From: Mycobacterium sp. BK086
GTDB taxonomy: Bacteria; Actinomycetota; Actinomycetes; Mycobacteriales; Mycobacteriaceae
Assembly (NCBI GenBank): GCA_004362315.1
Contig: SNWL01000004.1
Coordinates: 868,001-932,000 of the forward strand
Direction: 5' to 3'
Length of the DNA stretch: 64,000 nucleotides
Each line of letters opens with the position of its first letter. Within the stretch, counting starts at the first letter, position 1. A program made the translations under genes and the position numbers. The notes under the pieces were generated by a model that saw nothing but the letters and a program-made list of their open reading frames with translations, searched no databases and was not told the DNA's origin. Of this stretch, positions 1-64,000 are shown piece after piece.

Positions 1-2060
1 CCGCCAACGGCTTCCACGCGGTGCACCTTCCCGAAGCGGCCGGCGGTCAGGGCGGCACCCTGGCCGATATGGCCTGTGTCATCGAAGCCGCCGCGGCGGC
101 ATTGCTGCCCGGTCCGCTGTTGAGCACCGCGGCCGCCAGCGCCGTTGCCGCCCTGGCCGATGATTCCGCTGCGGCGTTGGTCGCCGACCTCGCGGGTGGA
201 GCCACTGCGGCCGTCGTATTGCCCGAGGACTCCACGGTGCGGGCAGTGCGCGACGACGAGGGTTGGCGGCTGAGTGGATCGATCGGCAGCACGTTGGGTT
301 TGGTTGCAGCACAACGGATCCTGCTGGCAGCACACGAGGGCGACACTGTTCTGTGGTTCGCCCTGGACGCCGGCTCGAATATCGCGGTGGAGCAGCAGCG
401 CGGCACCGATCTGAGCACCGACGTCGGCATCCTCGGCCTCGACGATTACCCCGCTGCCACCCCGGTGACCGGGATCGACACCGAGCGGGCGCGCTGCGTG
501 GTCGCAGGGCTGACCGCCTGTGCCTCGGCCGGCACGGTCCGCAAGGGTGTCGAGACCGCGGTGAACTACATCCGTACCCGTGAGCAGTTCGGCAAGCCGG
601 TCGGATCTTTCCAGGCGTTGCAGCACAAGGCCGCGATCCTTCTGGTCAACGCCGAGCTGGCATCGGCGACAGCCTGGGATGCGGTGCGCGCCATCGACGA
701 AAGCATCGAGCAGCATCGGCTTGCCGCCTCGTCGGCCGCCCTGATGGCCGTGTGCGCCGGACCCGATCTGATGCTCGACGCGCTGCTGATGTTCGGCGCG
801 ATCGGCTATACCTGGGAACACGACACCCACCTGTACTGGCGGCGCGCCACCAGCCTGGCCGCGTCCCTGGGCACCACCACCCGGTGGGCACGAGAAGCCG
901 GCGAGCTGGCCAGGACGCTGAAGCGTTCCACCGCCGTCAATCTCGGTGACATCGAATCGGAGTTCCGGGCGGGTATCGCGAAGACGCTCGACGAAGCGGC
1001 CGCACTCCAGGACGAGACACCCACCGACGACGTCCGCGCGCCCGGTCTTGCCTTCGGGTCGCGGCGCAACCTGTTGGCCGACGCGGGTCTGGTCGCTCCG
1101 CACCTACCCGCGCCGTGGGGTCTGGACGCCACCCCGGTGCAGCAGGTGATCATCACCGAGGAGTTCGACAAACGCGGGATGATCCGGCCGTCACTCAGCA
1201 TCGCCGAATGGATCCTGCCGACGATCCTCAACAGCGGAACCGACGAACAGCGTGAGCGTTTCGCCGAACCGATCATGCGCGGCACGCAGCGCTGGTGCCA
1301 GTTGTTCAGCGAGCCGGGCGCGGGTTCGGATCTGGCCTCGTTGGTCACCCGCGCCCAGAAGGTGGACGGCGGCTGGCTGGTCAACGGTCACAAGATCTGG
1401 ACGTCGTCGGCCCACGTCGCCCAGTTCGGCGCCATGCTGGCACGTACTGACCCCGACGCACCGAAACACCGTGGGATCAGCTACTTTCTGGTCGACATGT
1501 CCTCGCCGGGCATCGAGATCAGCCCGATCAAGCAGGCCAGTGGCCACTTCGATTTCAACGAGGTCTTCCTCACCGACGTGTTTGTCCCGGACGAGATGCT
1601 GGTCGGTGAGCCCGGACACGGCTGGGATCTGGCTGTGGCGACCATGGCCGTCGAGCGGACGGCGATCGGCAACTACGTCAACATCGATCGGTCCGAGGCG
1701 CTTCGCCGCATGGCTGATGTCGACGGACCCGATCACGACTCCACCCTGCAGGCGCTCGGCGAGATCGAAGCGCACACCACGGCCATCAAGGCGATGGTGC
1801 TGCGCGAGACCCTTCGCCTGGTGCAGGGACAAGGCCCCGGCCCGACGTCGAGCATCGCCAAGTACGCGATGGTGCTGCTGTTGCGCCGTGCCTCGACCGC
1901 GACACTGGGACTCACCGGACGCCTTGCCATGCTGGAGGATTCGGACCCCGCGGTGATCGCACCGTATTTCGACATGCCGTCCGAGCTCATCGGCGGTGGG
2001 ACGGCAGAGATCCAGTTGACGATCATCGCGTCGATGATTCTGGGCCTGCCGCGGAAGTAG
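1..2060 (+). CDS. Two-domain acyl-CoA dehydrogenase (5' end outside window)
   Basis: This is a flavin-dependent acyl-CoA dehydrogenase of the long, two-domain mycobacterial FadE type (FadE6/FadE34-like). The reading frame is open from base 3, so the true start lies upstream; an internal ATG at 21 is not preferred. The first dehydrogenase module is partly present and contains the TREQFGKPVGSFQALQHK helix motif. A complete second module follows, with FSEPGAGSDLASL, the NGHKIWTS flavin/substrate loop and the C-terminal GGGTAEIQ motif. It probably oxidises an acyl-CoA in beta-oxidation of a lipid or sterol side chain. The amidohydrolase gene begins 20 bp downstream, which suggests one operon. The substrate cannot be read from the sequence. 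Confidence 0.9.
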   Translation, partial: ANGFHAVHLPEAAGGQGGTLADMACVIEAAAAALLPGPLLSTAAASAVAALADDSAAALVADLAGGATAAVVLPEDSTVRAVRDDEGWRLSGSIGSTLGLVAAQRILLAAHEGDTVLWFALDAGSNIAVEQQRGTDLSTDVGILGLDDYPAATPVTGIDTERARCVVAGLTACASAGTVRKGVETAVNYIRTREQFGKPVGSFQALQHKAAILLVNAELASATAWDAVRAIDESIEQHRLAASSAALMAVCAGPDLMLDALLMFGAIGYTWEHDTHLYWRRATSLAASLGTTTRWAREAGELARTLKRSTAVNLGDIESEFRAGIAKTLDEAAALQDETPTDDVRAPGLAFGSRRNLLADAGLVAPHLPAPWGLDATPVQQVIITEEFDKRGMIRPSLSIAEWILPTILNSGTDEQRERFAEPIMRGTQRWCQLFSEPGAGSDLASLVTRAQKVDGGWLVNGHKIWTSSAHVAQFGAMLARTDPDAPKHRGISYFLVDMSSPGIEISPIKQASGHFDFNEVFLTDVFVPDEMLVGEPGHGWDLAVATMAVERTAIGNYVNIDRSEALRRMADVDGPDHDSTLQALGEIEAHTTAIKAMVLRETLRLVQGQGPGPTSSIAKYAMVLLLRRASTATLGLTGRLAMLEDSDPAVIAPYFDMPSELIGGGTAEIQLTIIASMILGLPRK

Positions 2061-2080
2061 CCGGAAAGGACACAGCACCG

Positions 2081-3277
2081 ATGACAAGCACCGAACTCCC
2101 GTTCACGTTCTTCGACTGTGACAACCACTATTACGAGGCCGAGGACGCCTTCACCCGCTACATGGAACCGCAGTTCAAGAAGCGTGCCATCCAGTGGGCG
2201 CAGCTCGACGGCCGCCAGCGCTTGATGGTCGGCGGCCGGGTCAACCGGTTCATTCCGAATCCGACGTTCGACCCGGTGGGCAAGCCCGGCGCGCTCGACG
2301 AGTACTTCCGCGGCCGGAATCCCCATGGTGCCGACTTGAATTCGCTGTTCGGCGAGCTGGAGCCGATCCGGGCCGAGTACCGCAACAGAGATGCCCGGCT
2401 GGCGACCATGGATGCCCAGGGCATGCAGGGCTGCATCATGCTGCCGACGCTCGGGGTCGGGATGGAGCAGGCACTGCTGCCCGACTTCGACGCGACGATC
2501 GCGACGTTCAAAGCGTTCAACCGCTGGCTGGACGACGACTGGGGATTCGCCTATCAGGAGCGGATTTTCACCGCTCCGTACATCACGATGTGCCGGCCAG
2601 ACAACGCCGTGCGCGAGCTGGAGTGGGCGCTGGAGCACGACGCCCGCTTCATCGTGATGATCCCGGGCCCGATCACCACCGAGGTCGGCATGCGCCCGCC
2701 CGGCGACCCGATGTTCGACGAATTCTGGCAGCTGGCCAACGATTCCGGCATCACCGTGTGCTATCACTCAGGCGAGACTTACTACTCGAAGTTCATGCCG
2801 GCCTGGGGCGAGTCGGACTACATGATGTCGTTCAACGCGCTGCTGGGCTTCCGGAGCTTGTTCAGCGGTGACGCGATCCAGGACACCTTCGCCAACCACC
2901 TGCACAACGGGCTGTTCCTGCGATTCCCGAATCTGCGGATGGCGTGCATCGAGAGCGGTTCGACGTGGGTGTTCCACCTGTTCGAGAAGCTGACCAAGTC
3001 GTGGGGTCAGATCCCGTTCATCTACCAGGAAGATCCGCGCGAGACCTTCCGGCGGCACGTCTGGGTCTCGCCGTTCTACGAGGACGAACTGGCCAGTCTG
3101 CTGAAACTGATGGGTGACGATCACATCCTCATGGGTTCGGACTACCCGCACGTCGAGGGCCTTGCCGAGCCGGCCTCCTACATCAAGGACCTGGAGAACT
3201 TCGACTACACACCCGAGCAGTGCCGCAAGGTCATGCGTGACAACGGTATTGAGTTGTCGGTCCGCCGGCCGGTGTAG
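2081..3277 (+). CDS. Amidohydrolase family 2 (metal-dependent TIM-barrel hydrolase)
   Basis: A 398-residue protein with an ATG start behind a GGAAAGGA ribosome site. The N-terminal FFDCDNHYYE motif and the late MGSDYPHVEG motif (metal-binding Asp and His) are typical of the amidohydrolase-2 family, which includes decarboxylases and hydrolases acting on cyclic or carboxylated substrates. Mycobacteria carry many such paralogues next to fadE, fadD and SDR genes. It lies 20 bp behind the acyl-CoA dehydrogenase and 9 bp before the next small gene, so it is probably co-transcribed. The family is secure; the substrate is unknown. Confidence 0.88.
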   Translation: MTSTELPFTFFDCDNHYYEAEDAFTRYMEPQFKKRAIQWAQLDGRQRLMVGGRVNRFIPNPTFDPVGKPGALDEYFRGRNPHGADLNSLFGELEPIRAEYRNRDARLATMDAQGMQGCIMLPTLGVGMEQALLPDFDATIATFKAFNRWLDDDWGFAYQERIFTAPYITMCRPDNAVRELEWALEHDARFIVMIPGPITTEVGMRPPGDPMFDEFWQLANDSGITVCYHSGETYYSKFMPAWGESDYMMSFNALLGFRSLFSGDAIQDTFANHLHNGLFLRFPNLRMACIESGSTWVFHLFEKLTKSWGQIPFIYQEDPRETFRRHVWVSPFYEDELASLLKLMGDDHILMGSDYPHVEGLAEPASYIKDLENFDYTPEQCRKVMRDNGIELSVRRPV

Positions 3278-3286
3278 CTCCGCTTC

Positions 3287-3571
3287 GTGAAAGTCGCCAA
3301 GACCAGCCTGGTCGCCATGCTGTTGGAGGCCGGTGAGGAGAACGCCGCCGTCCTGCTCGCTCGCTCGACCCTGGCCGACGAACTCGACACCGACACCGAT
3401 CTCGACGTCCTGCTGACGTTCGGACTGGAACGCGAGCAGGTCGACGAGGTGGCGCGGATGACGATCGGCGCGATCGAACCCGAGGACGTCAACACCCGAC
3501 GTCGCCGCGACGAGATGGACAAAGCCATTTCGCGGCGCTGGGCCGACCTGGTCGACCGCTGGCTCACCTAG
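3287..3571 (+). CDS. Small hypothetical protein, 94 aa
   Basis: A GTG-started, acidic, probably all-helical protein. It has no signal peptide, membrane segment or metal motif, and I do not recognise a family. It follows the amidohydrolase by 9 bp and precedes the SDR gene, so it is likely the third gene of the same transcript. Its codon choice (strong G/C at third positions) matches neighbouring real genes, which supports it being coding. It could be a small partner or regulator of the adjacent enzymes, but nothing in the sequence shows this. Confidence 0.6.
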   Translation: MKVAKTSLVAMLLEAGEENAAVLLARSTLADELDTDTDLDVLLTFGLEREQVDEVARMTIGAIEPEDVNTRRRRDEMDKAISRRWADLVDRWLT

Positions 3572-3664
3572 GTCGACTAGACCGGCGTGCCGAGGGTGGG
3601 TGTTGACGGTGAATTTTCGAAGATTCTCGACGCCGGCCCCCACGCTCGGCGCAGGCTGACAGCC

Positions 3665-4381
3665 ATGGAGCTCCGCGGACAAACGGTCGTACTCATCGGT
3701 GGCAGCGCCGGCATCGGACTGGAGACGGCACGCAAGGCGCGCGCCGAGGGCGCCGACGTCATCCTCACCGGACGCAACCCGGAACGCCTGCAGGCCGCAG
3801 CTGCCGACGTCGGCGCCACACGCACCGCGGCCTTCGACGCGACCGACTCCGACTCGCTGGCACAGTTTTTCGGCGGCTTACCCGGCCGGATCGACCACGT
3901 GCTGGTCACCGCCGGCGGGCCCAGCTACCGGCCGATGCTCGAGATGACTGCCGATGACATCCGCGATGCGCTCAGCTCCCACGTCGTCCTCGGCCTCGAC
4001 GTGGCGCGCAACGCGCAACCCAAGATGAGAGCGGGCGGTTCACTGGTGCTGATGGGTGGCACCGGCGGACGACGTATCGACCATCGACTGGGTATCGTCC
4101 CGGCCGCCACGGCAGCCTTGCCACCGTTCACCGCCGCCCTGGCGCTCGAACTCGCCCCGATCCGCGTCAACCTGATCGCGGCAGGATTCGTCGACACCCC
4201 CTTGTCGGCCGCGCTGCTCGGCGACCAACTCGAGAACCGTCGCGACGAGCTGCGCAGCACGCTGCCGATCGGGCGGGTCGTCGGCCCGCAAGACGTCGCG
4301 GCTCTTGCCGTGCATCTCATGGTCAATGGCGCGCTCACCGGCGCCACCTATGACATCGACGGCGGACAGCAGTTCGTCTGA
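3665..4381 (+). CDS. SDR-fold protein lacking the catalytic Tyr-x-x-x-Lys
   Basis: A short-chain dehydrogenase/reductase fold, 238 residues from the ATG at 3665; an upstream in-frame start at 3587 would add a tail unlike the family. The cofactor loop GGSAGIGLE (residues 12-20) is intact and TGRNPER follows strand 2, suggesting NADP(H) preference. The usual NNAG is replaced by TAGG. Where S-x12-Y-x3-K should lie (about residues 133-150) the sequence is GGTGG...GIVPAATAA, with neither Tyr nor Lys. The C-terminal DIDGGQQFV is typical. The protein probably binds a dinucleotide but is either catalytically atypical or acts as a binding or regulatory protein. Confidence 0.8.
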   Translation: MELRGQTVVLIGGSAGIGLETARKARAEGADVILTGRNPERLQAAAADVGATRTAAFDATDSDSLAQFFGGLPGRIDHVLVTAGGPSYRPMLEMTADDIRDALSSHVVLGLDVARNAQPKMRAGGSLVLMGGTGGRRIDHRLGIVPAATAALPPFTAALALELAPIRVNLIAAGFVDTPLSAALLGDQLENRRDELRSTLPIGRVVGPQDVAALAVHLMVNGALTGATYDIDGGQQFV

Positions 4382-4493
4382 GCACTACCGGCTAGCCGGT
4401 ACACCGATTGGCGGGCAGCGTCGATGTGCCGGCCCACCGCGCCGCGGGACTCTGTGTGACAACACCACAAGACGTCTCTCGGGAGGACCGATC

Positions 4494-5204
4494 ATGAAGC
4501 TCACCAGTCTGGCCGCCGCAGGTATCTCCGTCGCCGCGATCATGGGCCCGCAGGCGACAGCTGTTGCCGCCGCGGCCAATTCATGCCCGGATGTCGAGGT
4601 CGTGTTCGCCCGCGGGACCTTCGAAGCACCCGGGATCGGCGCCACCGGCCAGGCCTTCGTCGACGCCCTGACCGCTCGGCTGCAGGGCACGGACACCATC
4701 GGCGTCTATCCGGTCAACTACCCTGCGTCACTGGACTTCTCGCAGGCCGCCGCGGGTGTCGCCGATGCGAGCACCGAGATCGAATCCCTGACGGCGAGTT
4801 GCCCCGCGACCAAGATCGTGCTGGGCGGCTATTCGCAGGGCGCTGCGGTGGCGGGCTACACCACCACCGAGACGGTGCCTGCCGGTTTCGTCTTGCCGAC
4901 CGGTATCAGCGGCCCGATGCCACCGGCCGTCGCCACGCACGTCGCGGCGGTGGTGTTGTTCGGTACACCATCGGACTGGGTCGTCGGTCTGGCCGACCAC
5001 AGTGCGCCACCGATCACCATCGGGCAGCTGTACGAGCCTAAGACCCTCGAGTTGTGCGCCCCCGGTGATCCGGTGTGTTCCCCCGGCGGCCTGGACCGCG
5101 CCGCGCACAGTGCCTATAAGACCAACGGCATGGCAGACCAGGCGGCGGACTTCGTCGTCAACGCCATCGCCACTGCGCCGCCGGCGCCGAGCCACACCGT
5201 CTGA
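4494..5204 (+). CDS. Secreted cutinase-family serine esterase
   Basis: A 236-residue exported cutinase/CFP21-type alpha/beta hydrolase. The ATG at 4494 follows a GGGAGGA ribosome site; the longer upstream frame is a read-through. An N-terminal signal peptide (Lys, then an Ala/Val-rich stretch ending in AAAANS) is followed by CPDVEVVFARGTFE. The nucleophile lies in GGYSQGA (Ser114). The acid and base are predicted in CAPGDPVCS and in RAAHSAY near the C terminus, with the paired cysteines of the family. It should hydrolyse lipid esters or polyesters outside the membrane. The gene stands alone, with 112 bp before it and about 200 bp after it. Confidence 0.92.
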   Translation: MKLTSLAAAGISVAAIMGPQATAVAAAANSCPDVEVVFARGTFEAPGIGATGQAFVDALTARLQGTDTIGVYPVNYPASLDFSQAAAGVADASTEIESLTASCPATKIVLGGYSQGAAVAGYTTTETVPAGFVLPTGISGPMPPAVATHVAAVVLFGTPSDWVVGLADHSAPPITIGQLYEPKTLELCAPGDPVCSPGGLDRAAHSAYKTNGMADQAADFVVNAIATAPPAPSHTV

Positions 5205-5401
5205 TCGGGCGTATCGTCGACCACGTCGAAAAGGACCAGGAGCGGCACCCGGTAAGCCCGCTCACTTCCGGCAGGAAGCTCCGTACCGCCCAGCGGACCC
5301 CCGACAAGCAACTGGCGCTGACGCGTCGGCGGCTTGGCGCGGGTGTTCACGAAGTCGCGTCGACCCTCCGGTTCAGCAGCGCCTCTCACCAGGAGGTCAC
5401 C

Positions 5402-5719
5402 ATGCCGTTCATCCGAACCGACGCCGGAATCGTCACGCAGATCAACACCTTCACGGTGCCGGAAGGTGGTCAGCAACCGCTCATCGAATTGCTCGAGGAG
5501 GCAGCACGATTCGCGAGCACCACGCCGGGCTGGCGCTCGGCCAGCCTGCATCGCAGCCAGGACGGCACCCGGGTGGTGAACTACGCACAGAGCGACAGTC
5601 TCGAGGCGGCGCTGCGAGTGATCGAACGATTGCGGGCAGCGGGGTTCTTGGATCGGGGCGCCCAGTACGGCCAGGCGCATCCGGGACTTTACGACGTGGT
5701 CTACACATTGGAGCGCTGA
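5402..5719 (+). CDS. ABM-type (antibiotic biosynthesis monooxygenase) small protein
   Basis: A 105-residue single-domain protein. The ATG follows a CAGGAGG ribosome site by a few bases. The pattern is that of the dimeric alpha-beta-barrel ABM family: a first strand (IVTQINTFTV), an amphipathic helix (PLIELLEEAARFAS), then TPGWRSASLHRSQDGTRVVN and a second helix. Such proteins are cofactor-free monooxygenases or quinone-binding proteins. It precedes an SDR and an alpha/beta hydrolase on the same strand with short gaps, suggesting a small oxidative or detoxifying unit. The substrate is unknown. Confidence 0.8.
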   Translation: MPFIRTDAGIVTQINTFTVPEGGQQPLIELLEEAARFASTTPGWRSASLHRSQDGTRVVNYAQSDSLEAALRVIERLRAAGFLDRGAQYGQAHPGLYDVVYTLER

Positions 5720-5748
5720 TCACGGGACGGTGAGGCAAGGTATCGGTT

Positions 5749-6534
5749 GTGGATACCAACCTCACCGGAAAGATCGCCGTCGTCACCGGCGCAAGCAAAG
5801 GAATCGGACTGGCCACCAGCCAGGCCTTGGCCGCCGCAGGCGCGCACGTGATCGCGGCCGCGCGACACAACAGCGCCGAAGTGGAGGCCCTGGAAGCGGC
5901 CGGCTCGGCCACCTTCGTCGCCGCCGATGTCTCGACCGCCGACGGGCCCAAGGCCGTAGTCGCCGCCGCCGCGCAGCGGGGCGGCATCGACATCCTGGTG
6001 AACAACGCCGGATCGGTGACGCCTCGCTTCGACGGCGTCCTGTCCGTGTCCGACGACGAGTGGCTGGCATCGATCGCGGTGAATTTCCTGTCCGCCGTGC
6101 GGACCACACGCGAAGCCATTCCGCAGATGCTCACCCGCGGCGGCGGATCGATCGTGATGATCGGTTCGGTCAACGCCGCCCTGCCGGAGTGGAATATCGT
6201 CGACTACAGCGCCACCAAAGCCGCCCTGGCCAACTTCGCCAAGAGTGTGTCGAAGGAATTCGGCGGCAAGGGGATCCGCGTCAACACGATCAGCCCCGGT
6301 CCAGTGGCCACCCCGCTGTGGCTGGCCGAAGACGGTATCGCCCAGCAGTTCGCCGCCGCCAGCGGAGCCACCGCCGACCAGGTGGTGGACTCCGTCGTCG
6401 CGGGTTCGGCGACGGGGCGCTTCACCACTCCCGAAGAGGTCGCCGACCTCGCGCTGTTCCTCGCCGGCGCGCACTCGGCCAACATCACCGGCTCGGACAT
6501 CCGCATCGACGGCGGCTACGTCACCACTCTCTAG
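5749..6534 (+). CDS. SDR family oxidoreductase
   Basis: A 261-residue classical SDR with a GTG start. Visible motifs are TGASKGIG (cofactor loop, residues 13-20), NNAG (85-88), Ser140, and the Tyr153/Lys157 pair in DYSATKAAL. The C-terminal IRIDGGYVTTL is typical. It should catalyse NAD(P)H-dependent oxidation or reduction of a hydroxyl/keto group in the cytosol. The alpha/beta hydrolase gene begins 16 bp downstream and the ABM gene lies 29 bp upstream, so the three are probably one transcript. Confidence 0.9.
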   Translation: MDTNLTGKIAVVTGASKGIGLATSQALAAAGAHVIAAARHNSAEVEALEAAGSATFVAADVSTADGPKAVVAAAAQRGGIDILVNNAGSVTPRFDGVLSVSDDEWLASIAVNFLSAVRTTREAIPQMLTRGGGSIVMIGSVNAALPEWNIVDYSATKAALANFAKSVSKEFGGKGIRVNTISPGPVATPLWLAEDGIAQQFAAASGATADQVVDSVVAGSATGRFTTPEEVADLALFLAGAHSANITGSDIRIDGGYVTTL

Positions 6535-6550
6535 AAAGGGAACGATCGAT

Positions 6551-7360
6551 TTGAGCATCAAGCCCAACCCCGTCATCTTCATCCACGGCCTATGGATCCA
6601 CGCCAGCGCCTGGCAGCCGTGGGAGGAGCTGTTCACCGAACAGGGCTACGCGGTCTCGGCTCCCGGCTGGCCGGGCGACTCCGACTCCGTCACGGCGACC
6701 CGGGAGAACGCCGACGCGCTCAACGACATCGGTATCGCCGAGATCGTCGACCACTACGTCGGGATCATCGATGCGGGCGGCAAGCACGAGGTGAAGCCGG
6801 TCGTCATCGGGCACTCGTTCGGCGGTCTCATCGCCCAGGAGCTCCTGGCCGGTGGCCACGCGGCCGCCGCGGTCGCGATCGACCCCGCCCCAATCAAGGG
6901 CGTCAAAGCACTTCCCCTTGCGCAATTACGTTCGGCGTTCCCCGTTCTGGGTAACCCCGCCAACAAGCATCGGACGGTCTCACTCAACGACAAGCAGTTC
7001 AAGTACGCCTTCGGCAACATGTTGACCGAGGAGGAATCCGCCGATCTGCATGACAAGTGGACGATCCCCGGGCCAGGCCTGCCGCTGTTCGAGGACGCGA
7101 CCGCCAACTTCCACAAGAACTCGCCGGCGAAGGTCGACACCCACCTTGTCGACCGGGGACCGCTGCTGCTGACGTCGGGCAGCGACGACCACACGGTGCC
7201 GCTGAAAGTCACCAAAGAGGTGTTCGGGATGTACGAAAAGGGCGGCTCGGACACCGAGTTCCACGAGTTCGCGGGCAAGGGTCACTCGCTGACCATCGAC
7301 AGCGGCTGGCGTGAGGTCGCCGACGTCGCCCTGGAGTGGCTGGCGCGCAAGGGGTTCTGA
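6551..7360 (+). CDS. Alpha/beta hydrolase
   Basis: A 269-residue alpha/beta hydrolase. I start it at the TTG at 6551 (reading LSIKPNPVIF), which sits about 10 bp after a GAAAGGGA ribosome site; the frame opens further upstream but overlaps the SDR gene. IFIHGLWIHASAW forms the oxyanion region, GHSFGG carries the nucleophile (Ser89), and GSDDHTVP and GKGHSLT are the likely acid and base. It has no signal peptide, so it is a cytosolic esterase, lactonase or dehalogenase-like enzyme. It sits between the SDR and nitroreductase genes on the same strand. Confidence 0.88.
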   Translation: MSIKPNPVIFIHGLWIHASAWQPWEELFTEQGYAVSAPGWPGDSDSVTATRENADALNDIGIAEIVDHYVGIIDAGGKHEVKPVVIGHSFGGLIAQELLAGGHAAAAVAIDPAPIKGVKALPLAQLRSAFPVLGNPANKHRTVSLNDKQFKYAFGNMLTEEESADLHDKWTIPGPGLPLFEDATANFHKNSPAKVDTHLVDRGPLLLTSGSDDHTVPLKVTKEVFGMYEKGGSDTEFHEFAGKGHSLTIDSGWREVADVALEWLARKGF

Positions 7361-7375
7361 CGACAGGAGGCAGCA

Positions 7376-8029
7376 GTGCACGACCTCGAAGAGGCGATCA
7401 CCGGGCGTCGGTCCATCCGGTTGTTCCTGCGGGACAGGCCCGTCCCCAGGGAGCTGGTGACGGAGTCGCTCCAATTGGCCATCCGTGCCCCGTCGAACTC
7501 CAACGTGCAGCCGTGGCATGTGGTCTTCGCATCCGGACCCGCTCGCGACCGGTTGGCCGAGGCTCTGCTCGAACAAGCCGACATCGCCGCACCGAACGTA
7601 CCCGAACTGCCGAAGTCGTTCGCTCATCTGCGGCGCGAGCTCGGTGCGCTGGTGTACGGGACGATGGGTATCGCGCGTGACGACGCCGAGGCCAGACGCC
7701 TTGCGGTGCTACGTAACTGGGAGTTCTTCCGCGCTCCACTGACCGGCATCGTGTGCATGCACCGCGACCTGGACTACGTCGACGCCGTCGGCGTGGGCAT
7801 GTTCCTGCAGACCTTCTTGCTCGCGCTCACCGCGCGTGGGCTCGGCAGCTGCGTGCAGGTGTCGGTGGCCGGGTATCCCGACGTGCTGCGCGAGCACCTG
7901 GGCATCGGCGAGGACATGCGCATACTCTGCGGTGTCTCCATCGGCTACCCCGACCCCGAGTTCGCCTGCAATCAGTTGACCGTGCCGCGTAATCCGCTCG
8001 AGGCCAACGTCGTCTTCAAGGAGAGCTGA
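7376..8029 (+). CDS. Nitroreductase-family flavoprotein
   Basis: A 217-residue FMN-dependent nitroreductase with a GTG start after ACAGGAGG. The N-terminal motif ITGRRSIRLF with RAPSNSNVQPWHVVF binds the FMN phosphate, and GLGSCVQVSVAGYPD and CGVSIGYPDPEF complete the fold. It should reduce nitro compounds, quinones or enones with NAD(P)H. It is the last gene of the plus-strand run; its stop codon directly abuts the stop codon of the convergent DUF1906 gene, with no bases between. Confidence 0.9.
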   Translation: MHDLEEAITGRRSIRLFLRDRPVPRELVTESLQLAIRAPSNSNVQPWHVVFASGPARDRLAEALLEQADIAAPNVPELPKSFAHLRRELGALVYGTMGIARDDAEARRLAVLRNWEFFRAPLTGIVCMHRDLDYVDAVGVGMFLQTFLLALTARGLGSCVQVSVAGYPDVLREHLGIGEDMRILCGVSIGYPDPEFACNQLTVPRNPLEANVVFKES

Positions 8030-8791
8030 TCAGCGGGCCAGGTCCCACTGGCCGAAGTCGGGCGCGAGCACGTCGTCGACGTCGACGCTGACGCCGTCGA
8101 TGATCGCGCCGGGGTCCGACGGGGTGACCACTTCTCGCTGAAACAGCACAGCGGCGGGCTCTCGCGCACCGCCCGACCACGCCCTGGTCTGCCATGCCCA
8201 CCGGAACCCCGGCGTGGTGGAATGCCCGACGACGCCGTCGCCGATCGCCCACGAGAGCTGACGGGCACCGCCATACATGCCGGTGCGCGCGACGCCGAGC
8301 ACCGAGTTGATGCCGCGAAACCACTGGATTGCAGTGCTTTTCCACGTGTCGGCGTTGATGTCCTCATCGACGCTGAAGAAGATCGGTGCGGAATCCGGGC
8401 CGCCTGCTGCGCCGTGAAGCCGCAGTGCGGTCTGCGCGTCGGCCACCCCGCCGTCGTACCCGCGAGTGAAGTCCGACGGTGCGTTCGGCCAGCCGGGTTT
8501 TCCGTATTGATAGCAGCTGACGACGTGCAGCCCCGCCGCGATCAGTCCGTCGGTGTACTCGCGGGTGACCGGCTTGAAATCGAAAGTGGCGCCGGGACGC
8601 AACTCCGAGACGTACACCAGCGCCCCGTTGTAACCGGCGGCTTTGATCTGCTCCGGTGAGACCAGGACCGTGGCGAAGTCGATGAGCTGCAATGCATCCG
8701 CGGACGCTTTCGGGGTTCCGAGTACCGCGGCGCCGGCGACAGCGCCGAGGGCGAATTTGAAGACGTCGCGCCGTGACGCTGCCGGTGTCAC
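8030..8791 (-). CDS. Tat-exported DUF1906 (Rv2525c-like) glycoside-hydrolase-like protein
   Basis: A 253-residue protein. The N terminus has a twin-arginine signal (SRRDVFKFALGAVAGAA, then ASA before the mature part), consistent with Tat export. The mature domain starts LQLIDFATVLVSPEQIKAAGYNG and includes FFSVDEDIN, matching the DUF1906 TIM-barrel family typified by M. tuberculosis Rv2525c, which resembles glycoside hydrolases acting on peptidoglycan. Asp/Glu in SVDED are candidate active-site acids. The GTG start overlaps the stop of the upstream L,D-transpeptidase-like gene by 4 bp (GTGA), implying translational coupling and a shared envelope role. Confidence 0.88.
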   Translation of the reverse strand: MTPAASRRDVFKFALGAVAGAAVLGTPKASADALQLIDFATVLVSPEQIKAAGYNGALVYVSELRPGATFDFKPVTREYTDGLIAAGLHVVSCYQYGKPGWPNAPSDFTRGYDGGVADAQTALRLHGAAGGPDSAPIFFSVDEDINADTWKSTAIQWFRGINSVLGVARTGMYGGARQLSWAIGDGVVGHSTTPGFRWAWQTRAWSGGAREPAAVLFQREVVTPSDPGAIIDGVSVDVDDVLAPDFGQWDLAR

Positions 8792-9450
8792 GACGGGATC
8801 AGCGACGGGTCGCCGACGCCGATGGTGATCTGTGGATTCGCCGCGGGGTCAAGCCAATTCAGGACCGACTTCATCTCCTCGCGCCCGATCGCGACACAGC
8901 CCCAGGTCGGGCTGCCGTTCGTCACGTGCAGGAAGATGCCGGCCACCTTGCCCGGAATGCGTTGGGGATTGGACGTGATGTTCACCGCGTAGTCGTAGAC
9001 CGGTCCGGAGTCGTAGAGGTTCTCGGCGATCCCCGATGGCTGTCCCGAGCTGCGCACGTGGGTGTTGTAGGTCGGCGACTTACCGTCCTCGTCCCACCAA
9101 TCCTGATCGGTGGCCTGGAAGTACGGCATCTTGGTGCCTGGATTGGGTTCCCGGCCGAAGGCCTGGTCGAAGCCGAACGTGCCGGCCGGCGTGCGGTAGA
9201 CCCCGTCGGCGGGTGCGCCGACACCGAGCTCACCGACCTTCGCCGGTACGGGGCCCAGCACCACCTTCCAGTCTTGGCCCACCTTCTGGAAGGCCGTGAG
9301 GGTACCGGTGGTGGCGTTGGCGGCGGGAACGCCGACGACGATCCACTGGGAGGTCGCCACCGCGGGCTCGGCGGCAGCCGGCGCGGCCAGCGGCACGCTC
9401 ACCAGAACCGCACCGATGCCGGCCAGTGTCTTGAACGATTTCACGCGCAC
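8788..9450 (-). CDS. Secreted L,D-transpeptidase-like (YkuD-fold) protein
   Basis: A 220-residue exported protein. The signal peptide (MRVKSFKTLAGIGAV... ending in PAAAEPA) precedes a YkuD-type catalytic domain. The hallmark HVTNGSPTWGCVAIG is present with His175 and catalytic Cys185. The single catalytic domain has no obvious Ig-like or lipobox region. It probably forms or edits 3-3 crosslinks in peptidoglycan, or attaches a protein to it. Pairing with the DUF1906 glycosidase-like gene (4-bp overlap) supports cell-wall remodelling. Confidence 0.85.
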   Translation of the reverse strand: MRVKSFKTLAGIGAVLVSVPLAAPAAAEPAVATSQWIVVGVPAANATTGTLTAFQKVGQDWKVVLGPVPAKVGELGVGAPADGVYRTPAGTFGFDQAFGREPNPGTKMPYFQATDQDWWDEDGKSPTYNTHVRSSGQPSGIAENLYDSGPVYDYAVNITSNPQRIPGKVAGIFLHVTNGSPTWGCVAIGREEMKSVLNWLDPAANPQITIGVGDPSLIPS

Positions 9451-9525
9451 CCCAGGTGTCGGACTCGGCTGAAAGCAGGTTCATGGTAACCGGACCGAGC
9501 AGACAGATCGGGTAGCGAAAGTGCC

Positions 9526-11871
9526 TCAATCGTGCGTGTAGCCCAGTTCGACGATGGCTTCGCCATGGTGTGCGGCGGCATCGGAGAAGTCGATCGTCAC
9601 CTGCTCGAGGACGGCGGCGCGCAGGGGGTAGGGCGAGGCATAGTCCGCAGACACCGAGTGTGAGACACCACGCCCCGCCGACAGCGCCTGGAGCGGGTCG
9701 AGGCTTGGCATCCGCATTCCGGAATACCGTGCGATTGGACGATCGTCGACCGTCAACACGACGTCACCGACGACTTGCAGCGGTTCCGACCCGGGCCCGG
9801 TGGTGGTGAAATCGACGCCGAACACACTGTGCCCCAGCGGGATCGGTTGACCCGATCGGACGTTCTGCTCCTCACCCCCGATGTTGCCCACGTAGCAAAG
9901 GCGGCCGTCGGCGATGTAGAGCGCATGCCCGCCCGATCGGTCGCCCTGCGAGAAGATCACCCCCTCGGCGGCGGCGCTCTCGATCGTCACCGGCGCGCGC
10001 AGCGTGAAGCTGCGGCCGCCGAACAGTCCGCTCATCGGGGTGCGACCGGCGGGCGTGTCGGGGTAGAGGTGAACGCGCTGCGGCGCATCCGCCGCCTTCG
10101 CCAGCCCCCGGGTCACAAGCTCGGCCACACTCAGATCGTTGAGCGGATAACCGTTGTAGCGCAGGGCCTGGTCGTGCCATAAGGCCTTGAGTTCGTCGAG
10201 CTTGTCGGGATGGTCAGCGGAAAGGTCACGGATCTGGCTGCGGTCGTCGTCGATGCGGAACAACTCCCACCGATCCTCACCGAACCTGGACCAGCCCGGG
10301 CGGCCCAACGACGCCGAGGTCGGGGGGTGCACGGCACTGGCGAACCAACCCTCATGCCAGATGCCGCGGGTGCCCATCATGGTATAGAACTGGGTCCGCT
10401 TTGCCGTCTGCGCTCCTGAATCCCGCAGGGCGGCAGCACAACTCGTTCCGTCTAGCGGTTTCTGCGCGATACCCTTGACGAGTTCGGGCGGGTCGATGCC
10501 CAATAGGTCGTAAACCGTCGGCGTGATATCGCTGACGTGAACATAATGGTCGCGCACCTCGCCACGCGAGCTCAGCCCCCGCGGCCAGGACAGCACGCAC
10601 GGGTCGGCGATGCCGCCCTCGTGGGAGGCGTATCGCTTGAACAGTTTGTAGGGCGTGTTGAACGCCATCGCCCAGCCGTTGGAATAATTCATCTTCGTTC
10701 CCGGGCCGCCGAATTCGGCGTACCGGTCCGCCGACGGGGGAGCATCCACGCCGCCGCGCATCGGAGTGAACTCGTCGAGAGTTCCCGACGGTCCGCCCTC
10801 ACCGCTGGCGCCGTTGTCGGACATCGCGATGATGATCGTGTTGTCCAGCTGCCCGCTGGCCTCCAGATAGTCCAGAATCCGGCCGATTTGCGCGTCGGTG
10901 TAGCTGAGGAATCCGGCGAACACCTCAGCCATCCGGCAGGACACCCGCCTTTGCTCCTCGGACAGGGAATCCCAGGGTGTGACGGTGTCGTGTTCGGGCC
11001 AGGGCAGTCCGTCGGCGCTGGTGCACTCGACGTAGGGGTTCATCGGCGACAATTCGGTGTCCTCCGGGAGCAGCCCGAGCGCCTTCTGGTTGGCCAGGGC
11101 GATCTCGCGGTAGCGCTCGTATCCCATGTCGAACCGACCCCGGTACCTGTCGGCCCATTCGGTGGCGACCTGATGGGGTGAGTGGCCGGCGCCGGGGCAC
11201 AGGTACATGAACCACGGCTTGTCAGGGGCAAACGCCCGGTGGTCGTGCAGAAACTCGATTGCGTTGTCGGCGAGGTCTTTTGACAGGTGATATCCCTGCT
11301 CCGGCGTCGCAGGAGGGTCGATCGGGCGGCTGTCGCTGACCAGACTGGGGTACCACTGGTCGGTCATCCCGTCCAGGAATCCGTAGTAACGGTCGAACCC
11401 CCGACTCAGCGGCCAGTACCGTCTCGACCCCGCGGCATGGCAATCCTCGGGGGGAGCCAGATGCCACTTGCCCACGGCGTACGTCGACCATCCCTTTTCG
11501 GCGAGGACTTCCGACATCAGTGCGGTCTGTGCCGGAATCCGACCGTTCTGGCCGGGATACCCCTCGGCCAGGTTCACCACGGAGGACACGCCGACGGTGG
11601 TGGGATTGCGCCCGGTCAGCAGGGCAGCCCGGGTCGGCGAACACAGCGCCGTCGTATGAAATTGGGTCAGCCGGATGCCGCGGTCGGCAATGCGCTTCAT
11701 GTTGGGCATGTCGACCAGGCCGCCAAAGCAATCCCAGGTCGCGATGCCGGTGTCGTCCCACAACAGGTAGAGGACGTTCGGTGCGCCGTCGGGCGCCGAC
11801 GCCCCCCGGTACGGCCGCCAATCCGGAATCGAATCTCGGATGTCCTCGGCGATCTTCCCCTGGAATTCCAC
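9526..11871 (-). CDS. Arylsulfatase (AtsD-like type I sulfatase)
   Basis: A 781-residue formylglycine-dependent sulfatase. The GTG start at 11871 (VEFQGKIAED) follows AGGAG by 9 bp; the frame is open far upstream but reads out of frame through the membrane-protein gene. LYLLWDDTG carries metal-binding Asp39 and Asp40. CSPTRAALLTGRN is the sulfatase signature, with Cys77 as the residue oxidised to formylglycine and Arg81. No signal peptide is seen, so it appears cytosolic. The size fits mycobacterial AtsD (about 787 aa). It follows the membrane-protein gene by 17 bp and is probably controlled with it by the divergent TetR gene. The natural sulfate ester is unknown. Confidence 0.9.
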   Translation of the reverse strand: MEFQGKIAEDIRDSIPDWRPYRGASAPDGAPNVLYLLWDDTGIATWDCFGGLVDMPNMKRIADRGIRLTQFHTTALCSPTRAALLTGRNPTTVGVSSVVNLAEGYPGQNGRIPAQTALMSEVLAEKGWSTYAVGKWHLAPPEDCHAAGSRRYWPLSRGFDRYYGFLDGMTDQWYPSLVSDSRPIDPPATPEQGYHLSKDLADNAIEFLHDHRAFAPDKPWFMYLCPGAGHSPHQVATEWADRYRGRFDMGYERYREIALANQKALGLLPEDTELSPMNPYVECTSADGLPWPEHDTVTPWDSLSEEQRRVSCRMAEVFAGFLSYTDAQIGRILDYLEASGQLDNTIIIAMSDNGASGEGGPSGTLDEFTPMRGGVDAPPSADRYAEFGGPGTKMNYSNGWAMAFNTPYKLFKRYASHEGGIADPCVLSWPRGLSSRGEVRDHYVHVSDITPTVYDLLGIDPPELVKGIAQKPLDGTSCAAALRDSGAQTAKRTQFYTMMGTRGIWHEGWFASAVHPPTSASLGRPGWSRFGEDRWELFRIDDDRSQIRDLSADHPDKLDELKALWHDQALRYNGYPLNDLSVAELVTRGLAKAADAPQRVHLYPDTPAGRTPMSGLFGGRSFTLRAPVTIESAAAEGVIFSQGDRSGGHALYIADGRLCYVGNIGGEEQNVRSGQPIPLGHSVFGVDFTTTGPGSEPLQVVGDVVLTVDDRPIARYSGMRMPSLDPLQALSAGRGVSHSVSADYASPYPLRAAVLEQVTIDFSDAAAHHGEAIVELGYTHD

Positions 11872-11888
11872 GGCGATGTTCTCCTGAT

Positions 11889-12320
11889 CTAGACGCCCGC
11901 GACCGCGGCGTTGGTGGGTTCGAGTTGGGCTGGGTTCGCTTTGGTCAACCAGGGGTGGATGGCCGGGCCGGCCAGTCCCACCACGGCGGCGATGCCTAGG
12001 CCGACCCAGAGATCGGCGTTCGAGACAGAGTTCTCCAGTGCGAGGCCGGCCGCCACGGCCATGGCCACGAGTGCCACCTTCGCCATCAGGAACCTGCCGA
12101 TCGGATGGTGTGCGACGTGTCGGCCCCGACGCGCCGCCCACCACCGTACGACCGAGGCCACGGTCATGACGATGCCCATCAGCACGATCAGCCTCACCGC
12201 GTGCTCCCATGGCGAGCTGTCCCCCTGAGCGAGCCAGATCGCGCCGAACTTGATACCGACCACCAGGTACGCACCGCGGATGAGTGCGTGCCGCGGAATC
12301 CGCACACCGCAAACTGTCAT
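11889..12320 (-). CDS. Small multi-pass membrane protein upstream of sulfatase
   Basis: A 143-residue protein from the ATG at 12320 (MTVCGVRIPR), with about four hydrophobic segments: GAYLVVGIKFGAIW, LIVLMGIVMTVASVV, AKVALVAMAVAAGLAL and WVGLGIAAVVGLAG. I do not recognise a named family. A GTG five codons inside (12305) is an alternative start, and is attractive because the ATG lies inside a palindromic operator. It is the first gene of a two-gene unit with the sulfatase. A role in sulfate-ester or product transport is only a guess from position. Confidence 0.7.
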   Translation of the reverse strand: MTVCGVRIPRHALIRGAYLVVGIKFGAIWLAQGDSSPWEHAVRLIVLMGIVMTVASVVRWWAARRGRHVAHHPIGRFLMAKVALVAMAVAAGLALENSVSNADLWVGLGIAAVVGLAGPAIHPWLTKANPAQLEPTNAAVAGV

Positions 12321-12328
12321 AACTGACA
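12315..12328. promoter_or_regulatory. Palindromic operator 1, TGTCA-N4-TGACA
   Basis: A perfect inverted repeat (CTGTCATAACTGACAG at 12314-12329) in the short divergent region between the membrane-protein/sulfatase operon and the TetR gene. It covers the ATG of the membrane-protein gene. The same 14-bp pattern recurs 27 bp away, as expected for a TetR-family dimer site repressing both directions. Confidence 0.7.
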
Positions 12329-12341
12329 GATTAAAGAAAAG

Positions 12342-12355
12342 TGTCAGTCCTGACA
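12342..12355. promoter_or_regulatory. Palindromic operator 2, TGTCA-N4-TGACA
   Basis: The second copy of the same pattern, TGTCAGTCCTGACA, lies 27 bp from the first copy and 34 bp before the TetR start at 12389. Half-sites and spacing are identical in both copies and only the four central bases differ. Confidence 0.7.
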
Positions 12356-12388
12356 AGTTTTCCCGACGGGTGGTGCCATAGTTCTTGG

Positions 12389-13030
12389 ATGACGACTGGC
12401 CTGGGCAAGCGTGAGGAACACAAACTCGCGACCCGGCGCGCCATCCAATCCGCGGCCGATGCCCTCTTCGACTCACGCGGCTATGCGGACACCACGATCA
12501 GGGACATCACCGAAGCCGCGGGCGTGACCGAGCGGACCTTCTTCCGCTACTTCTCCGGCAAGGAAGCCCTGCTGGTGCGCGACATCGAGGAAATGCTGCC
12601 GATTCTGGGTGCAGCGATCAGGCAACGCCCGGCCTCCGAAGATCCACTGGAGGCGGTCGAGAACGCGTTCGTGAGCTTGTTCGACCGGATGCGCGAGTCC
12701 CGCCCCAACCTCTCGTGGCTGTTCCACGACGGCCCCCCGGGCCCCAAACTGGCGAAGTCGACGCCCGGGCTGTTGTTGCAGTTCGAGCAGGAGATCGTCG
12801 ACGCACTGACCGATCGGATCGCGCGATCCGGGGAGCTCGATCCTGGCGAGCAGTTCGCAACCCAGGTCCTGGCCCGCTGCGCGGTTGCCGCTCTGCGCAG
12901 CGCGGGAATCAGGTACTGGCAACTCGGCAACAGCCCGGCCGGTCGCGCCGGCGAGGTCGATCTGATCAGGGAGGCCTTCGCCGTCCTGCGGCGCGGCCAG
13001 ACCGGTCGACCACCGGATCGCAGGGCGTGA
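12389..13030 (+). CDS. TetR-family transcriptional regulator
   Basis: A 213-residue repressor. The ATG at 12389 (MTTGLGKREEHK) is chosen over 12341, which would begin inside an operator. The N-terminal helix-turn-helix reads TIRDITEAAGVTERTFFRYFSGKEALL, a standard TetR domain, followed by an all-helical ligand domain. It is transcribed divergently from the membrane-protein/sulfatase genes across a region holding two TGTCA-N4-TGACA palindromes, so autoregulation plus control of the sulfatase unit is the likely role. The ligand is unknown. Confidence 0.9.
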   Translation: MTTGLGKREEHKLATRRAIQSAADALFDSRGYADTTIRDITEAAGVTERTFFRYFSGKEALLVRDIEEMLPILGAAIRQRPASEDPLEAVENAFVSLFDRMRESRPNLSWLFHDGPPGPKLAKSTPGLLLQFEQEIVDALTDRIARSGELDPGEQFATQVLARCAVAALRSAGIRYWQLGNSPAGRAGEVDLIREAFAVLRRGQTGRPPDRRA

Positions 13031-13044
13031 CCGGGCACGCATAT

Positions 13045-13067
13045 CGGTACTGTCCTGGACCGTACCG
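13045..13067. promoter_or_regulatory. 23-bp imperfect palindrome upstream of second TetR gene
   Basis: Arms CGGTAC (13045-13050) and GTACCG (13062-13067) enclose GTCC (13052-13055) and GGAC (13057-13060), symmetric about base 13056. Only one base pair of the 11 is mismatched. It lies 25 bp before the GTG of the TetR gene at 13092. The same GTAC-n-GTCC...GTAC spacing occurs upstream of the second mmpS gene at 46728-46750. Confidence 0.75.
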
Positions 13068-13091
13068 CCACTTCGGCTTTATGGTGGCCCT

Positions 13092-13688
13092 GTGAGCCCG
13101 ATCGCCGACAGCATCACGGAGTCTTCTCCGTGGTCGCCGCGTGAAGCCGAATTGCTGGCTGCCACGCTGCAGCTGTTGCAGCAGCACGGGTACGAGCGCC
13201 TGACCGTGGATGCCGTCGCGGCCACGGCGAAGGCCAGCAAGGCGACCGTGTACCGGCGCTGGCCGTCGAAAGGCGAACTGGTGCTCGCGGCCTTCATCGA
13301 AGGCTGCCGCCAGCGGGCGGTCCTCCCCGACACCGGCAGCCTGCGCGGCGACCTGCTGCTCCTCGGCGAAGCGATCACCGCACATGCCACCGAGCACTCC
13401 GCGACCATTCGCGCGGTGATGGTCGAGGTGTCCCGCGACCCGGCGTTGCGCGAGGCGATGCAGCACCAATTCCTCGACGGCCGCAAGGCGCTGATCGAAG
13501 AAGTGCTGCAGCATGCCGTCGACCGGGGCGAGATCGACCCAGACGCGATCACCGAGGAACTCTGGGATCTGTTGCCCGGCTACCTGATCTTCCGGTCGAT
13601 CGTCCCGAATCGTCCGCTGACTCAGAAGACCGTGCAGACCCTCGTCGACAACGTGCTGATCCCCAGCCTGACCAGACCACTGGCATGA
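13092..13688 (+). CDS. TetR-family regulator of the adjacent mmpS-mmpL operon (predicted)
   Basis: A 198-residue AcrR/TetR-type repressor with a GTG start. The DNA-binding domain reads TVDAVAATAKASKATVYRRWPSKGELV, and a helical C-terminal domain of the TetR_C type follows. It lies 126 bp upstream of mmpS-mmpL on the same strand, the arrangement typical of repressors of RND exporters. A 23-bp palindrome in its own promoter and a GTACC repeat before mmpS suggest it binds both. A matching site upstream of the second mmpS-mmpL operon 33 kb away suggests that operon is also a target. Confidence 0.88.
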   Translation: MSPIADSITESSPWSPREAELLAATLQLLQQHGYERLTVDAVAATAKASKATVYRRWPSKGELVLAAFIEGCRQRAVLPDTGSLRGDLLLLGEAITAHATEHSATIRAVMVEVSRDPALREAMQHQFLDGRKALIEEVLQHAVDRGEIDPDAITEELWDLLPGYLIFRSIVPNRPLTQKTVQTLVDNVLIPSLTRPLA

Positions 13689-13714
13689 GGGGAAGTCTTG
13701 CCCGACTAGATCCA

Positions 13715-13731
13715 GTACCGTACCGTACCGT
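13715..13731. promoter_or_regulatory. GTACC tandem repeat in mmpS promoter
   Basis: Three full copies of GTACC plus GT in tandem (GTACCGTACCGTACCGT) lie 84 bp before the mmpS start. GTAC is the outer half-site core of the TetR palindrome at 13045-13067, here at 5-bp spacing, so this may be a multi-register binding site of the same regulator. Confidence 0.5.
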
Positions 13732-13814
13732 CTAGAGCAATCGATCCTGGGTGGCCCGGGACCTGTTGCCTCCCCGCCCAGTGTTCGTGTCACCGGATAT
13801 TGAAAGGCCTACGG

Positions 13815-14261
13815 GTGCAGAGGTTTCCGATCGGAGCGCTGGCCCGGCGGAGCTGGATGCTGCTCGTCGCGATAGCCGTGGTCGTCACGGCGGGATTCGC
13901 CGTCTCTCGGCTGCACGGACTCTTCGGTGCGCACGACGTGACCTCCACCCCCAGCGGTTCCGGCAACGACATCGTGCCGTTCAATCCCAAGCGCGTGGTC
14001 ATGGAAGTCTTCGGTCCACCGGGCACCGTCGCGACCATCACCTACACCGACGTCAACGCGCAACCACAGCGTGCCGACTCGGTGTCGCTGCCGTGGTCGT
14101 ACGACACCACCACCACCCAGCCGGCGGTCTTCGTCAACGTCTCCGCCCAGGGCGACGGTGACTCGCTCGGCTGCCGCATCAAGATCGACGACGTAGTGAA
14201 AGACGAAAGAACGGTCAACACGTTGAACGCGTTCACCTACTGCCTGGACAAATCCGGATGA
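13815..14261 (+). CDS. mmpS: MmpS-family membrane accessory protein
   Basis: A 148-residue MmpS protein. I choose the GTG at 13815 (reading VQRFPIGALA) because it aligns with the paralogue starting MQRVSIGRRL and has GAAAGG 7 bp upstream. One N-terminal membrane helix (WMLLVAIAVVVTAGFAV) anchors a periplasmic beta domain containing VVMEVFGPPGTVATITYTD and the conserved end NAFTYCLDKSG. MmpS4/5 proteins partner MmpL4/5 in siderophore export and drug efflux. Its stop overlaps the mmpL start by 4 bp (ATGA). Confidence 0.93.
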   Translation: MQRFPIGALARRSWMLLVAIAVVVTAGFAVSRLHGLFGAHDVTSTPSGSGNDIVPFNPKRVVMEVFGPPGTVATITYTDVNAQPQRADSVSLPWSYDTTTTQPAVFVNVSAQGDGDSLGCRIKIDDVVKDERTVNTLNAFTYCLDKSG

Positions 14262-17155
14262 GCGAACAGCAGGTCGCCGATCGCTCGTTCACGCACAGGG
14301 CGGCGCGCGCGTGCCGGATGCTGGCCGCGCCGATCCTCTTGGTCTGGCTCGTCATCGCCGCGGTGTCCAACGCGCTCGTGCCGCAGCTCGAGGTCGTCGG
14401 CGAAGAGCACAACGTGGCGTTGAGCCCGGCTGACGCACCGTCACTGCAGGCGTTCAAACAAATCGGAAAAGTGTTCGGCGAGTTCGACTCCGACAGCGCG
14501 GCAATGATCGTGCTCGAGGGCGACCAACCGCTGGGGGCCGACGCGCACGCGTACTACGACGAGCTGGTCCGGCGCGTCGAGGCCGACCACAAGCATGTCC
14601 AGCACGTCCAGGATTTCTGGGGTGATCCGCTGACAGCCGCGGGAGCGCAAAGCCCCGACGGCAAGGCCGCCTACGTTCAGGTGTTCCTGTCCGGCAACCA
14701 GGGCGAAGCGCTGTCGCTGGCCTCCGTCGACGCCGTCCGCGACATCGTTGACCACACGCCGGCGCCGCCCGGCGTCAAGGCGTACGTCACCGGCGCGGCA
14801 GCACAGGTGGCCGACCAATTCGAGACCGGTGACAAGGGCACGACGAAGGTGACCCTGCTGACCATCGGCGTGATCGCGATCATGCTGCTGATCGTCTACC
14901 GCTCAGTGGTCACCATGCTGCTGATGCTGATCACCGTCCTCATCGAAATGTCCGCTGCCCGAGGGATAGTGGCGTGGCTGGCCAACTCCGGATTCATCGG
15001 CCTCTCGACGTATTCGACGAACATTCTCACGCTGTTGGTGATCGCCGCCGGCACGGACTATGCGATCTTCCTCGTCGGCCGCTACCACGAAGAGCGCTCG
15101 GCGGGTGTTGACCGGCAGACCGCCTTCTACGACACCTACCGCGGCACCTCGCACGTCATCGTGGGCTCGGGCCTGACGATCGTCGGTGCGGTCTACTGCT
15201 TGAACTTCACCCGAAACCCCTACTTCCAGAGTCTCGGCATCCCCGCTGCCATCGGTGTCTTCATCGCGCTGATCGCCGCGGTGACCCTGGCCCCCGCCGT
15301 ACTGACCATTGGCAGTCACTTCGGGCTGATGGACCCCAAGCGGCGGGCGAAGACCCGTGGCTGGCGGCGGATCGGTACGGCCATCGTGCGCTGGCCCGGC
15401 CCGATTCTCGTTGTCTCCCTGGCCATCGCGCTGATCGGCCTGCTCGCGCTGCCCGGCTACAAGACCAGCTACGACGTCGGCGCCTACATGCCCGACGATG
15501 CCCCATCCAACGTCGGCTACACGGCCGCCGAACGGCACTTCTCCAAAGCCCGGCTCAACCCCGAGCTGCTGATGATCGAGACCGATCACGATCTGCGCAA
15601 CCCCACCGACATGATCCTGTTGGAGAGGGTCGCCAAGGCTGTCTTCCATACCCCCGGTATCGCGATGGTCCAGTCCATCACGCGGCCGCTGGGAACGCCG
15701 CTGGACCACACCTCACTGGCATTCCAGATCAGCGCCGGCAGCCTCAGCCAGATCAACAATCTGCCGTTCCAGCAGGCGCGCGCCGCCGACCTCGTCAAGC
15801 AGGTGAGCGAGATCGACACGTCGATCAACATCCTACGTCAGCAGTACACCCTGCAGCAGCAGAGCTCCGAAGCCACCAACGAACAGGTGGAGGCGTTCCA
15901 CAAGACCGTCGAAGTGGCCCAGGATCTGCGCAACAAGATCGCCAACTTCGACGACTTCTTCCGGCCGCTTCGCAACTACTTCTATTGGGAACCACACTGT
16001 TTCGACATCCCGATCTGTGCCGCGTTCCGGTCGGTCTTCGACGCGCTGGACGGCATCGACGCGCTCACTGACCAATTGGCCAATGTCACAGCGAGTTTGG
16101 ACAAGCTGAATGCGCTGCAACCGAAATTGCTGGCCCTGATCCCGCAGAACATCGACACCCAGCAGGCCAACCGCGACCTGACGATGACCAACTACGCTAC
16201 TCAGTCCGGCCTCTACGACCAGGCCGCGGCGGCGCTGCAGAACTCGACCGCCCTGGGCGCGGCGTTCGACGCCGCCAAGACCGACGACTCCTTCTACATT
16301 CCGCCGGAAGCGTTCGGCAACGCCGAGTTCCAGCGTGGGCTCAAGCTGTTCCTCTCTCCTGACGGCAAAGCGGCCCGGATGATCGTCACCCACGACGTGG
16401 ATCCCGCCACCCCGGAAGGTCTTTCGCATATCGCAGCGATCAGGCACTCCGCGCAGGAAGCGATCAAGGGGACCCCGCTGGCCGGATCCAGCATCTACAT
16501 CGGCGGCACCGCGGCGACCTATAAAGACATCTCCGAGATGGCCAAGTACGACTTGGTGATCGCCGGGATCGCCGCGCTGTCCCTGATCCTGCTCATCATG
16601 ATGTTCATCACCAGGAGCATCGTCGCCGCGCTGGTGATCGTCGGTACGGTGGCGCTGTCCCTGGGTGCCTCATTCGGGCTCTCAGTTCTGGTGTGGCAGT
16701 ACCTGTTCGGCATGCCGCTGTACTGGGTCGTGTTGGCGTTGGCCGTGATTCTGCTTCTGGCCGTGGGATCGGACTACAACCTGCTGTTGATATCGCGGTT
16801 CAAAGAGGAGATCGGCGCCGGGCTCAACACCGGCATCATCCGCGCGATGGCCAGTACCGGTGGCGTTGTCACCGCCGCGGGCCTGGTGTTCGCGTTCACG
16901 ATGGCGTCGTTCGTCTTCAGCGACCTGCTCGTGCTCGGCCAGATCGGCACCACGATCGGCCTGGGCCTGCTGTTCGACACACTGATCGTGCGGTCGTTCA
17001 TGACCCCGTCGATCGCCGCGCTGTTGGGGCGCTGGTTCTGGTGGCCGCTGCGCGTGCGTCAACGCCCGGCAAGCTCGATGCTGCGACCCTATGGAACCCG
17101 CGAATCCGTGCGCCAACTGTTGCTCTGGGAAGACGACGACGCCCGGCTCAAGTAA
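14258..17155 (+). CDS. mmpL: MmpL-family RND transporter (MmpL4/5-like)
   Basis: A 965-residue, 12-helix RND transporter of the inner membrane. The proton-relay Asp-Tyr pairs are visible: GTDYAIFLVG (Asp about 267) and GSDYNLLLIS (Asp about 839). The large second periplasmic part (about residues 520-700) contains the coiled coil and the NYFYWEPHCFDIPICAAFRS motif typical of MmpL4/MmpL5. That suggests siderophore export or drug efflux rather than MmpL3-type mycolate transport. Together with mmpS it forms a coupled pair. A close paralogue of 963 aa lies at 43317-46208 on the other strand. Confidence 0.94.
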   Translation: MSEQQVADRSFTHRAARACRMLAAPILLVWLVIAAVSNALVPQLEVVGEEHNVALSPADAPSLQAFKQIGKVFGEFDSDSAAMIVLEGDQPLGADAHAYYDELVRRVEADHKHVQHVQDFWGDPLTAAGAQSPDGKAAYVQVFLSGNQGEALSLASVDAVRDIVDHTPAPPGVKAYVTGAAAQVADQFETGDKGTTKVTLLTIGVIAIMLLIVYRSVVTMLLMLITVLIEMSAARGIVAWLANSGFIGLSTYSTNILTLLVIAAGTDYAIFLVGRYHEERSAGVDRQTAFYDTYRGTSHVIVGSGLTIVGAVYCLNFTRNPYFQSLGIPAAIGVFIALIAAVTLAPAVLTIGSHFGLMDPKRRAKTRGWRRIGTAIVRWPGPILVVSLAIALIGLLALPGYKTSYDVGAYMPDDAPSNVGYTAAERHFSKARLNPELLMIETDHDLRNPTDMILLERVAKAVFHTPGIAMVQSITRPLGTPLDHTSLAFQISAGSLSQINNLPFQQARAADLVKQVSEIDTSINILRQQYTLQQQSSEATNEQVEAFHKTVEVAQDLRNKIANFDDFFRPLRNYFYWEPHCFDIPICAAFRSVFDALDGIDALTDQLANVTASLDKLNALQPKLLALIPQNIDTQQANRDLTMTNYATQSGLYDQAAAALQNSTALGAAFDAAKTDDSFYIPPEAFGNAEFQRGLKLFLSPDGKAARMIVTHDVDPATPEGLSHIAAIRHSAQEAIKGTPLAGSSIYIGGTAATYKDISEMAKYDLVIAGIAALSLILLIMMFITRSIVAALVIVGTVALSLGASFGLSVLVWQYLFGMPLYWVVLALAVILLLAVGSDYNLLLISRFKEEIGAGLNTGIIRAMASTGGVVTAAGLVFAFTMASFVFSDLLVLGQIGTTIGLGLLFDTLIVRSFMTPSIAALLGRWFWWPLRVRQRPASSMLRPYGTRESVRQLLLWEDDDARLK

Positions 17156-17180
17156 CTGTCAGCTAAAACACATCGTTTCC

Positions 17181-17217
17181 ATATCGATATCACGGTTTAT
17201 CCCATATGCAACATGGG
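17181..17217. promoter_or_regulatory. AT-rich promoter-like region with small palindromes
   Basis: The gap after mmpL is strikingly AT-rich for this genome. It contains the perfect palindrome ATATCGATAT (17181-17190) and an inverted repeat CCCAT/ATGGG (17201-17205 and 17213-17217). It probably holds the promoter of the hypothetical gene at 17291, or ends the mmpL transcript. Confidence 0.35.
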
Positions 17218-17290
17218 TAACTTTAGTCACAGGTGCCGATGCTTCGGCGCCGCCCTGACCAGCGAAGAAAGAGCCGAATGGATTACCGCT

Positions 17291-17764
17291 ATGAATACAG
17301 TCCTTTACTTCAGCACCCGCGGCCCCGTTTATGAAACCCGCGCCTACACCAAGGCCGATATCGATCGTCTCGTTCAGAACCATCAGCTTCACTGCCTGAC
17401 CAGCACCGACCGCCAGTTCGACTTCTGGTTCAGCCCGTCTACCGCCCGCTGCCAGAGCCGGGTGAACGCGCGCGCCACTGAATTGCTCCTGGCAACAACG
17501 AAATTCACCGCGAAGTCGGTACCCCTGCTGCCGGGGTCCATCGTGGTCGCCACCCATGATGCCGACGGTGACCTCGACGGGCTGAGCTGGGAACAGCTCG
17601 ACCTGCTGGTCCGCAAGAATCGCTCACTGAGCGACCGTGAACTGCGGGTGCTCGACCGCAGGATTGCCCGTCACGATCGTCGTTTGGCACGTCATTTGCG
17701 CAGTGCGCCAGCCGCTCCCGCACCGCAGGTCAAGCCCCGCGTCGCGGTCGCGGCCAAGGGCTAG
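17291..17764 (+). CDS. Hypothetical protein, 157 aa
   Basis: I start this at the ATG at 17291 (MNTVLYFSTRGPVYE); the frame opens at 17213 but the extra 26 residues look unstructured. No family is recognised. The N-terminal half is mixed alpha/beta, the middle is a charged helix (SWEQLDLLVRKNRSLSDRELRVLDRRI), and the tail is basic and Ala/Pro-rich, so it may bind nucleic acid. There is no signal peptide or membrane segment. It ends 5 bp from the convergent phospholipase D-like gene. Confidence 0.6.
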   Translation: MNTVLYFSTRGPVYETRAYTKADIDRLVQNHQLHCLTSTDRQFDFWFSPSTARCQSRVNARATELLLATTKFTAKSVPLLPGSIVVATHDADGDLDGLSWEQLDLLVRKNRSLSDRELRVLDRRIARHDRRLARHLRSAPAAPAPQVKPRVAVAAKG

Positions 17765-17769
17765 TCAGT

Positions 17770-19296
17770 TCATTCTGTGCGGGTCGGTGTCGGCTCGTCG
17801 GGAATTCTGCGGAGGCCCCAGAGTGTGGAAGCGCGTTCCAATGGCCACGTGGCCACACCACTGACCAGATTCCACACACTCTGACCGATCGACGGTGGCA
17901 CCTGATCGGGGTCCATCAGTTCGTTCTCGGCCAACGGGCTCGCGTCGGCCGACACCATGAACTCGGTGAATTTTCTCAAGGACCGGCCGGTTCCCCGTAG
18001 CGAGTTGGTGGCTTGCAGGAATGAGTTGTGCCGCAACATCTCCCGCTGAAAGGTGTCGACTGGCACACCCAGGTGCTCGGCAACCAGGCCGTCGCGGGTC
18101 GCGAGGATGAGCTGCCGCACGTCGTCGCGGTCCGTGCCGACCGCTTCCAGGGCGATGTCGCACTCGCTGTCAAAGCCCAGGGACCGGTTGTTGAGGTTGG
18201 ACGAACCGATCCGCAGTAACCGGTCGTCGATGACCATGACCTTGGCATGCACGTACACCGAGGTTCCGCCCTTGACCGCGGGCCAGAAGACGCCGAGCCT
18301 GCCGTGCTCGTCGGCGTCCCACAACACGCGGATGAGACGCTCGCGGGCGCTGTCCATCGACTGCTGTTCGAGGCGGCTTTCGGAGCTGCGCGGCAGCACG
18401 ATCACCACCTCGGGACCGTCCGGCTCTCGCAGCCGCGCCGCGAGCGCCTCTGCCAGACTGCGGGCCGCTAGGTACTGGTTCTCCAGGTAGATGACGTCGC
18501 GGGCGGCCGCGATCGCGGCCAGGTTCAGGGCCTCGACCTCGCGGACTTCTTGACGGTCGGGCAGCGTCGGCAACGTACGGGCGACCCCCACCTCGACGTG
18601 GCGCAGCGCGGGTTGCAGTTCCCGCGGCCAGGCCGGCTCCTCGCCCGTGAGCGGGGGCAATGCTTCACCGGTCGCGGCATGCCATCGGTCGCGCGCCTGC
18701 TCGGCAAGCAATTCCGCGGCCGCACCCTCGACCACCGCGGCCACCTCGTGCCGCGGTCCGTAGGGCTGTCCGGCCGCCTGCCTGCGCTCGTCGTCGGGAA
18801 GGTGCGCGCGAGTATCCCAGCGCCCGAGCGTGAGATCGATGCCGCCGCAGAAGGCGACCGTATCGTCGACCACCACGATCTTCTGGTGGTGCACCGCACC
18901 GGTCGGGTGGGCCCCGTCGACGGCCAAACGCAGTCTCCGCGAGGTTATTTGGTTGACCAGCTCGACCGGCGTGACGCCGAACCAGAAGCCGTCGAACGCC
19001 GGAAGGAGACGCAGGTTGGACTTCAGCAGGTACACCTTCAACTCGGGACGGCCCCATAACAGCCAGTGCAGGAACAGCCCTAGGTGATTGGGCCCTGGCA
19101 GGGTCGATTCGCCGGCCTCGAACGTCATCCGGGAATCGAGATCCCAGCCGATGATCATCACCCGCCGCCGGGCTTGCAGCATCGCGGTTTTGACGTGGGC
19201 TAGGTAATCCGCACCGTCGATGACCGGGGCGAACTTGGTCGCGACAGCGCTCCGCCAGCATGTCTGGCCCGGCACCAGCAGCCGCGTATTCGGCAC
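17770..19296 (-). CDS. Phospholipase D-like protein with two HKD motifs
   Basis: A 508-residue PLD-superfamily protein. The two catalytic HxK(x4)D motifs are HHQKIVVVDD (residues 136-145, followed by GGIDLTLGRWD) and VHAKVMVIDD (about residue 348, followed by GSSNLNNRSLGFDSE). This is the two-motif phosphatidyltransferase/phospholipase D layout, and both His and Lys residues are intact. No signal peptide is evident. It could hydrolyse or exchange phospholipid head groups at the membrane. It is transcribed alone. Confidence 0.88.
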   Translation of the reverse strand: MPNTRLLVPGQTCWRSAVATKFAPVIDGADYLAHVKTAMLQARRRVMIIGWDLDSRMTFEAGESTLPGPNHLGLFLHWLLWGRPELKVYLLKSNLRLLPAFDGFWFGVTPVELVNQITSRRLRLAVDGAHPTGAVHHQKIVVVDDTVAFCGGIDLTLGRWDTRAHLPDDERRQAAGQPYGPRHEVAAVVEGAAAELLAEQARDRWHAATGEALPPLTGEEPAWPRELQPALRHVEVGVARTLPTLPDRQEVREVEALNLAAIAAARDVIYLENQYLAARSLAEALAARLREPDGPEVVIVLPRSSESRLEQQSMDSARERLIRVLWDADEHGRLGVFWPAVKGGTSVYVHAKVMVIDDRLLRIGSSNLNNRSLGFDSECDIALEAVGTDRDDVRQLILATRDGLVAEHLGVPVDTFQREMLRHNSFLQATNSLRGTGRSLRKFTEFMVSADASPLAENELMDPDQVPPSIGQSVWNLVSGVATWPLERASTLWGLRRIPDEPTPTRTE

Positions 19297-19441
19297 TTCG
19301 TCTCGACTTTCCTCGTATTCCGCTCCCTACATTGGACGGCGGAATGAGGCGAGTGTCGAGTCAGCGTGTCGGCGGTCACAGCCCGGCTATCGGTGCTCTC
19401 CGAGATGTCTTGAGCCCGTGCGCTTTTCCGGCGGCCACGAA

Positions 19442-19873
19442 TCAGGCAGGCCGGGTCTCCACAAACGTGAGCGTCGCACCCATTCCGTCCTCGGGCGTGT
19501 ACAGCAGCACGGTGACGCGGCCGTCCTCGACGTTCGTCGAAAGGCTTGTGCCGTAGATCTTGTCCGCGACGGTGTCCGACGCGGGGCCCCTGCCCTGCAT
19601 GAACATCTCTACTGCGTGTTCGCCAGGTGCACAGGCCACGAAATGCGCTTCGTAGAACGGTTCCTCGGTGCGCTGTCCATCGACCTCGATGACGGCGGTA
19701 CTCCCCCGCGCGACCCACTCACCGATCACGTCGAGGTGGGCGGCATGCAGCAGCTTGCCGATGACCTTCTGGCCCGGCGTCAGTCCGACCTGGATCTCGA
19801 TTCCGGTCTGCCCGTCCACGCGCGTCAGCGTAGCGGGATCGGCGTCGCGCCCCCACTCCATTGCCACCATCAC
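19442..19873 (-). CDS. Hypothetical protein, about 143 aa
   Basis: The frame starts with several Met codons (MMVAMEWGRD), so the exact start is uncertain. The protein is acidic and predicted mainly beta (TGIEIQVGLTPGQKVIGKLL, STAVIEVDGQ, VTVLLYTPEDG, ATLTFVETRPA), without a signal peptide or helices long enough for membranes. I do not recognise a family. It is divergent from the C39-like array; about 150 bp containing an 18-bp perfect palindrome lie between them, so it may share regulation with that array. Confidence 0.6.
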   Translation of the reverse strand: MMVAMEWGRDADPATLTRVDGQTGIEIQVGLTPGQKVIGKLLHAAHLDVIGEWVARGSTAVIEVDGQRTEEPFYEAHFVACAPGEHAVEMFMQGRGPASDTVADKIYGTSLSTNVEDGRVTVLLYTPEDGMGATLTFVETRPA

Positions 19874-19950
19874 GTTGACGCCAGGACACGTCGACGTCGT
19901 TGAAATGTTAACTAGCGGCGGGTAGTCGGGGTGGGTAGCAAAGGCGAAAC

Positions 19951-19968
19951 CCTGGACGGCCGTCCAGG
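19951..19968. promoter_or_regulatory. 18-bp perfect palindrome before the C39-like array
   Basis: CCTGGACGGCCGTCCAGG is a perfect 18-bp palindrome 58 bp upstream of the first array gene and 78 bp from the divergent hypothetical gene. A weak -10-like TAAATT follows at 19992-19997. It is a likely operator for a dimeric regulator; the regulator is not identified. Confidence 0.6.
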
Positions 19969-20026
19969 AATGCCGCTATTGTCAGCGCCGATAAATTCAT
20001 TCGCAGTGATGTGGGCGGGGGCCGAC

Positions 20027-21193
20027 GTGACTTCCATCAAGCGGGCTGGGCGACTGACGACATTCGGATTCGCAATCGGCAGTGGTTTGCTGATCGCTTC
20101 TGGGGCTGGTGCCGCGGTGGCCGCCGCCGCACCGGATGATTCGGGCCACGCGTCGAGCGGGGCTTCCTCGGTGTCGAGCAGTTCGGCGTCATCTGCCCGC
20201 TCGGCCCGTACGTCGACGAGCACAGCGAGCAAGCCCAAACCGCCGCGCACCGCGAGCACGCGCACCGATTTTTCGGCACCGGTCGTCCAGCTGCAGACGA
20301 AGCGCTCACCGGCTCCGGCCAATGCGGCCGCAGCTTCGCCGACCACTGAGAACACGATCTCTGTTCCCGCGGCGGCCAAACGGGCCGCGCCTCGACGTGT
20401 TCCCGGACTACCGACTCCGGCCGAGTTCCAGCAGACCATCACCGACGGTCTCGGCTCCGTGCGGCGGAGCCTCGACGACCTGCGCGGAAAGATCGAGACG
20501 CTGGTTCAGAACCAGATCGTCGGATTCCAGAACAGCCTGCTGGACCTTCAGATCGACCTCCGGCGCGTCTTCAGCAACAAGCCGCTCATCTACGGCAACC
20601 CCGCCAACTCCCAATATTGGGTGGCGCAGGCGGACGAGACCGCCTATCTGATGGCCGCGGCAATGGTGATCAACCGGCTCACCGGTGCGACGGTGACTGC
20701 GGATTCCCTCGTGACGGAGGCGATGGCGACCAACAGCACCACTCGGCCGAACCGCAAGATGTACCTCGGTCCGACCACACCGGACTATGTTTGGCCGGCC
20801 GACGCATACCAGCTGATGGAGAACCACGGCGTCAGCGTGACCACGACGTCGTACAGCCGCACCCAGGGGCGCCGCGCACTCGCGGCCCTGGAAACCGCGT
20901 TGGCTGAGGGCAAGTCGGTCATCGTGACCGTCAACGGTCCGGCCGTCTCGCTCGCAGATCCCGGACAAGAGGAGATCGGAGAGCATCCCGTGGTGGTGCT
21001 CGCGATCGACATCACCAACGACGTGGTCTATTTCAACGATGGCGCACTGCCGCAGGGCGGCCAACAACGCACGATGCCACTCGACAAGTTCATCGACACC
21101 TGGCGCACCTCGTTCTACAACGCAACCTTCGCGGTGGCGGCACCAGTCACGCCACAGACGGTGTCGCCTGCGACCGAAGCCATCGCCGCATGA
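20027..21193 (+). CDS. Exported C39-like (papain-fold) protein A, catalytic Cys replaced by Ala
   Basis: A 388-residue protein starting at GTG 20027 after GGCGGGGG; the longer frame to 19931 would cross the promoter. The N terminus (KRAGRLTTFGFAIGSGLLIASGAGAAVAAAAPDDSGH) is split here only for description: a basic start, a hydrophobic core and an Ala-rich cleavage zone. A long Ser/Ala/Pro/Lys linker, a helical segment (LDDLRGKIETLVQNQI) and a C-terminal C39-like domain follow. The position of the nucleophilic Cys is Ala (ETAYLMAAAM), whereas His (GEHPVVVLAID) and the later NDGA are retained. It is predicted to be a pseudo-protease. First of four paralogues. Confidence 0.82.
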   Translation: MTSIKRAGRLTTFGFAIGSGLLIASGAGAAVAAAAPDDSGHASSGASSVSSSSASSARSARTSTSTASKPKPPRTASTRTDFSAPVVQLQTKRSPAPANAAAASPTTENTISVPAAAKRAAPRRVPGLPTPAEFQQTITDGLGSVRRSLDDLRGKIETLVQNQIVGFQNSLLDLQIDLRRVFSNKPLIYGNPANSQYWVAQADETAYLMAAAMVINRLTGATVTADSLVTEAMATNSTTRPNRKMYLGPTTPDYVWPADAYQLMENHGVSVTTTSYSRTQGRRALAALETALAEGKSVIVTVNGPAVSLADPGQEEIGEHPVVVLAIDITNDVVYFNDGALPQGGQQRTMPLDKFIDTWRTSFYNATFAVAAPVTPQTVSPATEAIAA

Positions 21194-21249
21194 TCACCGA
21201 CCGGGCGGCCTCAACAGTTCTCATTGAAGGTGATTTGGCGGGGGTCAAC

Positions 21250-22431
21250 ATGAAATCCAGCAAGCGTGCCGGGCGGATCACGACATTCGGGTTCGCGGTC
21301 GGAGCAGGTCTGCTGATCGCAGCGGGTGCCGGTGCCGCGGTCGCCAGCGCGGCGCCCGAAGACTCCGGGCACACCGCAACCAGCTCCGCGGCGTCGAGTA
21401 GCTCAGCGTCCTCGGCGCGATCAGCTCGGCCCGCGACCGGCGCAGCCGGCAAGCCCAAGCCAACGCGCATAGTGACAACCGGTAGCGACACGGCGGCACC
21501 GGTGGTGAAGCTGCAGACCAAGCCCGCGTCGGCCGCCACGGCGGTGAGCACGAAGCCGGCTCCGGCGTCGGGCGAGCTCACCTCGGCGTCCGCTCCCGTA
21601 GTCAAACAAGCAGCGGCGGAACGGGTTCCGACCACCGCCCGGGCGCCGCGGGCGGCCCTGGACATCGCAAGGGATCTCAACACCCTGCGCCGCAATATCG
21701 AGCTGTTGATCCGGCACCAAATCGACGACTTGCGCCAAAACCTGACCGCTCTTCGGTCCGATCTCGCCGCGATTTTCGCTCCGGCCCGGCGCCCGACCAA
21801 CCCCGACATCCCGGCGGATGAAACGCCGGGCGTCATCGGCACACCGCGCAGCCGGGAGGGCTACTTCATCTATCAGGGGCAGACCAACACGTGCGCTCTG
21901 TCCACGGCCGCGATGCTCATCGGGCAGATCTATGGTCGAGACGCGATGCCGACCTGGGAGCAGATCGTCAACGAGGCGGCGACCACGCCGAGCTACACGA
22001 AGCCGGGCCAGCCGATCTACGACCGCGTGAACGACACCTTCGTGAGCACCACCGATGTACTCCAGCTGTTGCAGACCCACGGGGTCACCCCGAAGTCGAC
22101 CGAATACACCAGGGGCCAAGGAGATCTCGCGCTGACCAATCTCAAGGCGGCGCTTACTCGAGGTGACGCGATCGCCGTGTCGGTCAAAGCCGACATCATC
22201 TGGGGCAACGACGCGCCTGACACCGCATACACGGGTGACCATCTGATCACCGTGCTGGGAATCGACATGAACAAGAACGTCGTCTACGTCAACGACAGCG
22301 CCTGGGAGCAGAGCAAGGGTATGGGCATGGCACTGCCGATGAAGGTGTTCCTGAGCGGTTGGGCGGCGGACTCCTACACGACCATCACCGCCGTCGCCGC
22401 GGCATCCTCGCAAACCACACTCGCAGCCTGA
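21250..22431 (+). CDS. Exported C39-like cysteine peptidase B, active-site residues present
   Basis: A 393-residue paralogue with an ATG at 21250 after GGCGGGGGT. It has the same signal peptide and linker layout. The C-terminal domain contains YQGQTNTCALSTAAM (Gln and Cys nucleophile), GDHLITVLGID (His) and VYVNDSA (Asn/Asp), the order expected of C39-like papain-fold peptidases. It is probably a secreted protease, amidase or transglutaminase-like enzyme acting at the cell surface. It follows gene A by 56 bp and precedes gene C by 34 bp, each with its own ribosome site. Confidence 0.82.
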   Translation: MKSSKRAGRITTFGFAVGAGLLIAAGAGAAVASAAPEDSGHTATSSAASSSSASSARSARPATGAAGKPKPTRIVTTGSDTAAPVVKLQTKPASAATAVSTKPAPASGELTSASAPVVKQAAAERVPTTARAPRAALDIARDLNTLRRNIELLIRHQIDDLRQNLTALRSDLAAIFAPARRPTNPDIPADETPGVIGTPRSREGYFIYQGQTNTCALSTAAMLIGQIYGRDAMPTWEQIVNEAATTPSYTKPGQPIYDRVNDTFVSTTDVLQLLQTHGVTPKSTEYTRGQGDLALTNLKAALTRGDAIAVSVKADIIWGNDAPDTAYTGDHLITVLGIDMNKNVVYVNDSAWEQSKGMGMALPMKVFLSGWAADSYTTITAVAAASSQTTLAA

Positions 22432-22465
22432 GGGTGTTAACCAGAATGGACGGAGCGGGGGCCGA

Positions 22466-23617
22466 ATGACTTCCATCAAGCGTGCTGGACGACTTACGAC
22501 ATTCGGCTTCGCAGTGGGCGCCGGCCTGCTGGTTGCTTCGGGTGCGGGCGCCGCGGTAGCCGCGGCCGCGCCGGATGACGCGAGCCACGGGTCGACCACC
22601 AGCGCCTCGGCATCGAACAGTGCATCGTCATCGGCACGCTCGGCTCGGCCCGCCACCGGCAAGACAGCCAAACCGAAACCGGCCCGCACGGTCAGCAGCA
22701 GTGACGTCTCGGCACCGGTCATACACCTGCACACCAAGCACTCGCAACCCGCGGCCAGCACGTCGGCAGCGACCGACGACATCACCGCCACACCGGCCAC
22801 GTCCACCAAGCAAGCAACTGTCAAACGCGCTGCCGCACTACCGACTCCGGACCAGGTCCAGCAGACCATCGTCGCGGGGCTTGATTCGGCTCGTCGCAGG
22901 CTCGACGACCTGCGCCAGAAGATCGAGACGCTCGTACAGAATCAGATCATCGGCTTCCAGGACAATCTGGTCACGCTGCGCATCGACCTGGAGCGGGTCT
23001 TCAACCCCAACAGGCAGATCATCTACGGCAACCTCGCCAACGCCCAGTACTGGGCGGCCGGGGGTGCCCAGACCTCGAATCTGATGGCGGCGGCCATGGT
23101 GATCAGCGCGATCACCGGTCAGACCGTCACCGCGCAGAACATCATCGACGAAGCGATGAACACCGACAGCGTCGCGAGACCCGGCCGAGCGATGTACCTG
23201 GGCACCAACACCTACGACTGGGTGTGGGCGACCGACGCCGTCCAGCTCATGGAGAACCACGGTGTCAAGGTGACCACCGTCTACTACACCAAGTCCCAGG
23301 AGCAGCGGGCCCTGAACACGGTTGAAACCGCACTCTCACAAGGCAAATCGGTGATCGTGAGCATCAACGGCACGGTCGTCTCGAGCAACACCAGCAGTCA
23401 GGAACAGTGGACGACCGAACACCAGGCGGTGCTTCTCGGCATCAACATCACGAAGAATCTGGTCTACCTCAACGACGGCGCGAACCCGCAGGGCCAGAAC
23501 CTCACGATGTCGATCGAAGACTTCCTGGACGCCTGGCAGGCCAGCCGCTACACCGCGATCCTCGCCGAACCGGCACCCGCCACAGCACAAGCCACCCGGG
23601 AGGCGATCGCAGCATGA
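22466..23617 (+). CDS. Exported C39-like protein C, catalytic Cys replaced by Ser
   Basis: A 383-residue paralogue starting at ATG 22466 behind GCGGGGGCC. It is closest to gene A: both have QYW... at the front of the domain and a helix LDDLRxKIETLVQNQI. The nucleophile position reads TSNLMAAAM, that is Ser where B and D have Cys. His (TEHQAVLLGIN) and NDGA remain. It is either a pseudo-enzyme or a Ser variant of low activity. Its stop codon overlaps the start of gene D (ATGA). Confidence 0.82.
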   Translation: MTSIKRAGRLTTFGFAVGAGLLVASGAGAAVAAAAPDDASHGSTTSASASNSASSSARSARPATGKTAKPKPARTVSSSDVSAPVIHLHTKHSQPAASTSAATDDITATPATSTKQATVKRAAALPTPDQVQQTIVAGLDSARRRLDDLRQKIETLVQNQIIGFQDNLVTLRIDLERVFNPNRQIIYGNLANAQYWAAGGAQTSNLMAAAMVISAITGQTVTAQNIIDEAMNTDSVARPGRAMYLGTNTYDWVWATDAVQLMENHGVKVTTVYYTKSQEQRALNTVETALSQGKSVIVSINGTVVSSNTSSQEQWTTEHQAVLLGINITKNLVYLNDGANPQGQNLTMSIEDFLDAWQASRYTAILAEPAPATAQATREAIAA

Positions 23618-24771
23618 GCATGACTTCCAGGAAACGAGCCGGGCGAATCGCGACATTCGGCTTCGCGATCGGAGCGGGCTTGCTGATCGCGTCGGGTGCC
23701 GGCGCTGCGGTTGCCGCGGCGGCCCCGGATGACTCCGGGCACAGCGCGACGAGTAGTTCCTCGGCCTCGAGCGCCCGCACGCACAAGCCGGCCGCCGCCC
23801 GCACATCGGCGAAGCCCAAGCCCGCCTCGGCGGCGGTGATGCAGCTGCCCACAAAGCGCACGACGACCGCGGTCAGCGCCGCCTCGGTGAGCGCAGTGAG
23901 CACGCCGTCCAGCGCCGCCGCCACTCCCACTACGGCCGCCAAACAGTCACGCGCCCAACGCCTTCCCACCCCGGCGGAGGTCCAACAGGCGATCGTGGCC
24001 GGTCTGGACGCCGCCCGACGCAATCTGGACACCCTGCGCACGAATATCGAACTTCTGGTCAAGCACCAGATCGAGGGCATCCGGGACAACCTGACCACGC
24101 TGCGCTACGACCTCGAGGCCATCGTCGGCCCGTACCGGCCCCCGGTGACCCCGGACATCCCGGCAGACGATACGCCGGGGCTGATCGGCAATCCGGCCGC
24201 CAAAGAAGGACTGTTCCTCTACCAGGGCCAGACCAACAGGTGTGTCCTGATGTCGACAGGCATGGTGATCGGGCAACTGCTCGGTGCCGACAAGATGCCC
24301 ACCGCACAGCAGATCACCGACGAGGCCGCCACCACACCGAGCACCGTCTACCCCGACAAGTACATCTACGACCCGGTCGCGGACACGTACGTCGCGTACG
24401 CCGACGCTCTGCAACTGCTGGAGAATCACGGCATCACCGCGACATCGACCCAGTACTCCAAGGGGCAGGGCACCAACGCGATCAACAACGTGAAGGCCGC
24501 GCTGACGTCAGGCGAGTCGGTGATCGTGACGGTCAACGCCAGTATCGCCTGGGGCCGAGCCGCACCCGGCGACGCCGTCACCGCCAATCACGCGATCACC
24601 GTGCTGGGCATCGACACGATCAAGAACATCGTGTACGTCAACGACAGCGCATTCAACAACCCGGGGATCGCCATGAAGATGGACGTGTTCATGAGCTCCT
24701 GGGCGGCCAACGATTACCAGACCATCACCGCCTACGTCACTCCGGCGCAGCAATCCACGATCGCGGCCTGA
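23614..24771 (+). CDS. Exported C39-like cysteine peptidase D, active-site residues present
   Basis: A 385-residue paralogue starting at ATG 23614 with a 4-bp overlap on gene C, so it is translationally coupled to the dead copy. It is closest to gene B: YQGQTNRCVLMSTGM (Gln and Cys), ANHAITVLGID (His) and VYVNDSA are all present, and both B and D have NPDIPADETPG/TPDIPADDTPG before the domain. It is the last gene of the array. prfC follows after 58 bp and looks unrelated. Confidence 0.82.
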   Translation: MSMTSRKRAGRIATFGFAIGAGLLIASGAGAAVAAAAPDDSGHSATSSSSASSARTHKPAAARTSAKPKPASAAVMQLPTKRTTTAVSAASVSAVSTPSSAAATPTTAAKQSRAQRLPTPAEVQQAIVAGLDAARRNLDTLRTNIELLVKHQIEGIRDNLTTLRYDLEAIVGPYRPPVTPDIPADDTPGLIGNPAAKEGLFLYQGQTNRCVLMSTGMVIGQLLGADKMPTAQQITDEAATTPSTVYPDKYIYDPVADTYVAYADALQLLENHGITATSTQYSKGQGTNAINNVKAALTSGESVIVTVNASIAWGRAAPGDAVTANHAITVLGIDTIKNIVYVNDSAFNNPGIAMKMDVFMSSWAANDYQTITAYVTPAQQSTIAA

Positions 24772-24829
24772 GCAGCACACCGCCACGATTAGAGGTTTTG
24801 CGTCGTCGGCAAATACCATCGACCACGCA

Positions 24830-26476
24830 ATGAGCGATCAAGACCTGGATATACGGAGCACCCCGGGCGGGGCGGCCGCGGCTAACCGGCTGGCGACCGA
24901 AGCCGCCCGGCGGCGGACCTTCGCCGTGATCAGCCACCCCGACGCCGGTAAATCGACGCTCACCGAGGCGCTGGTCCTCCACGCGCGGATCATCACCCAG
25001 GCCGGCGCCATCCACGGCAAGGCCGGACGACGTGCCACGGTCTCGGACTGGATGGAGATGGAGCAGGCCAGAGGTATCTCGATCACCTCGACGGCACTGC
25101 AGTTCCCCTACCACTCACCCGAGGGGCAGGACTGCGTCATCAACCTGCTCGACACCCCCGGGCACGCCGACTTCTCCGAAGACACCTACCGGGTGCTCAG
25201 CGCGGTCGACTGCGCCGTCATGCTGATCGACGCGGCCAAGGGCCTGGAACCGCAGACGCTCAAGCTGTTTCAGGTGTGCAAGGCTCGCGGCCTGCCGATC
25301 CTCACCGTGATCAACAAGTGGGACCGCCCCGGGCGCCACGCACTCGAGCTGCTCGACGAGATCCACGCGCGCATCGGGCTCAAGCCCACCCCGTTGACAT
25401 GGCCGGTCGGCATCGCGGGCGACTTCAAGGGCGTTCTGGACCGTCGCACCGGCAACTTCATCCGCTTCACCCGCACCGCCGGCGGTGCCACCGCGGCGCC
25501 CGAGGAACACATCGCGCCCGAGCGGGCCCACGACTCCGCCGGGATCGACTGGGACAACGCGGTCGAGGAGTGCGAACTGCTGTCGGCCGACGACGGCGAC
25601 CACGACCAGGACCTCTTCCTGCAAGGCATCACGACGCCCGTGCTGTTCACCTCGGCCGCACTGAACTTCGGCGTCAACCAGCTCCTGGACAACCTCACCC
25701 GACTCGCACCCGCGCCCAGCGGCCAGGCCGACGTCGACGGCATGGTGCGACCGGTCGACGCGCCGTTCAGCGCGTTCGTCTTCAAAGTTCAGGCGGGCAT
25801 GGACTCCGCGCACCGCGACCGCATCGCCTACGCGCGGGTCTGCTCGGGCACCTTCGAGCGCGGTGACGTGCTCACCCACGCCGCGACCGGCAAGCCGTTC
25901 GTGACCAAGTACGCACAGTCGGTGTTCGGCCAGCAGCGCTCCACGCTGGACGACGCCTGGCCCGGCGACGTGATCGGTCTGGCCAACGCCAACGTGCTCC
26001 GGCCGGGCGACACCCTCTACCGCGACGTGCCCGTACAGTTCCCGCCGATCCCGAGCTTCTCCCCCGAGCACTTCTCCGTTGCCCGAGGCACCGATCCGAG
26101 TAAGCACAAGCAATTCCGGAAAGGTATCGAGCAGCTGGAGCAGGAAGGCGTGGTGCAGGTTCTGCGATCCGACCGGCGCGGCGACCAGTCACCCGTGCTC
26201 GCCGCCGTCGGACCGCTGCAGTTCGAGGTCGCCAGCCACCGGATGGCCACCGAATTCAATGCGCCGATCTCGCTCGAGGGGCTGCCGTACACCGTGGCCC
26301 GCGCCATCGAGCCCGACGACGCGGCGGTCGCCGAAAAGCAAGTGTCGATGGAAGTCCTCACCCGGACCGATGGCGTGATGCTCGCGTTGTTCACCACCAA
26401 GTGGCGGCTGCAGGGCTTCCAAGAGGACAACCCCGCCGTGCGGCTTCGTCCACTGGTCGCCGCCGGCGACGACTGA
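24830..26476 (+). CDS. prfC: Peptide chain release factor 3 (RF3)
   Basis: A 548-residue translational GTPase. The G motifs are SHPDAGKST (P-loop), DTPGHADF (G3) and NKWDRP (G4). The switch region GRRATVSDWMEMEQARGISI is diagnostic for RF3 rather than EF-G, as is the C-terminal FRKGIEQLEQEGVVQVL. RF3 promotes release of RF1/RF2 from the ribosome after termination and acts in quality control. The gene is followed by a bidirectional terminator-like inverted repeat. RF3 is patchily distributed among bacteria, so its presence is a modest lineage marker. Confidence 0.96.
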   Translation: MSDQDLDIRSTPGGAAAANRLATEAARRRTFAVISHPDAGKSTLTEALVLHARIITQAGAIHGKAGRRATVSDWMEMEQARGISITSTALQFPYHSPEGQDCVINLLDTPGHADFSEDTYRVLSAVDCAVMLIDAAKGLEPQTLKLFQVCKARGLPILTVINKWDRPGRHALELLDEIHARIGLKPTPLTWPVGIAGDFKGVLDRRTGNFIRFTRTAGGATAAPEEHIAPERAHDSAGIDWDNAVEECELLSADDGDHDQDLFLQGITTPVLFTSAALNFGVNQLLDNLTRLAPAPSGQADVDGMVRPVDAPFSAFVFKVQAGMDSAHRDRIAYARVCSGTFERGDVLTHAATGKPFVTKYAQSVFGQQRSTLDDAWPGDVIGLANANVLRPGDTLYRDVPVQFPPIPSFSPEHFSVARGTDPSKHKQFRKGIEQLEQEGVVQVLRSDRRGDQSPVLAAVGPLQFEVASHRMATEFNAPISLEGLPYTVARAIEPDDAAVAEKQVSMEVLTRTDGVMLALFTTKWRLQGFQEDNPAVRLRPLVAAGDD

Positions 26477-26483
26477 TCCGCGG

Positions 26484-26528
26484 TTTCGGCGCGTAAACCG
26501 CCGCTGAGCGAACGAAAACGCGCCGAAA
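26484..26528. terminator. Inverted repeat between convergent prfC and SDR genes
   Basis: An 11-bp perfect inverted repeat, TTTCGGCGCGT (26484-26494) and ACGCGCCGAAA (26518-26528), with a 23-base loop. It fills the 55-bp gap between two convergent stop codons. A shorter alternative stem CGGTTT/AAACCG is nested within. There is no long U-tract, which is common for mycobacterial terminators. It probably acts in both directions. Confidence 0.65.
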
Positions 26529-26531
26529 TCG

Positions 26532-27209
26532 CTAGGCGTTCGCGGTCGACAAGCCGGCCTTCACCTGCCGGGACAGATCGTCGGCGATGATCTCGGCCTG
26601 ACCGCCCAGCAGCCCGTCGATGGCCTGCTTCGCGACCAGTGCGGGATCGATCTTCTGCTCGGCCGGGATGTACTTCACCATGTCGGTGTCCATATAACCG
26701 ACATGCAGGGCGGAGACGTGAATTCCCTTCGGCGCGAGCTCAGTTCGCAACGCATCGGTCAATGCCCAGGCGGCGGCCTTCGCCGCCGAGTAGGCGCCCG
26801 AGGTGGGCGGGTGATACCAGGCGAGGACTGACAGCACGTTGAGGACGGCGCCCCCGCCGTTCTTTTCGATGACCGGTACGAACTCACGGCTGACGTTCAG
26901 CGTGCCGAAGTAGTGCGTCTCCATCTCCAACCGGATGTCCTCGATCGGTCCGGTGAGTAGGTCGGCCTGGGTCGAGACACCGGCGTTGTTCACCAACACG
27001 GTGACGTCGCCGGCGATCGCGGCCGCCGCACGTACCGATGCCGGGTCGGTGATGTCGAGCTGGATCGGCACCACACCGGGCAGGTCGACGGTCTCCGGCC
27101 GTCGCGCGGCGGCGTAGACCTTGGCCCCGCGCGAGACCAGCTCGGCCGCCAGCTGCTTTCCCAAACCGCGATTGGCACCGGTTACCAGTGCGGTGATCTG
27201 CTCTGTCAT
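26532..27209 (-). CDS. SDR family oxidoreductase
   Basis: A 225-residue SDR from the ATG at 27209 behind GGAGAA; the longer frame to 27248 lacks family similarity. TGANRGLGKQL binds the cofactor, NNAG is present, and Ser127, Tyr140 and Lys144 (GAYSAAKAAAW) form the catalytic set. It is a cytosolic NAD(P)-dependent dehydrogenase of unknown substrate. Transcribed alone, convergent with prfC. Confidence 0.9.
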   Translation of the reverse strand: MTEQITALVTGANRGLGKQLAAELVSRGAKVYAAARRPETVDLPGVVPIQLDITDPASVRAAAAIAGDVTVLVNNAGVSTQADLLTGPIEDIRLEMETHYFGTLNVSREFVPVIEKNGGGAVLNVLSVLAWYHPPTSGAYSAAKAAAWALTDALRTELAPKGIHVSALHVGYMDTDMVKYIPAEQKIDPALVAKQAIDGLLGGQAEIIADDLSRQVKAGLSTANA

Positions 27210-27277
27210 CGACGTTCTCCTTTTCCCAAGTCTTGTCGTCCACAACACCCGCGCGCGCTGAGTATATTCCGATGAAC

Positions 27278-28168
27278 TCAGCGCCCGAGCTTGATCTGCA
27301 CGCCGTGACCGCGGAGTTGGTCGAAGCTGTAGCTGAATTCGCCTCGGCGGCCGACGGATACGACGTAACGGTCCTGCCCCTCGGTGATGGGGAAGGTGAA
27401 CGAGAAAGTGCAGGTCGCACTGTTTCCCGTCCCAGGACCCAGCGATGTCGACGTGAGGATTTCGCCCTTCCCGTTCTTCACGGTCACCGGCGTGCTGCGG
27501 CCGACGTCGGCGTAGCCGTCTATGCCGTGACAGGTCTGCCCGTCGGCTTCGATCGATCCTGTGCCCAGGCTGTCGGTGAGCACGAAAACCCCTGAGATCT
27601 TTGCAGATTCGAGGATGCGGAAACCTTCGTTGAACTGCGGGCAGAACGAGTCGACCGCGATCTTGTCGGCCAGCAGTCCCTGTTGCGGACCCCCGTGTTC
27701 CAGCTGTGTGCAGACGTCATGGCCATGCGCGACGGCATTGGCCTCGGAATTGAACTGGTTCATCAATCCCGCGGTCTCGAGCGCCTGGACGTAGTCGATC
27801 TCCGGCGGCTGCGAAGGCCGGTGGCGCGCCCACAGCAGCGCACCGATCACCGCACCGACCATGACGATGACCGCGGTCGTCACACCGGTCGCCAGCCACG
27901 TCGATCGGATACTGGATCGCGCGGCGGGCACCTCGACGTAGGCGGGCAGCATCCGACCACCGGTGGGATCGGTGGATTCGGCCCTGCCGTTGCGCACCCG
28001 CTGGGTCGGCCGGCCCGCGACGTAGTAGCGGCCCTCGTGGCGGGCAGTCGGGTCGGGGCGCCACCCGGTCGGCGAGGTCGGTGTCGTCACCCCTCCGCAG
28101 CGCGCGCACGTTCCAGTGCCGTCGAGGTCAGCCCCGCAATAGGGGCAGGCCGTCGGCGCTCCGGTCAT
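27278..28168 (-). CDS. Membrane-anchored protein with zinc ribbon, DUF2510 and DUF732-like domains
   Basis: A 296-residue protein. The N-terminal zinc ribbon CPYCGADLDGTGTCARCGG is followed by a DUF2510-like segment (GWRPDPTARHEGRYYVAGR). One transmembrane helix (WLATGVTTAVIVMVGAVIGALLW) is next. The exported part begins with a DUF732-like helical region (YVQALETAGLMNQF...HDVCTQL...FCPQF) carrying the usual pair of cysteines, and ends in a beta-rich domain. The topology suggests a cytosolic ribbon and an envelope domain. DUF732 proteins are common mycobacterial secreted proteins of unknown role. Confidence 0.75.
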   Translation of the reverse strand: MTGAPTACPYCGADLDGTGTCARCGGVTTPTSPTGWRPDPTARHEGRYYVAGRPTQRVRNGRAESTDPTGGRMLPAYVEVPAARSSIRSTWLATGVTTAVIVMVGAVIGALLWARHRPSQPPEIDYVQALETAGLMNQFNSEANAVAHGHDVCTQLEHGGPQQGLLADKIAVDSFCPQFNEGFRILESAKISGVFVLTDSLGTGSIEADGQTCHGIDGYADVGRSTPVTVKNGKGEILTSTSLGPGTGNSATCTFSFTFPITEGQDRYVVSVGRRGEFSYSFDQLRGHGVQIKLGR

Positions 28169-28302
28169 GGCTCACCCCAACCGCGGTACGTTCGGATCTC
28201 CTAGACAGCCGAATCGTATCGGCGTGTATTGCCCCGGTGTGCGCGCGTTAGTGTGCTTTGGTCGGCTTCAGCGAACTCGCGAAAAGAAAAGTTGAGCAAT
28301 TC

Positions 28303-29334
28303 ATGACCGCACCAGCAGAAACGTCGCCGCTCGAGGCGCGTGTCGGCCACTACTACCAGATGGACGGCACCTACCTCGTCGGCCGCGAGAAGCTGCGCGA
28401 ATACGCGCGGGCGGTGCAGGACTACCACCCGGCGCACTGGGACGTCGCCGCCGCGGCCGAACTGGGCTATTCGGACGTGATCGCACCGTTGACGTTCACC
28501 TCGGCGCCGGGCATGCAGTGCAATCGGCGCATGTTCGAAGAGATCGTCGTCGGCTACGACACCTACCTACAGACCGAAGAGGTTTTCGAGCAGCACCGCC
28601 CGATCGTCGCCGGCGACGAACTGGTGATCGACGTCGAGCTGACATCGGTCCGCCGGACGGCAGGCCGGGACTTCATCACCGTCACCAATACCTTCACCGA
28701 CACCGACGGCGAGCGGGTGCACACCCTGCACACCACCGTCGTCGGGGTGACCGGCGAGGACATCGACGCCGGAGTCAAGGCAGCCGTGCAGAAGGCCATG
28801 ATGCACGACATGAACATCCTCGACATCCCCGGATCGGATGGGGCGTACGAGAAGGAGGTCCGTCCGGCCGGTGAGATCCGGATCTCCCAGGGCGGGCTGA
28901 CCCGTACGCCGGGCACGCCGTCGTTCGACGACGTGAAGGCCGGCGACGAACTGGCAGTGCACCACACGCGGCTCTCGCGCGGCGACCTGGTGAACTATGC
29001 CGGGGTGGCTGGTGACGCCAATCCCATCCACTGGGACGAGGACATCGCCAAGCTGGCGGGGCTGCCCGACGTGATCGCGCACGGGATGCTGACCATGGGA
29101 TTGGGCGCCGGCTTTCACTCCACCTGGTCCGGCGACCCCGGAGCGGTGACCCGCTTCGCCGTGCGGCTGTCCCAGCCCGCGGTGGTGTCGGCCAAGGAGG
29201 GCGCGGACATCGAATTCAGCGGCAAGATCAAATCGCTGGATCCGGAGTCCCGCTCCGGTGTCGTCCTTGTGGCGGCAAAGTCCGACGGCCGCAAGATCTT
29301 CGGCCTAGCGACGATGAGCGTCCGGTTCCGCTGA
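28303..29334 (+). CDS. Fused HadA/HadB-type (3R)-hydroxyacyl dehydratase
   Basis: A 343-residue double hot-dog protein from the ATG at 28303; the frame opens at a TTG at 28258. The N-terminal half resembles HadA (REYARAVQDYHPAHWD...VIAPLTFTS) and the C-terminal half is a MaoC/HadB domain with the hydratase-2 motif AGDANPIHWDED (catalytic Asp238 and His243) and IAHGMLTMG. In mycobacteria HadAB dehydrates 3-hydroxyacyl-ACP in the FAS-II elongation of meromycolates; this fused form is a paralogue likely used on another chain. Its last 30 bp overlap the convergent cheB-like gene. Confidence 0.85.
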   Translation: MTAPAETSPLEARVGHYYQMDGTYLVGREKLREYARAVQDYHPAHWDVAAAAELGYSDVIAPLTFTSAPGMQCNRRMFEEIVVGYDTYLQTEEVFEQHRPIVAGDELVIDVELTSVRRTAGRDFITVTNTFTDTDGERVHTLHTTVVGVTGEDIDAGVKAAVQKAMMHDMNILDIPGSDGAYEKEVRPAGEIRISQGGLTRTPGTPSFDDVKAGDELAVHHTRLSRGDLVNYAGVAGDANPIHWDEDIAKLAGLPDVIAHGMLTMGLGAGFHSTWSGDPGAVTRFAVRLSQPAVVSAKEGADIEFSGKIKSLDPESRSGVVLVAAKSDGRKIFGLATMSVRFR

Positions 29335-29937
29335 GAGCCAGCGCCCGATCCCTTGCGGGTCGGCGACGTGATCCGGTTCCACCTTGCGCAATGCCGCGTT
29401 GACGGCGATCGCGGCCTCGCAGCTCGCCGGATCTTGAAGAACCACCCGGCCGCCGGCCGCTTTCACGATCTGGCAGCCGTCGGCACCGTCCTCGCTTGCA
29501 CAGGAAAGTAGCACGGCCGTAACCGAATTGACGAGCTGGGCCGCACTTGCGAACAACACGTCCAGCGACGGACGTGAGCACAGGACCGGCCCGTCCAAGG
29601 TCAGGTGTGCGCGCACGCCCGGGCCGGTGTCGTATTGCTCGATAGGAGTGTGCGGCTCCCTGGCACGCCGTCGCTCATTGCCCGCCAGCAAGTGGTAGCC
29701 GGCCGGAGCCAAGGTCACTTCGCCTGAGGTGCATTTCCACGGGCTGGTGCTCGGCTCGTGGATCGGAATGGTGGTGAACCCCTGTAGCACTTCGGCAAGC
29801 CCGCCATACTGCGGTGCGCGATGTAGGACCACGAAGACGAACCTGTCGCGGATGTCGTGAAATGTCTCGAAAATGCCACGCAGGGCGGTTATTCCGCCTG
29901 CGCTGCCGCCGATGACGACGACATCAGACCCGGGCAT
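29305..29937 (-). CDS. CheB-type methylesterase domain protein
   Basis: A 210-residue protein consisting only of the CheB catalytic domain, with no receiver domain. The catalytic triad is visible: Ser12 in GGSAGG, His39 in LHRAP and Asp150 in SEDGADG. CheB removes methyl groups from glutamates of chemoreceptors. It overlaps the cheR-like gene by 14 bp and is the last gene of a four-gene operon headed by a c-di-GMP enzyme and a hybrid kinase. The protein lacks a phosphorylatable Asp, so it must be constitutive or controlled by its partners. Confidence 0.87.
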   Translation of the reverse strand: MPGSDVVVIGGSAGGITALRGIFETFHDIRDRFVFVVLHRAPQYGGLAEVLQGFTTIPIHEPSTSPWKCTSGEVTLAPAGYHLLAGNERRRAREPHTPIEQYDTGPGVRAHLTLDGPVLCSRPSLDVLFASAAQLVNSVTAVLLSCASEDGADGCQIVKAAGGRVVLQDPASCEAAIAVNAALRKVEPDHVADPQGIGRWLSAEPDAHRR

Positions 29938-30793
29938 GCTGGTTCTGGCTCTTCACATAGATCCCCAGGCGGCGGTCCAGTGGTTTGAACAGGCGTGCGC
30001 CGTCAGCGGTCAGACCTTCACGCGGGCCGATGGCGAGATTGCCGAAGGGCGTGAGACTTTCGGCGAAGATCCGCTCGACCCTCTGCTGCAACGCCTCTTC
30101 GAAATAGATGAAGACATTTCGGCACATGATCAAATGGAACTCACCAAATGCGCTGTCGGTGGCGAGATTATGCGAAAAGAACTCAAGATGCGATCGCAGC
30201 GCCGGGCTCAGGATGCACCGATCGTATTTCGCGATGTACCAGTCCGAGAACGGTCTTTCGCCACCGCTGACCTGGTAGTTGCGGGTGGCACCGACCATCG
30301 CATCCGCCGGGTAGATCGCCGACGCGGCGATTCGCAACGAGTCACTGTCGATATCGGTGGCGTAGATGGTCGTCCGGTCCAGCAGACCGGCCTCGTCGAG
30401 CAGGATCGCCATCGAATACGCTTCTTCGCCCGTCGCGCAGCCGGCGATCCAGATCCGGATGCTCGGATAGGTTGCCAGCCTGGGCAGCAATTCCGTCCGA
30501 ATCTTGGCGAACACCAGTGGATCCCGGAACATCTCCGTGACGTTGACCGTCATCGTGGAAAGGAATGAGGCCAACAGTGTGGGATCACGCAGGATCCGAC
30601 CCTGCGCCTCGGAGATCGTGCCCAAAGCGTGCTTGTCGACGAAGGCCAGCAACCGTCGGTTTCTCGAGGCATCGCTGTAGTGCCGGAAGTCGTAGCCGAG
30701 ATGCTCGAACACCGTGTAGAAGAACGCTTCGGCCTCGATCGCCGTGAGCTCTCGGGATCGATCGGGGTCGGCTGCCTCGGCCGAATTACTCAC
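29924..30793 (-). CDS. CheR-type protein-glutamate methyltransferase
   Basis: A 289-residue SAM-dependent methyltransferase. GTG starts at 30793 and at 30799 both overlap the end of the kinase gene; 30793 gives the 8-bp GTGAGTAA overlap. The longer frame to 30928 is read-through of the kinase. Motifs are MTVNVTEMFRD (CheR N-terminal region), IWIAGCATGEEAYSMAI (SAM-binding loop) and MCRNVFIYFE. CheR adds methyl groups to glutamates in sensor coiled coils. No chemoreceptor is encoded nearby, so the likely substrate is the adjacent hybrid kinase. Confidence 0.9.
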   Translation of the reverse strand: MSNSAEAADPDRSRELTAIEAEAFFYTVFEHLGYDFRHYSDASRNRRLLAFVDKHALGTISEAQGRILRDPTLLASFLSTMTVNVTEMFRDPLVFAKIRTELLPRLATYPSIRIWIAGCATGEEAYSMAILLDEAGLLDRTTIYATDIDSDSLRIAASAIYPADAMVGATRNYQVSGGERPFSDWYIAKYDRCILSPALRSHLEFFSHNLATDSAFGEFHLIMCRNVFIYFEEALQQRVERIFAESLTPFGNLAIGPREGLTADGARLFKPLDRRLGIYVKSQNQHARV

Positions 30794-33700
30794 TGACACT
30801 TGGTGACTTCTGCTCTCCGCGTGGCCGGCTGGCCAGCCAGACCCGCAGCACCGACGTGAGTTGGTCCATGTCGACAGGCTTGGTGACATAGTCCGATGCG
30901 CCCGCGTCCAGACACTTCTGGCGATCACCCTTCATCGCCTTCGCGGTGAGCGCGACGATGGGCAAGCTTCGCCACCGGACCTCCGACCGGATCCGGCGCA
31001 TCGCTTCATAACCGTCCATGACGGGCATCATGATGTCCATCAGCACCAATCCGACCTCGGGATGGGCGGCCAGGCTGTCGATCCCCTCTTGCCCGTTGCT
31101 CGCGGGTATCACCGTGATGCCGTAGCGCTTCAACGCGCTGCCGAGCGAAAAGACGTTGCGGACATCGTCGTCGACCAAAAGAACCGTGTTGCCCTCGAGC
31201 GATTCGTCGATACGCCGCGGGTTGGACAGGATTTGACGTGCCGAGTCGGGCATGTCGTTGGCGACGCGATGCAGGAACAGGGCAGTCTCGTCCAACAGCC
31301 GCTCGGGCGATTTCGCGTTCTTCAACACGATGGCCGATGCCAGGACCTCCAGACGCTGCGTTTCCGTTGCGGTCAGCTCGCGCCCGGTGTGCACGATCAC
31401 CGGCAGGCTCTTCTCCTGCAGCTGGCTCTTGATCCGCTCGATGAGGTCGATCCCGTCGATATCAGGCAGGCCGAGATCCAACACGAGGCAATCGTAAGAA
31501 GTTTCGCCGGCGAGTTCCGCCAACACCTGTGCCCCGGTACCGACACAGGTGATCGCGATGTCGTCACTTTCGATCATGTGCTTGACGACCTGGCGCTGGC
31601 TGGCGTCGTCCTCGGCTACCAGCACGTGCCGTGGTCCGGGCTTCAGAAAATCCGCCACCGACGCGAACATCGAACGGAGCGCGGCGATATCGGCGGGCTT
31701 GTTCAGAGTCTGGATGGCACCCATCCGGCGTCCACGGCCGTCGTCGTTCGTCCCGGAAACAACGTTGACCGGGATGTGGCGCGTCGCGAGATCGTGCTTG
31801 AGGACGTCGAGGACAACCCAGCCGGCCATATCGGGCAGCCCGATGTCCAAGGTGATGGCGGCGGGTTTGCGTTCCTTCGCCAACGCCAACGCCATCCGGC
31901 CGCTCGGCGTGATGACGGCATCGAATCCGGCCTCCTTGGCCAGCTCGGCCAGCATGCTCGCGAAGGTCGGGTCGTCCTCGACGACCAACAACACGGGCTT
32001 GGTGCCCTGTGGCCAGTCGACCGCGGAGGTATCCACGTCCTCGATCCGGCCCAGTGCGGCCGCGTTCTCCGAAGACCGCTCCGCGCTTACCCTTTCGCCG
32101 TTCGACGACACCGCGCGGGCCGGCGCCACTGGAGCGCCTTCCGGCTTGGGCTGCTCGGCTCCGTCTGCCTGCGGGATATCGACGGGGAGATAGCAGGTGA
32201 ACGTCGATCCCTCACCAAGGGCACTCCGAAGCGTGATCTCACCCCCGAGATTGCGCGCGAGTTCACGACTGATCGCCAGTCCCAGGCCGGTGCCGCCATA
32301 CTGCCTGGCCGAGCCCTTGCCCGCCTGCTGGAACGACTCGAAGATCAGGTGGTGGTCTTCAGGGTCGATGCCGATTCCGGTGTCGACAACAGCCAGTGAC
32401 AGAAAGCCGTCGCCCGCAGCGCCGTACGCGTCGCCCGCTGCGGAGAGCTCGACGGTCACCGATCCCGAATCGGTGAACTTGATGGCGTTGGCGACCAGAT
32501 TCTTCGCGATCTGCTTCACCCGGGTGTAGTCACTGGTGAGTCGGTGTGGGGCGTCGTCTCCCAACGCAACGTGAAAGCCGATGCCCTTGTGCTCCGCGAT
32601 GGGGCGGAACGTGCGCTCCAGGAATTCGACCAGCTCGCCGACGTCGATCACTTCGCGCTCAAGGCGAAGCGAGCCGGATTCCACCTTCGCGAGGTCAAGG
32701 ACTTCGTCGATGAGATTGAGCAGATCCTTGCCGGATTGCTGGATCGTCTCGGCGAATTCCTGCTGCTTGGGGGTGAGCTGGTCGTCGGAATCGGCCAGCA
32801 GCCCCGCCAGGATCAAGATGCTGTTCAGCGGTGTCCGCAGCTCGTGCGACATGTTGGCCAGGAATTCCGACTTGTACCGCGACGAGACCGCGAGTTCCTC
32901 GGCCTTGGCTTCCAACGTCTGGCTGAGGCGATGCAGTTCGGAGTTCTTGCTCTCCAGCGTGTGGGCCTGGGTCTCGAGCCGCTCCGAACTCGCCCGGAGC
33001 TCCTCTTGCTGGGAGCGCAGTTCCTCCGTCGTCTCTTCCAATTCGGCGTTCTGCGAGGACAATTGATCTTCGCGGCGCTGCAGCTGTTCGTTGGCCGTCC
33101 TGAGCTCTTCTTCCTGCGCCTGAAGTTCTTCGGTCTGGGCCTGCGACAGGTGCAGCAGGTCCCGGGTCTTCTGGGCTGATTCGATGGCGCTGATGGCCAC
33201 CCCGGCGCCGATCGCGATGCTCTCCAGCAACTCGACGTCATCTGCGGTGAACTCACGGAGGCTGGCCAGCTCCAGCACACCATGCACTTCGGACTCGAAT
33301 TTGATGGGGATCAGCATCAACGACACCGGGACGGTCTTGCCCAGTCCGGAGACGATCTCGACGTAGTCGCCCGGAGCGCTCACCTCGATCCGGTTGCCTT
33401 CCAACGCACATTGACCGACCAGACCGTCGCCCAGTCCGAAGGAGTTGGGCAGATCCTTGCGGCGGTGGAAGGCATACGACGCGGTCAGCGCGAACCTGTC
33501 GTCGTTGGGCTGGCGTAGATAGAGTGCGCCGTGTTTGGCACCGAGGGCCTCCGCGGTGCGTGTGACGATCGTCGCGCCGGCGGTGGATAGATCAGTGGCA
33601 ACCTGCACTTCGGTCATCAGGTCCGCCTGAATTTCCTTGGAGCGACGCGACCTTTCCGTCTGTTCGGCCGCGGATGTCACGGCGCGGTGGATGTTGCGGG

Positions 33701-34304
33701 CCATGAAGAACATCACGATGCCCAGGATCAAGACGATGGCGCTGGCGAAGATCCAGAGGATCCCACGGGTGAATCGAATTGCTGCCCCGGCTCTTTCGTT
33801 GGCAACGTTGACCGCCTTGACTGTCTGCTCCTCGACCTGGCGCAGCTGGTTCTCCAACACCGCCACCTGGCCCCCGAGATCCCGTGCGGAAGCTGCTGCC
33901 TGCGCGGTGTTCTGGACGTTCTGCAGTTCAGCTCGATAGTTCGACTGGAAGGTGGTCCACGTCCCCAACGCCTGCTGATACTGCATGCGGACGGTGCTGT
34001 CACCGTCGGCCTGGGCGCCGGCCCGAAGTTCGGCATCGACAGCTTTATCACGTTCGTCCAGTACCGCTTTGAGCTCGGCCCGCTGAGAGGGATCGGTGGA
34101 GAACAGCAGCCGATCGTGTGCGACCAGCAATGCCTGAAGATCCCGCTGGGTGTCCAGTGCGGCGACTTGCGCATTTCGCGCGTCGGCACGCTCTTCGTAG
34201 AGCGAGGTGATCCGCGCGAGCTGGACTGTGTAGAGGGTATTCGCCAAGATGACTGCAAGGATCGCGACCCCGCCCCCGGCCGCCAATCGCGTCACAAGCT
34301 TCAT
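30786..34304 (-). CDS. Hybrid histidine kinase: four-helix sensor, GAF, coiled coil, HK, three receivers
   Basis: An 1172-residue membrane kinase. Order: TM1 (about 7-27), a helical extracytoplasmic sensor resembling CHASE3/4HB-MCP, TM2 (about 183-203), GAF (about 235-370), a Glu/Gln-rich coiled coil (about 385-470), HisKA with the H-box NMSHELRTPLNS (His487), an HATPase domain with DTGIGI and GTGLGL, then three receiver domains with phospho-acceptor Asp820, Asp943 and Asp1090. Three receivers in series suggest a multi-step phosphorelay or several inputs. It starts 6 bp after the REC-GGDEF-EAL gene and overlaps cheR. The GAF ligand is not evident. Confidence 0.93.
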   Translation of the reverse strand: MKLVTRLAAGGGVAILAVILANTLYTVQLARITSLYEERADARNAQVAALDTQRDLQALLVAHDRLLFSTDPSQRAELKAVLDERDKAVDAELRAGAQADGDSTVRMQYQQALGTWTTFQSNYRAELQNVQNTAQAAASARDLGGQVAVLENQLRQVEEQTVKAVNVANERAGAAIRFTRGILWIFASAIVLILGIVMFFMARNIHRAVTSAAEQTERSRRSKEIQADLMTEVQVATDLSTAGATIVTRTAEALGAKHGALYLRQPNDDRFALTASYAFHRRKDLPNSFGLGDGLVGQCALEGNRIEVSAPGDYVEIVSGLGKTVPVSLMLIPIKFESEVHGVLELASLREFTADDVELLESIAIGAGVAISAIESAQKTRDLLHLSQAQTEELQAQEEELRTANEQLQRREDQLSSQNAELEETTEELRSQQEELRASSERLETQAHTLESKNSELHRLSQTLEAKAEELAVSSRYKSEFLANMSHELRTPLNSILILAGLLADSDDQLTPKQQEFAETIQQSGKDLLNLIDEVLDLAKVESGSLRLEREVIDVGELVEFLERTFRPIAEHKGIGFHVALGDDAPHRLTSDYTRVKQIAKNLVANAIKFTDSGSVTVELSAAGDAYGAAGDGFLSLAVVDTGIGIDPEDHHLIFESFQQAGKGSARQYGGTGLGLAISRELARNLGGEITLRSALGEGSTFTCYLPVDIPQADGAEQPKPEGAPVAPARAVSSNGERVSAERSSENAAALGRIEDVDTSAVDWPQGTKPVLLVVEDDPTFASMLAELAKEAGFDAVITPSGRMALALAKERKPAAITLDIGLPDMAGWVVLDVLKHDLATRHIPVNVVSGTNDDGRGRRMGAIQTLNKPADIAALRSMFASVADFLKPGPRHVLVAEDDASQRQVVKHMIESDDIAITCVGTGAQVLAELAGETSYDCLVLDLGLPDIDGIDLIERIKSQLQEKSLPVIVHTGRELTATETQRLEVLASAIVLKNAKSPERLLDETALFLHRVANDMPDSARQILSNPRRIDESLEGNTVLLVDDDVRNVFSLGSALKRYGITVIPASNGQEGIDSLAAHPEVGLVLMDIMMPVMDGYEAMRRIRSEVRWRSLPIVALTAKAMKGDRQKCLDAGASDYVTKPVDMDQLTSVLRVWLASRPRGEQKSPSVSE

Positions 34305-34310
34305 ATCACC

Positions 34311-36953
34311 CTAGCCTTCGCCGGTACTCTGATCTGTCCGTCCCACTGCCCAGTGCTTCAACCCTGTGGCAAGGTCATCCGCCTCGATCGGATGTGCATA
34401 CGAGAATCCTTGCTGCAGAACACATCCTGCCTCCCGAAGCCAGTCGGCCTGCTTCTGATTCTCGACACCCTCGGCGATCAGATCGACCTGCATACAGGCG
34501 GCCAGCGCAATCTGACTGCGCACCAACCGTTGCACGCCAGGGTTGTCATCGAGCTGCGCGACGAACGTGCGATCGATCTTCAGCCAATCGACGGGGATGT
34601 GCAGCAGGTTGGTCATGCTCGCGTGGTCGATGCCGAAATCGTCTATCGCCAAATTGAATCCGGCGTTGCGGGCACGCCGCAGGGCCAGACGCGCTGGCGC
34701 GGGATCACCGTAGAACGTCCGCTCGGTGAGTTCCAGACAGATCGTATCCGGAGGTATCCGGTTGTCTTGCTGCGCGGCGATCAGATCGTCGAGGAGGCTG
34801 CCGTCGAGAACGTGATCCGGCGACAGGTTGACATGCAGTTTCAAATCGCTTCGCCCTAGCGATGCAAAGTCCGCGAAGCTACGCGCGACGATCCAGCGGC
34901 TCAACGGACGGATCTGTCCCGCGCTCTCGGCCAAGGCGATGATGTCCGTAGCAGGCATCTCTTCGTCGCCGACCCGCCAGCGGACCAGGGCCTCGAGCCC
35001 GAAAAGCGCTCCGGTGGCCGAGTTTATGATCGGCTGATAGGCCATCCGGAACTCGGACCGCGCGATGGCGCCGGCCACCTCGGCTCGCAGGTCTACCTTT
35101 CCCTGGTGCCGCGACCCGATCAGGTCGGTGTAAAGCACACATTCGTCCAGCCGGTTCTTCTTCGATTCGAACATGGCCATGTCGGCCTGGGACAGCAGCT
35201 CCTCAGGCGTGTGCGCACTCCCGCCGAGACACGAAATGCCCATGCTCAGTGAGGGATTCAGAGTCACATTCTTACACCGCACGGGCTCTTCCTGGACCCG
35301 TTGCAAGATGCGGTTCCCCGCCGACACGGCCGCGCTGGTCGATGGCACCTCTTCGAACAGAACGATGAATTCGTCGCCGCCGATTCGGCAGACCAGGGCA
35401 TCGCTGCGCGCCGCAGCCCGCAGTCGCGCGGCGATCTCGACAAGCAACTCGTCGCCCGTGTCGTGACCGTAGGTGTCGTTGACCGCCTTGAACCTGTTCA
35501 CGTCCATGTACAGCAGCGCCGCGAGTTTTCCCTCGCCCCGCTGGCGGGCAAGCACCGCAAGTCGCTCATTCAGCTGTCGGCGATTGGCCAGATCCGTCAG
35601 GGGGTCGTGGCTTGCCAGATGGCTGATCACCAGCTGCGCCTGCTTGATCTCGGTCAGATCGTGGACCACGACCGCCACGTGCAGGTCGACCGAGTCGCCG
35701 ATGGGCGACAGCGTGATCAGGACATCGACGGGGCGCCGAGCGTTGGGCGCAAACGTCATCTCCATCGAAATCTCTTGGTGCGCCGCAAGGGTGAGGTCCA
35801 ACTGCTCACGCAACCGGTCCCGATCATGATCGACAGCGAGCTCCACAATGGACTGGCCGATCAACGAGTCGGAGTTGCCACCGAACAGCGCGGTGGCAGC
35901 CTTGTTGCAGCTACGAATGGCACCGGTGGCGTCGACGGCGAGGATCGCGTCAGCGGTTGCCTGCATGACCGCGGCGTACTCGGCTTGCACCCGAAACAGG
36001 GTCGCGTTGGATATCGCCAATGCGGCGGCGGCCGAAACGCCGCGGAACAACGCGGCTTCGACCTCCGAGAACGGGGGCCCATCGGTTCGACCGACACAGA
36101 CATAGCCCACGTGCTCACCGCGGGCCATCAACTCCTCGACCAACACCGCCGCATGCGGTGTCACGCCCTTGGCCACACCGGCCACCTGCTCGGCAAGCCA
36201 CGCCTGCACGGCTTCCGGCGTCCGATCCGAGTCCGGATCCGAGAACGAGTCGTGCCACTCGTTGTCTCGGACCGGGAGGCGCAGGAGGCATTCGGCCCCG
36301 AAAATCCTGCTCAACTCGATGACGATGGTCTTCTCCAGGGAGGCCAGATCCAGGCTGCCTTCGGTGAAGATGGTGGCCAGCCGCGCCCGGCGTCGCGCCA
36401 GGGCCAATTCCTCCCGCTGCCTGCTCTCGGCAGCACGGGCGATCTGCAGCTGCTGTTCGTGCAGCCGCGCGGCCTCGATCCGGAGCCGGGCGAAGGACCG
36501 GTCCAGCTCCAGGAGGGCCTTGACCTTCGCGTACAGCACCGCCGAGGAAACCGGCTTGAGCAGATAGTCGACGGCTCCGAGGTCGTAGCCGCGGTTCAGA
36601 TCTTTGTCGTCGGCCTGACCGGTCAGAAAGATGATCGGCGTCGACGCCAGCTCGTCGGCTTCCCGGATGAGTTGGGCGGTCTCGAATCCGCCCATACCGG
36701 GCATGTTGATGTCCAGAACGATGACCGCGACTTTGCGCTGCAGCAGCGCCGTGAGTGCCTCTTCACCCGAACCCGCTTGTACGAGCTCGCAATCCAGCGG
36801 GGTCAGGACTGTGCACAGCAGGTCGCGCAGTCGGGCGTCGTCGTCGACCACCAAAACTGTTTGTTTGCTCTCGATTGCCGCGGGCATGGGGGCGACGCCA
36901 TCCGTCAGCACGGGGACCGGTGATCCCTCCCGCGCCTCGTCCGGAACAAGCAC
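34311..36953 (-). CDS. REC-GAF-PAS-GGDEF-EAL c-di-GMP turnover protein
   Basis: An 880-residue response regulator for c-di-GMP. I choose the GTG at 36953, which has GGGGAGGA 7 bp upstream; a TTG at 36998 and an ATG at 36887 are alternatives. An N-terminal receiver (VLVVDDDARLRD, VIVLDINMPG) is followed by a GAF-like region, PAS (about 350-460), an intact GGDEF active site (RIGGDEFIVLFEE) and an intact EAL domain (LEALVRW, LELTER, DDFGID, AEGVEN). Both synthesis and degradation of c-di-GMP are possible, switched by phosphorylation from the adjacent hybrid kinase. It is the first gene of the operon. Confidence 0.92.
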   Translation of the reverse strand: MLVPDEAREGSPVPVLTDGVAPMPAAIESKQTVLVVDDDARLRDLLCTVLTPLDCELVQAGSGEEALTALLQRKVAVIVLDINMPGMGGFETAQLIREADELASTPIIFLTGQADDKDLNRGYDLGAVDYLLKPVSSAVLYAKVKALLELDRSFARLRIEAARLHEQQLQIARAAESRQREELALARRRARLATIFTEGSLDLASLEKTIVIELSRIFGAECLLRLPVRDNEWHDSFSDPDSDRTPEAVQAWLAEQVAGVAKGVTPHAAVLVEELMARGEHVGYVCVGRTDGPPFSEVEAALFRGVSAAAALAISNATLFRVQAEYAAVMQATADAILAVDATGAIRSCNKAATALFGGNSDSLIGQSIVELAVDHDRDRLREQLDLTLAAHQEISMEMTFAPNARRPVDVLITLSPIGDSVDLHVAVVVHDLTEIKQAQLVISHLASHDPLTDLANRRQLNERLAVLARQRGEGKLAALLYMDVNRFKAVNDTYGHDTGDELLVEIAARLRAAARSDALVCRIGGDEFIVLFEEVPSTSAAVSAGNRILQRVQEEPVRCKNVTLNPSLSMGISCLGGSAHTPEELLSQADMAMFESKKNRLDECVLYTDLIGSRHQGKVDLRAEVAGAIARSEFRMAYQPIINSATGALFGLEALVRWRVGDEEMPATDIIALAESAGQIRPLSRWIVARSFADFASLGRSDLKLHVNLSPDHVLDGSLLDDLIAAQQDNRIPPDTICLELTERTFYGDPAPARLALRRARNAGFNLAIDDFGIDHASMTNLLHIPVDWLKIDRTFVAQLDDNPGVQRLVRSQIALAACMQVDLIAEGVENQKQADWLREAGCVLQQGFSYAHPIEADDLATGLKHWAVGRTDQSTGEG

Positions 36954-37072
36954 CCCGACGTCCTCCCCCAAGACCTCTACACGACGTTTCGTACACAATT
37001 GTGCGCTCGGTCAGCCCTTCCCAGGACGCCGATTGCGAAGTTCAGTGATTCAGCAAATCGAAGACAGCGGCG

Positions 37073-38476
37073 TCATTCTTTCCCGTGCTTGATGTGTTCG
37101 ACGGGTGTGCCCTCCTCGGCCAGCGTCTCTTCTTCGATACGCATCGTCAGCTGCTCGGTGAATCCCTTGGTCAGGACGAGCAGTACGACGATCCCGATCG
37201 CCAGCCAGATCCCGCCGTACAGCAGCGCATCGAAATGCAGGTTGATCCACAGCGCCCCGGTGAGCAACATGCCGATCGCCGGCAGGACGATATTGGTGAA
37301 AATCTCCTTCGGTGTGCGCCGCTTCTTCATGCGGAAAGCGAAGAACACGATGATGGTCAGGTTCACCACGGTGAAGGCGATGAGCGCCCCGAAGTTGATC
37401 ATCGAGGAGGCGAATTCGAGGGTGAACTTCACCGCCAGCAATGACACGATCCCGACGATGATCACCGCGTGTGTCGGCGTGAGGAAGCTCGGGTGGATGT
37501 AGGACAGGAACCGGCCGAATCGACCCTTGCCGTTACGGCCCATCACGTAGATCATCCGCGCGACGCTCGCGTGCGAGGCGAGGCTCGAGGCGACCACCGC
37601 AGCGAGGGCCGCTGACACGAAGAAGACCTTGAACAGCATGCCGCCGACCTTCAACGCCATTTCGGGCAGCGTGTCGTCGGTGACCTCGAAGCCGTCGAGC
37701 GTCGGGAACACCGACTGGGCGAACCACGCCGCCGCGAAGAAGATGGCACCGCCGATGAGCAGCGCCAGCACGATCGCCCTGGGCACGACATCCGGGGACT
37801 TGGCTTCCTCGGCGTACATCGTGATCGCGTCGAAGCCGATGAACGAGAAGCACACGACGGTCGCGCCGGCGATCACCGCCTGCATCTCCACGCCCTCATG
37901 CACGAGCGGGTCGAGGGTGAAGATCGTGCCGTGGCCGACCCCCTTGCTCAGCGCCACCGACGCCAAGACGAGGAAGGCACCGATGAGCACCACCTGGAAC
38001 ACCACCAGGATGCCGTTGACCCGCGACGTGCCTTTCATGCTCAGGTAGTTCAGTGCGGTGATGCCGCCGACGTAGGCGATGACGAAAAGCCATGACGGAG
38101 CCGACGGGAAGAACGATTCGAAGTAGATCCGCGCGATGACCGCGTTCACCATCGGCAGCAACAAGTAGTCCAGCAGCGAGGACCAGCCGACCACGAATCC
38201 GAAGTTCGGATGGATGGTTTCCGACGCGTAGGTGTAGGCCGAGCCGGCCGACGGATAGACGCGGGTCATCCGGCCGTAGCTGATGGCGGTGAACACCATC
38301 GCGACCAGCGCGACGATATAGGCCAGCGGCACCACCCCGTTCGTCTCACCCGAGACGATCCCGAAGGTGTCAAAGACCGTCATGGGCGTCATGTAGCCCA
38401 GGCCCAGGCCGACGATGGCCCACAAGCCGAGCGACCTCGACAGATGCGACTTGGGCGCAGATATGCTCGCAGACAA
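37073..38476 (-). CDS. APC-family amino acid/polyamine permease
   Basis: A 467-residue permease with about 12 membrane helices. I start at the TTG at 38476 (LSASISAPKSH) behind AAGGG, because the open frame continues far upstream through the universal-stress gene. Motifs include LGLWAIVGLGLGYMTPMTVFDTFG (helix 1), YPSAGSAYTYASE and the helix 6 region FSFIGFDAITMYAEEAK, typical of the APC superfamily (PuuP/PotE-like). It probably imports or exchanges an amino acid or polyamine by proton symport. It is 5 bp downstream of a two-domain universal stress protein, a common transporter-USP pairing. Confidence 0.88.
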   Translation of the reverse strand: MSASISAPKSHLSRSLGLWAIVGLGLGYMTPMTVFDTFGIVSGETNGVVPLAYIVALVAMVFTAISYGRMTRVYPSAGSAYTYASETIHPNFGFVVGWSSLLDYLLLPMVNAVIARIYFESFFPSAPSWLFVIAYVGGITALNYLSMKGTSRVNGILVVFQVVLIGAFLVLASVALSKGVGHGTIFTLDPLVHEGVEMQAVIAGATVVCFSFIGFDAITMYAEEAKSPDVVPRAIVLALLIGGAIFFAAAWFAQSVFPTLDGFEVTDDTLPEMALKVGGMLFKVFFVSAALAAVVASSLASHASVARMIYVMGRNGKGRFGRFLSYIHPSFLTPTHAVIIVGIVSLLAVKFTLEFASSMINFGALIAFTVVNLTIIVFFAFRMKKRRTPKEIFTNIVLPAIGMLLTGALWINLHFDALLYGGIWLAIGIVVLLVLTKGFTEQLTMRIEEETLAEEGTPVEHIKHGKE

Positions 38477-38481
38477 GGCTT

Positions 38482-39336
38482 TTACCCTTCTTGACGGGGG
38501 ACGACGACCAGTGGGACATGCAAGACCCGCAGCATCTTCGCCGCCGTCGAGCCGAGGAACAGCCGTCTGGGTTGAGCCAGCCGGCTGGAGCCGACCATGA
38601 TGAGATCGCCGTCGCGCCAGTCGAGCTTCTCGACCGCCGCCTCCACCGTGGCACCATCGGCGACCACCACCGAGACCGGGAATCCCTGCGGCAGCGAGGA
38701 CCTGGCGGCGGCCAGCGTTGCCGCCGCGTGGTCGATCGCCTGTTGCCGAATCGCCTGCGGGCCGGTCTCGTTCCTCGAGCCGTACTGGTCCTGCGGGACA
38801 AGCGAGACCAGCCGCAACGGAGTCCCCGCTGCGGTACTGACGCGCACGGCGAGATCGAGCAGATGCTCGGCGCCCGGTCGCGTGCCCACCGCGCAGGTGA
38901 CGCTGCGGATTCGTTCGACGTCCGAGTGCCGCAGGCCCCGCGGTGCGACGACGACGGGGACCGGCGCCGAGTGCAGGAGTTCGTTGACGACGGAGCCGAG
39001 GGAGAATCCCCCCGCCAGGCCGCCACCCGATCCGCCGACGACGATCGCCGCCGCGCCCAGGCGCTCGGCTTCGTGGCTGATGCCCTCGGCGAAGGATTCG
39101 TGGAAGCTCACGTGGGTGTGCGCGGTGATGTCGTCGGGCACCGATTTCAATGCGTCGTCGAGCCATTGCTCGGCCTGGTCGCCGAGCTCGCCCTGGTATT
39201 CCATGTTCAGGGGAACGGGAACCGGCAGCACCGCGCAGATGTCAAGTTCGGCATCGAACGATCTGGCCAGCCGCACACCAAGTGCCAGTGCGTCGGCACC
39301 GCCAGGGGTGGCGAGGTATCCGATGAGCAGTCTCAC
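38482..39336 (-). CDS. Universal stress protein, two USP domains
   Basis: A 284-residue tandem USP with a GTG start. Domain 1 (residues 1-135) ends VVVGGSGGGLAGGFSLGSVVNELLHSAPVPVVV, and domain 2 (about 145-284) ends IMVGSSRLAQPRRLFLGSTAAKMLRVLHVPLVVVP. Both carry the G-x2-G-x9-G(S/T) ATP-binding pattern, at least approximately. USP pairs commonly bind ATP or cAMP and modulate transporters. It lies 5 bp before the permease on the same transcript. A 12-bp perfect palindrome sits 17 bp upstream of its start. Confidence 0.9.
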   Translation of the reverse strand: MRLLIGYLATPGGADALALGVRLARSFDAELDICAVLPVPVPLNMEYQGELGDQAEQWLDDALKSVPDDITAHTHVSFHESFAEGISHEAERLGAAAIVVGGSGGGLAGGFSLGSVVNELLHSAPVPVVVAPRGLRHSDVERIRSVTCAVGTRPGAEHLLDLAVRVSTAAGTPLRLVSLVPQDQYGSRNETGPQAIRQQAIDHAAATLAAARSSLPQGFPVSVVVADGATVEAAVEKLDWRDGDLIMVGSSRLAQPRRLFLGSTAAKMLRVLHVPLVVVPRQEG

Positions 39337-39352
39337 CGGGTCAAATTAGCTG

Positions 39353-39364
39353 AAGTCCGGACTT
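39353..39364. promoter_or_regulatory. 12-bp perfect palindrome upstream of universal stress gene
   Basis: AAGTCCGGACTT lies in the 31-bp gap between the MFS stop and the USP start, 17 bp before the GTG. It could be an operator for the USP-permease unit or a weak terminator of the MFS gene. It shares the GGACTT core of DosR-type boxes but does not match that consensus. Confidence 0.4.
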
Positions 39365-39367
39365 TAT

Positions 39368-40600
39368 TCAGAAGTTTGACGTGTTGCTCTCCGCATGATC
39401 CGAAACAGCTGGTACGGCAACACGTTTCGAGGATAGACCCCGGATGCCGCGCAGGCCGGCGACGACGGCCGCAGCGGCGCTGAGCACGATCATCGGAGCG
39501 GTGGCCCCGACGACAGGCTCGATCGCGACCAGCAGCACCGGCAGACCGAAGCCCAGGTAGGTGACCGCCCAGAAGATGCCGGTCAACGTTCCGCGCAGCC
39601 GCGGTGGTGACCGGGTTTCCACATCGACCAGGCCCTGCCGCAGGCACAAGCCGTAGGCGATGCCGAGCACGAGCGCGACGGCGACGAAGACGGCCAGTGC
39701 CGGCCTTGGTCCCGCCGCGGCGACGGCGCCGAATCCGATTGCGGCGGCCAGCGCTCCGACTGCCCCGGCCCGCGGACCCCAGGCCCGGCGCCGGGCGATC
39801 ATCTGGATGACGACACCTGACGTCAGCGTCAGCGCCGCGGCCATCCCTGGCAGCAACGGACCGTTGACGAGGTAGTGCATCCGCTCGACCATTGTCACCA
39901 TTGCCACTGTCGCGCTGGCGAAAACCCACACCGCCAACGGCAATGCCGCACCGAGTGCGGCCGCCACCCCTTGTCCGGTACCCGCCTCCGCGGGAACATG
40001 CGGCCCGGACACGAACGGGGCAGACGCCTCGGCTGCGTGCGTCAGGACGACGCCGGCCAGCACCGCACTGACAGACAAACCGACCGAGACCGCGAACGGG
40101 ACATCGGCCGGCGCAGTCGTGAATTGGGCGAGCAGCGCGGAAATGACGGGACCGCAACCGAATCCGGCGCTCAGCGACACACCGGCGAGCACCGAACCCG
40201 CACCGCCGCCGAGATCTGCGCTCCACGCGGTGCCTGCGCTCATCGCCACCCCGACACCCACGCCGACGATGAGCCTGCCAACGAACACTCCTGTTTGGTC
40301 GTGCCAGCAGAGCAACGTGAGATTTCCCAGGCCTGCGACGACGGCACCGGACAGCAACAGAGGCCTACGGCCCCACCGGTCGGACAGTGTTCCGCCACCG
40401 AGCAAACCGGGCAGCAAGCCGACCGCATAAATGCCGAATGCGCCGTCAAGCGTTGCCCGGCCAAGTCCCTCGCTGCGAGCCAGCACCGGCAGCAATGCGG
40501 TGAAGTGGTTCGCCGCCCAACCCGTGACGAACAGCACCGCCAACACCGCAGGCAAGACGGCACGCTCCCGTGTCGCGGGCTGATCGTGTGCCTGCCCCAT
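39368..40600 (-). CDS. MFS transporter
   Basis: A 410-residue major facilitator protein from the ATG at 40600 (MGQAHDQPATRERAV); the frame open to 40981 overlaps the divergent gene. About 12 helices are visible, with the MFS signature GTLSDRWGRRPLLLSGA after helix 2 and FVGRLIVGVGVGVAMSAG in helix 4. It is probably a drug or metabolite exporter of the DHA1-like type. It is divergent from the EAL-GGDEF gene, with about 100 bp between. Confidence 0.88.
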   Translation of the reverse strand: MGQAHDQPATRERAVLPAVLAVLFVTGWAANHFTALLPVLARSEGLGRATLDGAFGIYAVGLLPGLLGGGTLSDRWGRRPLLLSGAVVAGLGNLTLLCWHDQTGVFVGRLIVGVGVGVAMSAGTAWSADLGGGAGSVLAGVSLSAGFGCGPVISALLAQFTTAPADVPFAVSVGLSVSAVLAGVVLTHAAEASAPFVSGPHVPAEAGTGQGVAAALGAALPLAVWVFASATVAMVTMVERMHYLVNGPLLPGMAAALTLTSGVVIQMIARRRAWGPRAGAVGALAAAIGFGAVAAAGPRPALAVFVAVALVLGIAYGLCLRQGLVDVETRSPPRLRGTLTGIFWAVTYLGFGLPVLLVAIEPVVGATAPMIVLSAAAAVVAGLRGIRGLSSKRVAVPAVSDHAESNTSNF

Positions 40601-40703
40601 CGTTCGCCGCCTCCAGGTCCGTGAAAGTCGCTTCTCGCGCAACAGCGGTATCGACCCTGGCATTCCGGTGCAGATTAGCTGGCAGTGCGGTCTACTAGTG
40701 GCT

Positions 40704-42821
40704 ATGCGGTTCGAGGGGGACGGCGAGCCTCTCTCAGACGACGGGCCAGAGATTCCCGTCGAACTTGTCCGTACCCTGTTGAGCCTGCTGCGGAGCCGGC
40801 TCGGTCTTGACACCGCCTGGCTTTCCTCCTTTCGCGACGGAATGCAAACGATGGAGGTGCTCGACGGCGATACCGCGGCGGTGAATCTCTCGGCGGGTGA
40901 CCGAGCGTCACTGTCCGATTCGTATTGCGTGCGGGTTATCGACGGACGGTTGCCCGCGATCATTCCGGACACCGCCGCCAATCAGACGACCGCCGCACTG
41001 CCGGTCACCGGCGACTGGAATCTCGGCGCCTACGTGGGTGTGCCGGTGCTCAGCCCTGCCGGCGCGACGGTCGGGATGGTGTGCGCGGTCAGCCGTCACG
41101 CCAAGCCATACCTTGCCGATATCGACCTGCGCGTCGTCAGACAGGTCGCCGAGCTCATCGGGACGCTGATCGAGTCCCCGAACAAGGGACCGGATACCAC
41201 CGCCGCGCAGCGCGCAGCCATCCGAAAAGTGGTGTACCAGCGAGACTTCGAGGTGGTATTCCAACCTGTCCATGATGTGACGTCGGGAAAGGTGATGGGT
41301 GTCGAGGCGCTCGCCCGGTTCCCACGCGCACCGTTCCGCCCCGATGCCTTTCTGGCCCAGGCAGCACTGCTGGGTCTGGGAATCGAATTGGAGACGGCCA
41401 TTCTGGCGCGAGTCATCTCCCTGGTGCCGCGGCTGCCGGAAGAGATCTTCGTCGCGATGAACCTCTCGCCGGGAGCGGCGCTGGTCGCTCCGTGGGCACA
41501 GATGCTCGCCGACGTCGACCCCTCGCGAATTGTGCTGGAACTCACCGAACATGACGCCGTCCTGGACTACGGTGCGCTGGACGAAGCCCTCGAACCGTGC
41601 CGGTCACGGGGCGTCCGGATCGCGGTCGACGACGTTGGCGCCGGGTTCTCCTCCTTCTCGCACGTGCTGGAGTTGAGTCCGGAGTTCGTCAAGATCGACC
41701 AGTCGATCACCCGACATATCGACGTCGACGACGCCCGGCGGCGACTCGCCCACGCAATCGCCGAACTCGCCGGGCAGATGGGCGCGACCGTGATCGCCGA
41801 AGGTGTTGAGAGCCAAGGCGAACTCGACACCGTGGCCGCGGTCGGGATCGGGGCGGTTCAGGGGTTCTACCTCAGCCGGCCACGGCCGCTCGGGCACGGC
41901 TTCGAGCCCGCCGAGGTCACCGCGGAGCCCGCCGACCTGCTTCACACGGAAGTCGACCTGCTCGGCGAGCGTCGATTCGAACTGGCGCTTGCGCATTCAC
42001 CGATCGGCATGGCCGTCGTCGGGCTGGACGGCACGTTCCTGCGTACCAATCGTGCATTGCGCGCGATGCTCGGATACAGCAAGTGGGAGCTGGCCGAACT
42101 CACGTTCCAGGAGATCACCCACCCCGATGACCTCGATGCCGATGTGACCTTGCTCAAGGAATGTCTGGACGGCCGTCGGCGCTCCTACCGGATCGACAAG
42201 CGCTACATCGCGGCGGACGGGAGCATCGTGTGGGGGGCACTGACCGTCGTCATCGTGCACGCGCCCCGAGATCGCCCGCGTTACTTCGTATCTCAGATCG
42301 TCGATGTGACAGCCGACCGCATCCGCGAGGCGGACCTGGCCCGTCAGGCCGCCACCGACCCCCTCACCGCGATCGCCAACCGGTCGGCCGGCTGGAACCG
42401 CCTCGAACAGCTCGAAGCCAGTGGGGCGGGGTACGGCGTTCTGTTCTGCGATATCGAGCGGTTCAAAGCAGTGAACGATCAGTGCGGACACCGCGCCGGT
42501 GACCGGCTACTGGTGGAGGTGGCCTGCCGCCTGCGCGATGCCGCCAGTGACAACGACATCGTCGCCCGTTGGGGTGGCGACGAATTCTTGGTCATCACCG
42601 ACACCGTCGACGAAAACGAGCTCGCCCGGATGGCCGACCAGATCACCGGCGAATTGGACAGCATGCCGGTCACCCTCGGCGACGGCACGCAGATCCCGGT
42701 TGGCGTGACGATCGGAAGCGCGGCCCACGTTGCGGGCGACGGGCGCTCGATCGACACCGTGCTCGATTTGGCTGACCGCGCCATGTACGAGAAGCGGCAG
42801 CACCGAAACGGCGGGCGCTAA
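40704..42821 (+). CDS. GAF-EAL-PAS-GGDEF c-di-GMP turnover protein
   Basis: A 705-residue cytosolic protein, ATG at 40704. An N-terminal GAF-like domain (LGAYVGVPVLSPAGATVGMVCAV) is followed by EAL (VEALARF, MNLSPGA, LELTEHD, DDVGAGFSS, KIDQSIT, AEGVES), PAS (LAHSPIGMAVVGLDGTFLRTN) and C-terminal GGDEF (RWGGDEFLVI). The EAL-before-GGDEF order is the reverse of the usual. Both catalytic signatures look intact, although EAL loop 6 reads DDVGAG rather than DDFGTG. It is the second c-di-GMP enzyme in this window and is not in the kinase operon. Confidence 0.9.
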   Translation: MRFEGDGEPLSDDGPEIPVELVRTLLSLLRSRLGLDTAWLSSFRDGMQTMEVLDGDTAAVNLSAGDRASLSDSYCVRVIDGRLPAIIPDTAANQTTAALPVTGDWNLGAYVGVPVLSPAGATVGMVCAVSRHAKPYLADIDLRVVRQVAELIGTLIESPNKGPDTTAAQRAAIRKVVYQRDFEVVFQPVHDVTSGKVMGVEALARFPRAPFRPDAFLAQAALLGLGIELETAILARVISLVPRLPEEIFVAMNLSPGAALVAPWAQMLADVDPSRIVLELTEHDAVLDYGALDEALEPCRSRGVRIAVDDVGAGFSSFSHVLELSPEFVKIDQSITRHIDVDDARRRLAHAIAELAGQMGATVIAEGVESQGELDTVAAVGIGAVQGFYLSRPRPLGHGFEPAEVTAEPADLLHTEVDLLGERRFELALAHSPIGMAVVGLDGTFLRTNRALRAMLGYSKWELAELTFQEITHPDDLDADVTLLKECLDGRRRSYRIDKRYIAADGSIVWGALTVVIVHAPRDRPRYFVSQIVDVTADRIREADLARQAATDPLTAIANRSAGWNRLEQLEASGAGYGVLFCDIERFKAVNDQCGHRAGDRLLVEVACRLRDAASDNDIVARWGGDEFLVITDTVDENELARMADQITGELDSMPVTLGDGTQIPVGVTIGSAAHVAGDGRSIDTVLDLADRAMYEKRQHRNGGR

Positions 42822-42840
42822 CCGGCGGTGACGACCAAAG

Positions 42841-43320
42841 TCATTTGCTGCCAACGGCAGTGAACTCGTCGGTCGACTCGTCGTCCAGCACGGCGATATC
42901 CCGCAGCTTGCCCTTCATGCCCGCGACACGACGCAGCTGAGCGGCCATGTTCATCGAGGTAAGCATCGGGATGCCGCCGATGAAGGTCCGGAACGACGGA
43001 TGGCCACCGTCGAGGTGCAGCATGAACAGGCACCCCACCACGTAGAAGAAGCCCATGGTGAACAGCGCGGCAGGGATCGCGTAGGCCAGCGGCGAACGAG
43101 CGTCGGCGACCAGTTCGGACGCGTAGTCGAATTCGTCGCGCGTAAGTGGTTCGCGTTTACGGACTTTGGCCAGCACCGCCTTGTGGGCGCCTATCTGGTC
43201 ACCCATCGGATGCGAGGTCCGCCGTTCCAACCGGGTGATGTAGACGAAGACGCACGTGGCAAAGACGACCGCCAAGACGGCGGCGAGAATGGTCAGATCA
43301 CCCCACGGGCCGAGGTTCAC
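42841..43320 (-). CDS. Small membrane protein coupled to mmpL
   Basis: A 159-residue protein whose GTG start overlaps the mmpL stop by 4 bp (GTGA). Hydrophobic segments are LTILAAVLAVVFATCVFVYI near the N terminus and LAYAIPAALFTMGFFYVVGCLFML in the middle, with a charged cytoplasmic loop between and a charged tail. No family is recognised. Tight coupling to mmpS-mmpL suggests it assembles with, or modulates, that transporter. The first mmpS-mmpL pair has no such third gene. Confidence 0.75.
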   Translation of the reverse strand: MNLGPWGDLTILAAVLAVVFATCVFVYITRLERRTSHPMGDQIGAHKAVLAKVRKREPLTRDEFDYASELVADARSPLAYAIPAALFTMGFFYVVGCLFMLHLDGGHPSFRTFIGGIPMLTSMNMAAQLRRVAGMKGKLRDIAVLDDESTDEFTAVGSK

Positions 43321-46208
43321 GTGCTTTCTCCTCTCGTCTGCGTTCGGGCTATCCCGTCATCGTCTTCCCAGAGCAGTAACTGACGAACCGATTCGCGTGT
43401 TCCATACGGGCGAAGCATCGAGCTGGCGGGGCGGGGCCGCACCTTCAGCGGCCACCAGAACCACCGGCCCAGCAGCGCCGCGACGGCCGGGGTCATGAAC
43501 GACCGCACGATCAGGGTGTCGAACAGCAGGCCCAGGGCGATCGTCGTTCCGATCTGCCCGAGAATTCGCAAGTCGGCGAAAATGAACGACGCCATCGTCG
43601 CCGCGAACACCAGACCGGCCGCCGTCACCACCGCGCCGGAGCCCGCCATCGCCCGGATGATGCCGGTGTTCAACCCGGCATGAATCTCTTCCTGGAACCG
43701 GGATATCAACAGCAGGTTGTAGTCCGAGCCCACCGCCAGCAGCAGGATGATGGCCAGTGCCAACACGATCCAGAACAGGTGGATGCCGAAGATGTCCTGC
43801 CAGATCAGGACGGACAGCCCGAACGACGCGCCCAGCGACAGCGCCACCGTTCCCACGATGACGAAGGCCGCGACGATGCTGCGGGTGATGAACATCATCA
43901 CCAGCAGGATCAGGCTCAGCGCCGCGATCCCGGCGATCATCAGGTCGTATTTCGCACCGTCCTGGATGTCTTTGTAGGTGGCCGCGGTGCCGGCAAGGTA
44001 GATCTTGGATCCGGCCAGCGGCGTGCCCTTGACCGCTTCCTGGGCCGCGTGCCGGATCGTGTCGATGTGCGAAATACCCTCAGGCGTAGCGGGATCGCCG
44101 TCGTGGGTGATGATCATCCGGGCGGCCTTGCCGTCCGGGGACATGAACAGCTTCATGCCGCGCTGGAATTCGGGGTTGGTGAACGCCTCGGGCGGAAGGT
44201 AGAACGTGTCGTCGGTTTTCGACGCGTCGTAGGCCTGGCCCAGCGCTGTGGAATTCTGTAGCGCCGCCTGAGCCTGGGCGTTGATACCCGAGTTGGTGGC
44301 GTAGTTGGTCAGGGTCAGATCGCGATTGGTCTGCTGGCTGTCGATCTGCGGCGGGATCAGCGCCAGCAGTTTCGGTTGCAGCGCATCGAGTTTCGCGATG
44401 CTGCCCGCAACATTCCCCAGTTGATCGGTCAGCGCGTCAATGCCGTCGAGTGCGTCGAACAGCGAGCGCAGCGCCGCGCAGACCGGGATGTCGTAACAGT
44501 GCGGTTCCCAATAGAAGTAGTTGCGCATGGGCCGGAAGAAGTCGTCGAAGTTCGCGATCTTGTTGCGGAGATCCTGGGCGGTCGTGACGGTGTCCTGGAA
44601 TGCCTTGGTCTGTTCGTCGGTGACATCCTTCGACTGCTGCTGCAGCGAATACTGCTGGCGCAGAATGTCGATCGAATTGTTGATCACACCCACCTGTTTG
44701 AGCAGATCGTCGGACCTGGCCTGTTGGAAGGGCAGGTTGTTGATCTGGCCGAGGCTGCCCGCGCTCACCTGGAACGGGATCGACGTGTGGTCCAGCGGCG
44801 TGCCGAGCGGGCGGGTGATCGCCTGGACCTGCGCGATGCCGTCACTGTGGAAGACCGCCTTGGCGACGCGCTCCAGCAGGATCATGTCGGTGGAATTGCG
44901 CAGATCGTGGTCGGCTTCGATCATCAGCAGTTCGGGATTCAGGCGGGCCTGGGTGAAGTGCCGTTCGGCGGCGGTGTAGCCGACGTTGGCCGGGGCATCG
45001 GCCGGCATGTATCCGCGTGCGTCGTAACTGGTCTTGTAGTTCGGCAGGGCGATCAGGCCGATCAGCGCGATCGCGACAGTCACCACCAGGATGGGCCCGG
45101 GCCAGCGGACGATCGCGGTGCCGATCCGTCGCCAGCCCTGGGTGCGCATCGGGCGGGCGGGCTCGAACAGGCCGAAATGGCGGCCGATGATCAGCAGGGC
45201 CGGGGCGAGGCTCAGCGCGGCGATGACCGCGACCATGACACCGATGCCGGCGGGCACGCCGAGGCTGTTGAAGTACGGCAGCCGGGTGAACATCAGACAC
45301 AGCACCGCACCGGCGATGGTCAGGCCCGAACCCAAGATGATGTGCGAGGTGCCGTGATACATCGTGTTGTAGGCCGTGACCCGGTCCTCACCGGCATAGC
45401 GCGCTTCATGGAAGCGGCCAAGAAGGAAGATCGCATAGTCGGTTCCGGCGGCAATCACCAAGAGCGTCAACAGATTTGTCGAGTAGGTCGACAGCTGGAT
45501 GATGCCGGCATTGGCAAGCACGGCAACCGATCCGCGGGATGCGGTCAGTTCGATCATCACCGTGAAGATGACGAAGAACACCGTGGTGAGGCGGCGGTAG
45601 AGGAAGAACAGCATGACCGCGATCACGCCGATGGTGATCAGGGTGGTTTTCAGCGTGCCGTGGCGGCCGACTTCGAACTGGTCGGTGACCAGGGGCGCGG
45701 CACCGGTGACATAGGCCTTCAGGCCAGGCGGTGGCGGGGTGTTGTTGACGATGTTGCGTACCGAGTCGACGGACTCGTTCGCCAGCGATTCACCTTGGTT
45801 GCCGGCCAGGTACAGCTGCACCAGGGCCGCCTTGCCGTCGGCGCTCTGCGACCCGGCCGCCGTCAGCGGGTCACCCCAGAAGTCCTGGATGTGCTGGACG
45901 TGTTTGGTGTCCTGCTGCAGCTTCTTGATCAGACCGTCGTAGTAGTGGTGCGCCTCGGCACCCAGCGGCTGATCGCCTTCCAGCACGATCATCGCCGAGC
46001 TGTCGGAGTCGAACTCGCCGAAGACCTTGCCGATACGTTTGGCCGCCTGCAGCGATGGCGAGTCCTGGGGACTCAACGACACGTTGTGCGATTCGGCCAC
46101 GGTCTCCAGCTGCGGCACGAAGACGTTGGTGACGACGGCCAGGGCCAGCCAGAACATGGCGATGAGGACCGAGAACCGCCGGATGAAGTCGGCTACGCGC
46201 TGGGTCAT
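43317..46208 (-). CDS. mmpL: MmpL-family RND transporter (second copy, MmpL4/5-like)
   Basis: A 963-residue RND exporter, closely similar over its whole length to the protein at 14258-17155. The proton-relay motifs GTDYAIFLLG and GSDYNLLLIS and the NYFYWEPHCYDIPVCAALRS segment are present, as is the conserved C-terminal SSMLRPYGTRESVRQLLLWEDDD. It is coupled to mmpS upstream (ATGA overlap) and to a small membrane protein downstream (GTGA overlap). Siderophore export or drug efflux is the family expectation. Confidence 0.94.
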   Translation of the reverse strand: MTQRVADFIRRFSVLIAMFWLALAVVTNVFVPQLETVAESHNVSLSPQDSPSLQAAKRIGKVFGEFDSDSSAMIVLEGDQPLGAEAHHYYDGLIKKLQQDTKHVQHIQDFWGDPLTAAGSQSADGKAALVQLYLAGNQGESLANESVDSVRNIVNNTPPPPGLKAYVTGAAPLVTDQFEVGRHGTLKTTLITIGVIAVMLFFLYRRLTTVFFVIFTVMIELTASRGSVAVLANAGIIQLSTYSTNLLTLLVIAAGTDYAIFLLGRFHEARYAGEDRVTAYNTMYHGTSHIILGSGLTIAGAVLCLMFTRLPYFNSLGVPAGIGVMVAVIAALSLAPALLIIGRHFGLFEPARPMRTQGWRRIGTAIVRWPGPILVVTVAIALIGLIALPNYKTSYDARGYMPADAPANVGYTAAERHFTQARLNPELLMIEADHDLRNSTDMILLERVAKAVFHSDGIAQVQAITRPLGTPLDHTSIPFQVSAGSLGQINNLPFQQARSDDLLKQVGVINNSIDILRQQYSLQQQSKDVTDEQTKAFQDTVTTAQDLRNKIANFDDFFRPMRNYFYWEPHCYDIPVCAALRSLFDALDGIDALTDQLGNVAGSIAKLDALQPKLLALIPPQIDSQQTNRDLTLTNYATNSGINAQAQAALQNSTALGQAYDASKTDDTFYLPPEAFTNPEFQRGMKLFMSPDGKAARMIITHDGDPATPEGISHIDTIRHAAQEAVKGTPLAGSKIYLAGTAATYKDIQDGAKYDLMIAGIAALSLILLVMMFITRSIVAAFVIVGTVALSLGASFGLSVLIWQDIFGIHLFWIVLALAIILLLAVGSDYNLLLISRFQEEIHAGLNTGIIRAMAGSGAVVTAAGLVFAATMASFIFADLRILGQIGTTIALGLLFDTLIVRSFMTPAVAALLGRWFWWPLKVRPRPASSMLRPYGTRESVRQLLLWEDDDGIARTQTRGEST

Positions 46209-46651
46209 CCGGACTTGTCCAGGCAGTAGGTGAAGGCGTTCAGGGTGTTGACCGTTCTTTCGTCTTTCACGACGTCGTCGATCTTGATGCGGCAGCCCAG
46301 CGAATCGCTGTCACCCTGGGCGGAGACGTTGACGAAGACCGCGGGCTGGGTGGTGGTGGTGTCGTAGGTCCAGGGCAGCGTCACGTTGTCGGCTCGCTGA
46401 GGCTGCGCGTTGACGTCGGTGTAGGTGATCGTGGCAACCGTCCCCGGCGGCCCGAAAACCTCCATGACCACGTGCTTCGGGTTGAACGGGACGATGTCGT
46501 TGCCCGCACCGCTGGGCGTGGACGTGACGTCGTGGGAGCCGAAGATGCCGTGCAGGCGATAGACCGCGAAGCCCGCCACCGCGACAACCACAACGGCCAC
46601 GAGCACCATCCAGCGCCTGCTCAATCGGCGTCCGATCGAAACCCGCTGCAT
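46205..46651 (-). CDS. mmpS: MmpS-family membrane accessory protein (second copy)
   Basis: A 148-residue MmpS protein with an ATG start. A single N-terminal helix (WMVLVAVVVVAVAGFAV) is followed by the periplasmic domain, which is nearly identical to the first copy over its C-terminal half (VFVNVSAQGDSDSLGCRIKI and NAFTYCLDKSG). It forms a coupled unit with the downstream mmpL. The promoter region contains a palindrome matching that of the TetR gene at 13092. Confidence 0.93.
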   Translation of the reverse strand: MQRVSIGRRLSRRWMVLVAVVVVAVAGFAVYRLHGIFGSHDVTSTPSGAGNDIVPFNPKHVVMEVFGPPGTVATITYTDVNAQPQRADNVTLPWTYDTTTTQPAVFVNVSAQGDSDSLGCRIKIDDVVKDERTVNTLNAFTYCLDKSG

Positions 46652-46714
46652 CCGTGACCCTTTCGTGAGCGGCGACAGGCGCTGACGGCGACGAAACTTC
46701 TATAGGGTGGCTAA

Positions 46715-46727
46715 TCAACTTAGTTGA
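46715..46727. promoter_or_regulatory. Inverted repeat TCAACT-T-AGTTGA upstream of second mmpS
   Basis: A 13-bp perfect inverted repeat immediately adjacent to the TetR-type site at 46728. No equivalent is seen at the first mmpS promoter, so a second regulator may act on this copy. It could also include promoter elements for the minus strand. Confidence 0.45.
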
Positions 46728-46750
46728 CAGTACGACACGGGACCGTACTC
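46728..46750. promoter_or_regulatory. TetR-type operator matching the site at 13045-13067
   Basis: Read on the minus strand it shows GTAC, one base, GTCC, then six bases and GTAC, with the same spacing as the 23-bp palindrome upstream of the TetR gene at 13092. Outer arms AGTACG (46729-46734) and CGTACT (46744-46749) form a perfect inverted repeat. It lies 77 bp upstream of mmpS. Confidence 0.65.
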
Positions 46751-46827
46751 CACAACACTGGGAATGCGGGCATCACCGCCCCCGACACCGTCAGAAATCG
46801 GATCTGGGCGGCCCGTTGCGTCGCGAT

Positions 46828-47655
46828 CTAGCCCTGGTAGTCAGCGACCTTCGCGGTGTAGTCGTCGAGCAGTCGCAGCGTCTCGTCGCGCGGCTTCGTC
46901 GGCAGCAGCAGGTTGACCAGGCCGTATCCCAGGCCGTCGAGTCCGCGCCAGTAATCCAGGTCGATCGGTGTGCCGAAGGTCGTCAGCCGCACGTCGTGGG
47001 TTGCGCCTTCGCGCATCTGCTCGATGCGCCGGCCCAGATGCTCGATCGGAGCCGGATTGGAGATCCAGCCGGCCTGGTGCTGGATCACCCGCCGGACGGT
47101 GGCATCGGAATCGCCGCCGATGTATATCGGCAGTGGATTCTGGACTGGCTTGGGCCGCGCATACGACGCGTCGAAGTCGACGTACTTGCCGTGGTACTCG
47201 GCGGGTTCGTCGGTCCACAACGCCTTGATGGCCTCGATGCGCTCATCCATCAACGCGCCGCGCGTCTTGGGATCGGTGCCGTGATCCCGCATCTCCTCGA
47301 GATTCCAGCCCGCACCCACCCCGAGCGCGAACCGGCCGCCCGAGATCAGGTCGATGCTGGCCGCCTCCTTGGCCGTGATGATCGGGTCACGCTGAATCAG
47401 CAGCGCGATGCCGGTGATCAACTCGATGCTGGTGGTGACGGCCGCGGCGGCGGCGAGCGTGACGAACGGATCCAAGGTGCGGTAGTAGATCGACGGCAGT
47501 TCCCCACCCATCGGGTATGGGGATTCCCGGCTGGCGGGGATATGGGTGTGCTCGGCGATCGTCAGCGATCCCAAGCCGCGTTCTTCAATGGCGCGAGCCA
47601 ACGACACCGTATCGATCGTGTCGTCGTTGACGAAGGTGGAGATGCCGAATTTCAT
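46828..47655 (-). CDS. LLM-class (luciferase-like) F420-dependent oxidoreductase
   Basis: A 275-residue TIM-barrel oxidoreductase from ATG 47655 (MKFGISTFVND); a GTG three codons upstream is possible. Motifs are IAEHTHIP, the GIALLIQRDPIITAKEAASID segment and SGGRFALGVGAGWNLEEM, typical of F420-dependent luciferase-like proteins common in mycobacteria. It should reduce or oxidise an organic substrate with F420 rather than FMN. It follows the fadD12-like gene by about 27 bp and may be co-transcribed with it. Confidence 0.87.
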   Translation of the reverse strand: MKFGISTFVNDDTIDTVSLARAIEERGLGSLTIAEHTHIPASRESPYPMGGELPSIYYRTLDPFVTLAAAAAVTTSIELITGIALLIQRDPIITAKEAASIDLISGGRFALGVGAGWNLEEMRDHGTDPKTRGALMDERIEAIKALWTDEPAEYHGKYVDFDASYARPKPVQNPLPIYIGGDSDATVRRVIQHQAGWISNPAPIEHLGRRIEQMREGATHDVRLTTFGTPIDLDYWRGLDGLGYGLVNLLLPTKPRDETLRLLDDYTAKVADYQG

Positions 47656-47682
47656 GTGGACCACATTGCCACTGTCGGTGGC

Positions 47683-49332
47683 TCAGGGTTCGACGTTCAT
47701 CTCCACCAGCACCCGCCGGAGCAGCTTGCCGGTCGCATTGCGGGGCAGATCGTCGACGAAGACCACGTCACGAGGCACCTTGTGGCGAGCCAGGTTGTCC
47801 TTGACGAACTGCTTGATCTCCGCGGTGTCCAGCTCAAACCCCGGCTCGGGAACGATGAAGGCGCGCAGTCGTTTTCCGAACTCGGTGTCGTCGACACCGA
47901 CCACCGCGACCTCGGCGACGTCGTCCCGCGACTCGAGCAGGTTCTCCACTTCTTGGGGGAACACGTTCTCGCCTCCGGAGACGATCATGTCGTCGTCGCG
48001 GCCGTCGACGAACAACAACCCCTCGGCGGTGAAATGGCCCATGTCGCCGGTCGACATGTAGCCGTCGATGACCTGCTTGTGCCGGCCGTCGGTGTAGCCG
48101 GAGAACGGTGCGCCGTTGCGCACGAAGATCCGCCCGCGCCGGTTACTGCCCATCACCCGTTGATCGTGTTCGTCGTAGAGCACCACCTCACAGGTCACCG
48201 GGGCACGGCCCGCGGTGCCCGGGGCTGCCCTCAGTTCCTGTGGGGTGGCCACCGAGGCGATCGCGCACTCGGTGGAGCCGTACATGTTGTAGAGCACGTC
48301 GCCGAACAGATCCTGCACTTTTTCGGAGAGATCGGGGCTCAGCGCCGACCCGGCGACCAGGATCACCTTGAGGGAGGACGTGTCGTACTTGGCGATCACA
48401 TCGGCACCGAGTTCGACGATGCGGTGCAGCATCGTCGGGACGGCGACGAGCATGTCGGCCCGGTAGTCGGCGATCAGCGCCAGCGTGCGCTCCGCGTTGA
48501 ACCGGCGGGTGGTGACGATCTGGTTGCCCAGGGCGGCGCCGACGGTGTACGTGGCCCAGCCGGTGCTGTGGAAGATCGGCGACATGATGGCCATCGTTCC
48601 CTTGCGCGGGAACGGAATTCGATCGATAATCTGCGCCGTCGCCAGTGGTTTCACCGAGTCGCGCGGAGCGCCCTTCGGCAGACCGGTGGTCCCGCTGGTC
48701 AGGATGACCGATCCGCCCGATTTGCTCGGCGGCGGCAGCGGCTCAGAGGAATTCGCCGCCAGAATGTCGTCCAGGGTTTGCGCCTGGGCGGGCAATTCGG
48801 CGTTGTCGTCGACCCAGGTCAGCACGCGGGGAAGCTCAGCGGGCAGGGCGTCGAGCAGACCGAGGAACTCGCTGTCGTGGAGGACGACGGTGACCTTCTC
48901 GCGCTCGCAGACCTCGGCGAACTGCGGCTTGGCGAAGCCGGTGTTCATCAGCACCATGCGCGCGCCGAGCTTGCCGCAGGCCGCCATCGCCAGGACCAGG
49001 CCGCGGTGGTCACGGCACAGCACACCGACCACTGCGCCTTCGGAGACACCCAACTTCTGCAGCCCGTGCGCCAGCGCCCACGACTGGTCGTCGATCTGCT
49101 GGTAGCTCAGCGTTCCGCGCTCGTCCACGATCGCCGGCAGATCCGCATACCGGCGACCACCCAGGATCGCCATGGTGGCCTGGGGACCGTAGATCCGCGA
49201 GTACTTGGCGACCTCGACGGTGGATTTCAGGTCGGTCAGATCGAGGAACCCGGTTTCCATCAGCCGCTTGACCGCGCGGCCGGCCTCACCGACCCGTTGC
49301 AGCTTCTGCCGTACCTGGGTTGTCGCGTTCAT
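47683..49332 (-). CDS. fadD12: Fatty acyl-CoA/AMP ligase, FadD12-like
   Basis: A 549-residue ANL-superfamily enzyme. The AMP-binding core is LTSGTTGLPKG, with YGSTECA, GYMSTGDMGH, GRDDDMIVSGGENVFPQEVE and the C-terminal lysine in RNATGKLLRR. It should activate a fatty or aromatic acid to its CoA ester. The overall length and N-terminal extension resemble mycobacterial FadD12, so I use that symbol tentatively. It sits in a minus-strand cluster with oxidoreductases, an epimerase-like protein and a divergent acyl-CoA dehydrogenase. Confidence 0.88.
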   Translation of the reverse strand: MNATTQVRQKLQRVGEAGRAVKRLMETGFLDLTDLKSTVEVAKYSRIYGPQATMAILGGRRYADLPAIVDERGTLSYQQIDDQSWALAHGLQKLGVSEGAVVGVLCRDHRGLVLAMAACGKLGARMVLMNTGFAKPQFAEVCEREKVTVVLHDSEFLGLLDALPAELPRVLTWVDDNAELPAQAQTLDDILAANSSEPLPPPSKSGGSVILTSGTTGLPKGAPRDSVKPLATAQIIDRIPFPRKGTMAIMSPIFHSTGWATYTVGAALGNQIVTTRRFNAERTLALIADYRADMLVAVPTMLHRIVELGADVIAKYDTSSLKVILVAGSALSPDLSEKVQDLFGDVLYNMYGSTECAIASVATPQELRAAPGTAGRAPVTCEVVLYDEHDQRVMGSNRRGRIFVRNGAPFSGYTDGRHKQVIDGYMSTGDMGHFTAEGLLFVDGRDDDMIVSGGENVFPQEVENLLESRDDVAEVAVVGVDDTEFGKRLRAFIVPEPGFELDTAEIKQFVKDNLARHKVPRDVVFVDDLPRNATGKLLRRVLVEMNVEP

Positions 49333-49340
49333 CGGTCTCC

Positions 49341-49970
49341 TCAGACTGGAACGAATTCAGCCAGCAGCAGGTTGCTGCCCACCGCGTCGCCCTCTCCCAC
49401 GAGAGACAGCGGCGATGCCCCCGCGGCTGGGTCAAGAAGATGGGGGATGCGCAGAGCGCCCGCAGTGGTGTGCACCGTCGAGAGGGATTCGGACCGCTCG
49501 ACGGAGACCACGCCCAAAGGCGTTGGTAGCGGCCCGGATCCCGTTCCCCGCGCCTGAACGGATGTCGCGGCGGTGTGCCTTTCGTCGTCGGCATCGAATT
49601 CCAGCGCTGCGGACGCTGTGCCGCCGACGATTGCACTGACGAACGCGGCGACCAGTACCGGATCGCCCACACCGTCGTAGACCCACCGGCGGCCCAGCGC
49701 CGAGTGGTCCATCGTGGTGAGCAGCCAGTCCTCGGCGCCCTCCAGCGGCGCTTCCCGGTAGGTCAGCGGCAGTTGGATGCATCGGCCTGCATGCGGGACG
49801 ATCAGCGCCTCGATACCGACTTTTCCAGCGGGGTCGTCGAATCTGTAGGACAGCGGGGCCGTCGAGCCCGTCTCAGGATCGGCGTCGAACCAGTCGGCCG
49901 CCGCGAGCCACTGACTGACGATCTCCGGCTTTGTCGGGCGAAGGGTTGCGCCACGGTGCACGAATGCCAC
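49341..49970 (-). CDS. Maltokinase N-terminal cap-like domain protein (no kinase domain)
   Basis: A 209-residue protein with a GTG start. The pattern HRGATLRPTKPEIVSQWLAA, YRFDDPAGKVGIEALIV, PLTYREAPLEGAEDWLLTTM and HSALGRRWVYDGVGDPV is that of the stand-alone cap-like domains related to the N terminus of maltokinase (Mak). It lacks any kinase domain. The function of these orphan caps is unknown. It lies 8 bp upstream of the fadD12-like gene and 21 bp after an LLM oxidoreductase, clearly within the catabolic operon. Confidence 0.8.
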   Translation of the reverse strand: MAFVHRGATLRPTKPEIVSQWLAAADWFDADPETGSTAPLSYRFDDPAGKVGIEALIVPHAGRCIQLPLTYREAPLEGAEDWLLTTMDHSALGRRWVYDGVGDPVLVAAFVSAIVGGTASAALEFDADDERHTAATSVQARGTGSGPLPTPLGVVSVERSESLSTVHTTAGALRIPHLLDPAAGASPLSLVGEGDAVGSNLLLAEFVPV

Positions 49971-49991
49971 CCGACCAACCTACCGGTTGGG

Positions 49992-50942
49992 TCACGACGC
50001 GAAGTCGTCGACCAACGAGGCGACGAAGGCCTGAGTCCGCTCCTTGCTCCTCCTGCGTTCTTCGGAGTCTCGGCCCAGGGGCACCACGCGGGCAGCGAGG
50101 TCGGTGACCCCGGCATCGCGGTAGCTCCGCAGCCGGGCCCGCACCGTCGCTTCGTCGCCGGCGGCCATGGTGTCGCCGACGTCTTCGGCGTCGCCGTGTT
50201 CGAGGAGGCGGACGTAGTTGGGTGAGAAGTCGGCGTGCCCGAGCACCTCACTGGCGTAGGCCTTGGCGTCGTCGATGTCGCGTTCGTTGCACAACGCGAC
50301 CGGGACGCCGGCCACGACGCGGGCGGTCTCGTTTCCCGCGGCGGCGGCCAGCGTGGGCGCGACGTAATCGCCGATGGCCCGTTCGTCGGCCATCCACAAG
50401 ATCGTGCCGCCGGCGCGTTCGCCGGCGATCTTGAGCATCGCGGGTCCGAGGGCCGCCACCAGGACCGGCACCGTTTCATCGCTGACGTCGATCGGACTGT
50501 GGACGCGGTAGGAGTCGTTGTCGGTGTCGACTGTGCCCGGGCCGTGGAAGGCGGCGGCGAGGACGTCGAGGTAGTCGCGGACGAGCTTGGCGGGTTTGTC
50601 GTAGGGCAGCCCCAGCTGATCGCTGATGATCCAGTGATGCGACGGGCCCAGACCGAGAGTGAACCGTCCGCCGCAGGCCGCCTGGGTGGTGAGTGCCTGC
50701 TGGGCCATGATGAGCGGGTGGCGGGTCTGTATGGGGACGACCGCCGTGCCGATCTCGATGCGGTCGGTGGTGTGGCCGAGCAGTGCGACGGCGGTCATCG
50801 CGTCGAGGTAACCGGGCACCTGCGGAATCCAGAAGGACGCGAAACCCTGTGCTTCAGCGGTCTTTCCGTCGTCGAGTAGGCCGTCGAGCCGGTCTGCTCG
50901 CGCACGTTCCTTGTCCGAGCCGACCATCAATCCGATGCGCAT
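49992..50942 (-). CDS. LLM-class F420-dependent oxidoreductase
   Basis: A 316-residue luciferase-like protein with an ATG start. Motifs are FASFWIPQVPGYLDAMTAVALLG, RIEIGTAVVPIQTRHPLIMA and CGGRFTLGLGPSHHWI, matching the F420-dependent branch seen in mycobacterial catabolic clusters. It is distinct from the other LLM protein at 46828 and shows only family-level similarity to it. It lies 12 bp downstream of the EthD-like gene. Confidence 0.88.
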   Translation of the reverse strand: MRIGLMVGSDKERARADRLDGLLDDGKTAEAQGFASFWIPQVPGYLDAMTAVALLGHTTDRIEIGTAVVPIQTRHPLIMAQQALTTQAACGGRFTLGLGPSHHWIISDQLGLPYDKPAKLVRDYLDVLAAAFHGPGTVDTDNDSYRVHSPIDVSDETVPVLVAALGPAMLKIAGERAGGTILWMADERAIGDYVAPTLAAAAGNETARVVAGVPVALCNERDIDDAKAYASEVLGHADFSPNYVRLLEHGDAEDVGDTMAAGDEATVRARLRSYRDAGVTDLAARVVPLGRDSEERRRSKERTQAFVASLVDDFAS

Positions 50943-50954
50943 CAGATGCTTTCC

Positions 50955-51674
50955 TTACGGCACATAGCGGTCCCACTCGTGCGGGACGATGGGATGGAAC
51001 GGCGCAGCCAGCAACGGTTCCCTCTCGTGCAGTAGGGATTTCATGCGGTGGCCGACGGCGACCGGGTCGTCGTCGAGGAAGCAGTAGGTGAGGTAGTGAC
51101 CGACCGGCGCATTGGCCAGCGTCGGATCGACGTCCCGTGTCGTGGTGGTCCACACGCCGGCGACGCCGTCGACATCGCGCAGATCTATTGGTTCGTCTCT
51201 TTCGAGTAGCAGGTACACGCCCTTGATCGGCCACCACGGCAGGATGTCGGCGCCGACTTTGACTCGTCGGGCGGCGGAGCGGGTCGCGACGTCGTAGACA
51301 CCGCGCTCGACGGGCGGCAGCAGCGGCATCTTGCGGCCGGCGTCGCCGAGCGCGTGGGAGAGCTCGAGGAATCCGTCGAGTCCGCTTGGCGCACTGAAGA
51401 AATACGTCATGACGTGGTCGATCTCGTCGTATTTCTCGTGGCTTGCCGCACGCGCCGCACGGCATTCCGGTGTGGACACCAGACGCAGTGAGGCGCGCAC
51501 CTCGTGGAGCCGATGTTGTTCGGGGCGGTGGTCGAGGGTGTGCCAGCGCAGGTAGTCCGCGTCAGCGCCATCGGGATGGCGACGGGCCATCGACACGAAC
51601 AGCGTGGTGATGTCTCCGTTCCCGGTTTTCAGGACGCCGGGCGTCTCATCGGAGGGATTGCCGGGCAGGGTCAT
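50955..51674 (-). CDS. EthD-like / dimeric alpha-beta barrel hypothetical protein
   Basis: A 239-residue protein. The N-terminal segment RRHPDGADADYLRWHTLDHRPEQHR resembles the start of EthD/ABM-type ferredoxin-fold domains (W-H...DH). A second similar beta-alpha unit seems to begin near GVYLLLERDEP. No catalytic residues can be assigned. The start overlaps the stop of the epimerase-like gene by 4 bp (ATGA), implying translational coupling. Confidence 0.65.
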   Translation of the reverse strand: MTLPGNPSDETPGVLKTGNGDITTLFVSMARRHPDGADADYLRWHTLDHRPEQHRLHEVRASLRLVSTPECRAARAASHEKYDEIDHVMTYFFSAPSGLDGFLELSHALGDAGRKMPLLPPVERGVYDVATRSAARRVKVGADILPWWPIKGVYLLLERDEPIDLRDVDGVAGVWTTTTRDVDPTLANAPVGHYLTYCFLDDDPVAVGHRMKSLLHEREPLLAAPFHPIVPHEWDRYVP

Positions 51675-52588
51675 TCGGCTCCCAACGTCAGATCCGGGTG
51701 GCGGGCTTCGATCATGCGCCGGAATCCTTCTCGCCAGGGCACTTTCGTCGCGCCCAGCACTTGGTGCATGTAGCTGACGTCAGGCCACAGTGGGGTGTGG
51801 GCGTCCGTCGTGTACTCGAAGACGGGCTCGACGCCCACGAGCTCCCCCAGGTAGGCGCAGTAGTCCTCGACGCTAACAGTCTCGCTGCCGGCCCAGTTGA
51901 CGACGACCGGCGGGGTGCCGGCGACCTCCATGGCCCGAATCCCGAGCTCGACGTAGTCGTCTTCGTAGATCGGGTTGTAGTTGTTGGGCTTGTCGGGATA
52001 CAGCCGGATGGGCTTGCCCGCCAGCATCATCTGCAGCCGATCGGCGGGAGCGCCACCTTCGGGGCCGTAGGTGGAGCAGATCCGGATGATCGTCAGCGGG
52101 ATGCCGTAGTGCGTGGCGATCCAGGTGCAGAGCTGCTCGGCGGCGACCTTGGAGAAGCTGTAGTTGGCCCGCAGTGGCACACCGGGCGGGTCGTCTTCTC
52201 TGAGTGGGCGTTGGCCTTGGTAGGCATAGATGGAGCCGGTCGAGCAGAAGACGAAACCTTTGGCCGTACGGCAGTGGTAGAGCAGGTCGCCAGATTTCTG
52301 GGCGTTGGTGTCGACGGCGTTGGGCCAGCTCTCGGTGCCCGGGTCGACGGCGGCGTGGAAGACATAGGTGAAATCGTCGGGCAGCCCCGCGAAGTCGCCC
52401 GCGCTGATGTCCAGGGCCAGCGGCGTGATGCCTGCGGCGGTCAGGCGGTCACGATCCTTGTCCTCACGCAGCCGGGCAGCACCCCACACCTCGTTGTTGC
52501 GGGCCAGCGCACGGGCGATCGGAAAGGCGATCTTGCCGGTGGCGCCGGTGATGAGGATCTTCTCTGCGTCGAGCATCCCCTCAGTCAT
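51671..52588 (-). CDS. NAD-dependent epimerase/dehydratase-like (extended SDR)
   Basis: A 305-residue extended SDR, starting at MTEGMLDAEK (52588) or at the inner Met (52576); the frame to 52765 reads through the divergent gene. ILITGATGKIAFPIARAL is the NAD-binding loop, FCSTGSIYAY carries the Ser, and the Tyr-Lys pair is in NYSFSKVAAEQ. It may act on a nucleotide sugar or, as in many catabolic clusters, on a 3-hydroxyacyl or steroid substrate. It is the first gene of the minus-strand operon. Confidence 0.87.
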   Translation of the reverse strand: MTEGMLDAEKILITGATGKIAFPIARALARNNEVWGAARLREDKDRDRLTAAGITPLALDISAGDFAGLPDDFTYVFHAAVDPGTESWPNAVDTNAQKSGDLLYHCRTAKGFVFCSTGSIYAYQGQRPLREDDPPGVPLRANYSFSKVAAEQLCTWIATHYGIPLTIIRICSTYGPEGGAPADRLQMMLAGKPIRLYPDKPNNYNPIYEDDYVELGIRAMEVAGTPPVVVNWAGSETVSVEDYCAYLGELVGVEPVFEYTTDAHTPLWPDVSYMHQVLGATKVPWREGFRRMIEARHPDLTLGAE

Positions 52589-52632
52589 AGCGCACCGCGC
52601 CATGAATGTTAAGTACTTGATATGTTGGGTCG

Positions 52633-53808
52633 GTGCAGCTGACCTTCGACCCCGATGTCGAGGCGTTTCGCGCGGAGTTCGTCGAGTTTGTGGACCGGAA
52701 TCTGCCAGCGGAGGCCGACACCGTCGAGCGGTCCCGGTCGACGTCGCACGTTCCGGAGTGGGCACGGCGCTGGCAGCAGCTGCAGTTCGACCACGGTTGG
52801 TTGTTGCCGGGCAACCCGCCGAAGTTCGGCGGACGCAACGCGAGCGTGCTGCAGCAATTCGTGCATCGCGAGGAGTTGGCGCGGCGGCGGATCTATCACG
52901 TGTTCAACCCCCAGGGCGTCGGAATCATCGCGGCGTCGCTGCTGTCCTTCGGCACCGACGAGCAGAAGCAGCGGTGGGCGGTACCGATTCTGCGGGCGGA
53001 GATGACCGCATCGCTCGGCATGAGCGAGCCGGGTGCGGGTTCGGACCTGGCGGGGCTGTCGACGCGAGCTTCGCTGGACGGCGATCACTTCGTGGTGAAC
53101 GGGCAGAAGGTGTGGACCTCCGGGGCGCACGACGCCGACGTGATCCTCACGTTCGTTCGCACGGATCCGGATGCGCCGCGGCACAAGGGAATCAGCGCGC
53201 TGTTGATTCCCACGTCGACTCCCGGTGTGGTGTGCCGGCCGTTCCCGTCGGTGCACGACCGGACGGTGCTGGACTTCAACGAGGTGTTCTTCACCGATGC
53301 GCGAGTACCCGCATCGAATCTGGCGGGCCCGTTGAACGAGGGCTGGAAAGTGGCGAACGGCTCGCTGGGGCACGAGCGGACGATGATGTGGATGGCGTTC
53401 GCGAATCGGCTGGAACAGCTGCTGGAGGACTTCAGGCCGGTGGGCGATCTGAATCGCGATCACTACGCGTCGATGGTGATGGACTATTACGCGCTGCGGC
53501 TGCTGGGTTCGGCGGCGGTGAGCCAGGCGTCTCGCGGCGAACGCGACGTGCCGGCGGTGTCGGCGCTCAAGGTGCTGGGATCGGAGGCCGAGCAGAACGC
53601 CGCGCGGTATGCACTTGAGGCGGCGGGTTCTTCTGGCCTTGTCGATCCCGCCCTGACTGCGCCGTATAACGCTTACGGCCCAGAGCTTTTCACATCGAGC
53701 TGGTTCGCGCGGTACATCACCAGCTACTCGGGGACGATCGCCGGCGGGACGTCGGAGATTCAGCGGAACATCATCGCGCAGCGGGTATTGGGTTTGCCTT
53801 CGCGGTGA
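52633..53808 (+). CDS. Acyl-CoA dehydrogenase (FadE family)
   Basis: A 391-residue single-domain acyl-CoA dehydrogenase with a GTG start. Motifs: GMSEPGAGSDLAGL, NGQKVWTSGAHDAD, LDFNEVFFTDARVP and the C-terminal SGTIAGGTSEIQRNIIAQRVLGLP. It oxidises an acyl-CoA with FAD. It is divergent from the epimerase-headed operon across a 44-bp region containing TTAAGTACTTGA, a near-palindrome that could serve as a shared operator. It is the last recognisable metabolic gene before the island. Confidence 0.92.
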   Translation: MQLTFDPDVEAFRAEFVEFVDRNLPAEADTVERSRSTSHVPEWARRWQQLQFDHGWLLPGNPPKFGGRNASVLQQFVHREELARRRIYHVFNPQGVGIIAASLLSFGTDEQKQRWAVPILRAEMTASLGMSEPGAGSDLAGLSTRASLDGDHFVVNGQKVWTSGAHDADVILTFVRTDPDAPRHKGISALLIPTSTPGVVCRPFPSVHDRTVLDFNEVFFTDARVPASNLAGPLNEGWKVANGSLGHERTMMWMAFANRLEQLLEDFRPVGDLNRDHYASMVMDYYALRLLGSAAVSQASRGERDVPAVSALKVLGSEAEQNAARYALEAAGSSGLVDPALTAPYNAYGPELFTSSWFARYITSYSGTIAGGTSEIQRNIIAQRVLGLPSR

Positions 53809-53891
53809 CCAGTACGACTGACGACGCGGACGACGGCACTGTGCCGGTGATCGTGGGGTCGGATAAGAAGCACTACAGGAGACCGGACTAG
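53805..53891 (+). CDS. Short coupled ORF, 28 aa (possible truncated gene)
   Basis: A GTG overlapping the stop of the acyl-CoA dehydrogenase gene (GTGA) opens a 28-codon frame ending in TAG at 53889-53891. The arrangement is that of a translationally coupled next gene, but the product is too short for a known enzyme. It may be the 5' remnant of a gene cut off where the accessory island begins. Chance cannot be excluded. Confidence 0.3.
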   Translation: MTSTTDDADDGTVPVIVGSDKKHYRRPD

Positions 53892-54023
53892 GGTCGCTTC
53901 ACTGCCGACAGATGGACACAATCACACATGGTCCGCCGTTGAGGCTCTATGGGCCACAGGCATCTACGTCGGCGCCCATGAAGTGCTTGCTACCAGACGA
54001 AATGGGGCGTCGGCAGGCTAGAT
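53892..54023. other. Short non-coding stretch at left edge of island
   Basis: No convincing gene. A small open frame from 53912 has poor codon use and no ribosome site. From here to about 60200 the base composition is visibly less GC-rich than the rest of the window. Confidence 0.4.
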
Positions 54024-54497
54024 CTAGGTGCGCGGTGAACCAACATCGAGATGCTGATTTACTGCCCCAACAAGTGCCTGCAACTCGTCGATGAGTGCAT
54101 CACGGGCATCGGGAATCCGGTCGCAAATCGACAGGATGGCTTCGGCGCGACCCACCGCTCTTGCGAGCTCGAAGTCAGAACAGCCGGTCGACACCGCTTC
54201 CGAAGCGTTCTCGGGATCATCGCCTGCCGCTTGATGTGCAAGGACGTCCGTCCGTAAAAGATGAGCGTTCTGTTCGTAGTGCTTCAGCCTCGCCCGGGAA
54301 CGCCGGCGTTCGGAGTCCGCGAGCTGACGGCATTGGGGAGAGCAGTAATCCTGCCGGCGGCCCCGCGCAAGCCTTCGTTGGAACTCTGCCCGGCACTGTG
54401 GGCGAAGACAGACCGCGGTGACGGTTTCGGCACGCGACGGCGGCCTCCCGCGGCGGGGCGATCCCGTCGCGGGAAAGGACACTACCCGACTGCTCAT
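54024..54497 (-). CDS. Small basic zinc-finger-like protein
   Basis: A 157-residue protein from the ATG at 54497 (MSSRVVSFPATG). The first 23 codons of the longer frame lie in AT-rich promoter-like DNA. Residues 10-70 are very basic (SPRRGRPPSRAE) and contain Cys30, Cys35, Cys52 and Cys56 as C-x4-C-x16-C-x3-C in the setting VCLRPQCRAEF and DYCSPQCRQLA, a treble-clef-like zinc site. The C-terminal half is helical. It is probably a DNA-binding or regulatory protein of the island. It is divergent from the TGT-like gene across about 190 bp. Confidence 0.6.
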   Translation of the reverse strand: MSSRVVSFPATGSPRRGRPPSRAETVTAVCLRPQCRAEFQRRLARGRRQDYCSPQCRQLADSERRRSRARLKHYEQNAHLLRTDVLAHQAAGDDPENASEAVSTGCSDFELARAVGRAEAILSICDRIPDARDALIDELQALVGAVNQHLDVGSPRT

Positions 54498-54687
54498 CGT
54501 GATCCGTATAAATCGTGGATAAAAATTGGATCTAAAATACCATATTACCTGGTTATTTAGGCGCATTTCGTGGCGTTGAGGGCAGGTTAACGCGCCGAGT
54601 TATGCACGAGTAAATCGTGTGTCATGGGGATAGTTCACACTGAAACCACCAGAGACGGCCTCGTCAGCGGGCAGAGGAGTAGACACG
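54498..54687. promoter_or_regulatory. AT-rich divergent promoter region in island
   Basis: About 190 bp between the zinc-finger gene and the TGT-like gene. The part 54510-54560 is strongly AT-rich (contains GGATAAAAATTGGATC). A small inverted repeat CACGA/TCGTG lies at 54605-54609 and 54615-54619, and GAGGAG at 54673-54678 is the ribosome site of the plus-strand gene. Confidence 0.45.
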
Positions 54688-55782
54688 GTGGCGACAGACA
54701 ACGCGATGCCTCGACTGGCCTTCGTGTCTGCAGCGATCCCTGGTTTGGACATCGAGCCGATGATCGCCGGCTTTGCGGGAACTCACGGCGACGCAGTCGT
54801 CGCCGCGCCGCGCACCGGTGTCGCAAAGCTCCCACATTCCAGTGGCTACGTTCTCATCGTCGACGCTGGCTGCTGGCGGACCCAGTCGGCTACCACACAG
54901 GAACCAACCGATCTCGCTGGTGGTTTGCCCATCCTGGACGTCGAACAGTGGGCCGACGCTGTCGGGGACTCCTGTGGGGCACAAGCGGTACTGACCCCAA
55001 GCCTGCATGTCGACGCGGGCCGATGGGACGTGCTCACGGCCGTCATTCGAGCCAATCCGGCCGTCCTACCGGCCCACGTCGTCGCGCTGCTGCCAATCCA
55101 TGCCAGCTTTCTCGATCCGCCCAATGTTGAGAGCTTGATCACCGCGATCCGTGAAATCGGATTCACCCGCGTCGCCTTCACGTTCACTGGTAGCCGACTT
55201 CCCTTGGCGCACAAGGACCGTCTTCGCGGGTTGCGCGTGCTTGTCGGCGCGCTGCCTGACTGCTGGATCCTCGGGGTCGATCCCCTAACGGCTGCAGACG
55301 CGCTCGCCCATGGCGCGGCGGTTGTGGGTGTGGGGTGCAGCGCGAGTCGACGGCATCCTGCGGCACCTGGGGACTCGCGCGCAGGCGGCTTTTCGGTTGG
55401 CTGGCTGCCAGGGATGTTCGAGCCGACCTTGCTCGAGCACCGAAGCCCGCGCATCTACGCGGATTGGTATGCCAATAGCCACAGTGGCGCCTGCGCGCGG
55501 TGCGGCCTTGACCCCGACGGACTAGTGGGTGTTGATGCCCACCGCCAAGCGGTGATTGCACACAACCTCCACGCGACCCACGACTTCATCGGGGATCTCC
55601 TACTTCGCCCGCCAGCCACGCAGCGCCACTACCTATCCCAGCGCCTTCTGTCCGGAGTGGAGGCTCACCTCAGTTTGGCGCCGCTGTCGGCCACGCTAGC
55701 GGTAGACCCGACACTGCGTGCGTTATGTGAGCTCGATGATCGACGGGGCCGACGGATGACGCCACGCGGCGCATGGACGTAG
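54688..55782 (+). CDS. Unknown TIM-barrel-like protein, possibly TGT/DpdA-related
   Basis: A 364-residue protein with a GTG start after GAGGAG. The middle (about 120-225) looks like alternating strands and helices of a TIM barrel (HVVALLPIHASFLDP, RVAFTFTGSR, CWILGVDPLTAADAL, AAVVGVGCSAS). The C-terminal part has CARC (Cys269, Cys272) followed by HRQAVIAHNLHATHDF (His285, His292, Asn293). This recalls the zinc site and the IHN helix of tRNA-guanine transglycosylases and DNA-modifying DpdA proteins, although one of the three usual cysteines is missing. The assignment is an inference from motif layout only. Its 3' end overlaps the convergent gene by 113 bp. Confidence 0.55.
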   Translation: MATDNAMPRLAFVSAAIPGLDIEPMIAGFAGTHGDAVVAAPRTGVAKLPHSSGYVLIVDAGCWRTQSATTQEPTDLAGGLPILDVEQWADAVGDSCGAQAVLTPSLHVDAGRWDVLTAVIRANPAVLPAHVVALLPIHASFLDPPNVESLITAIREIGFTRVAFTFTGSRLPLAHKDRLRGLRVLVGALPDCWILGVDPLTAADALAHGAAVVGVGCSASRRHPAAPGDSRAGGFSVGWLPGMFEPTLLEHRSPRIYADWYANSHSGACARCGLDPDGLVGVDAHRQAVIAHNLHATHDFIGDLLLRPPATQRHYLSQRLLSGVEAHLSLAPLSATLAVDPTLRALCELDDRRGRRMTPRGAWT

Positions 55783-56383
55783 CAACCTTGTAGGCGTACT
55801 CATGGAACGACCAGCCGGCGGCTTTCCAGGCGCGGCGCCGAAACGGCCTCGGTGCGATCGCCTCGGTCCAATCGGGCTGCAGTCCAGTCCATACTCCGAT
55901 TCCGTCGAAGGCTGCTTCCCAAGCAACATCACGGAACGCTGGCGGAGCGATCGGGAACACCGCGATCATCTGACAAAACGGAGCAAAGTGCGCGACGCGG
56001 CCCATCACCGATCTCCATGCAGAGCCACCAACCAACACGGCATCGACCGTGAGCGGTGGGCGCAGTCGACGGATGCGCCATGAGCCGTCGCGGTCGACGA
56101 CACCAGGGGGTGCGGCGTCGACCACTGTAAGCAAGCCCGGCGGCATCTCTGAGGTATGCACGGCAATGCACCAGGGCAACTGCACGAGCGCGTGCAGAAG
56201 TGCTTTGTCGGTGACGGCTTCCAGTCCCACGGCAGCACGTCGGCCGATCTCATCGTGATGAAACGCCACTACCGCTTGAGCTCTCTGCCCTGCCGCATAC
56301 GCACCCGATGGAACCGTTACCCACGGCCCACAATTCACATCGCGCGGCGTCAACGCCCTGTCGATAGCGACCGGCCAATCCAT
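55670..56383 (-). CDS. Hypothetical island protein, 237 aa
   Basis: An ATG-started protein with no recognised family. It has an N-terminal region rich in beta strands (VTVPSGAYAAGQ, AQAVVAFHHDEIG), a central LPWCIAVHTSEMPPG segment and a conserved-looking IGVWTGLQPDWTEAI stretch. No signal peptide or membrane helix is seen. Its last 113 bp overlap the convergent TGT-like gene, an unusually long overlap that hints at compact island organisation. It is the third minus-strand gene after the unknown at 57838 and the SAHH-like gene. Confidence 0.55.
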   Translation of the reverse strand: MDWPVAIDRALTPRDVNCGPWVTVPSGAYAAGQRAQAVVAFHHDEIGRRAAVGLEAVTDKALLHALVQLPWCIAVHTSEMPPGLLTVVDAAPPGVVDRDGSWRIRRLRPPLTVDAVLVGGSAWRSVMGRVAHFAPFCQMIAVFPIAPPAFRDVAWEAAFDGIGVWTGLQPDWTEAIAPRPFRRRAWKAAGWSFHEYAYKVATSMRRVASSVGPVDHRAHITHAVSGLPLAWPTAAPN

Positions 56384-56552
56384 TTCACGAGGGTGTCACA
56401 CCCACTGTGCCAACATCGGGTTACGGCAGGCTTGTGTTCTTCGGGACCGACTCGAGGGTAGCCGTACACAAACCCGCCGACCCTTGCCTCGTCTTCACGC
56501 TCGCTGACATCGTTCGATCTGTGGCTCGGCGACCAGTTCTGCGCAGATCACG

Positions 56553-57731
56553 TCAATCATTCAGAAAGTGCTCATTCCAAACCTCAGCAACTGTCGTGCG
56601 TACGCCCGCAGCTACCTCCGACAGACTGGAGGTGTTGGAAGGGAAAGCACCACTGATCAGGCCATAAACAGCCGCCAACTTCTCGCCCTCTATTAACTGG
56701 ATTGCAGGGCCGATCACAGCGCCGTGGATGAAGTTCGGGGCATTGCCATCATTAATCAACCAGAAGTAGCGGTGCGAGCTTCCGATCTCGTCATAGCGAG
56801 TGACGTGCGCCGAGACCTTCGTCGGCTGATACGCATTCTGCAAGTCCACGGTTACCAACTCGTCGTCACCAGAGGTCACGGTCGCCACGGCCGTACCAGA
56901 CTGGAGGGCAGCGAAACCGAACTTGTCGAGCGCCTTGTCGCCGGTTGCACAAATCACCAGCGTGGCACGCAGCAGTGCGGAGTCGAGGCGCCGGAATACC
57001 TGGAATCCACGAGCGGCGGCCTCCGCCATCGCGACAGGATCTACATCGTGGACCACGGTGGCGATGCCGCGCCCCCGCAAGATATCGGCCACACTGCGCC
57101 CCACCCTCCCGTACCCGATTACACACGCCGTGCGGGTTTGCAGAATCTGCGCTTGCTCACGCAGCACCGCTTCGACGGAAAACACGATGCTGGAACCCAC
57201 CAAATAGTCCTCAGGAAGTTTAAGTGGGCTCCTCGCCACAGTCACCACTGGCACATCGTGGGGGCCGCACTCTTCATAGCGGCGTGCACCGTTCTCCGTG
57301 CCTTCCATAACCCCCAAGATCCGGCCAGGCAGTGCTGCCGCGATCGAATTTAATGATTCCGCAAAGTATCCGCCGATGTCGACGATGACGAGATTTTGCT
57401 GGTCGAGCGCACGACTGCGAAGGAATTCGACGACCTGCTGTGGACTCTCCGACCACTCCCGCTGCAAACGGACTACGTCGAAACCTTTGCTGACTAGCGC
57501 CTCGGTCTCGGCCCGATCAAACGACTTCGGTTTGGCAAGCACAAGAGCAACATCGACTAGGTTGGTGATCGCCGGCAGAAAGTGGAGTGAATTAGGCACC
57601 ATGTGTGCCACGCACACCGCTTTGACATCCGGCCGGTGTGTGCCCAGCCTCGCAGACAAGTGATAGAAGTAGGCATCGATACGAGCGTCCTCAAAGTCCG
57701 CAACAGCGGCATTGGTGGAGGCTGCGGCCAT
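56553..57731 (-). CDS. S-adenosylhomocysteine-hydrolase-like NAD-binding protein, catalytic Lys lost
   Basis: A 392-residue protein related to SAHH. MEGTENGARRYEE corresponds to the SAHH segment EETTTGVHRLYEM, and PVVTVARSPLKLPEDYLVG to PAINVNDSVTKSKFDNLYG. The conserved Asp of that segment is kept, but the catalytic Lys in SKFD is Pro. The NAD Rossmann loop GYGRVGRSVADILRG (206-220) is intact. The usual substrate-binding N-terminal residues are not recognisable. It therefore probably binds NAD and a nucleoside-like ligand without hydrolysing SAH. An upstream ATG with a good ribosome site is separated from this start by an in-frame TAG. Confidence 0.72.
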   Translation of the reverse strand: MAAASTNAAVADFEDARIDAYFYHLSARLGTHRPDVKAVCVAHMVPNSLHFLPAITNLVDVALVLAKPKSFDRAETEALVSKGFDVVRLQREWSESPQQVVEFLRSRALDQQNLVIVDIGGYFAESLNSIAAALPGRILGVMEGTENGARRYEECGPHDVPVVTVARSPLKLPEDYLVGSSIVFSVEAVLREQAQILQTRTACVIGYGRVGRSVADILRGRGIATVVHDVDPVAMAEAAARGFQVFRRLDSALLRATLVICATGDKALDKFGFAALQSGTAVATVTSGDDELVTVDLQNAYQPTKVSAHVTRYDEIGSSHRYFWLINDGNAPNFIHGAVIGPAIQLIEGEKLAAVYGLISGAFPSNTSSLSEVAAGVRTTVAEVWNEHFLND

Positions 57732-57837
57732 GCAGGTGCCGTCCTAGTGGGTGTCGTTGTCCATCAGAACATCCTTTCGTCGCGCAATAGTTTCATGGGA
57801 ATACCCGATTCGTGCCGAGTATCTGATTACGGCACTG
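57732..57837 (-). other. Leader of SAHH-like gene with in-frame TAG
   Basis: On the minus strand an AAAGGATG ribosome site precedes an ATG at 57764, in the same frame as the SAHH-like protein. The seventh codon (57744-57746) is TAG and the next in-frame ATG is at 57731. This is either a six-codon leader peptide or a premature stop followed by re-initiation. Confidence 0.5.
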
Positions 57838-58437
57838 TCACAACCAAGTGAGGCGGTAACGGTCGCCGGGCTCAGGCCGGTCACGGCGGAACTCGTAAGC
57901 GTGGTATGTCACGCCATTGCGTTCGCACGGCGACGGATCCGCCATTTCGATCTGATACGGGTGTTGGCTGCCTTCGCGCCAGCACTCCTTACGCACCGAG
58001 CGGCGGTCCTTGTCAGGCAACAGCACCCGCAGTTGCAGATCACGTAGCCCAGGCTTTGCGCGGTGACCCAGAAATGGGACAAAAGTCCTGCCCACATCAA
58101 CGAACGTATGTTCAAACTCGATGATCTCCTCCTCTCCCTCCGCCAACCGCCTACCCAGGTCGATCAGGTAGATCCGCTCCGACCCATTGCGGATCACTGG
58201 ACCATGAAGCTTGTGTACGTGGCCAAGATCATCGAGCTTCGAGAGCACCTTTGGGTCCTTCTCAACACCGGACCCGGTCCAACAATAGATGCGCTCAAAG
58301 AACCGCTCCGCACGCAAGGCACGTACGTGCACTGTGTGGTTCGTGATAATCGTCATCGAGCTCTCGTCGACGACGAGCATCTCATGCGCCACCGACAGAT
58401 ACTCAAATGAAGAAGATGCGGAGATGGGTTCGCTCAT
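57838..58437 (-). CDS. Hypothetical island protein, 199 aa
   Basis: ATG at 58437 behind GAGG; a TTG at 58443 is an alternative. The protein looks beta-rich with alternating strands (MTIITNHTVHVRALRAERFF, RIYLIDLGRRLAEGEEEIIEFEHTFVDV, LQLRVLLPDKDRR, YEFRRDRPEPGDRYRLTW), suggesting an Ig-like or sandwich fold. No catalytic motif is evident. It is the first of three minus-strand genes leading to the SAHH-like protein, 106 bp upstream of it. Confidence 0.6.
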   Translation of the reverse strand: MSEPISASSSFEYLSVAHEMLVVDESSMTIITNHTVHVRALRAERFFERIYCWTGSGVEKDPKVLSKLDDLGHVHKLHGPVIRNGSERIYLIDLGRRLAEGEEEIIEFEHTFVDVGRTFVPFLGHRAKPGLRDLQLRVLLPDKDRRSVRKECWREGSQHPYQIEMADPSPCERNGVTYHAYEFRRDRPEPGDRYRLTWL

Positions 58438-58834
58438 TGGCAACCTCGATGGCGCATGGGCTTAACGCCCTGCTGGAGCGCGGACCGCGATGCCACTGCC
58501 ACAGCAGTCCCCCTTACGCTCCGCCGAATTCTTACACACCCGACAGCCTGCGGCGCGCCTTTCGCCTCTGCTCGCGAGTCAACGGACCGGCCTGGGCCTT
58601 ACTCCCAATCCCCAGCCATCTCGGCTCGCGTCCAAGAATGCTCAATCGCACGAAATATCACCCCGTGACCCCGTGCTCAAATGGCATCGGCAATCCATCT
58701 CCGTCCCGCGCCTAGGCACGTGCAAGGCACACAAAGCCCGGCCACCGATCGAGATCGACGTGGCCACTTCTCGATCTATCGCCGGGCCAATATTGCGAGC
58801 GCATCCGTGACGCCACTCGCGCATTCAACTCTAG
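58438..58834. other. Gene-poor gap of about 400 bp within island
   Basis: No convincing gene on either strand. Short open frames here have poor codon use and no ribosome sites. It likely contains the promoter for the minus-strand hypothetical gene at its left and decayed DNA next to the pseudogenes at its right. Confidence 0.5.
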
Positions 58835-59430
58835 TTATCTTGCTCTGCAACACATTACGGTAGAACCACCTCGACTTTCGCTAGCTTTGGACTCGGGTCG
58901 TCGCCCCAAGTAACGTAGGAGTCGGTCGAAATCACTTGCACCGTCGGTCGATTCGATTGCGGTCGAACAGCACGCTGTCCAGGTTTCGGGCGTCACGGTC
59001 GGGCACCGCGAGCACCAACGGCAATGCGGCAGCGAGCACGTCGGCGGGCAGTTCGTAGTCCACGCCCCGGGACGCATCGACATCCCACCGGTGCACGACG
59101 TAGTCCACGAAGTGGAAGCCCATCCCGATCGATCCGGGGAACACGGCGTTCCCACCGAACTCGGACAGTACGAGCGGGGCGTCATCCTTTCCGTCGGCCC
59201 AGAACGCCTCCAGCACATCCGATACCGCTTGCGAGTAGGCGCCTGCCGGGTCTGCGCGCACCGCATCGTGTACCGATTCGACCTGCCAGTTGGCGAGGTC
59301 GGAACCTTGCCCTCTTGCGGCGGCGGCGAACTCGCGATGCTGAACGGTCCTGTGCGAGAGCGGGGCTGCGAGAGTCCAGCCGTTACAGGGGTCAGCGCGG
59401 TCAAGATCGTTGGGTCGGACCGTGTCGACC
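58835..59430 (-). pseudogene. Truncated, frameshifted TIGR03086-type metal-binding protein gene
   Basis: The minus-strand segment reads RPNDLDRADPCNGWTLAAPLSH...GMGFHFVDYVVHRWDVDASRG...ALPLVLAVPDRD, matching the mycothiol-dependent-isomerase-like TIGR03086 family but without its first 25 or so residues. Near 58959 the frame is lost: the first frame ends in RNRIDRRCK, while the family C terminus (IESTDGASDFDRLLRYLGRRPE) continues in the next frame to a stop at 58835. Two missing bases after a CGC codon would explain it. Both lesions make it a pseudogene. Confidence 0.72.
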
Positions 59431-59966
59431 GCCAGCCGGAGGTCGGGGTTCATGACGCGGCCCGCGCGGTCGTCGCCGAGATAGGGCTTGCTGAACCGCA
59501 ACAGGACGCCGGATTCCAGGTTGGTCGAGTTGAAGATGAATCGCGGTTTGTGCGGCAGGTGCTGCAGCATCGCGTCACCGAAGAGATGTTTGCGGTATGC
59601 GGCAGCGACGCGATCTGAGACCGACGGGCCAAAAGGCAGGCTTCCCAACAGAACCGCTTTGACATCGACGCCGGTCTTGCTCATGCGTCGAACCGGTTTG
59701 TCCATCAGTTCGTCGAAGTTGGTGGTGATGTTGTCCTTCCACGTCAACTTGTTCCAGGTCGTCGCGAGCACGCCCGCGGTGATCGACCCGCCGGAGACGG
59801 CGGAGACACGGTCCCGCCAGGCCCACATCCCGAGTTCGTTGAGCCGCAAGAGCACGTCGACGTGGAGGATCATCGCTCGATAGCCACCGCCCGAAAGACA
59901 GAGCGCTATGCCCTGCTCGGGTTTGCGGTCTTCCTCCGTCGACGTCTCGCGGACGGGAAATATCAC
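59425..59966 (-). pseudogene. 5' fragment of patatin-like phospholipase gene
   Basis: The segment from about the GTG at 59966 reads GIALCLSGGGYRAMILHVDVL (patatin oxyanion loop) and VSAVSGGSITAGVL (nucleophile Ser in GGS), then stops resembling patatins after NPDLRLAV. The second half, with the catalytic Asp (DGG/DGA) motif, is absent; the frame instead runs directly into the TIGR03086-like remnant. The protein would lack its catalytic dyad. The open frame continues upstream to 60221, but those residues look random and the start is uncertain. Confidence 0.68.
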
Positions 59967-60227
59967 GTCATTCGGCGTGGCGCGCGTTATATCTTTTCCA
60001 ACCAACGTCTGAGGCCGACAAGCTTGGGGCAGCACGGTGCGCGCCAGAGATGATTTCGGCTTTGCTGAACGGCGACGGTGCTGTCCGTTCGTGACAGGCT
60101 GATTCGAGGCTAAATCCGACGGTGCCTGGGTTCGCACGTAGTCGAGTACTCCGATACGCGCTGCGCTACCGGTGAGGTACGCGATACGACACGGGTCGTA
60201 GCCATTGGCAGGAAACAGCATTCAGAT

Positions 60228-60249
60228 CGTGTCGCGCCAGCGCGACACG
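60228..60249. promoter_or_regulatory. 22-bp palindrome with 9-bp perfect arms upstream of TopoM-like operon
   Basis: CGTGTCGCG (60228-60236) and CGCGACACG (60241-60249) are perfect inverted arms separated by CCAG. A -10-like TATAAC follows at 60259-60264, so the palindrome would lie over the -35 region of a promoter for the topoisomerase genes, 106 bp before the GTG. It is a good operator candidate. Confidence 0.6.
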
Positions 60250-60311
60250 GCGTTCAGGTATAACGAGCGCCACCTGCAGGTACACAAGAAAGTCACACCA
60301 GCCGTTTACCA

Positions 60312-60343
60312 TTCCATCGGCGCCCCGCACGGCACCGATGGAA
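60312..60343 (+). promoter_or_regulatory. Leader hairpin overlapping the ribosome site of the TopoM-like B subunit
   Basis: TTCCATCGG (60312-60320) pairs perfectly with CCGATGGAA (60335-60343) across a 14-base loop. The right arm covers the first bases of the AAAGGGA ribosome site (60342-60348) of the GTG at 60355. In mRNA this stem could limit translation. Confidence 0.5.
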
Positions 60344-60354
60344 AGGGACCAGAC

Positions 60355-62388
60355 GTGAGTTACACCGCCGCTGACATCACCGAGCTCGACGATGTCCAGC
60401 ACACACGCCTGCGGCCGGCGGTCAACCTCGGCCTGGACGTGCTCAACACCGCATTGCGCGAGCTGATCGACAACGCGGTGGAGGAAGTGGCCGATCCCAG
60501 CCACGGCGGGTCGACAGTCACGATCACACTGCACGCCGACGGATCGGTCAGCGTCGCGGACGACGGACGCGGATTGCCCGTCGACACCGATGCGACGACC
60601 GGGAAGAACGGCATCGTCAAGACGCTGGGTACGGCGCGAGCAGGCGGCAAGTTCGACGCGCACGCCGACGCCACCAGCACGGGTGCCGGCCTGAACGGAA
60701 TCGGCGCCGCCGCAGCGGTCTTCATCTCCGCCCGTACCGACGTGTCGGTCCGCCGGGACGGAAAGACCTACCTGCAGAGTTTCGGCCGCGGCTATCCGGG
60801 CACGTTCGACGGCAAGGAGTTCGACCCGGACGCTGCGTTCACCAGGAACGACACGCAGAAGCTGCGCGGCGTTGGCAACCGGAAACAGGACACACACGGC
60901 ACAGAAGTGCGCATCCTGTTCGACCCGGCCGTGGTGCCTGATTCCAGCGTGGACATCAACGAGGTGCTGCTGCGGGCACATGCCGCTGCGCGGATGTCCC
61001 CCGGCGTCCACCTGATCGTCATTGACGAGGGGTGGCCGGGCGACGAGGTTCGGCCCGAACTGCTCGAACCGTTCAAGGGTCCGTGGGGCAGCGATACCCT
61101 GCTGGATCTCATGTGCGCCGCCGCAGGTACCCCGGCGCCCGGCGTGCGTGCCGTGGTGGAGGGCCGCGGCGAGTACACCACCGGCCGCGGTCCCACACCG
61201 TTCCGGTGGTCGTTGACTGCCGGGCCCGCCGAACCGGCCACGGTCGCCGCGTTCTGCAACACGGTGCGCACCCCCGGCGGCGGATCCCATCTGACCGCTG
61301 CGGTCAAAGGTCTGTCCGAGGCACTGGCCGACCGAGCCTCCCGCATCCGGGACTTGGGCCTGGCCAAGGGCGAAGACGGCCCGGAGGCACAGGATTTCGC
61401 CGCCGTCACCTCACTCGCCGTGGATACCCGCGCACCCGATGTGGCCTGGGACTCGCAGGCCAAGACCGCCGTGTCATCGCGCTCGTTGAACGTGGCAATG
61501 GTTCCCGATGTCGCCCGCAGCGTCACGATCTGGGCAGCCAATCCCGGCAACAGCGAGGCGGTGTCGCTGTGGACCACGCTGGCACTCGAGGCCGCCAGGG
61601 CGCGGCGCAGCGCGGAGGGCGCCAAGGCGCGCTCGCGTGCCGCGTCCAAAGCCAAGGGGCTGGGCACCAACCTGTCGTTGCCGCCCAAGCTGCTGCCCAG
61701 CCGGGAGAGTGGTCGCGGCTCGGGCGCCGAGCTGTTCCTGTGCGAGGGCGACTCGGCGCTCGGCACCATCAAGGCGGCGCGCGACGCCACCTTCCAGGCG
61801 GCCTTCCCGCTGAAAGGCAAGCCGCCCAACGTCTATGGCTTCACCGTGAGCAAAGCCCGGGCCAAGGACGAGTTCGATTCGATCGAACGCATCCTGGGGT
61901 GCGGAGTGCGGGACAACTGCGATCCGGAATCGTGCCGGTACGACAGGATCCTGTTCGCCTCCGACGCCGACCCCGACGGCGGCAACATCAACTCCAGCCT
62001 CATCTCGATGTTCCTGGACTTCTACCGGCCGCTCGTCAAGGCGGGCATGGTGTACGTGACGTTGCCGCCGCTGTTCGTGGTCAAAGACGGTCAGCAGCGG
62101 ATCTACTGCCAAGACGAATCCGAACGCGATGCCGCCGTGGCCCAGATGAAGGCCACCTCGAAACGCAAGGTGGAGGTGCAGCGCAACAAGGGTCTCGGCG
62201 AGATGGACGCCGACGACTTCTGGAACACCGTGCTGGACCCGCAGCGCCGCACCGTGATTCGGGTACACCTCGACGACGGTGATCCGAAGTTGCACCACAC
62301 TCTGTTCGGCGGGCCGCCTGAGGGCCGGCGCACGTGGATGGCCGATGTCGCCTCCCGCGTCGACACCGCGGCTCTCGACCTCGACTAA
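60355..62388 (+). CDS. Type II topoisomerase B subunit (TopoM/GyrB-like)
   Basis: A 677-residue GyrB-like ATPase subunit starting at GTG 60355; the frame opens at 60205 but the extra part crosses the promoter. The GHKL ATPase motifs are ELIDNAVEE, DDGRGLPVD and GAGLNGIGAAA. The TOPRIM domain has ELFLCEGDSALG (Glu464) and SDADPDGGNINSSLI (Asp537, Asp539, Asp541), with the C-terminal NKGLGEMDADDFWNTVLDP. The divergence from GyrB and the pairing with its own A subunit fit TopoM, an atypical second type II topoisomerase described in M. smegmatis. It manages DNA supercoiling or decatenation. Confidence 0.92.
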   Translation: MSYTAADITELDDVQHTRLRPAVNLGLDVLNTALRELIDNAVEEVADPSHGGSTVTITLHADGSVSVADDGRGLPVDTDATTGKNGIVKTLGTARAGGKFDAHADATSTGAGLNGIGAAAAVFISARTDVSVRRDGKTYLQSFGRGYPGTFDGKEFDPDAAFTRNDTQKLRGVGNRKQDTHGTEVRILFDPAVVPDSSVDINEVLLRAHAAARMSPGVHLIVIDEGWPGDEVRPELLEPFKGPWGSDTLLDLMCAAAGTPAPGVRAVVEGRGEYTTGRGPTPFRWSLTAGPAEPATVAAFCNTVRTPGGGSHLTAAVKGLSEALADRASRIRDLGLAKGEDGPEAQDFAAVTSLAVDTRAPDVAWDSQAKTAVSSRSLNVAMVPDVARSVTIWAANPGNSEAVSLWTTLALEAARARRSAEGAKARSRAASKAKGLGTNLSLPPKLLPSRESGRGSGAELFLCEGDSALGTIKAARDATFQAAFPLKGKPPNVYGFTVSKARAKDEFDSIERILGCGVRDNCDPESCRYDRILFASDADPDGGNINSSLISMFLDFYRPLVKAGMVYVTLPPLFVVKDGQQRIYCQDESERDAAVAQMKATSKRKVEVQRNKGLGEMDADDFWNTVLDPQRRTVIRVHLDDGDPKLHHTLFGGPPEGRRTWMADVASRVDTAALDLD

Positions 62389-62397
62389 GGAATCATT

Positions 62398-64000
62398 GTG
62401 ACCTTGACCTTGGACCATCAGGAGCAGAACCCCGACCTGGTCCTGGAACAGAGCGCCGACGACTACTGGAACCACTACCAGCTGACCTTCGCGCTCTACA
62501 GCGTCAGCGACCGCGCGATCCCGTCGGCGTTCGACGGGCTCAAGCCCGGCCAACGGCGGCTGCTCTACCAGATGTATGACTCGCGGCTTCTGCCCGGGAA
62601 CAAGCCGCAGAAATCCTCCAAGGTCTGTTCGGCCGTCACCGGCAACCTGCACCCGCACGGCGGCGCGTCGATGTACGGTGCGGCGGCGCTGATGGCTGCC
62701 GAGTTCCAGCGCGTGAAAGTCATTGACGGACAAGGTGCTTTCCCGCGCATCCAGGGTGACATCCCGGCCGCGGACCGCTACACCGAGATGCGATTGTCCG
62801 CACCCGGCGCGGCGCTGACCGCCGAACTCGCCGACCACGCGGTGCCCATGGTGGCGACCTTCGACGGTGAATGGGTCGAACCGACCGTGCTCCCGGCCCA
62901 GTGGCCGGTGCTGTTGTGCAACGGGGCCGTCGGCATCGCCGAAGGCTGGGCCACCAAGGTGCCCGCGCACAATCCCCGCGAGATCATGGCGGCCTGTCGC
63001 GCGCTGCTGAAGACCCCGAACATGACCGACGACCGGTTGGTGAAGATGATCCCCGGCCCCGACTGGGGCAGCGGAGCGACCGTGGTCGGCACCGCCGGGC
63101 TGCGGGAGTACATCACCACCGGCCGCGGTGCGTTCACCGTGCGCGGAACAGTGAGTATCGACGGGAAGAACTGCGTCATCACCGAGCTGCCGCCCGGTGT
63201 CGCGAGTAACACTGTGCAGGAACGGATTCGGGCACTGGTCGAATCCGGTGAGATGTCCGGTGTGGCCGACATGTCCGACCTCACCGACCGCCGCAACGGG
63301 CTGCGCATCGTCGTCACCGCCAAACGCGGCCACAGCGCCGAGGCCATCCGCGATCAGCTCCTCGCGTTGACGCCGCTGGAGTCGACCTTCGCCGCCAGCC
63401 TGGTGGCTCTGGACGAGGACCGGGTGCCACGCTGGTGGTCGGTGCGAGAGCTGATCGCCGCCTTCCTGCACCTGCGCGATTCAGTCGTGTTGCGCCGCAG
63501 CGAATACCGGCTGGAGAAGGTGACCGCGCGGCGCCACCTGGTTGCCGGCCTGATGACGATCCATCTGGACATCGATGCAGCGGTCGCGGTGATCCGCGGA
63601 TCCGACACCGTCGACGATGCGCGTCAAGGCTTGCAGGACCGGTTCGATATCGACGCCGAACAGGCCGATTACGTGCTGGGACTGCAGCTTCGGCGGCTCA
63701 CCAAGCTCGACGTCATTGAGCTGCAGGCCGAGGCGGAGAAACTCGATGCCGAGTTCGCCGCATTGACCGAGCTGGTGACCAATCCCGACGCGCGCCGCAA
63801 AGTGATCGACGAGGAGCTCGTCGAGACCGCGAAACTGTTCAAGGGTCCGGAATTCGACCGGCGGACGGTGCTGGATGCCGAGGGTGTCCCGGTGACGTCA
63901 GGTGCCGACGAGGACGGCCCGCGGGAAAAGAAGGTCAACGCGTCCTGGCGTCTGGACGATCGCGGGGTGTTCTCCGACAGTCACGGCGAGCTGCTCACCT
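62398..64000 (+). CDS. Type II topoisomerase A subunit (TopoM/GyrA-like), 3' end outside window
   Basis: The frame opens at GTG 62398, 9 bp after the B-subunit stop, and continues past the window end. The winged-helix/tower region is typical of GyrA/ParC: IPSAFDGLKPGQRRLLYQM, KSSKVCSAVTGNLHPHGGAS and the active-site segment AADRYTEMRLS, with catalytic Tyr128. It cleaves and religates DNA in the heterotetramer with the B subunit. Any C-terminal pinwheel domain cannot be seen because the gene is truncated. Confidence 0.93.
   Translation, partial: MTLTLDHQEQNPDLVLEQSADDYWNHYQLTFALYSVSDRAIPSAFDGLKPGQRRLLYQMYDSRLLPGNKPQKSSKVCSAVTGNLHPHGGASMYGAAALMAAEFQRVKVIDGQGAFPRIQGDIPAADRYTEMRLSAPGAALTAELADHAVPMVATFDGEWVEPTVLPAQWPVLLCNGAVGIAEGWATKVPAHNPREIMAACRALLKTPNMTDDRLVKMIPGPDWGSGATVVGTAGLREYITTGRGAFTVRGTVSIDGKNCVITELPPGVASNTVQERIRALVESGEMSGVADMSDLTDRRNGLRIVVTAKRGHSAEAIRDQLLALTPLESTFAASLVALDEDRVPRWWSVRELIAAFLHLRDSVVLRRSEYRLEKVTARRHLVAGLMTIHLDIDAAVAVIRGSDTVDDARQGLQDRFDIDAEQADYVLGLQLRRLTKLDVIELQAEAEKLDAEFAALTELVTNPDARRKVIDEELVETAKLFKGPEFDRRTVLDAEGVPVTSGADEDGPREKKVNASWRLDDRGVFSDSHGELLT

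Follow-up and report, generated by a model that had tools for sequence, protein, structure and literature searches.

Paired pseudoprotease and predicted C39 peptidase genes in Mycobacterium: a candidate two-part exported enzyme

The four-gene array

The window (the whole stretch of 64,000 nucleotides that was analysed, from contig SNWL01000004.1 of Mycobacterium sp. BK086) contains four neighbouring genes, here called A to D, whose products are predicted to be exported. All four match Peptidase_C39_2 (PF13529) above the Pfam gathering score of 24 bits, and they belong to a total of six PF13529 matches in this genome. Their frames are open at the coordinates that the earlier note had given:

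20027..21193, + strand: gene A, putative exported pseudoprotease (GTG start, 388 aa; PF13529 30.3 bits)
20408..20575, + strand: helical-looking segment of A, N-terminal to C39 (by eye, from alignments)
20588..21133, + strand: C39_2 domain of A (dead)
20642-20644, + strand: Ala206 of A, at the Cys position
21250..22431, + strand: gene B, putative exported C39_2 peptidase, predicted active (393 aa; PF13529 35.0 bits)
21640..21783, + strand: helical-looking segment of B (by eye, from alignments)
21832..22392, + strand: C39_2 domain of B (predicted active)
21892-21894, + strand: Cys215 of B, catalytic position (His331 and Asp349 are present)
22466..23617, + strand: gene C, putative exported pseudoprotease (383 aa; PF13529 30.8 bits)
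22838..23008, + strand: helical-looking segment of C (by eye, from alignments)
23021..23569, + strand: C39_2 domain of C (dead)
23075-23077, + strand: Ser204 of C, at the Cys position
23614..24771, + strand: gene D, putative exported C39_2 peptidase, predicted active (385 aa; PF13529 32.2 bits)
23962..24132, + strand: helical-looking segment of D (by eye, from alignments)
24181..24732, + strand: C39_2 domain of D (predicted active)
24241-24243, + strand: Cys210 of D, catalytic position

Gene A encodes, in this order, an export signal, a Ser/Ala-rich linker, the helical-looking segment and the C39_2 domain, in which Ala occupies the Cys position. Similar segments precede C39 in B, C and D and in both domains of the fused relatives described below. 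Genes C and D overlap by ATGA at 23614-23617, which agrees with the translational coupling proposed for them before. A and B may be coupled as well, via an in-frame ATG at 21190 that overlaps the stop of A and constitutes an alternative start for B, although it is from 21250 onwards that B lines up with the export signals of the other genes.

The array had been described as an alternation of dead and active C39-like proteins, and both the PF13529 matches and the residues at the nucleophile position (from A to D: Ala, Cys, Ser and Cys) bear this out. His and Asn-Asp are present in each of the four proteins, as had likewise been claimed. A catalytic Cys elsewhere in A or C, which the earlier note had named as evidence against its reading, was looked for; since neither protein contains a single cysteine over its whole length, a relocated nucleophile is ruled out. 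B and D comprise exactly one Cys each, the catalytic one. The Gln preceding the Cys position is absent in C, and A has a Gln at -5, the position at which it is found in 46 of 60 unpaired active relatives. With their nucleophile missing, A and C appear to be non-peptidase homologues.

Within the C39 domain, A and C share 55.8% identity and B and D 56.0%, and the four cross pairs share 33.7-40.2%. A tree with homologues unites A with C and B with D, so that the contrary grouping, the other result named in the earlier note as evidence against its reading, was not obtained; a topology uniting A-type and B-type domains was rejected (p-AU 0.0003). A duplicated two-gene unit of one dead and one active gene, as had been proposed, is what the tree shows. 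Separate losses of Cys in A and C are ruled out by the p-AU test together with the single clade of all dead domains, which is also obtained without catalytic columns. The split between dead and active domains predates the duplication in the window; the fused proteins have it too.

Pairing, ancestry and selection across the genus

Searches of 396 genomes of the genus, in which the best 8 candidates per genome were scored, revealed 37 units of a dead and an active domain in 26 of 396 genomes among the matches listed; the search finds dead domains resembling profile A2, and unlike ones would escape. Loci L082 and L087-L090 repeat L038-L042 and were excluded from the locus set. In all 37 units the dead domain immediately precedes its active partner, either upstream in an adjacent gene on the same strand (23 units) or N-terminally in a single-chain fusion (14 units) with a linker of 72-85 residues between the halves. 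The pattern is not due to chance, because it recurs in 26 genomes, and the pair is dispensable for the genus, because just 26 of 396 genomes possess it among the matches listed.

No orphan halves were found: a search with the active partners led to the same 26 of 396 genomes and to no partner-clade member lacking a dead half among the matches listed. Few matches below about 150 bits were included, so that a very diverged orphan could escape; the halves of L110 scored 155 and 181 bits. None of the 37 units combined an intact partner with a frameshifted or lost dead half. Three frames of 728-731 aa (G301, G221 and G180; 162-170 bits with A2 or A3) were assigned to an unpaired 720-aa group by size and score. 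G349, the only A3 match above 200 bits (205.9) that is no partner, falls within this unpaired group (L120) in the tree.

Tandem C39 duplicates as such are common in the genus. The notion that every C39 pair has a dead member is refuted by L066-L072, L060, L109 and L117, which have Cys in both copies. Furthermore, a separate set of degenerate C39 domains breaks the order, as three out of four follow an active gene (L058, L114 and L115).

Phylogenetically, all dead domains of the 37 units unite in one clade (100/100; 100/99 without catalytic columns), as do their 37 active partners in another (98/91; 86/88 without catalytic columns), while 60 other active domains sampled fall outside both; the tree did not include the degenerate domains from L058 and L126. 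The distances among dead domains mirror those among their partners (r 0.92), with no value as high in 5000 permutations or in 5000 within-genome swaps. All 14 fused dead halves belong to one clade (100/99), whereas the active halves of L056 and L059 weakly join L105 (2 changes; 1 change at 67/33 without catalytic columns). A single fusion event is evident from the dead halves but does not emerge clearly from the active ones.

The dead domains are under purifying selection in the 33 of 37 units covered: the median dN/dS of the eight groups that hold these units ranges from 0.07 to 0.34, the groups excluding L105, L108, L110 and the second unit of L056, which have no close relative. The largest single value was 0.51 in 73 comparisons, all of which were used, and in seven of the eight groups the dead half lies somewhat above its partner. 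All 37 dead domains lack Cys and possess Asn-Asp. His is present in 23 of them and replaced by Lys in 14, the Cys position is occupied by Ser in 15 and by Ala, Gly or His in 22, and a Gln at -5 or -6 was detected in only 12. Every one of the 37 active partners has Cys, His and Asn-Asp, and 36 of them also have Gln(-6). Close relatives of the C type alternate between Ser (window, L038, L039, L093 and L095) and Ala (L040, L041, L042 and L092).

The helical-looking segment is absent in five of 11 representative dead halves (L048, L102, L110 and both of L056) and consequently cannot be a general dimerisation element. In the fused proteins L094, L105 and L052, the active domains reach 22.9, 18.5 and 17.2 bits with PF13529, all below 24, and the dead domains were not recognised as PF13529 in a Pfam scan; these proteins were tied to the family of A-D by an in-house iterated profile and the tree. 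Pfam detected no ABC-transporter membrane or nucleotide-binding domains in A-D or in these three fusions, and listed no M16 family in A-D up to E 1. Profile searches for relatives of solved structure yielded best E values of 0.44 and 0.11, none better than E 0.1.

Among the neighbouring genes at 32 loci, the largest common set (31 loci) is typified by a frame antisense over the C39 gene. Two sets cross unit types: one with a short-chain dehydrogenase (13 loci, the A-D type with L103 and L105-L107) and one with FGE-sulfatase/DinB (8 loci, the L048 type with L091 and L094). Because both represent large families, they were given no weight. The remaining sets are confined to one unit type each, and no partner gene emerged from these neighbourhoods. 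Searches of plasmid records delivered weak partial matches only (in 1 and 8 records), phages gave no match, and none of 31 stretches from viral contigs was confirmed.

A candidate two-part peptidase and its alternatives

That dead and active halves were kept together over long evolution suggests joint action as a single two-part enzyme. The possibility, raised in the earlier note, that a dead copy is an obligate partner of the active one gains weight from the fixed order, the fusions, the mirrored trees, the selection on dead domains and the lack of orphans among the matches listed. Constant genetic pairing, by which an enzyme-pseudoenzyme heterodimer may be recognised, is found in every unit. 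We consider it probable, with considerable room for doubt, that the units encode a secreted cysteine peptidase, heterodimeric or fused, of which a pseudoprotease is a permanent subunit. A-B and C-D would then be two copies of one two-subunit exported enzyme. The pseudoprotease would be made first and the catalytic C39-type subunit second, partly by translational coupling; each would be exported by its own signal and, once across the membrane, the two would assemble into a durable 1:1 complex, in which B or D would provide the peptidase activity. The dead subunit would keep its fold as an essential half that shapes or holds the substrate groove or stabilises the active half, a supportive and not an inhibitory role, comparable to what the inactive alpha subunit of M16 peptidases does for its active beta partner. 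In the related lineage, both halves are one chain, held together by the linker.

A different role is conceivable for the same pair. The dead copy might be a dedicated inhibitor or latency domain that shields its partner's active site, an effect that would end when this copy is removed, degraded or displaced outside the cell; the unit would then be a two-part secreted zymogen. Inhibitors and propeptides often precede the protease, as the dead half does in all 37 units, and latency is often needed by secreted proteases. However, the dead half contains a complete C39 domain, just as the active half does, and the fused lineage keeps it attached by a linker, so that we regard this as unlikely.

Somewhat less likely still, the dead copy could be an adaptor for substrate or cell wall that has retained its old substrate groove and delivers targets to its active neighbour. 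A precedent comes from type I secretion: the C39-like domain of HlyB and relatives retained the fold and its His after loss of Cys, and in HlyB it binds and tethers cargo, according to PMC8277102. His is likewise present in the 23 mycobacterial dead domains mentioned above. Retention of the dead domain under selection would be consistent with such a role. However, the HlyB domain is part of a Gram-negative ABC transporter, where it replaces an active domain and has no active partner, whereas the dead domains of the 37 units are always paired and no transporter part was found in the proteins scanned; substrate binding is conjectured here by analogy. The adaptor overlaps with the heterodimer explanation.

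Altered chemistry of the supposedly dead copies, for example with Ser as nucleophile in C, is very improbable in our opinion: the 15 domains with Ser and the 23 with His would agree with it, yet Ser and Ala alternate among close C-type relatives, 22 domains have Ala, Gly or His instead, few retain the Gln and 14 have exchanged His for Lys. The least credible reading is that of tandem duplicates with some copies merely decaying, for which one could invoke the tandem C39 duplicates common in the genus (for instance L066-L072, with Cys in both copies) and the slightly elevated dN/dS of dead halves, while decay is ruled out by dN/dS values well below 1 and is further opposed by the single ancient origin, the fusions and the lack of orphans among the matches listed.

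Relation to known systems

The heterodimer reading has a parallel in M16 metallopeptidases. In MPP alpha/beta (M16B), a catalytic subunit and a non-catalytic homologue make one enzyme, the bacterial M16B pairs SPH2681/SPH2682, TTHA1264/TTHA1265 and AlbE/AlbF are described as partners encoded by neighbouring genes, and single-chain forms exist as M16A and M16C (PMC12731061). Catalytic and non-catalytic homologues, neighbouring genes and single-chain versions are thus common to both systems. However, M16 relies on zinc chemistry, the C39 pairs have the dead half first, and assembly is physically proven for M16 while it is deduced from the genes for the C39 pairs. The M16 and C39 folds are unrelated, and the comparison applies to the mode of working only.

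In contrast to C39 peptidase-containing ABC transporters (PCAT/AMS), A-D show no fusion of C39 to membrane and nucleotide-binding domains. Peptidase_C39_2 proteins of mycobacteria belong to the same Pfam family as A-D, and PMC10551460 tabulates PF13529 among the domains that are enriched in slow growers. In the open-licence PMC literature we found neither a published description of paired dead C39_2 copies nor an account of exported C39_2 function in mycobacteria. To our knowledge, obligate pairs of dead and active proteases come from few families only.

In evolutionary terms, we see an evenly balanced case for an obligate two-headed exported C39 peptidase that arose once in mycobacteria and later underwent unit duplication, placement at as many as three loci in one genome and single-chain fusion, as the C39 counterpart of M16 alpha/beta. 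The pair occurs naturally as two genes, as four genes and as a fusion, so the role of the pseudoprotease is testable by comparing separate and joined halves. If the dead half is needed, an activity screen of single genes would miss the enzyme.

Catalytic residues and locus of genes A to D

The genome containing the window has a size of 6.93 Mb and encodes, in one co-directional array, four predicted exported C39_2 proteins:

20027-21193, + strand, gene A (dead, i.e. without the catalytic Cys)
21250-22431, + strand, gene B (predicted active, Cys-bearing)
22466-23617, + strand, gene C (dead)
23614-24771, + strand, gene D (predicted active)

The alternating order dead-active-dead-active proposed in the earlier note was confirmed, as the Cys position is occupied by Ala, Cys, Ser and Cys, respectively. 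A displaced catalytic Cys was looked for in A and C, yet neither protein contains a single cysteine; B and D possess one each. The His and the Asn-Asp pair are present in all four, as had been claimed, and the suggested A-C and B-D resemblance holds too, with C39-domain identities of 55.8% and 56.0% compared to 33.7-40.2% for the four cross pairs. However, one residue departs from this simple picture: A retains its Gln at -5 (counted ahead of the catalytic Cys position), which is the position found in 46 of 60 other active domains, while 36 of 37 partner-type active domains carry it at -6.

Each protein begins at its N-terminus with a predicted export signal (recognised by eye), which is hydrophobic and Ala-rich at its end; this is followed by a stretch rich in Ser, Ala and Pro, then by a helical-looking segment and finally by a C39_2 domain scoring above the Pfam cut-off. 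The export signals (20027-20140, 21250-21360, 22466-22575 and 23614-23730) are far more similar than the linkers behind them, and the alignment of A-D shows a run of invariant columns at 1-36. This likeness may reflect gene conversion or, alternatively, selection acting on the signal sequence. The array is flanked by phospholipase-D-like and MmpL-like genes on one side and by a peptide-chain-release-factor-3-like gene on the other, all three named by reading their translations. Named relatives at this locus are headed by Mycolicibacterium vinylchloridicum, M. rhodesiae JS60 and M. sphagni (best-segment identity 96, 95 and 72%).

Distribution and arrangement of the pairs

The four proteins were compared with 148 genomes of the genus, while alignments of 13 dead domains and, conversely, of 13 active partners were searched against 396 genomes of the genus; the former was also applied to 397 genomes from 85 genera of the order. 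Regions around these and other matches were fetched (L-numbers); an iterated profile search located the domains in them, and their catalytic residues were then read off. Dead-type matches of at least 200 bits were obtained 36 times, in 26 of the 396 genomes, one of which holds an additional dead domain scoring 155 bits (L110). In the sample of the order, no genus other than that of the window gave matches of 200 bits or more (five, in four genomes). The active-partner search recovered the same 26 genomes and, among the matches listed, no partner-clade gene lacking a dead half.

In all 37 cases from these 26 genomes, an active domain directly follows the dead one. Units occur as two genes, as four-gene arrays, either like A-D (also L038, L039 and L040) or like L056 (Cys positions Ala, Cys, His, Cys), and as 14 single-chain proteins in which the dead domain precedes the active one. 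Both genes share a strand in 23/23 two-gene units, and in 19 the active gene has an in-frame Met between a 4-base overlap and 57 bases past the dead gene's stop; with Met starts only being scored, none was seen nearby in L092, L042, L041 and the second unit of L040.

The helical-looking segment is common to A-D and the fused proteins, but among 11 dead halves chosen as representatives, 5 lack it (L048, L102, L110 and both of L056). In the three fused proteins scanned (L094, L105 and L052), Pfam did not recognise the dead domains and the active ones fell below its cut-off. Apart from this, the scan gave just a sub-threshold Peptidase_C70 match in the dead region of L105 (17.1 bits vs 19). L043-type units neighbour ribosomal-protein genes, and L048-type units (L048, L099-L102, L104) neighbour GCS2, DinB_2 plus FGE-sulfatase, methyltransferase and class-V aminotransferase genes, a set that looks like the ergothioneine cluster. 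As neighbours thus vary between unit types, a shared pathway is not visible.

Ancestry and constraint

A tree of 136 domains places all 37 dead domains in a single clade (support 100/100), and all 37 partners in a second one (98/91). Both persist if the catalytic columns are removed (100/99 and 86/88, the latter not starred); consequently, the grouping is not produced by the lost residues. A topology that groups A-type with B-type domains was rejected (p-AU 0.0003). Furthermore, dead-domain distances mirror partner distances (r 0.92), compared to maxima of 0.25 in 5000 permutations and 0.909 when units were swapped 5000 times within a genome. The common history of the species also contributes to this correlation; for the nine genomes that hold two or three units, the swaps correct for this effect. 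Taken together, single clades, the rejected grouping and mirrored distances indicate that the pair probably arose once and was later duplicated and moved as a unit. Judged from the sequences of the dead halves, fusion probably occurred in one lineage, while the tree of the active halves does not resolve a single fusion.

Where the nucleophile would stand, 17 dead domains have Ala, 15 have Ser, 3 have His and 2 have Gly; Cys occurs in 0/37. Asn-Asp is present in 37/37 and Gln at -5 or -6 in 12. The catalytic His is retained in 23 and replaced by Lys in the other 14, which are exactly the fused ones. Close C-type relatives switch between Ser and Ala at the nucleophile position, which counts against a Ser nucleophile. 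Median dN/dS in eight groups (33 of 37 units) was 0.07-0.34 for dead domains and 0.05-0.29 for partners. In seven groups, constraint on the dead half is slightly weaker than on its partner; in the C-D group, in contrast, it is stronger (0.157 vs 0.285).

Degenerate C39-like proteins also lie next to active genes belonging to another clade:

L114:8395-8988, Ser at the Cys position, after the active gene
L115:5509-6528, Ser at the Cys position, after the active gene
L058:6176-6811, Gly at the Cys position, partial match, after the active gene
L126:3405-4187, Pro at the Cys position, also without His, before the active gene

Thus, C39 copies beside an active one were inactivated on more than one occasion, without a rule of order. 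Adjoining pairs of small predicted exported C39 proteins from a different clade (L066-L072) have Cys, His and Asp in both copies. A C-terminal C39 domain that retains the catalytic Cys was observed in two frames of roughly 1130-1150 aa, at L063:6215-9604, in the window's own genome, and at L074:3247-6693; the L063 frame additionally matches the bacterial Ig domain Big_9.

A putative two-part enzyme

A lasting two-part enzyme is probably the reading that fits these sequences best, given the strict 1:1 pairing, the coupled or fused genes, the parallel evolution of the two halves and the conservation of a non-catalytic domain. Dead and active half would then be two parts of one enzyme, for which the M16 family may serve as working model; the former may activate the latter, hold it in check or supply it with substrate. 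PMC12731061 describes MPP (M16) as an enzyme half of which is an inactive homologue, and bacterial M16 pairs as encoded by neighbouring genes, with single-chain forms also existing. The C39 units share all three traits, an inactive plus an active homologue, neighbouring genes and single-chain forms; their physical assembly is predicted. The C39-like domain of HlyB is an example of a dead C39 fold that can bind a protein (PMC8277102). No description of such paired dead and active C39 proteins was found in the open-licence papers searched. While enzyme-pseudoenzyme pairs as such are already known, the predicted exported C39 pairs, encoded by two genes or fused, would be a new form of them.
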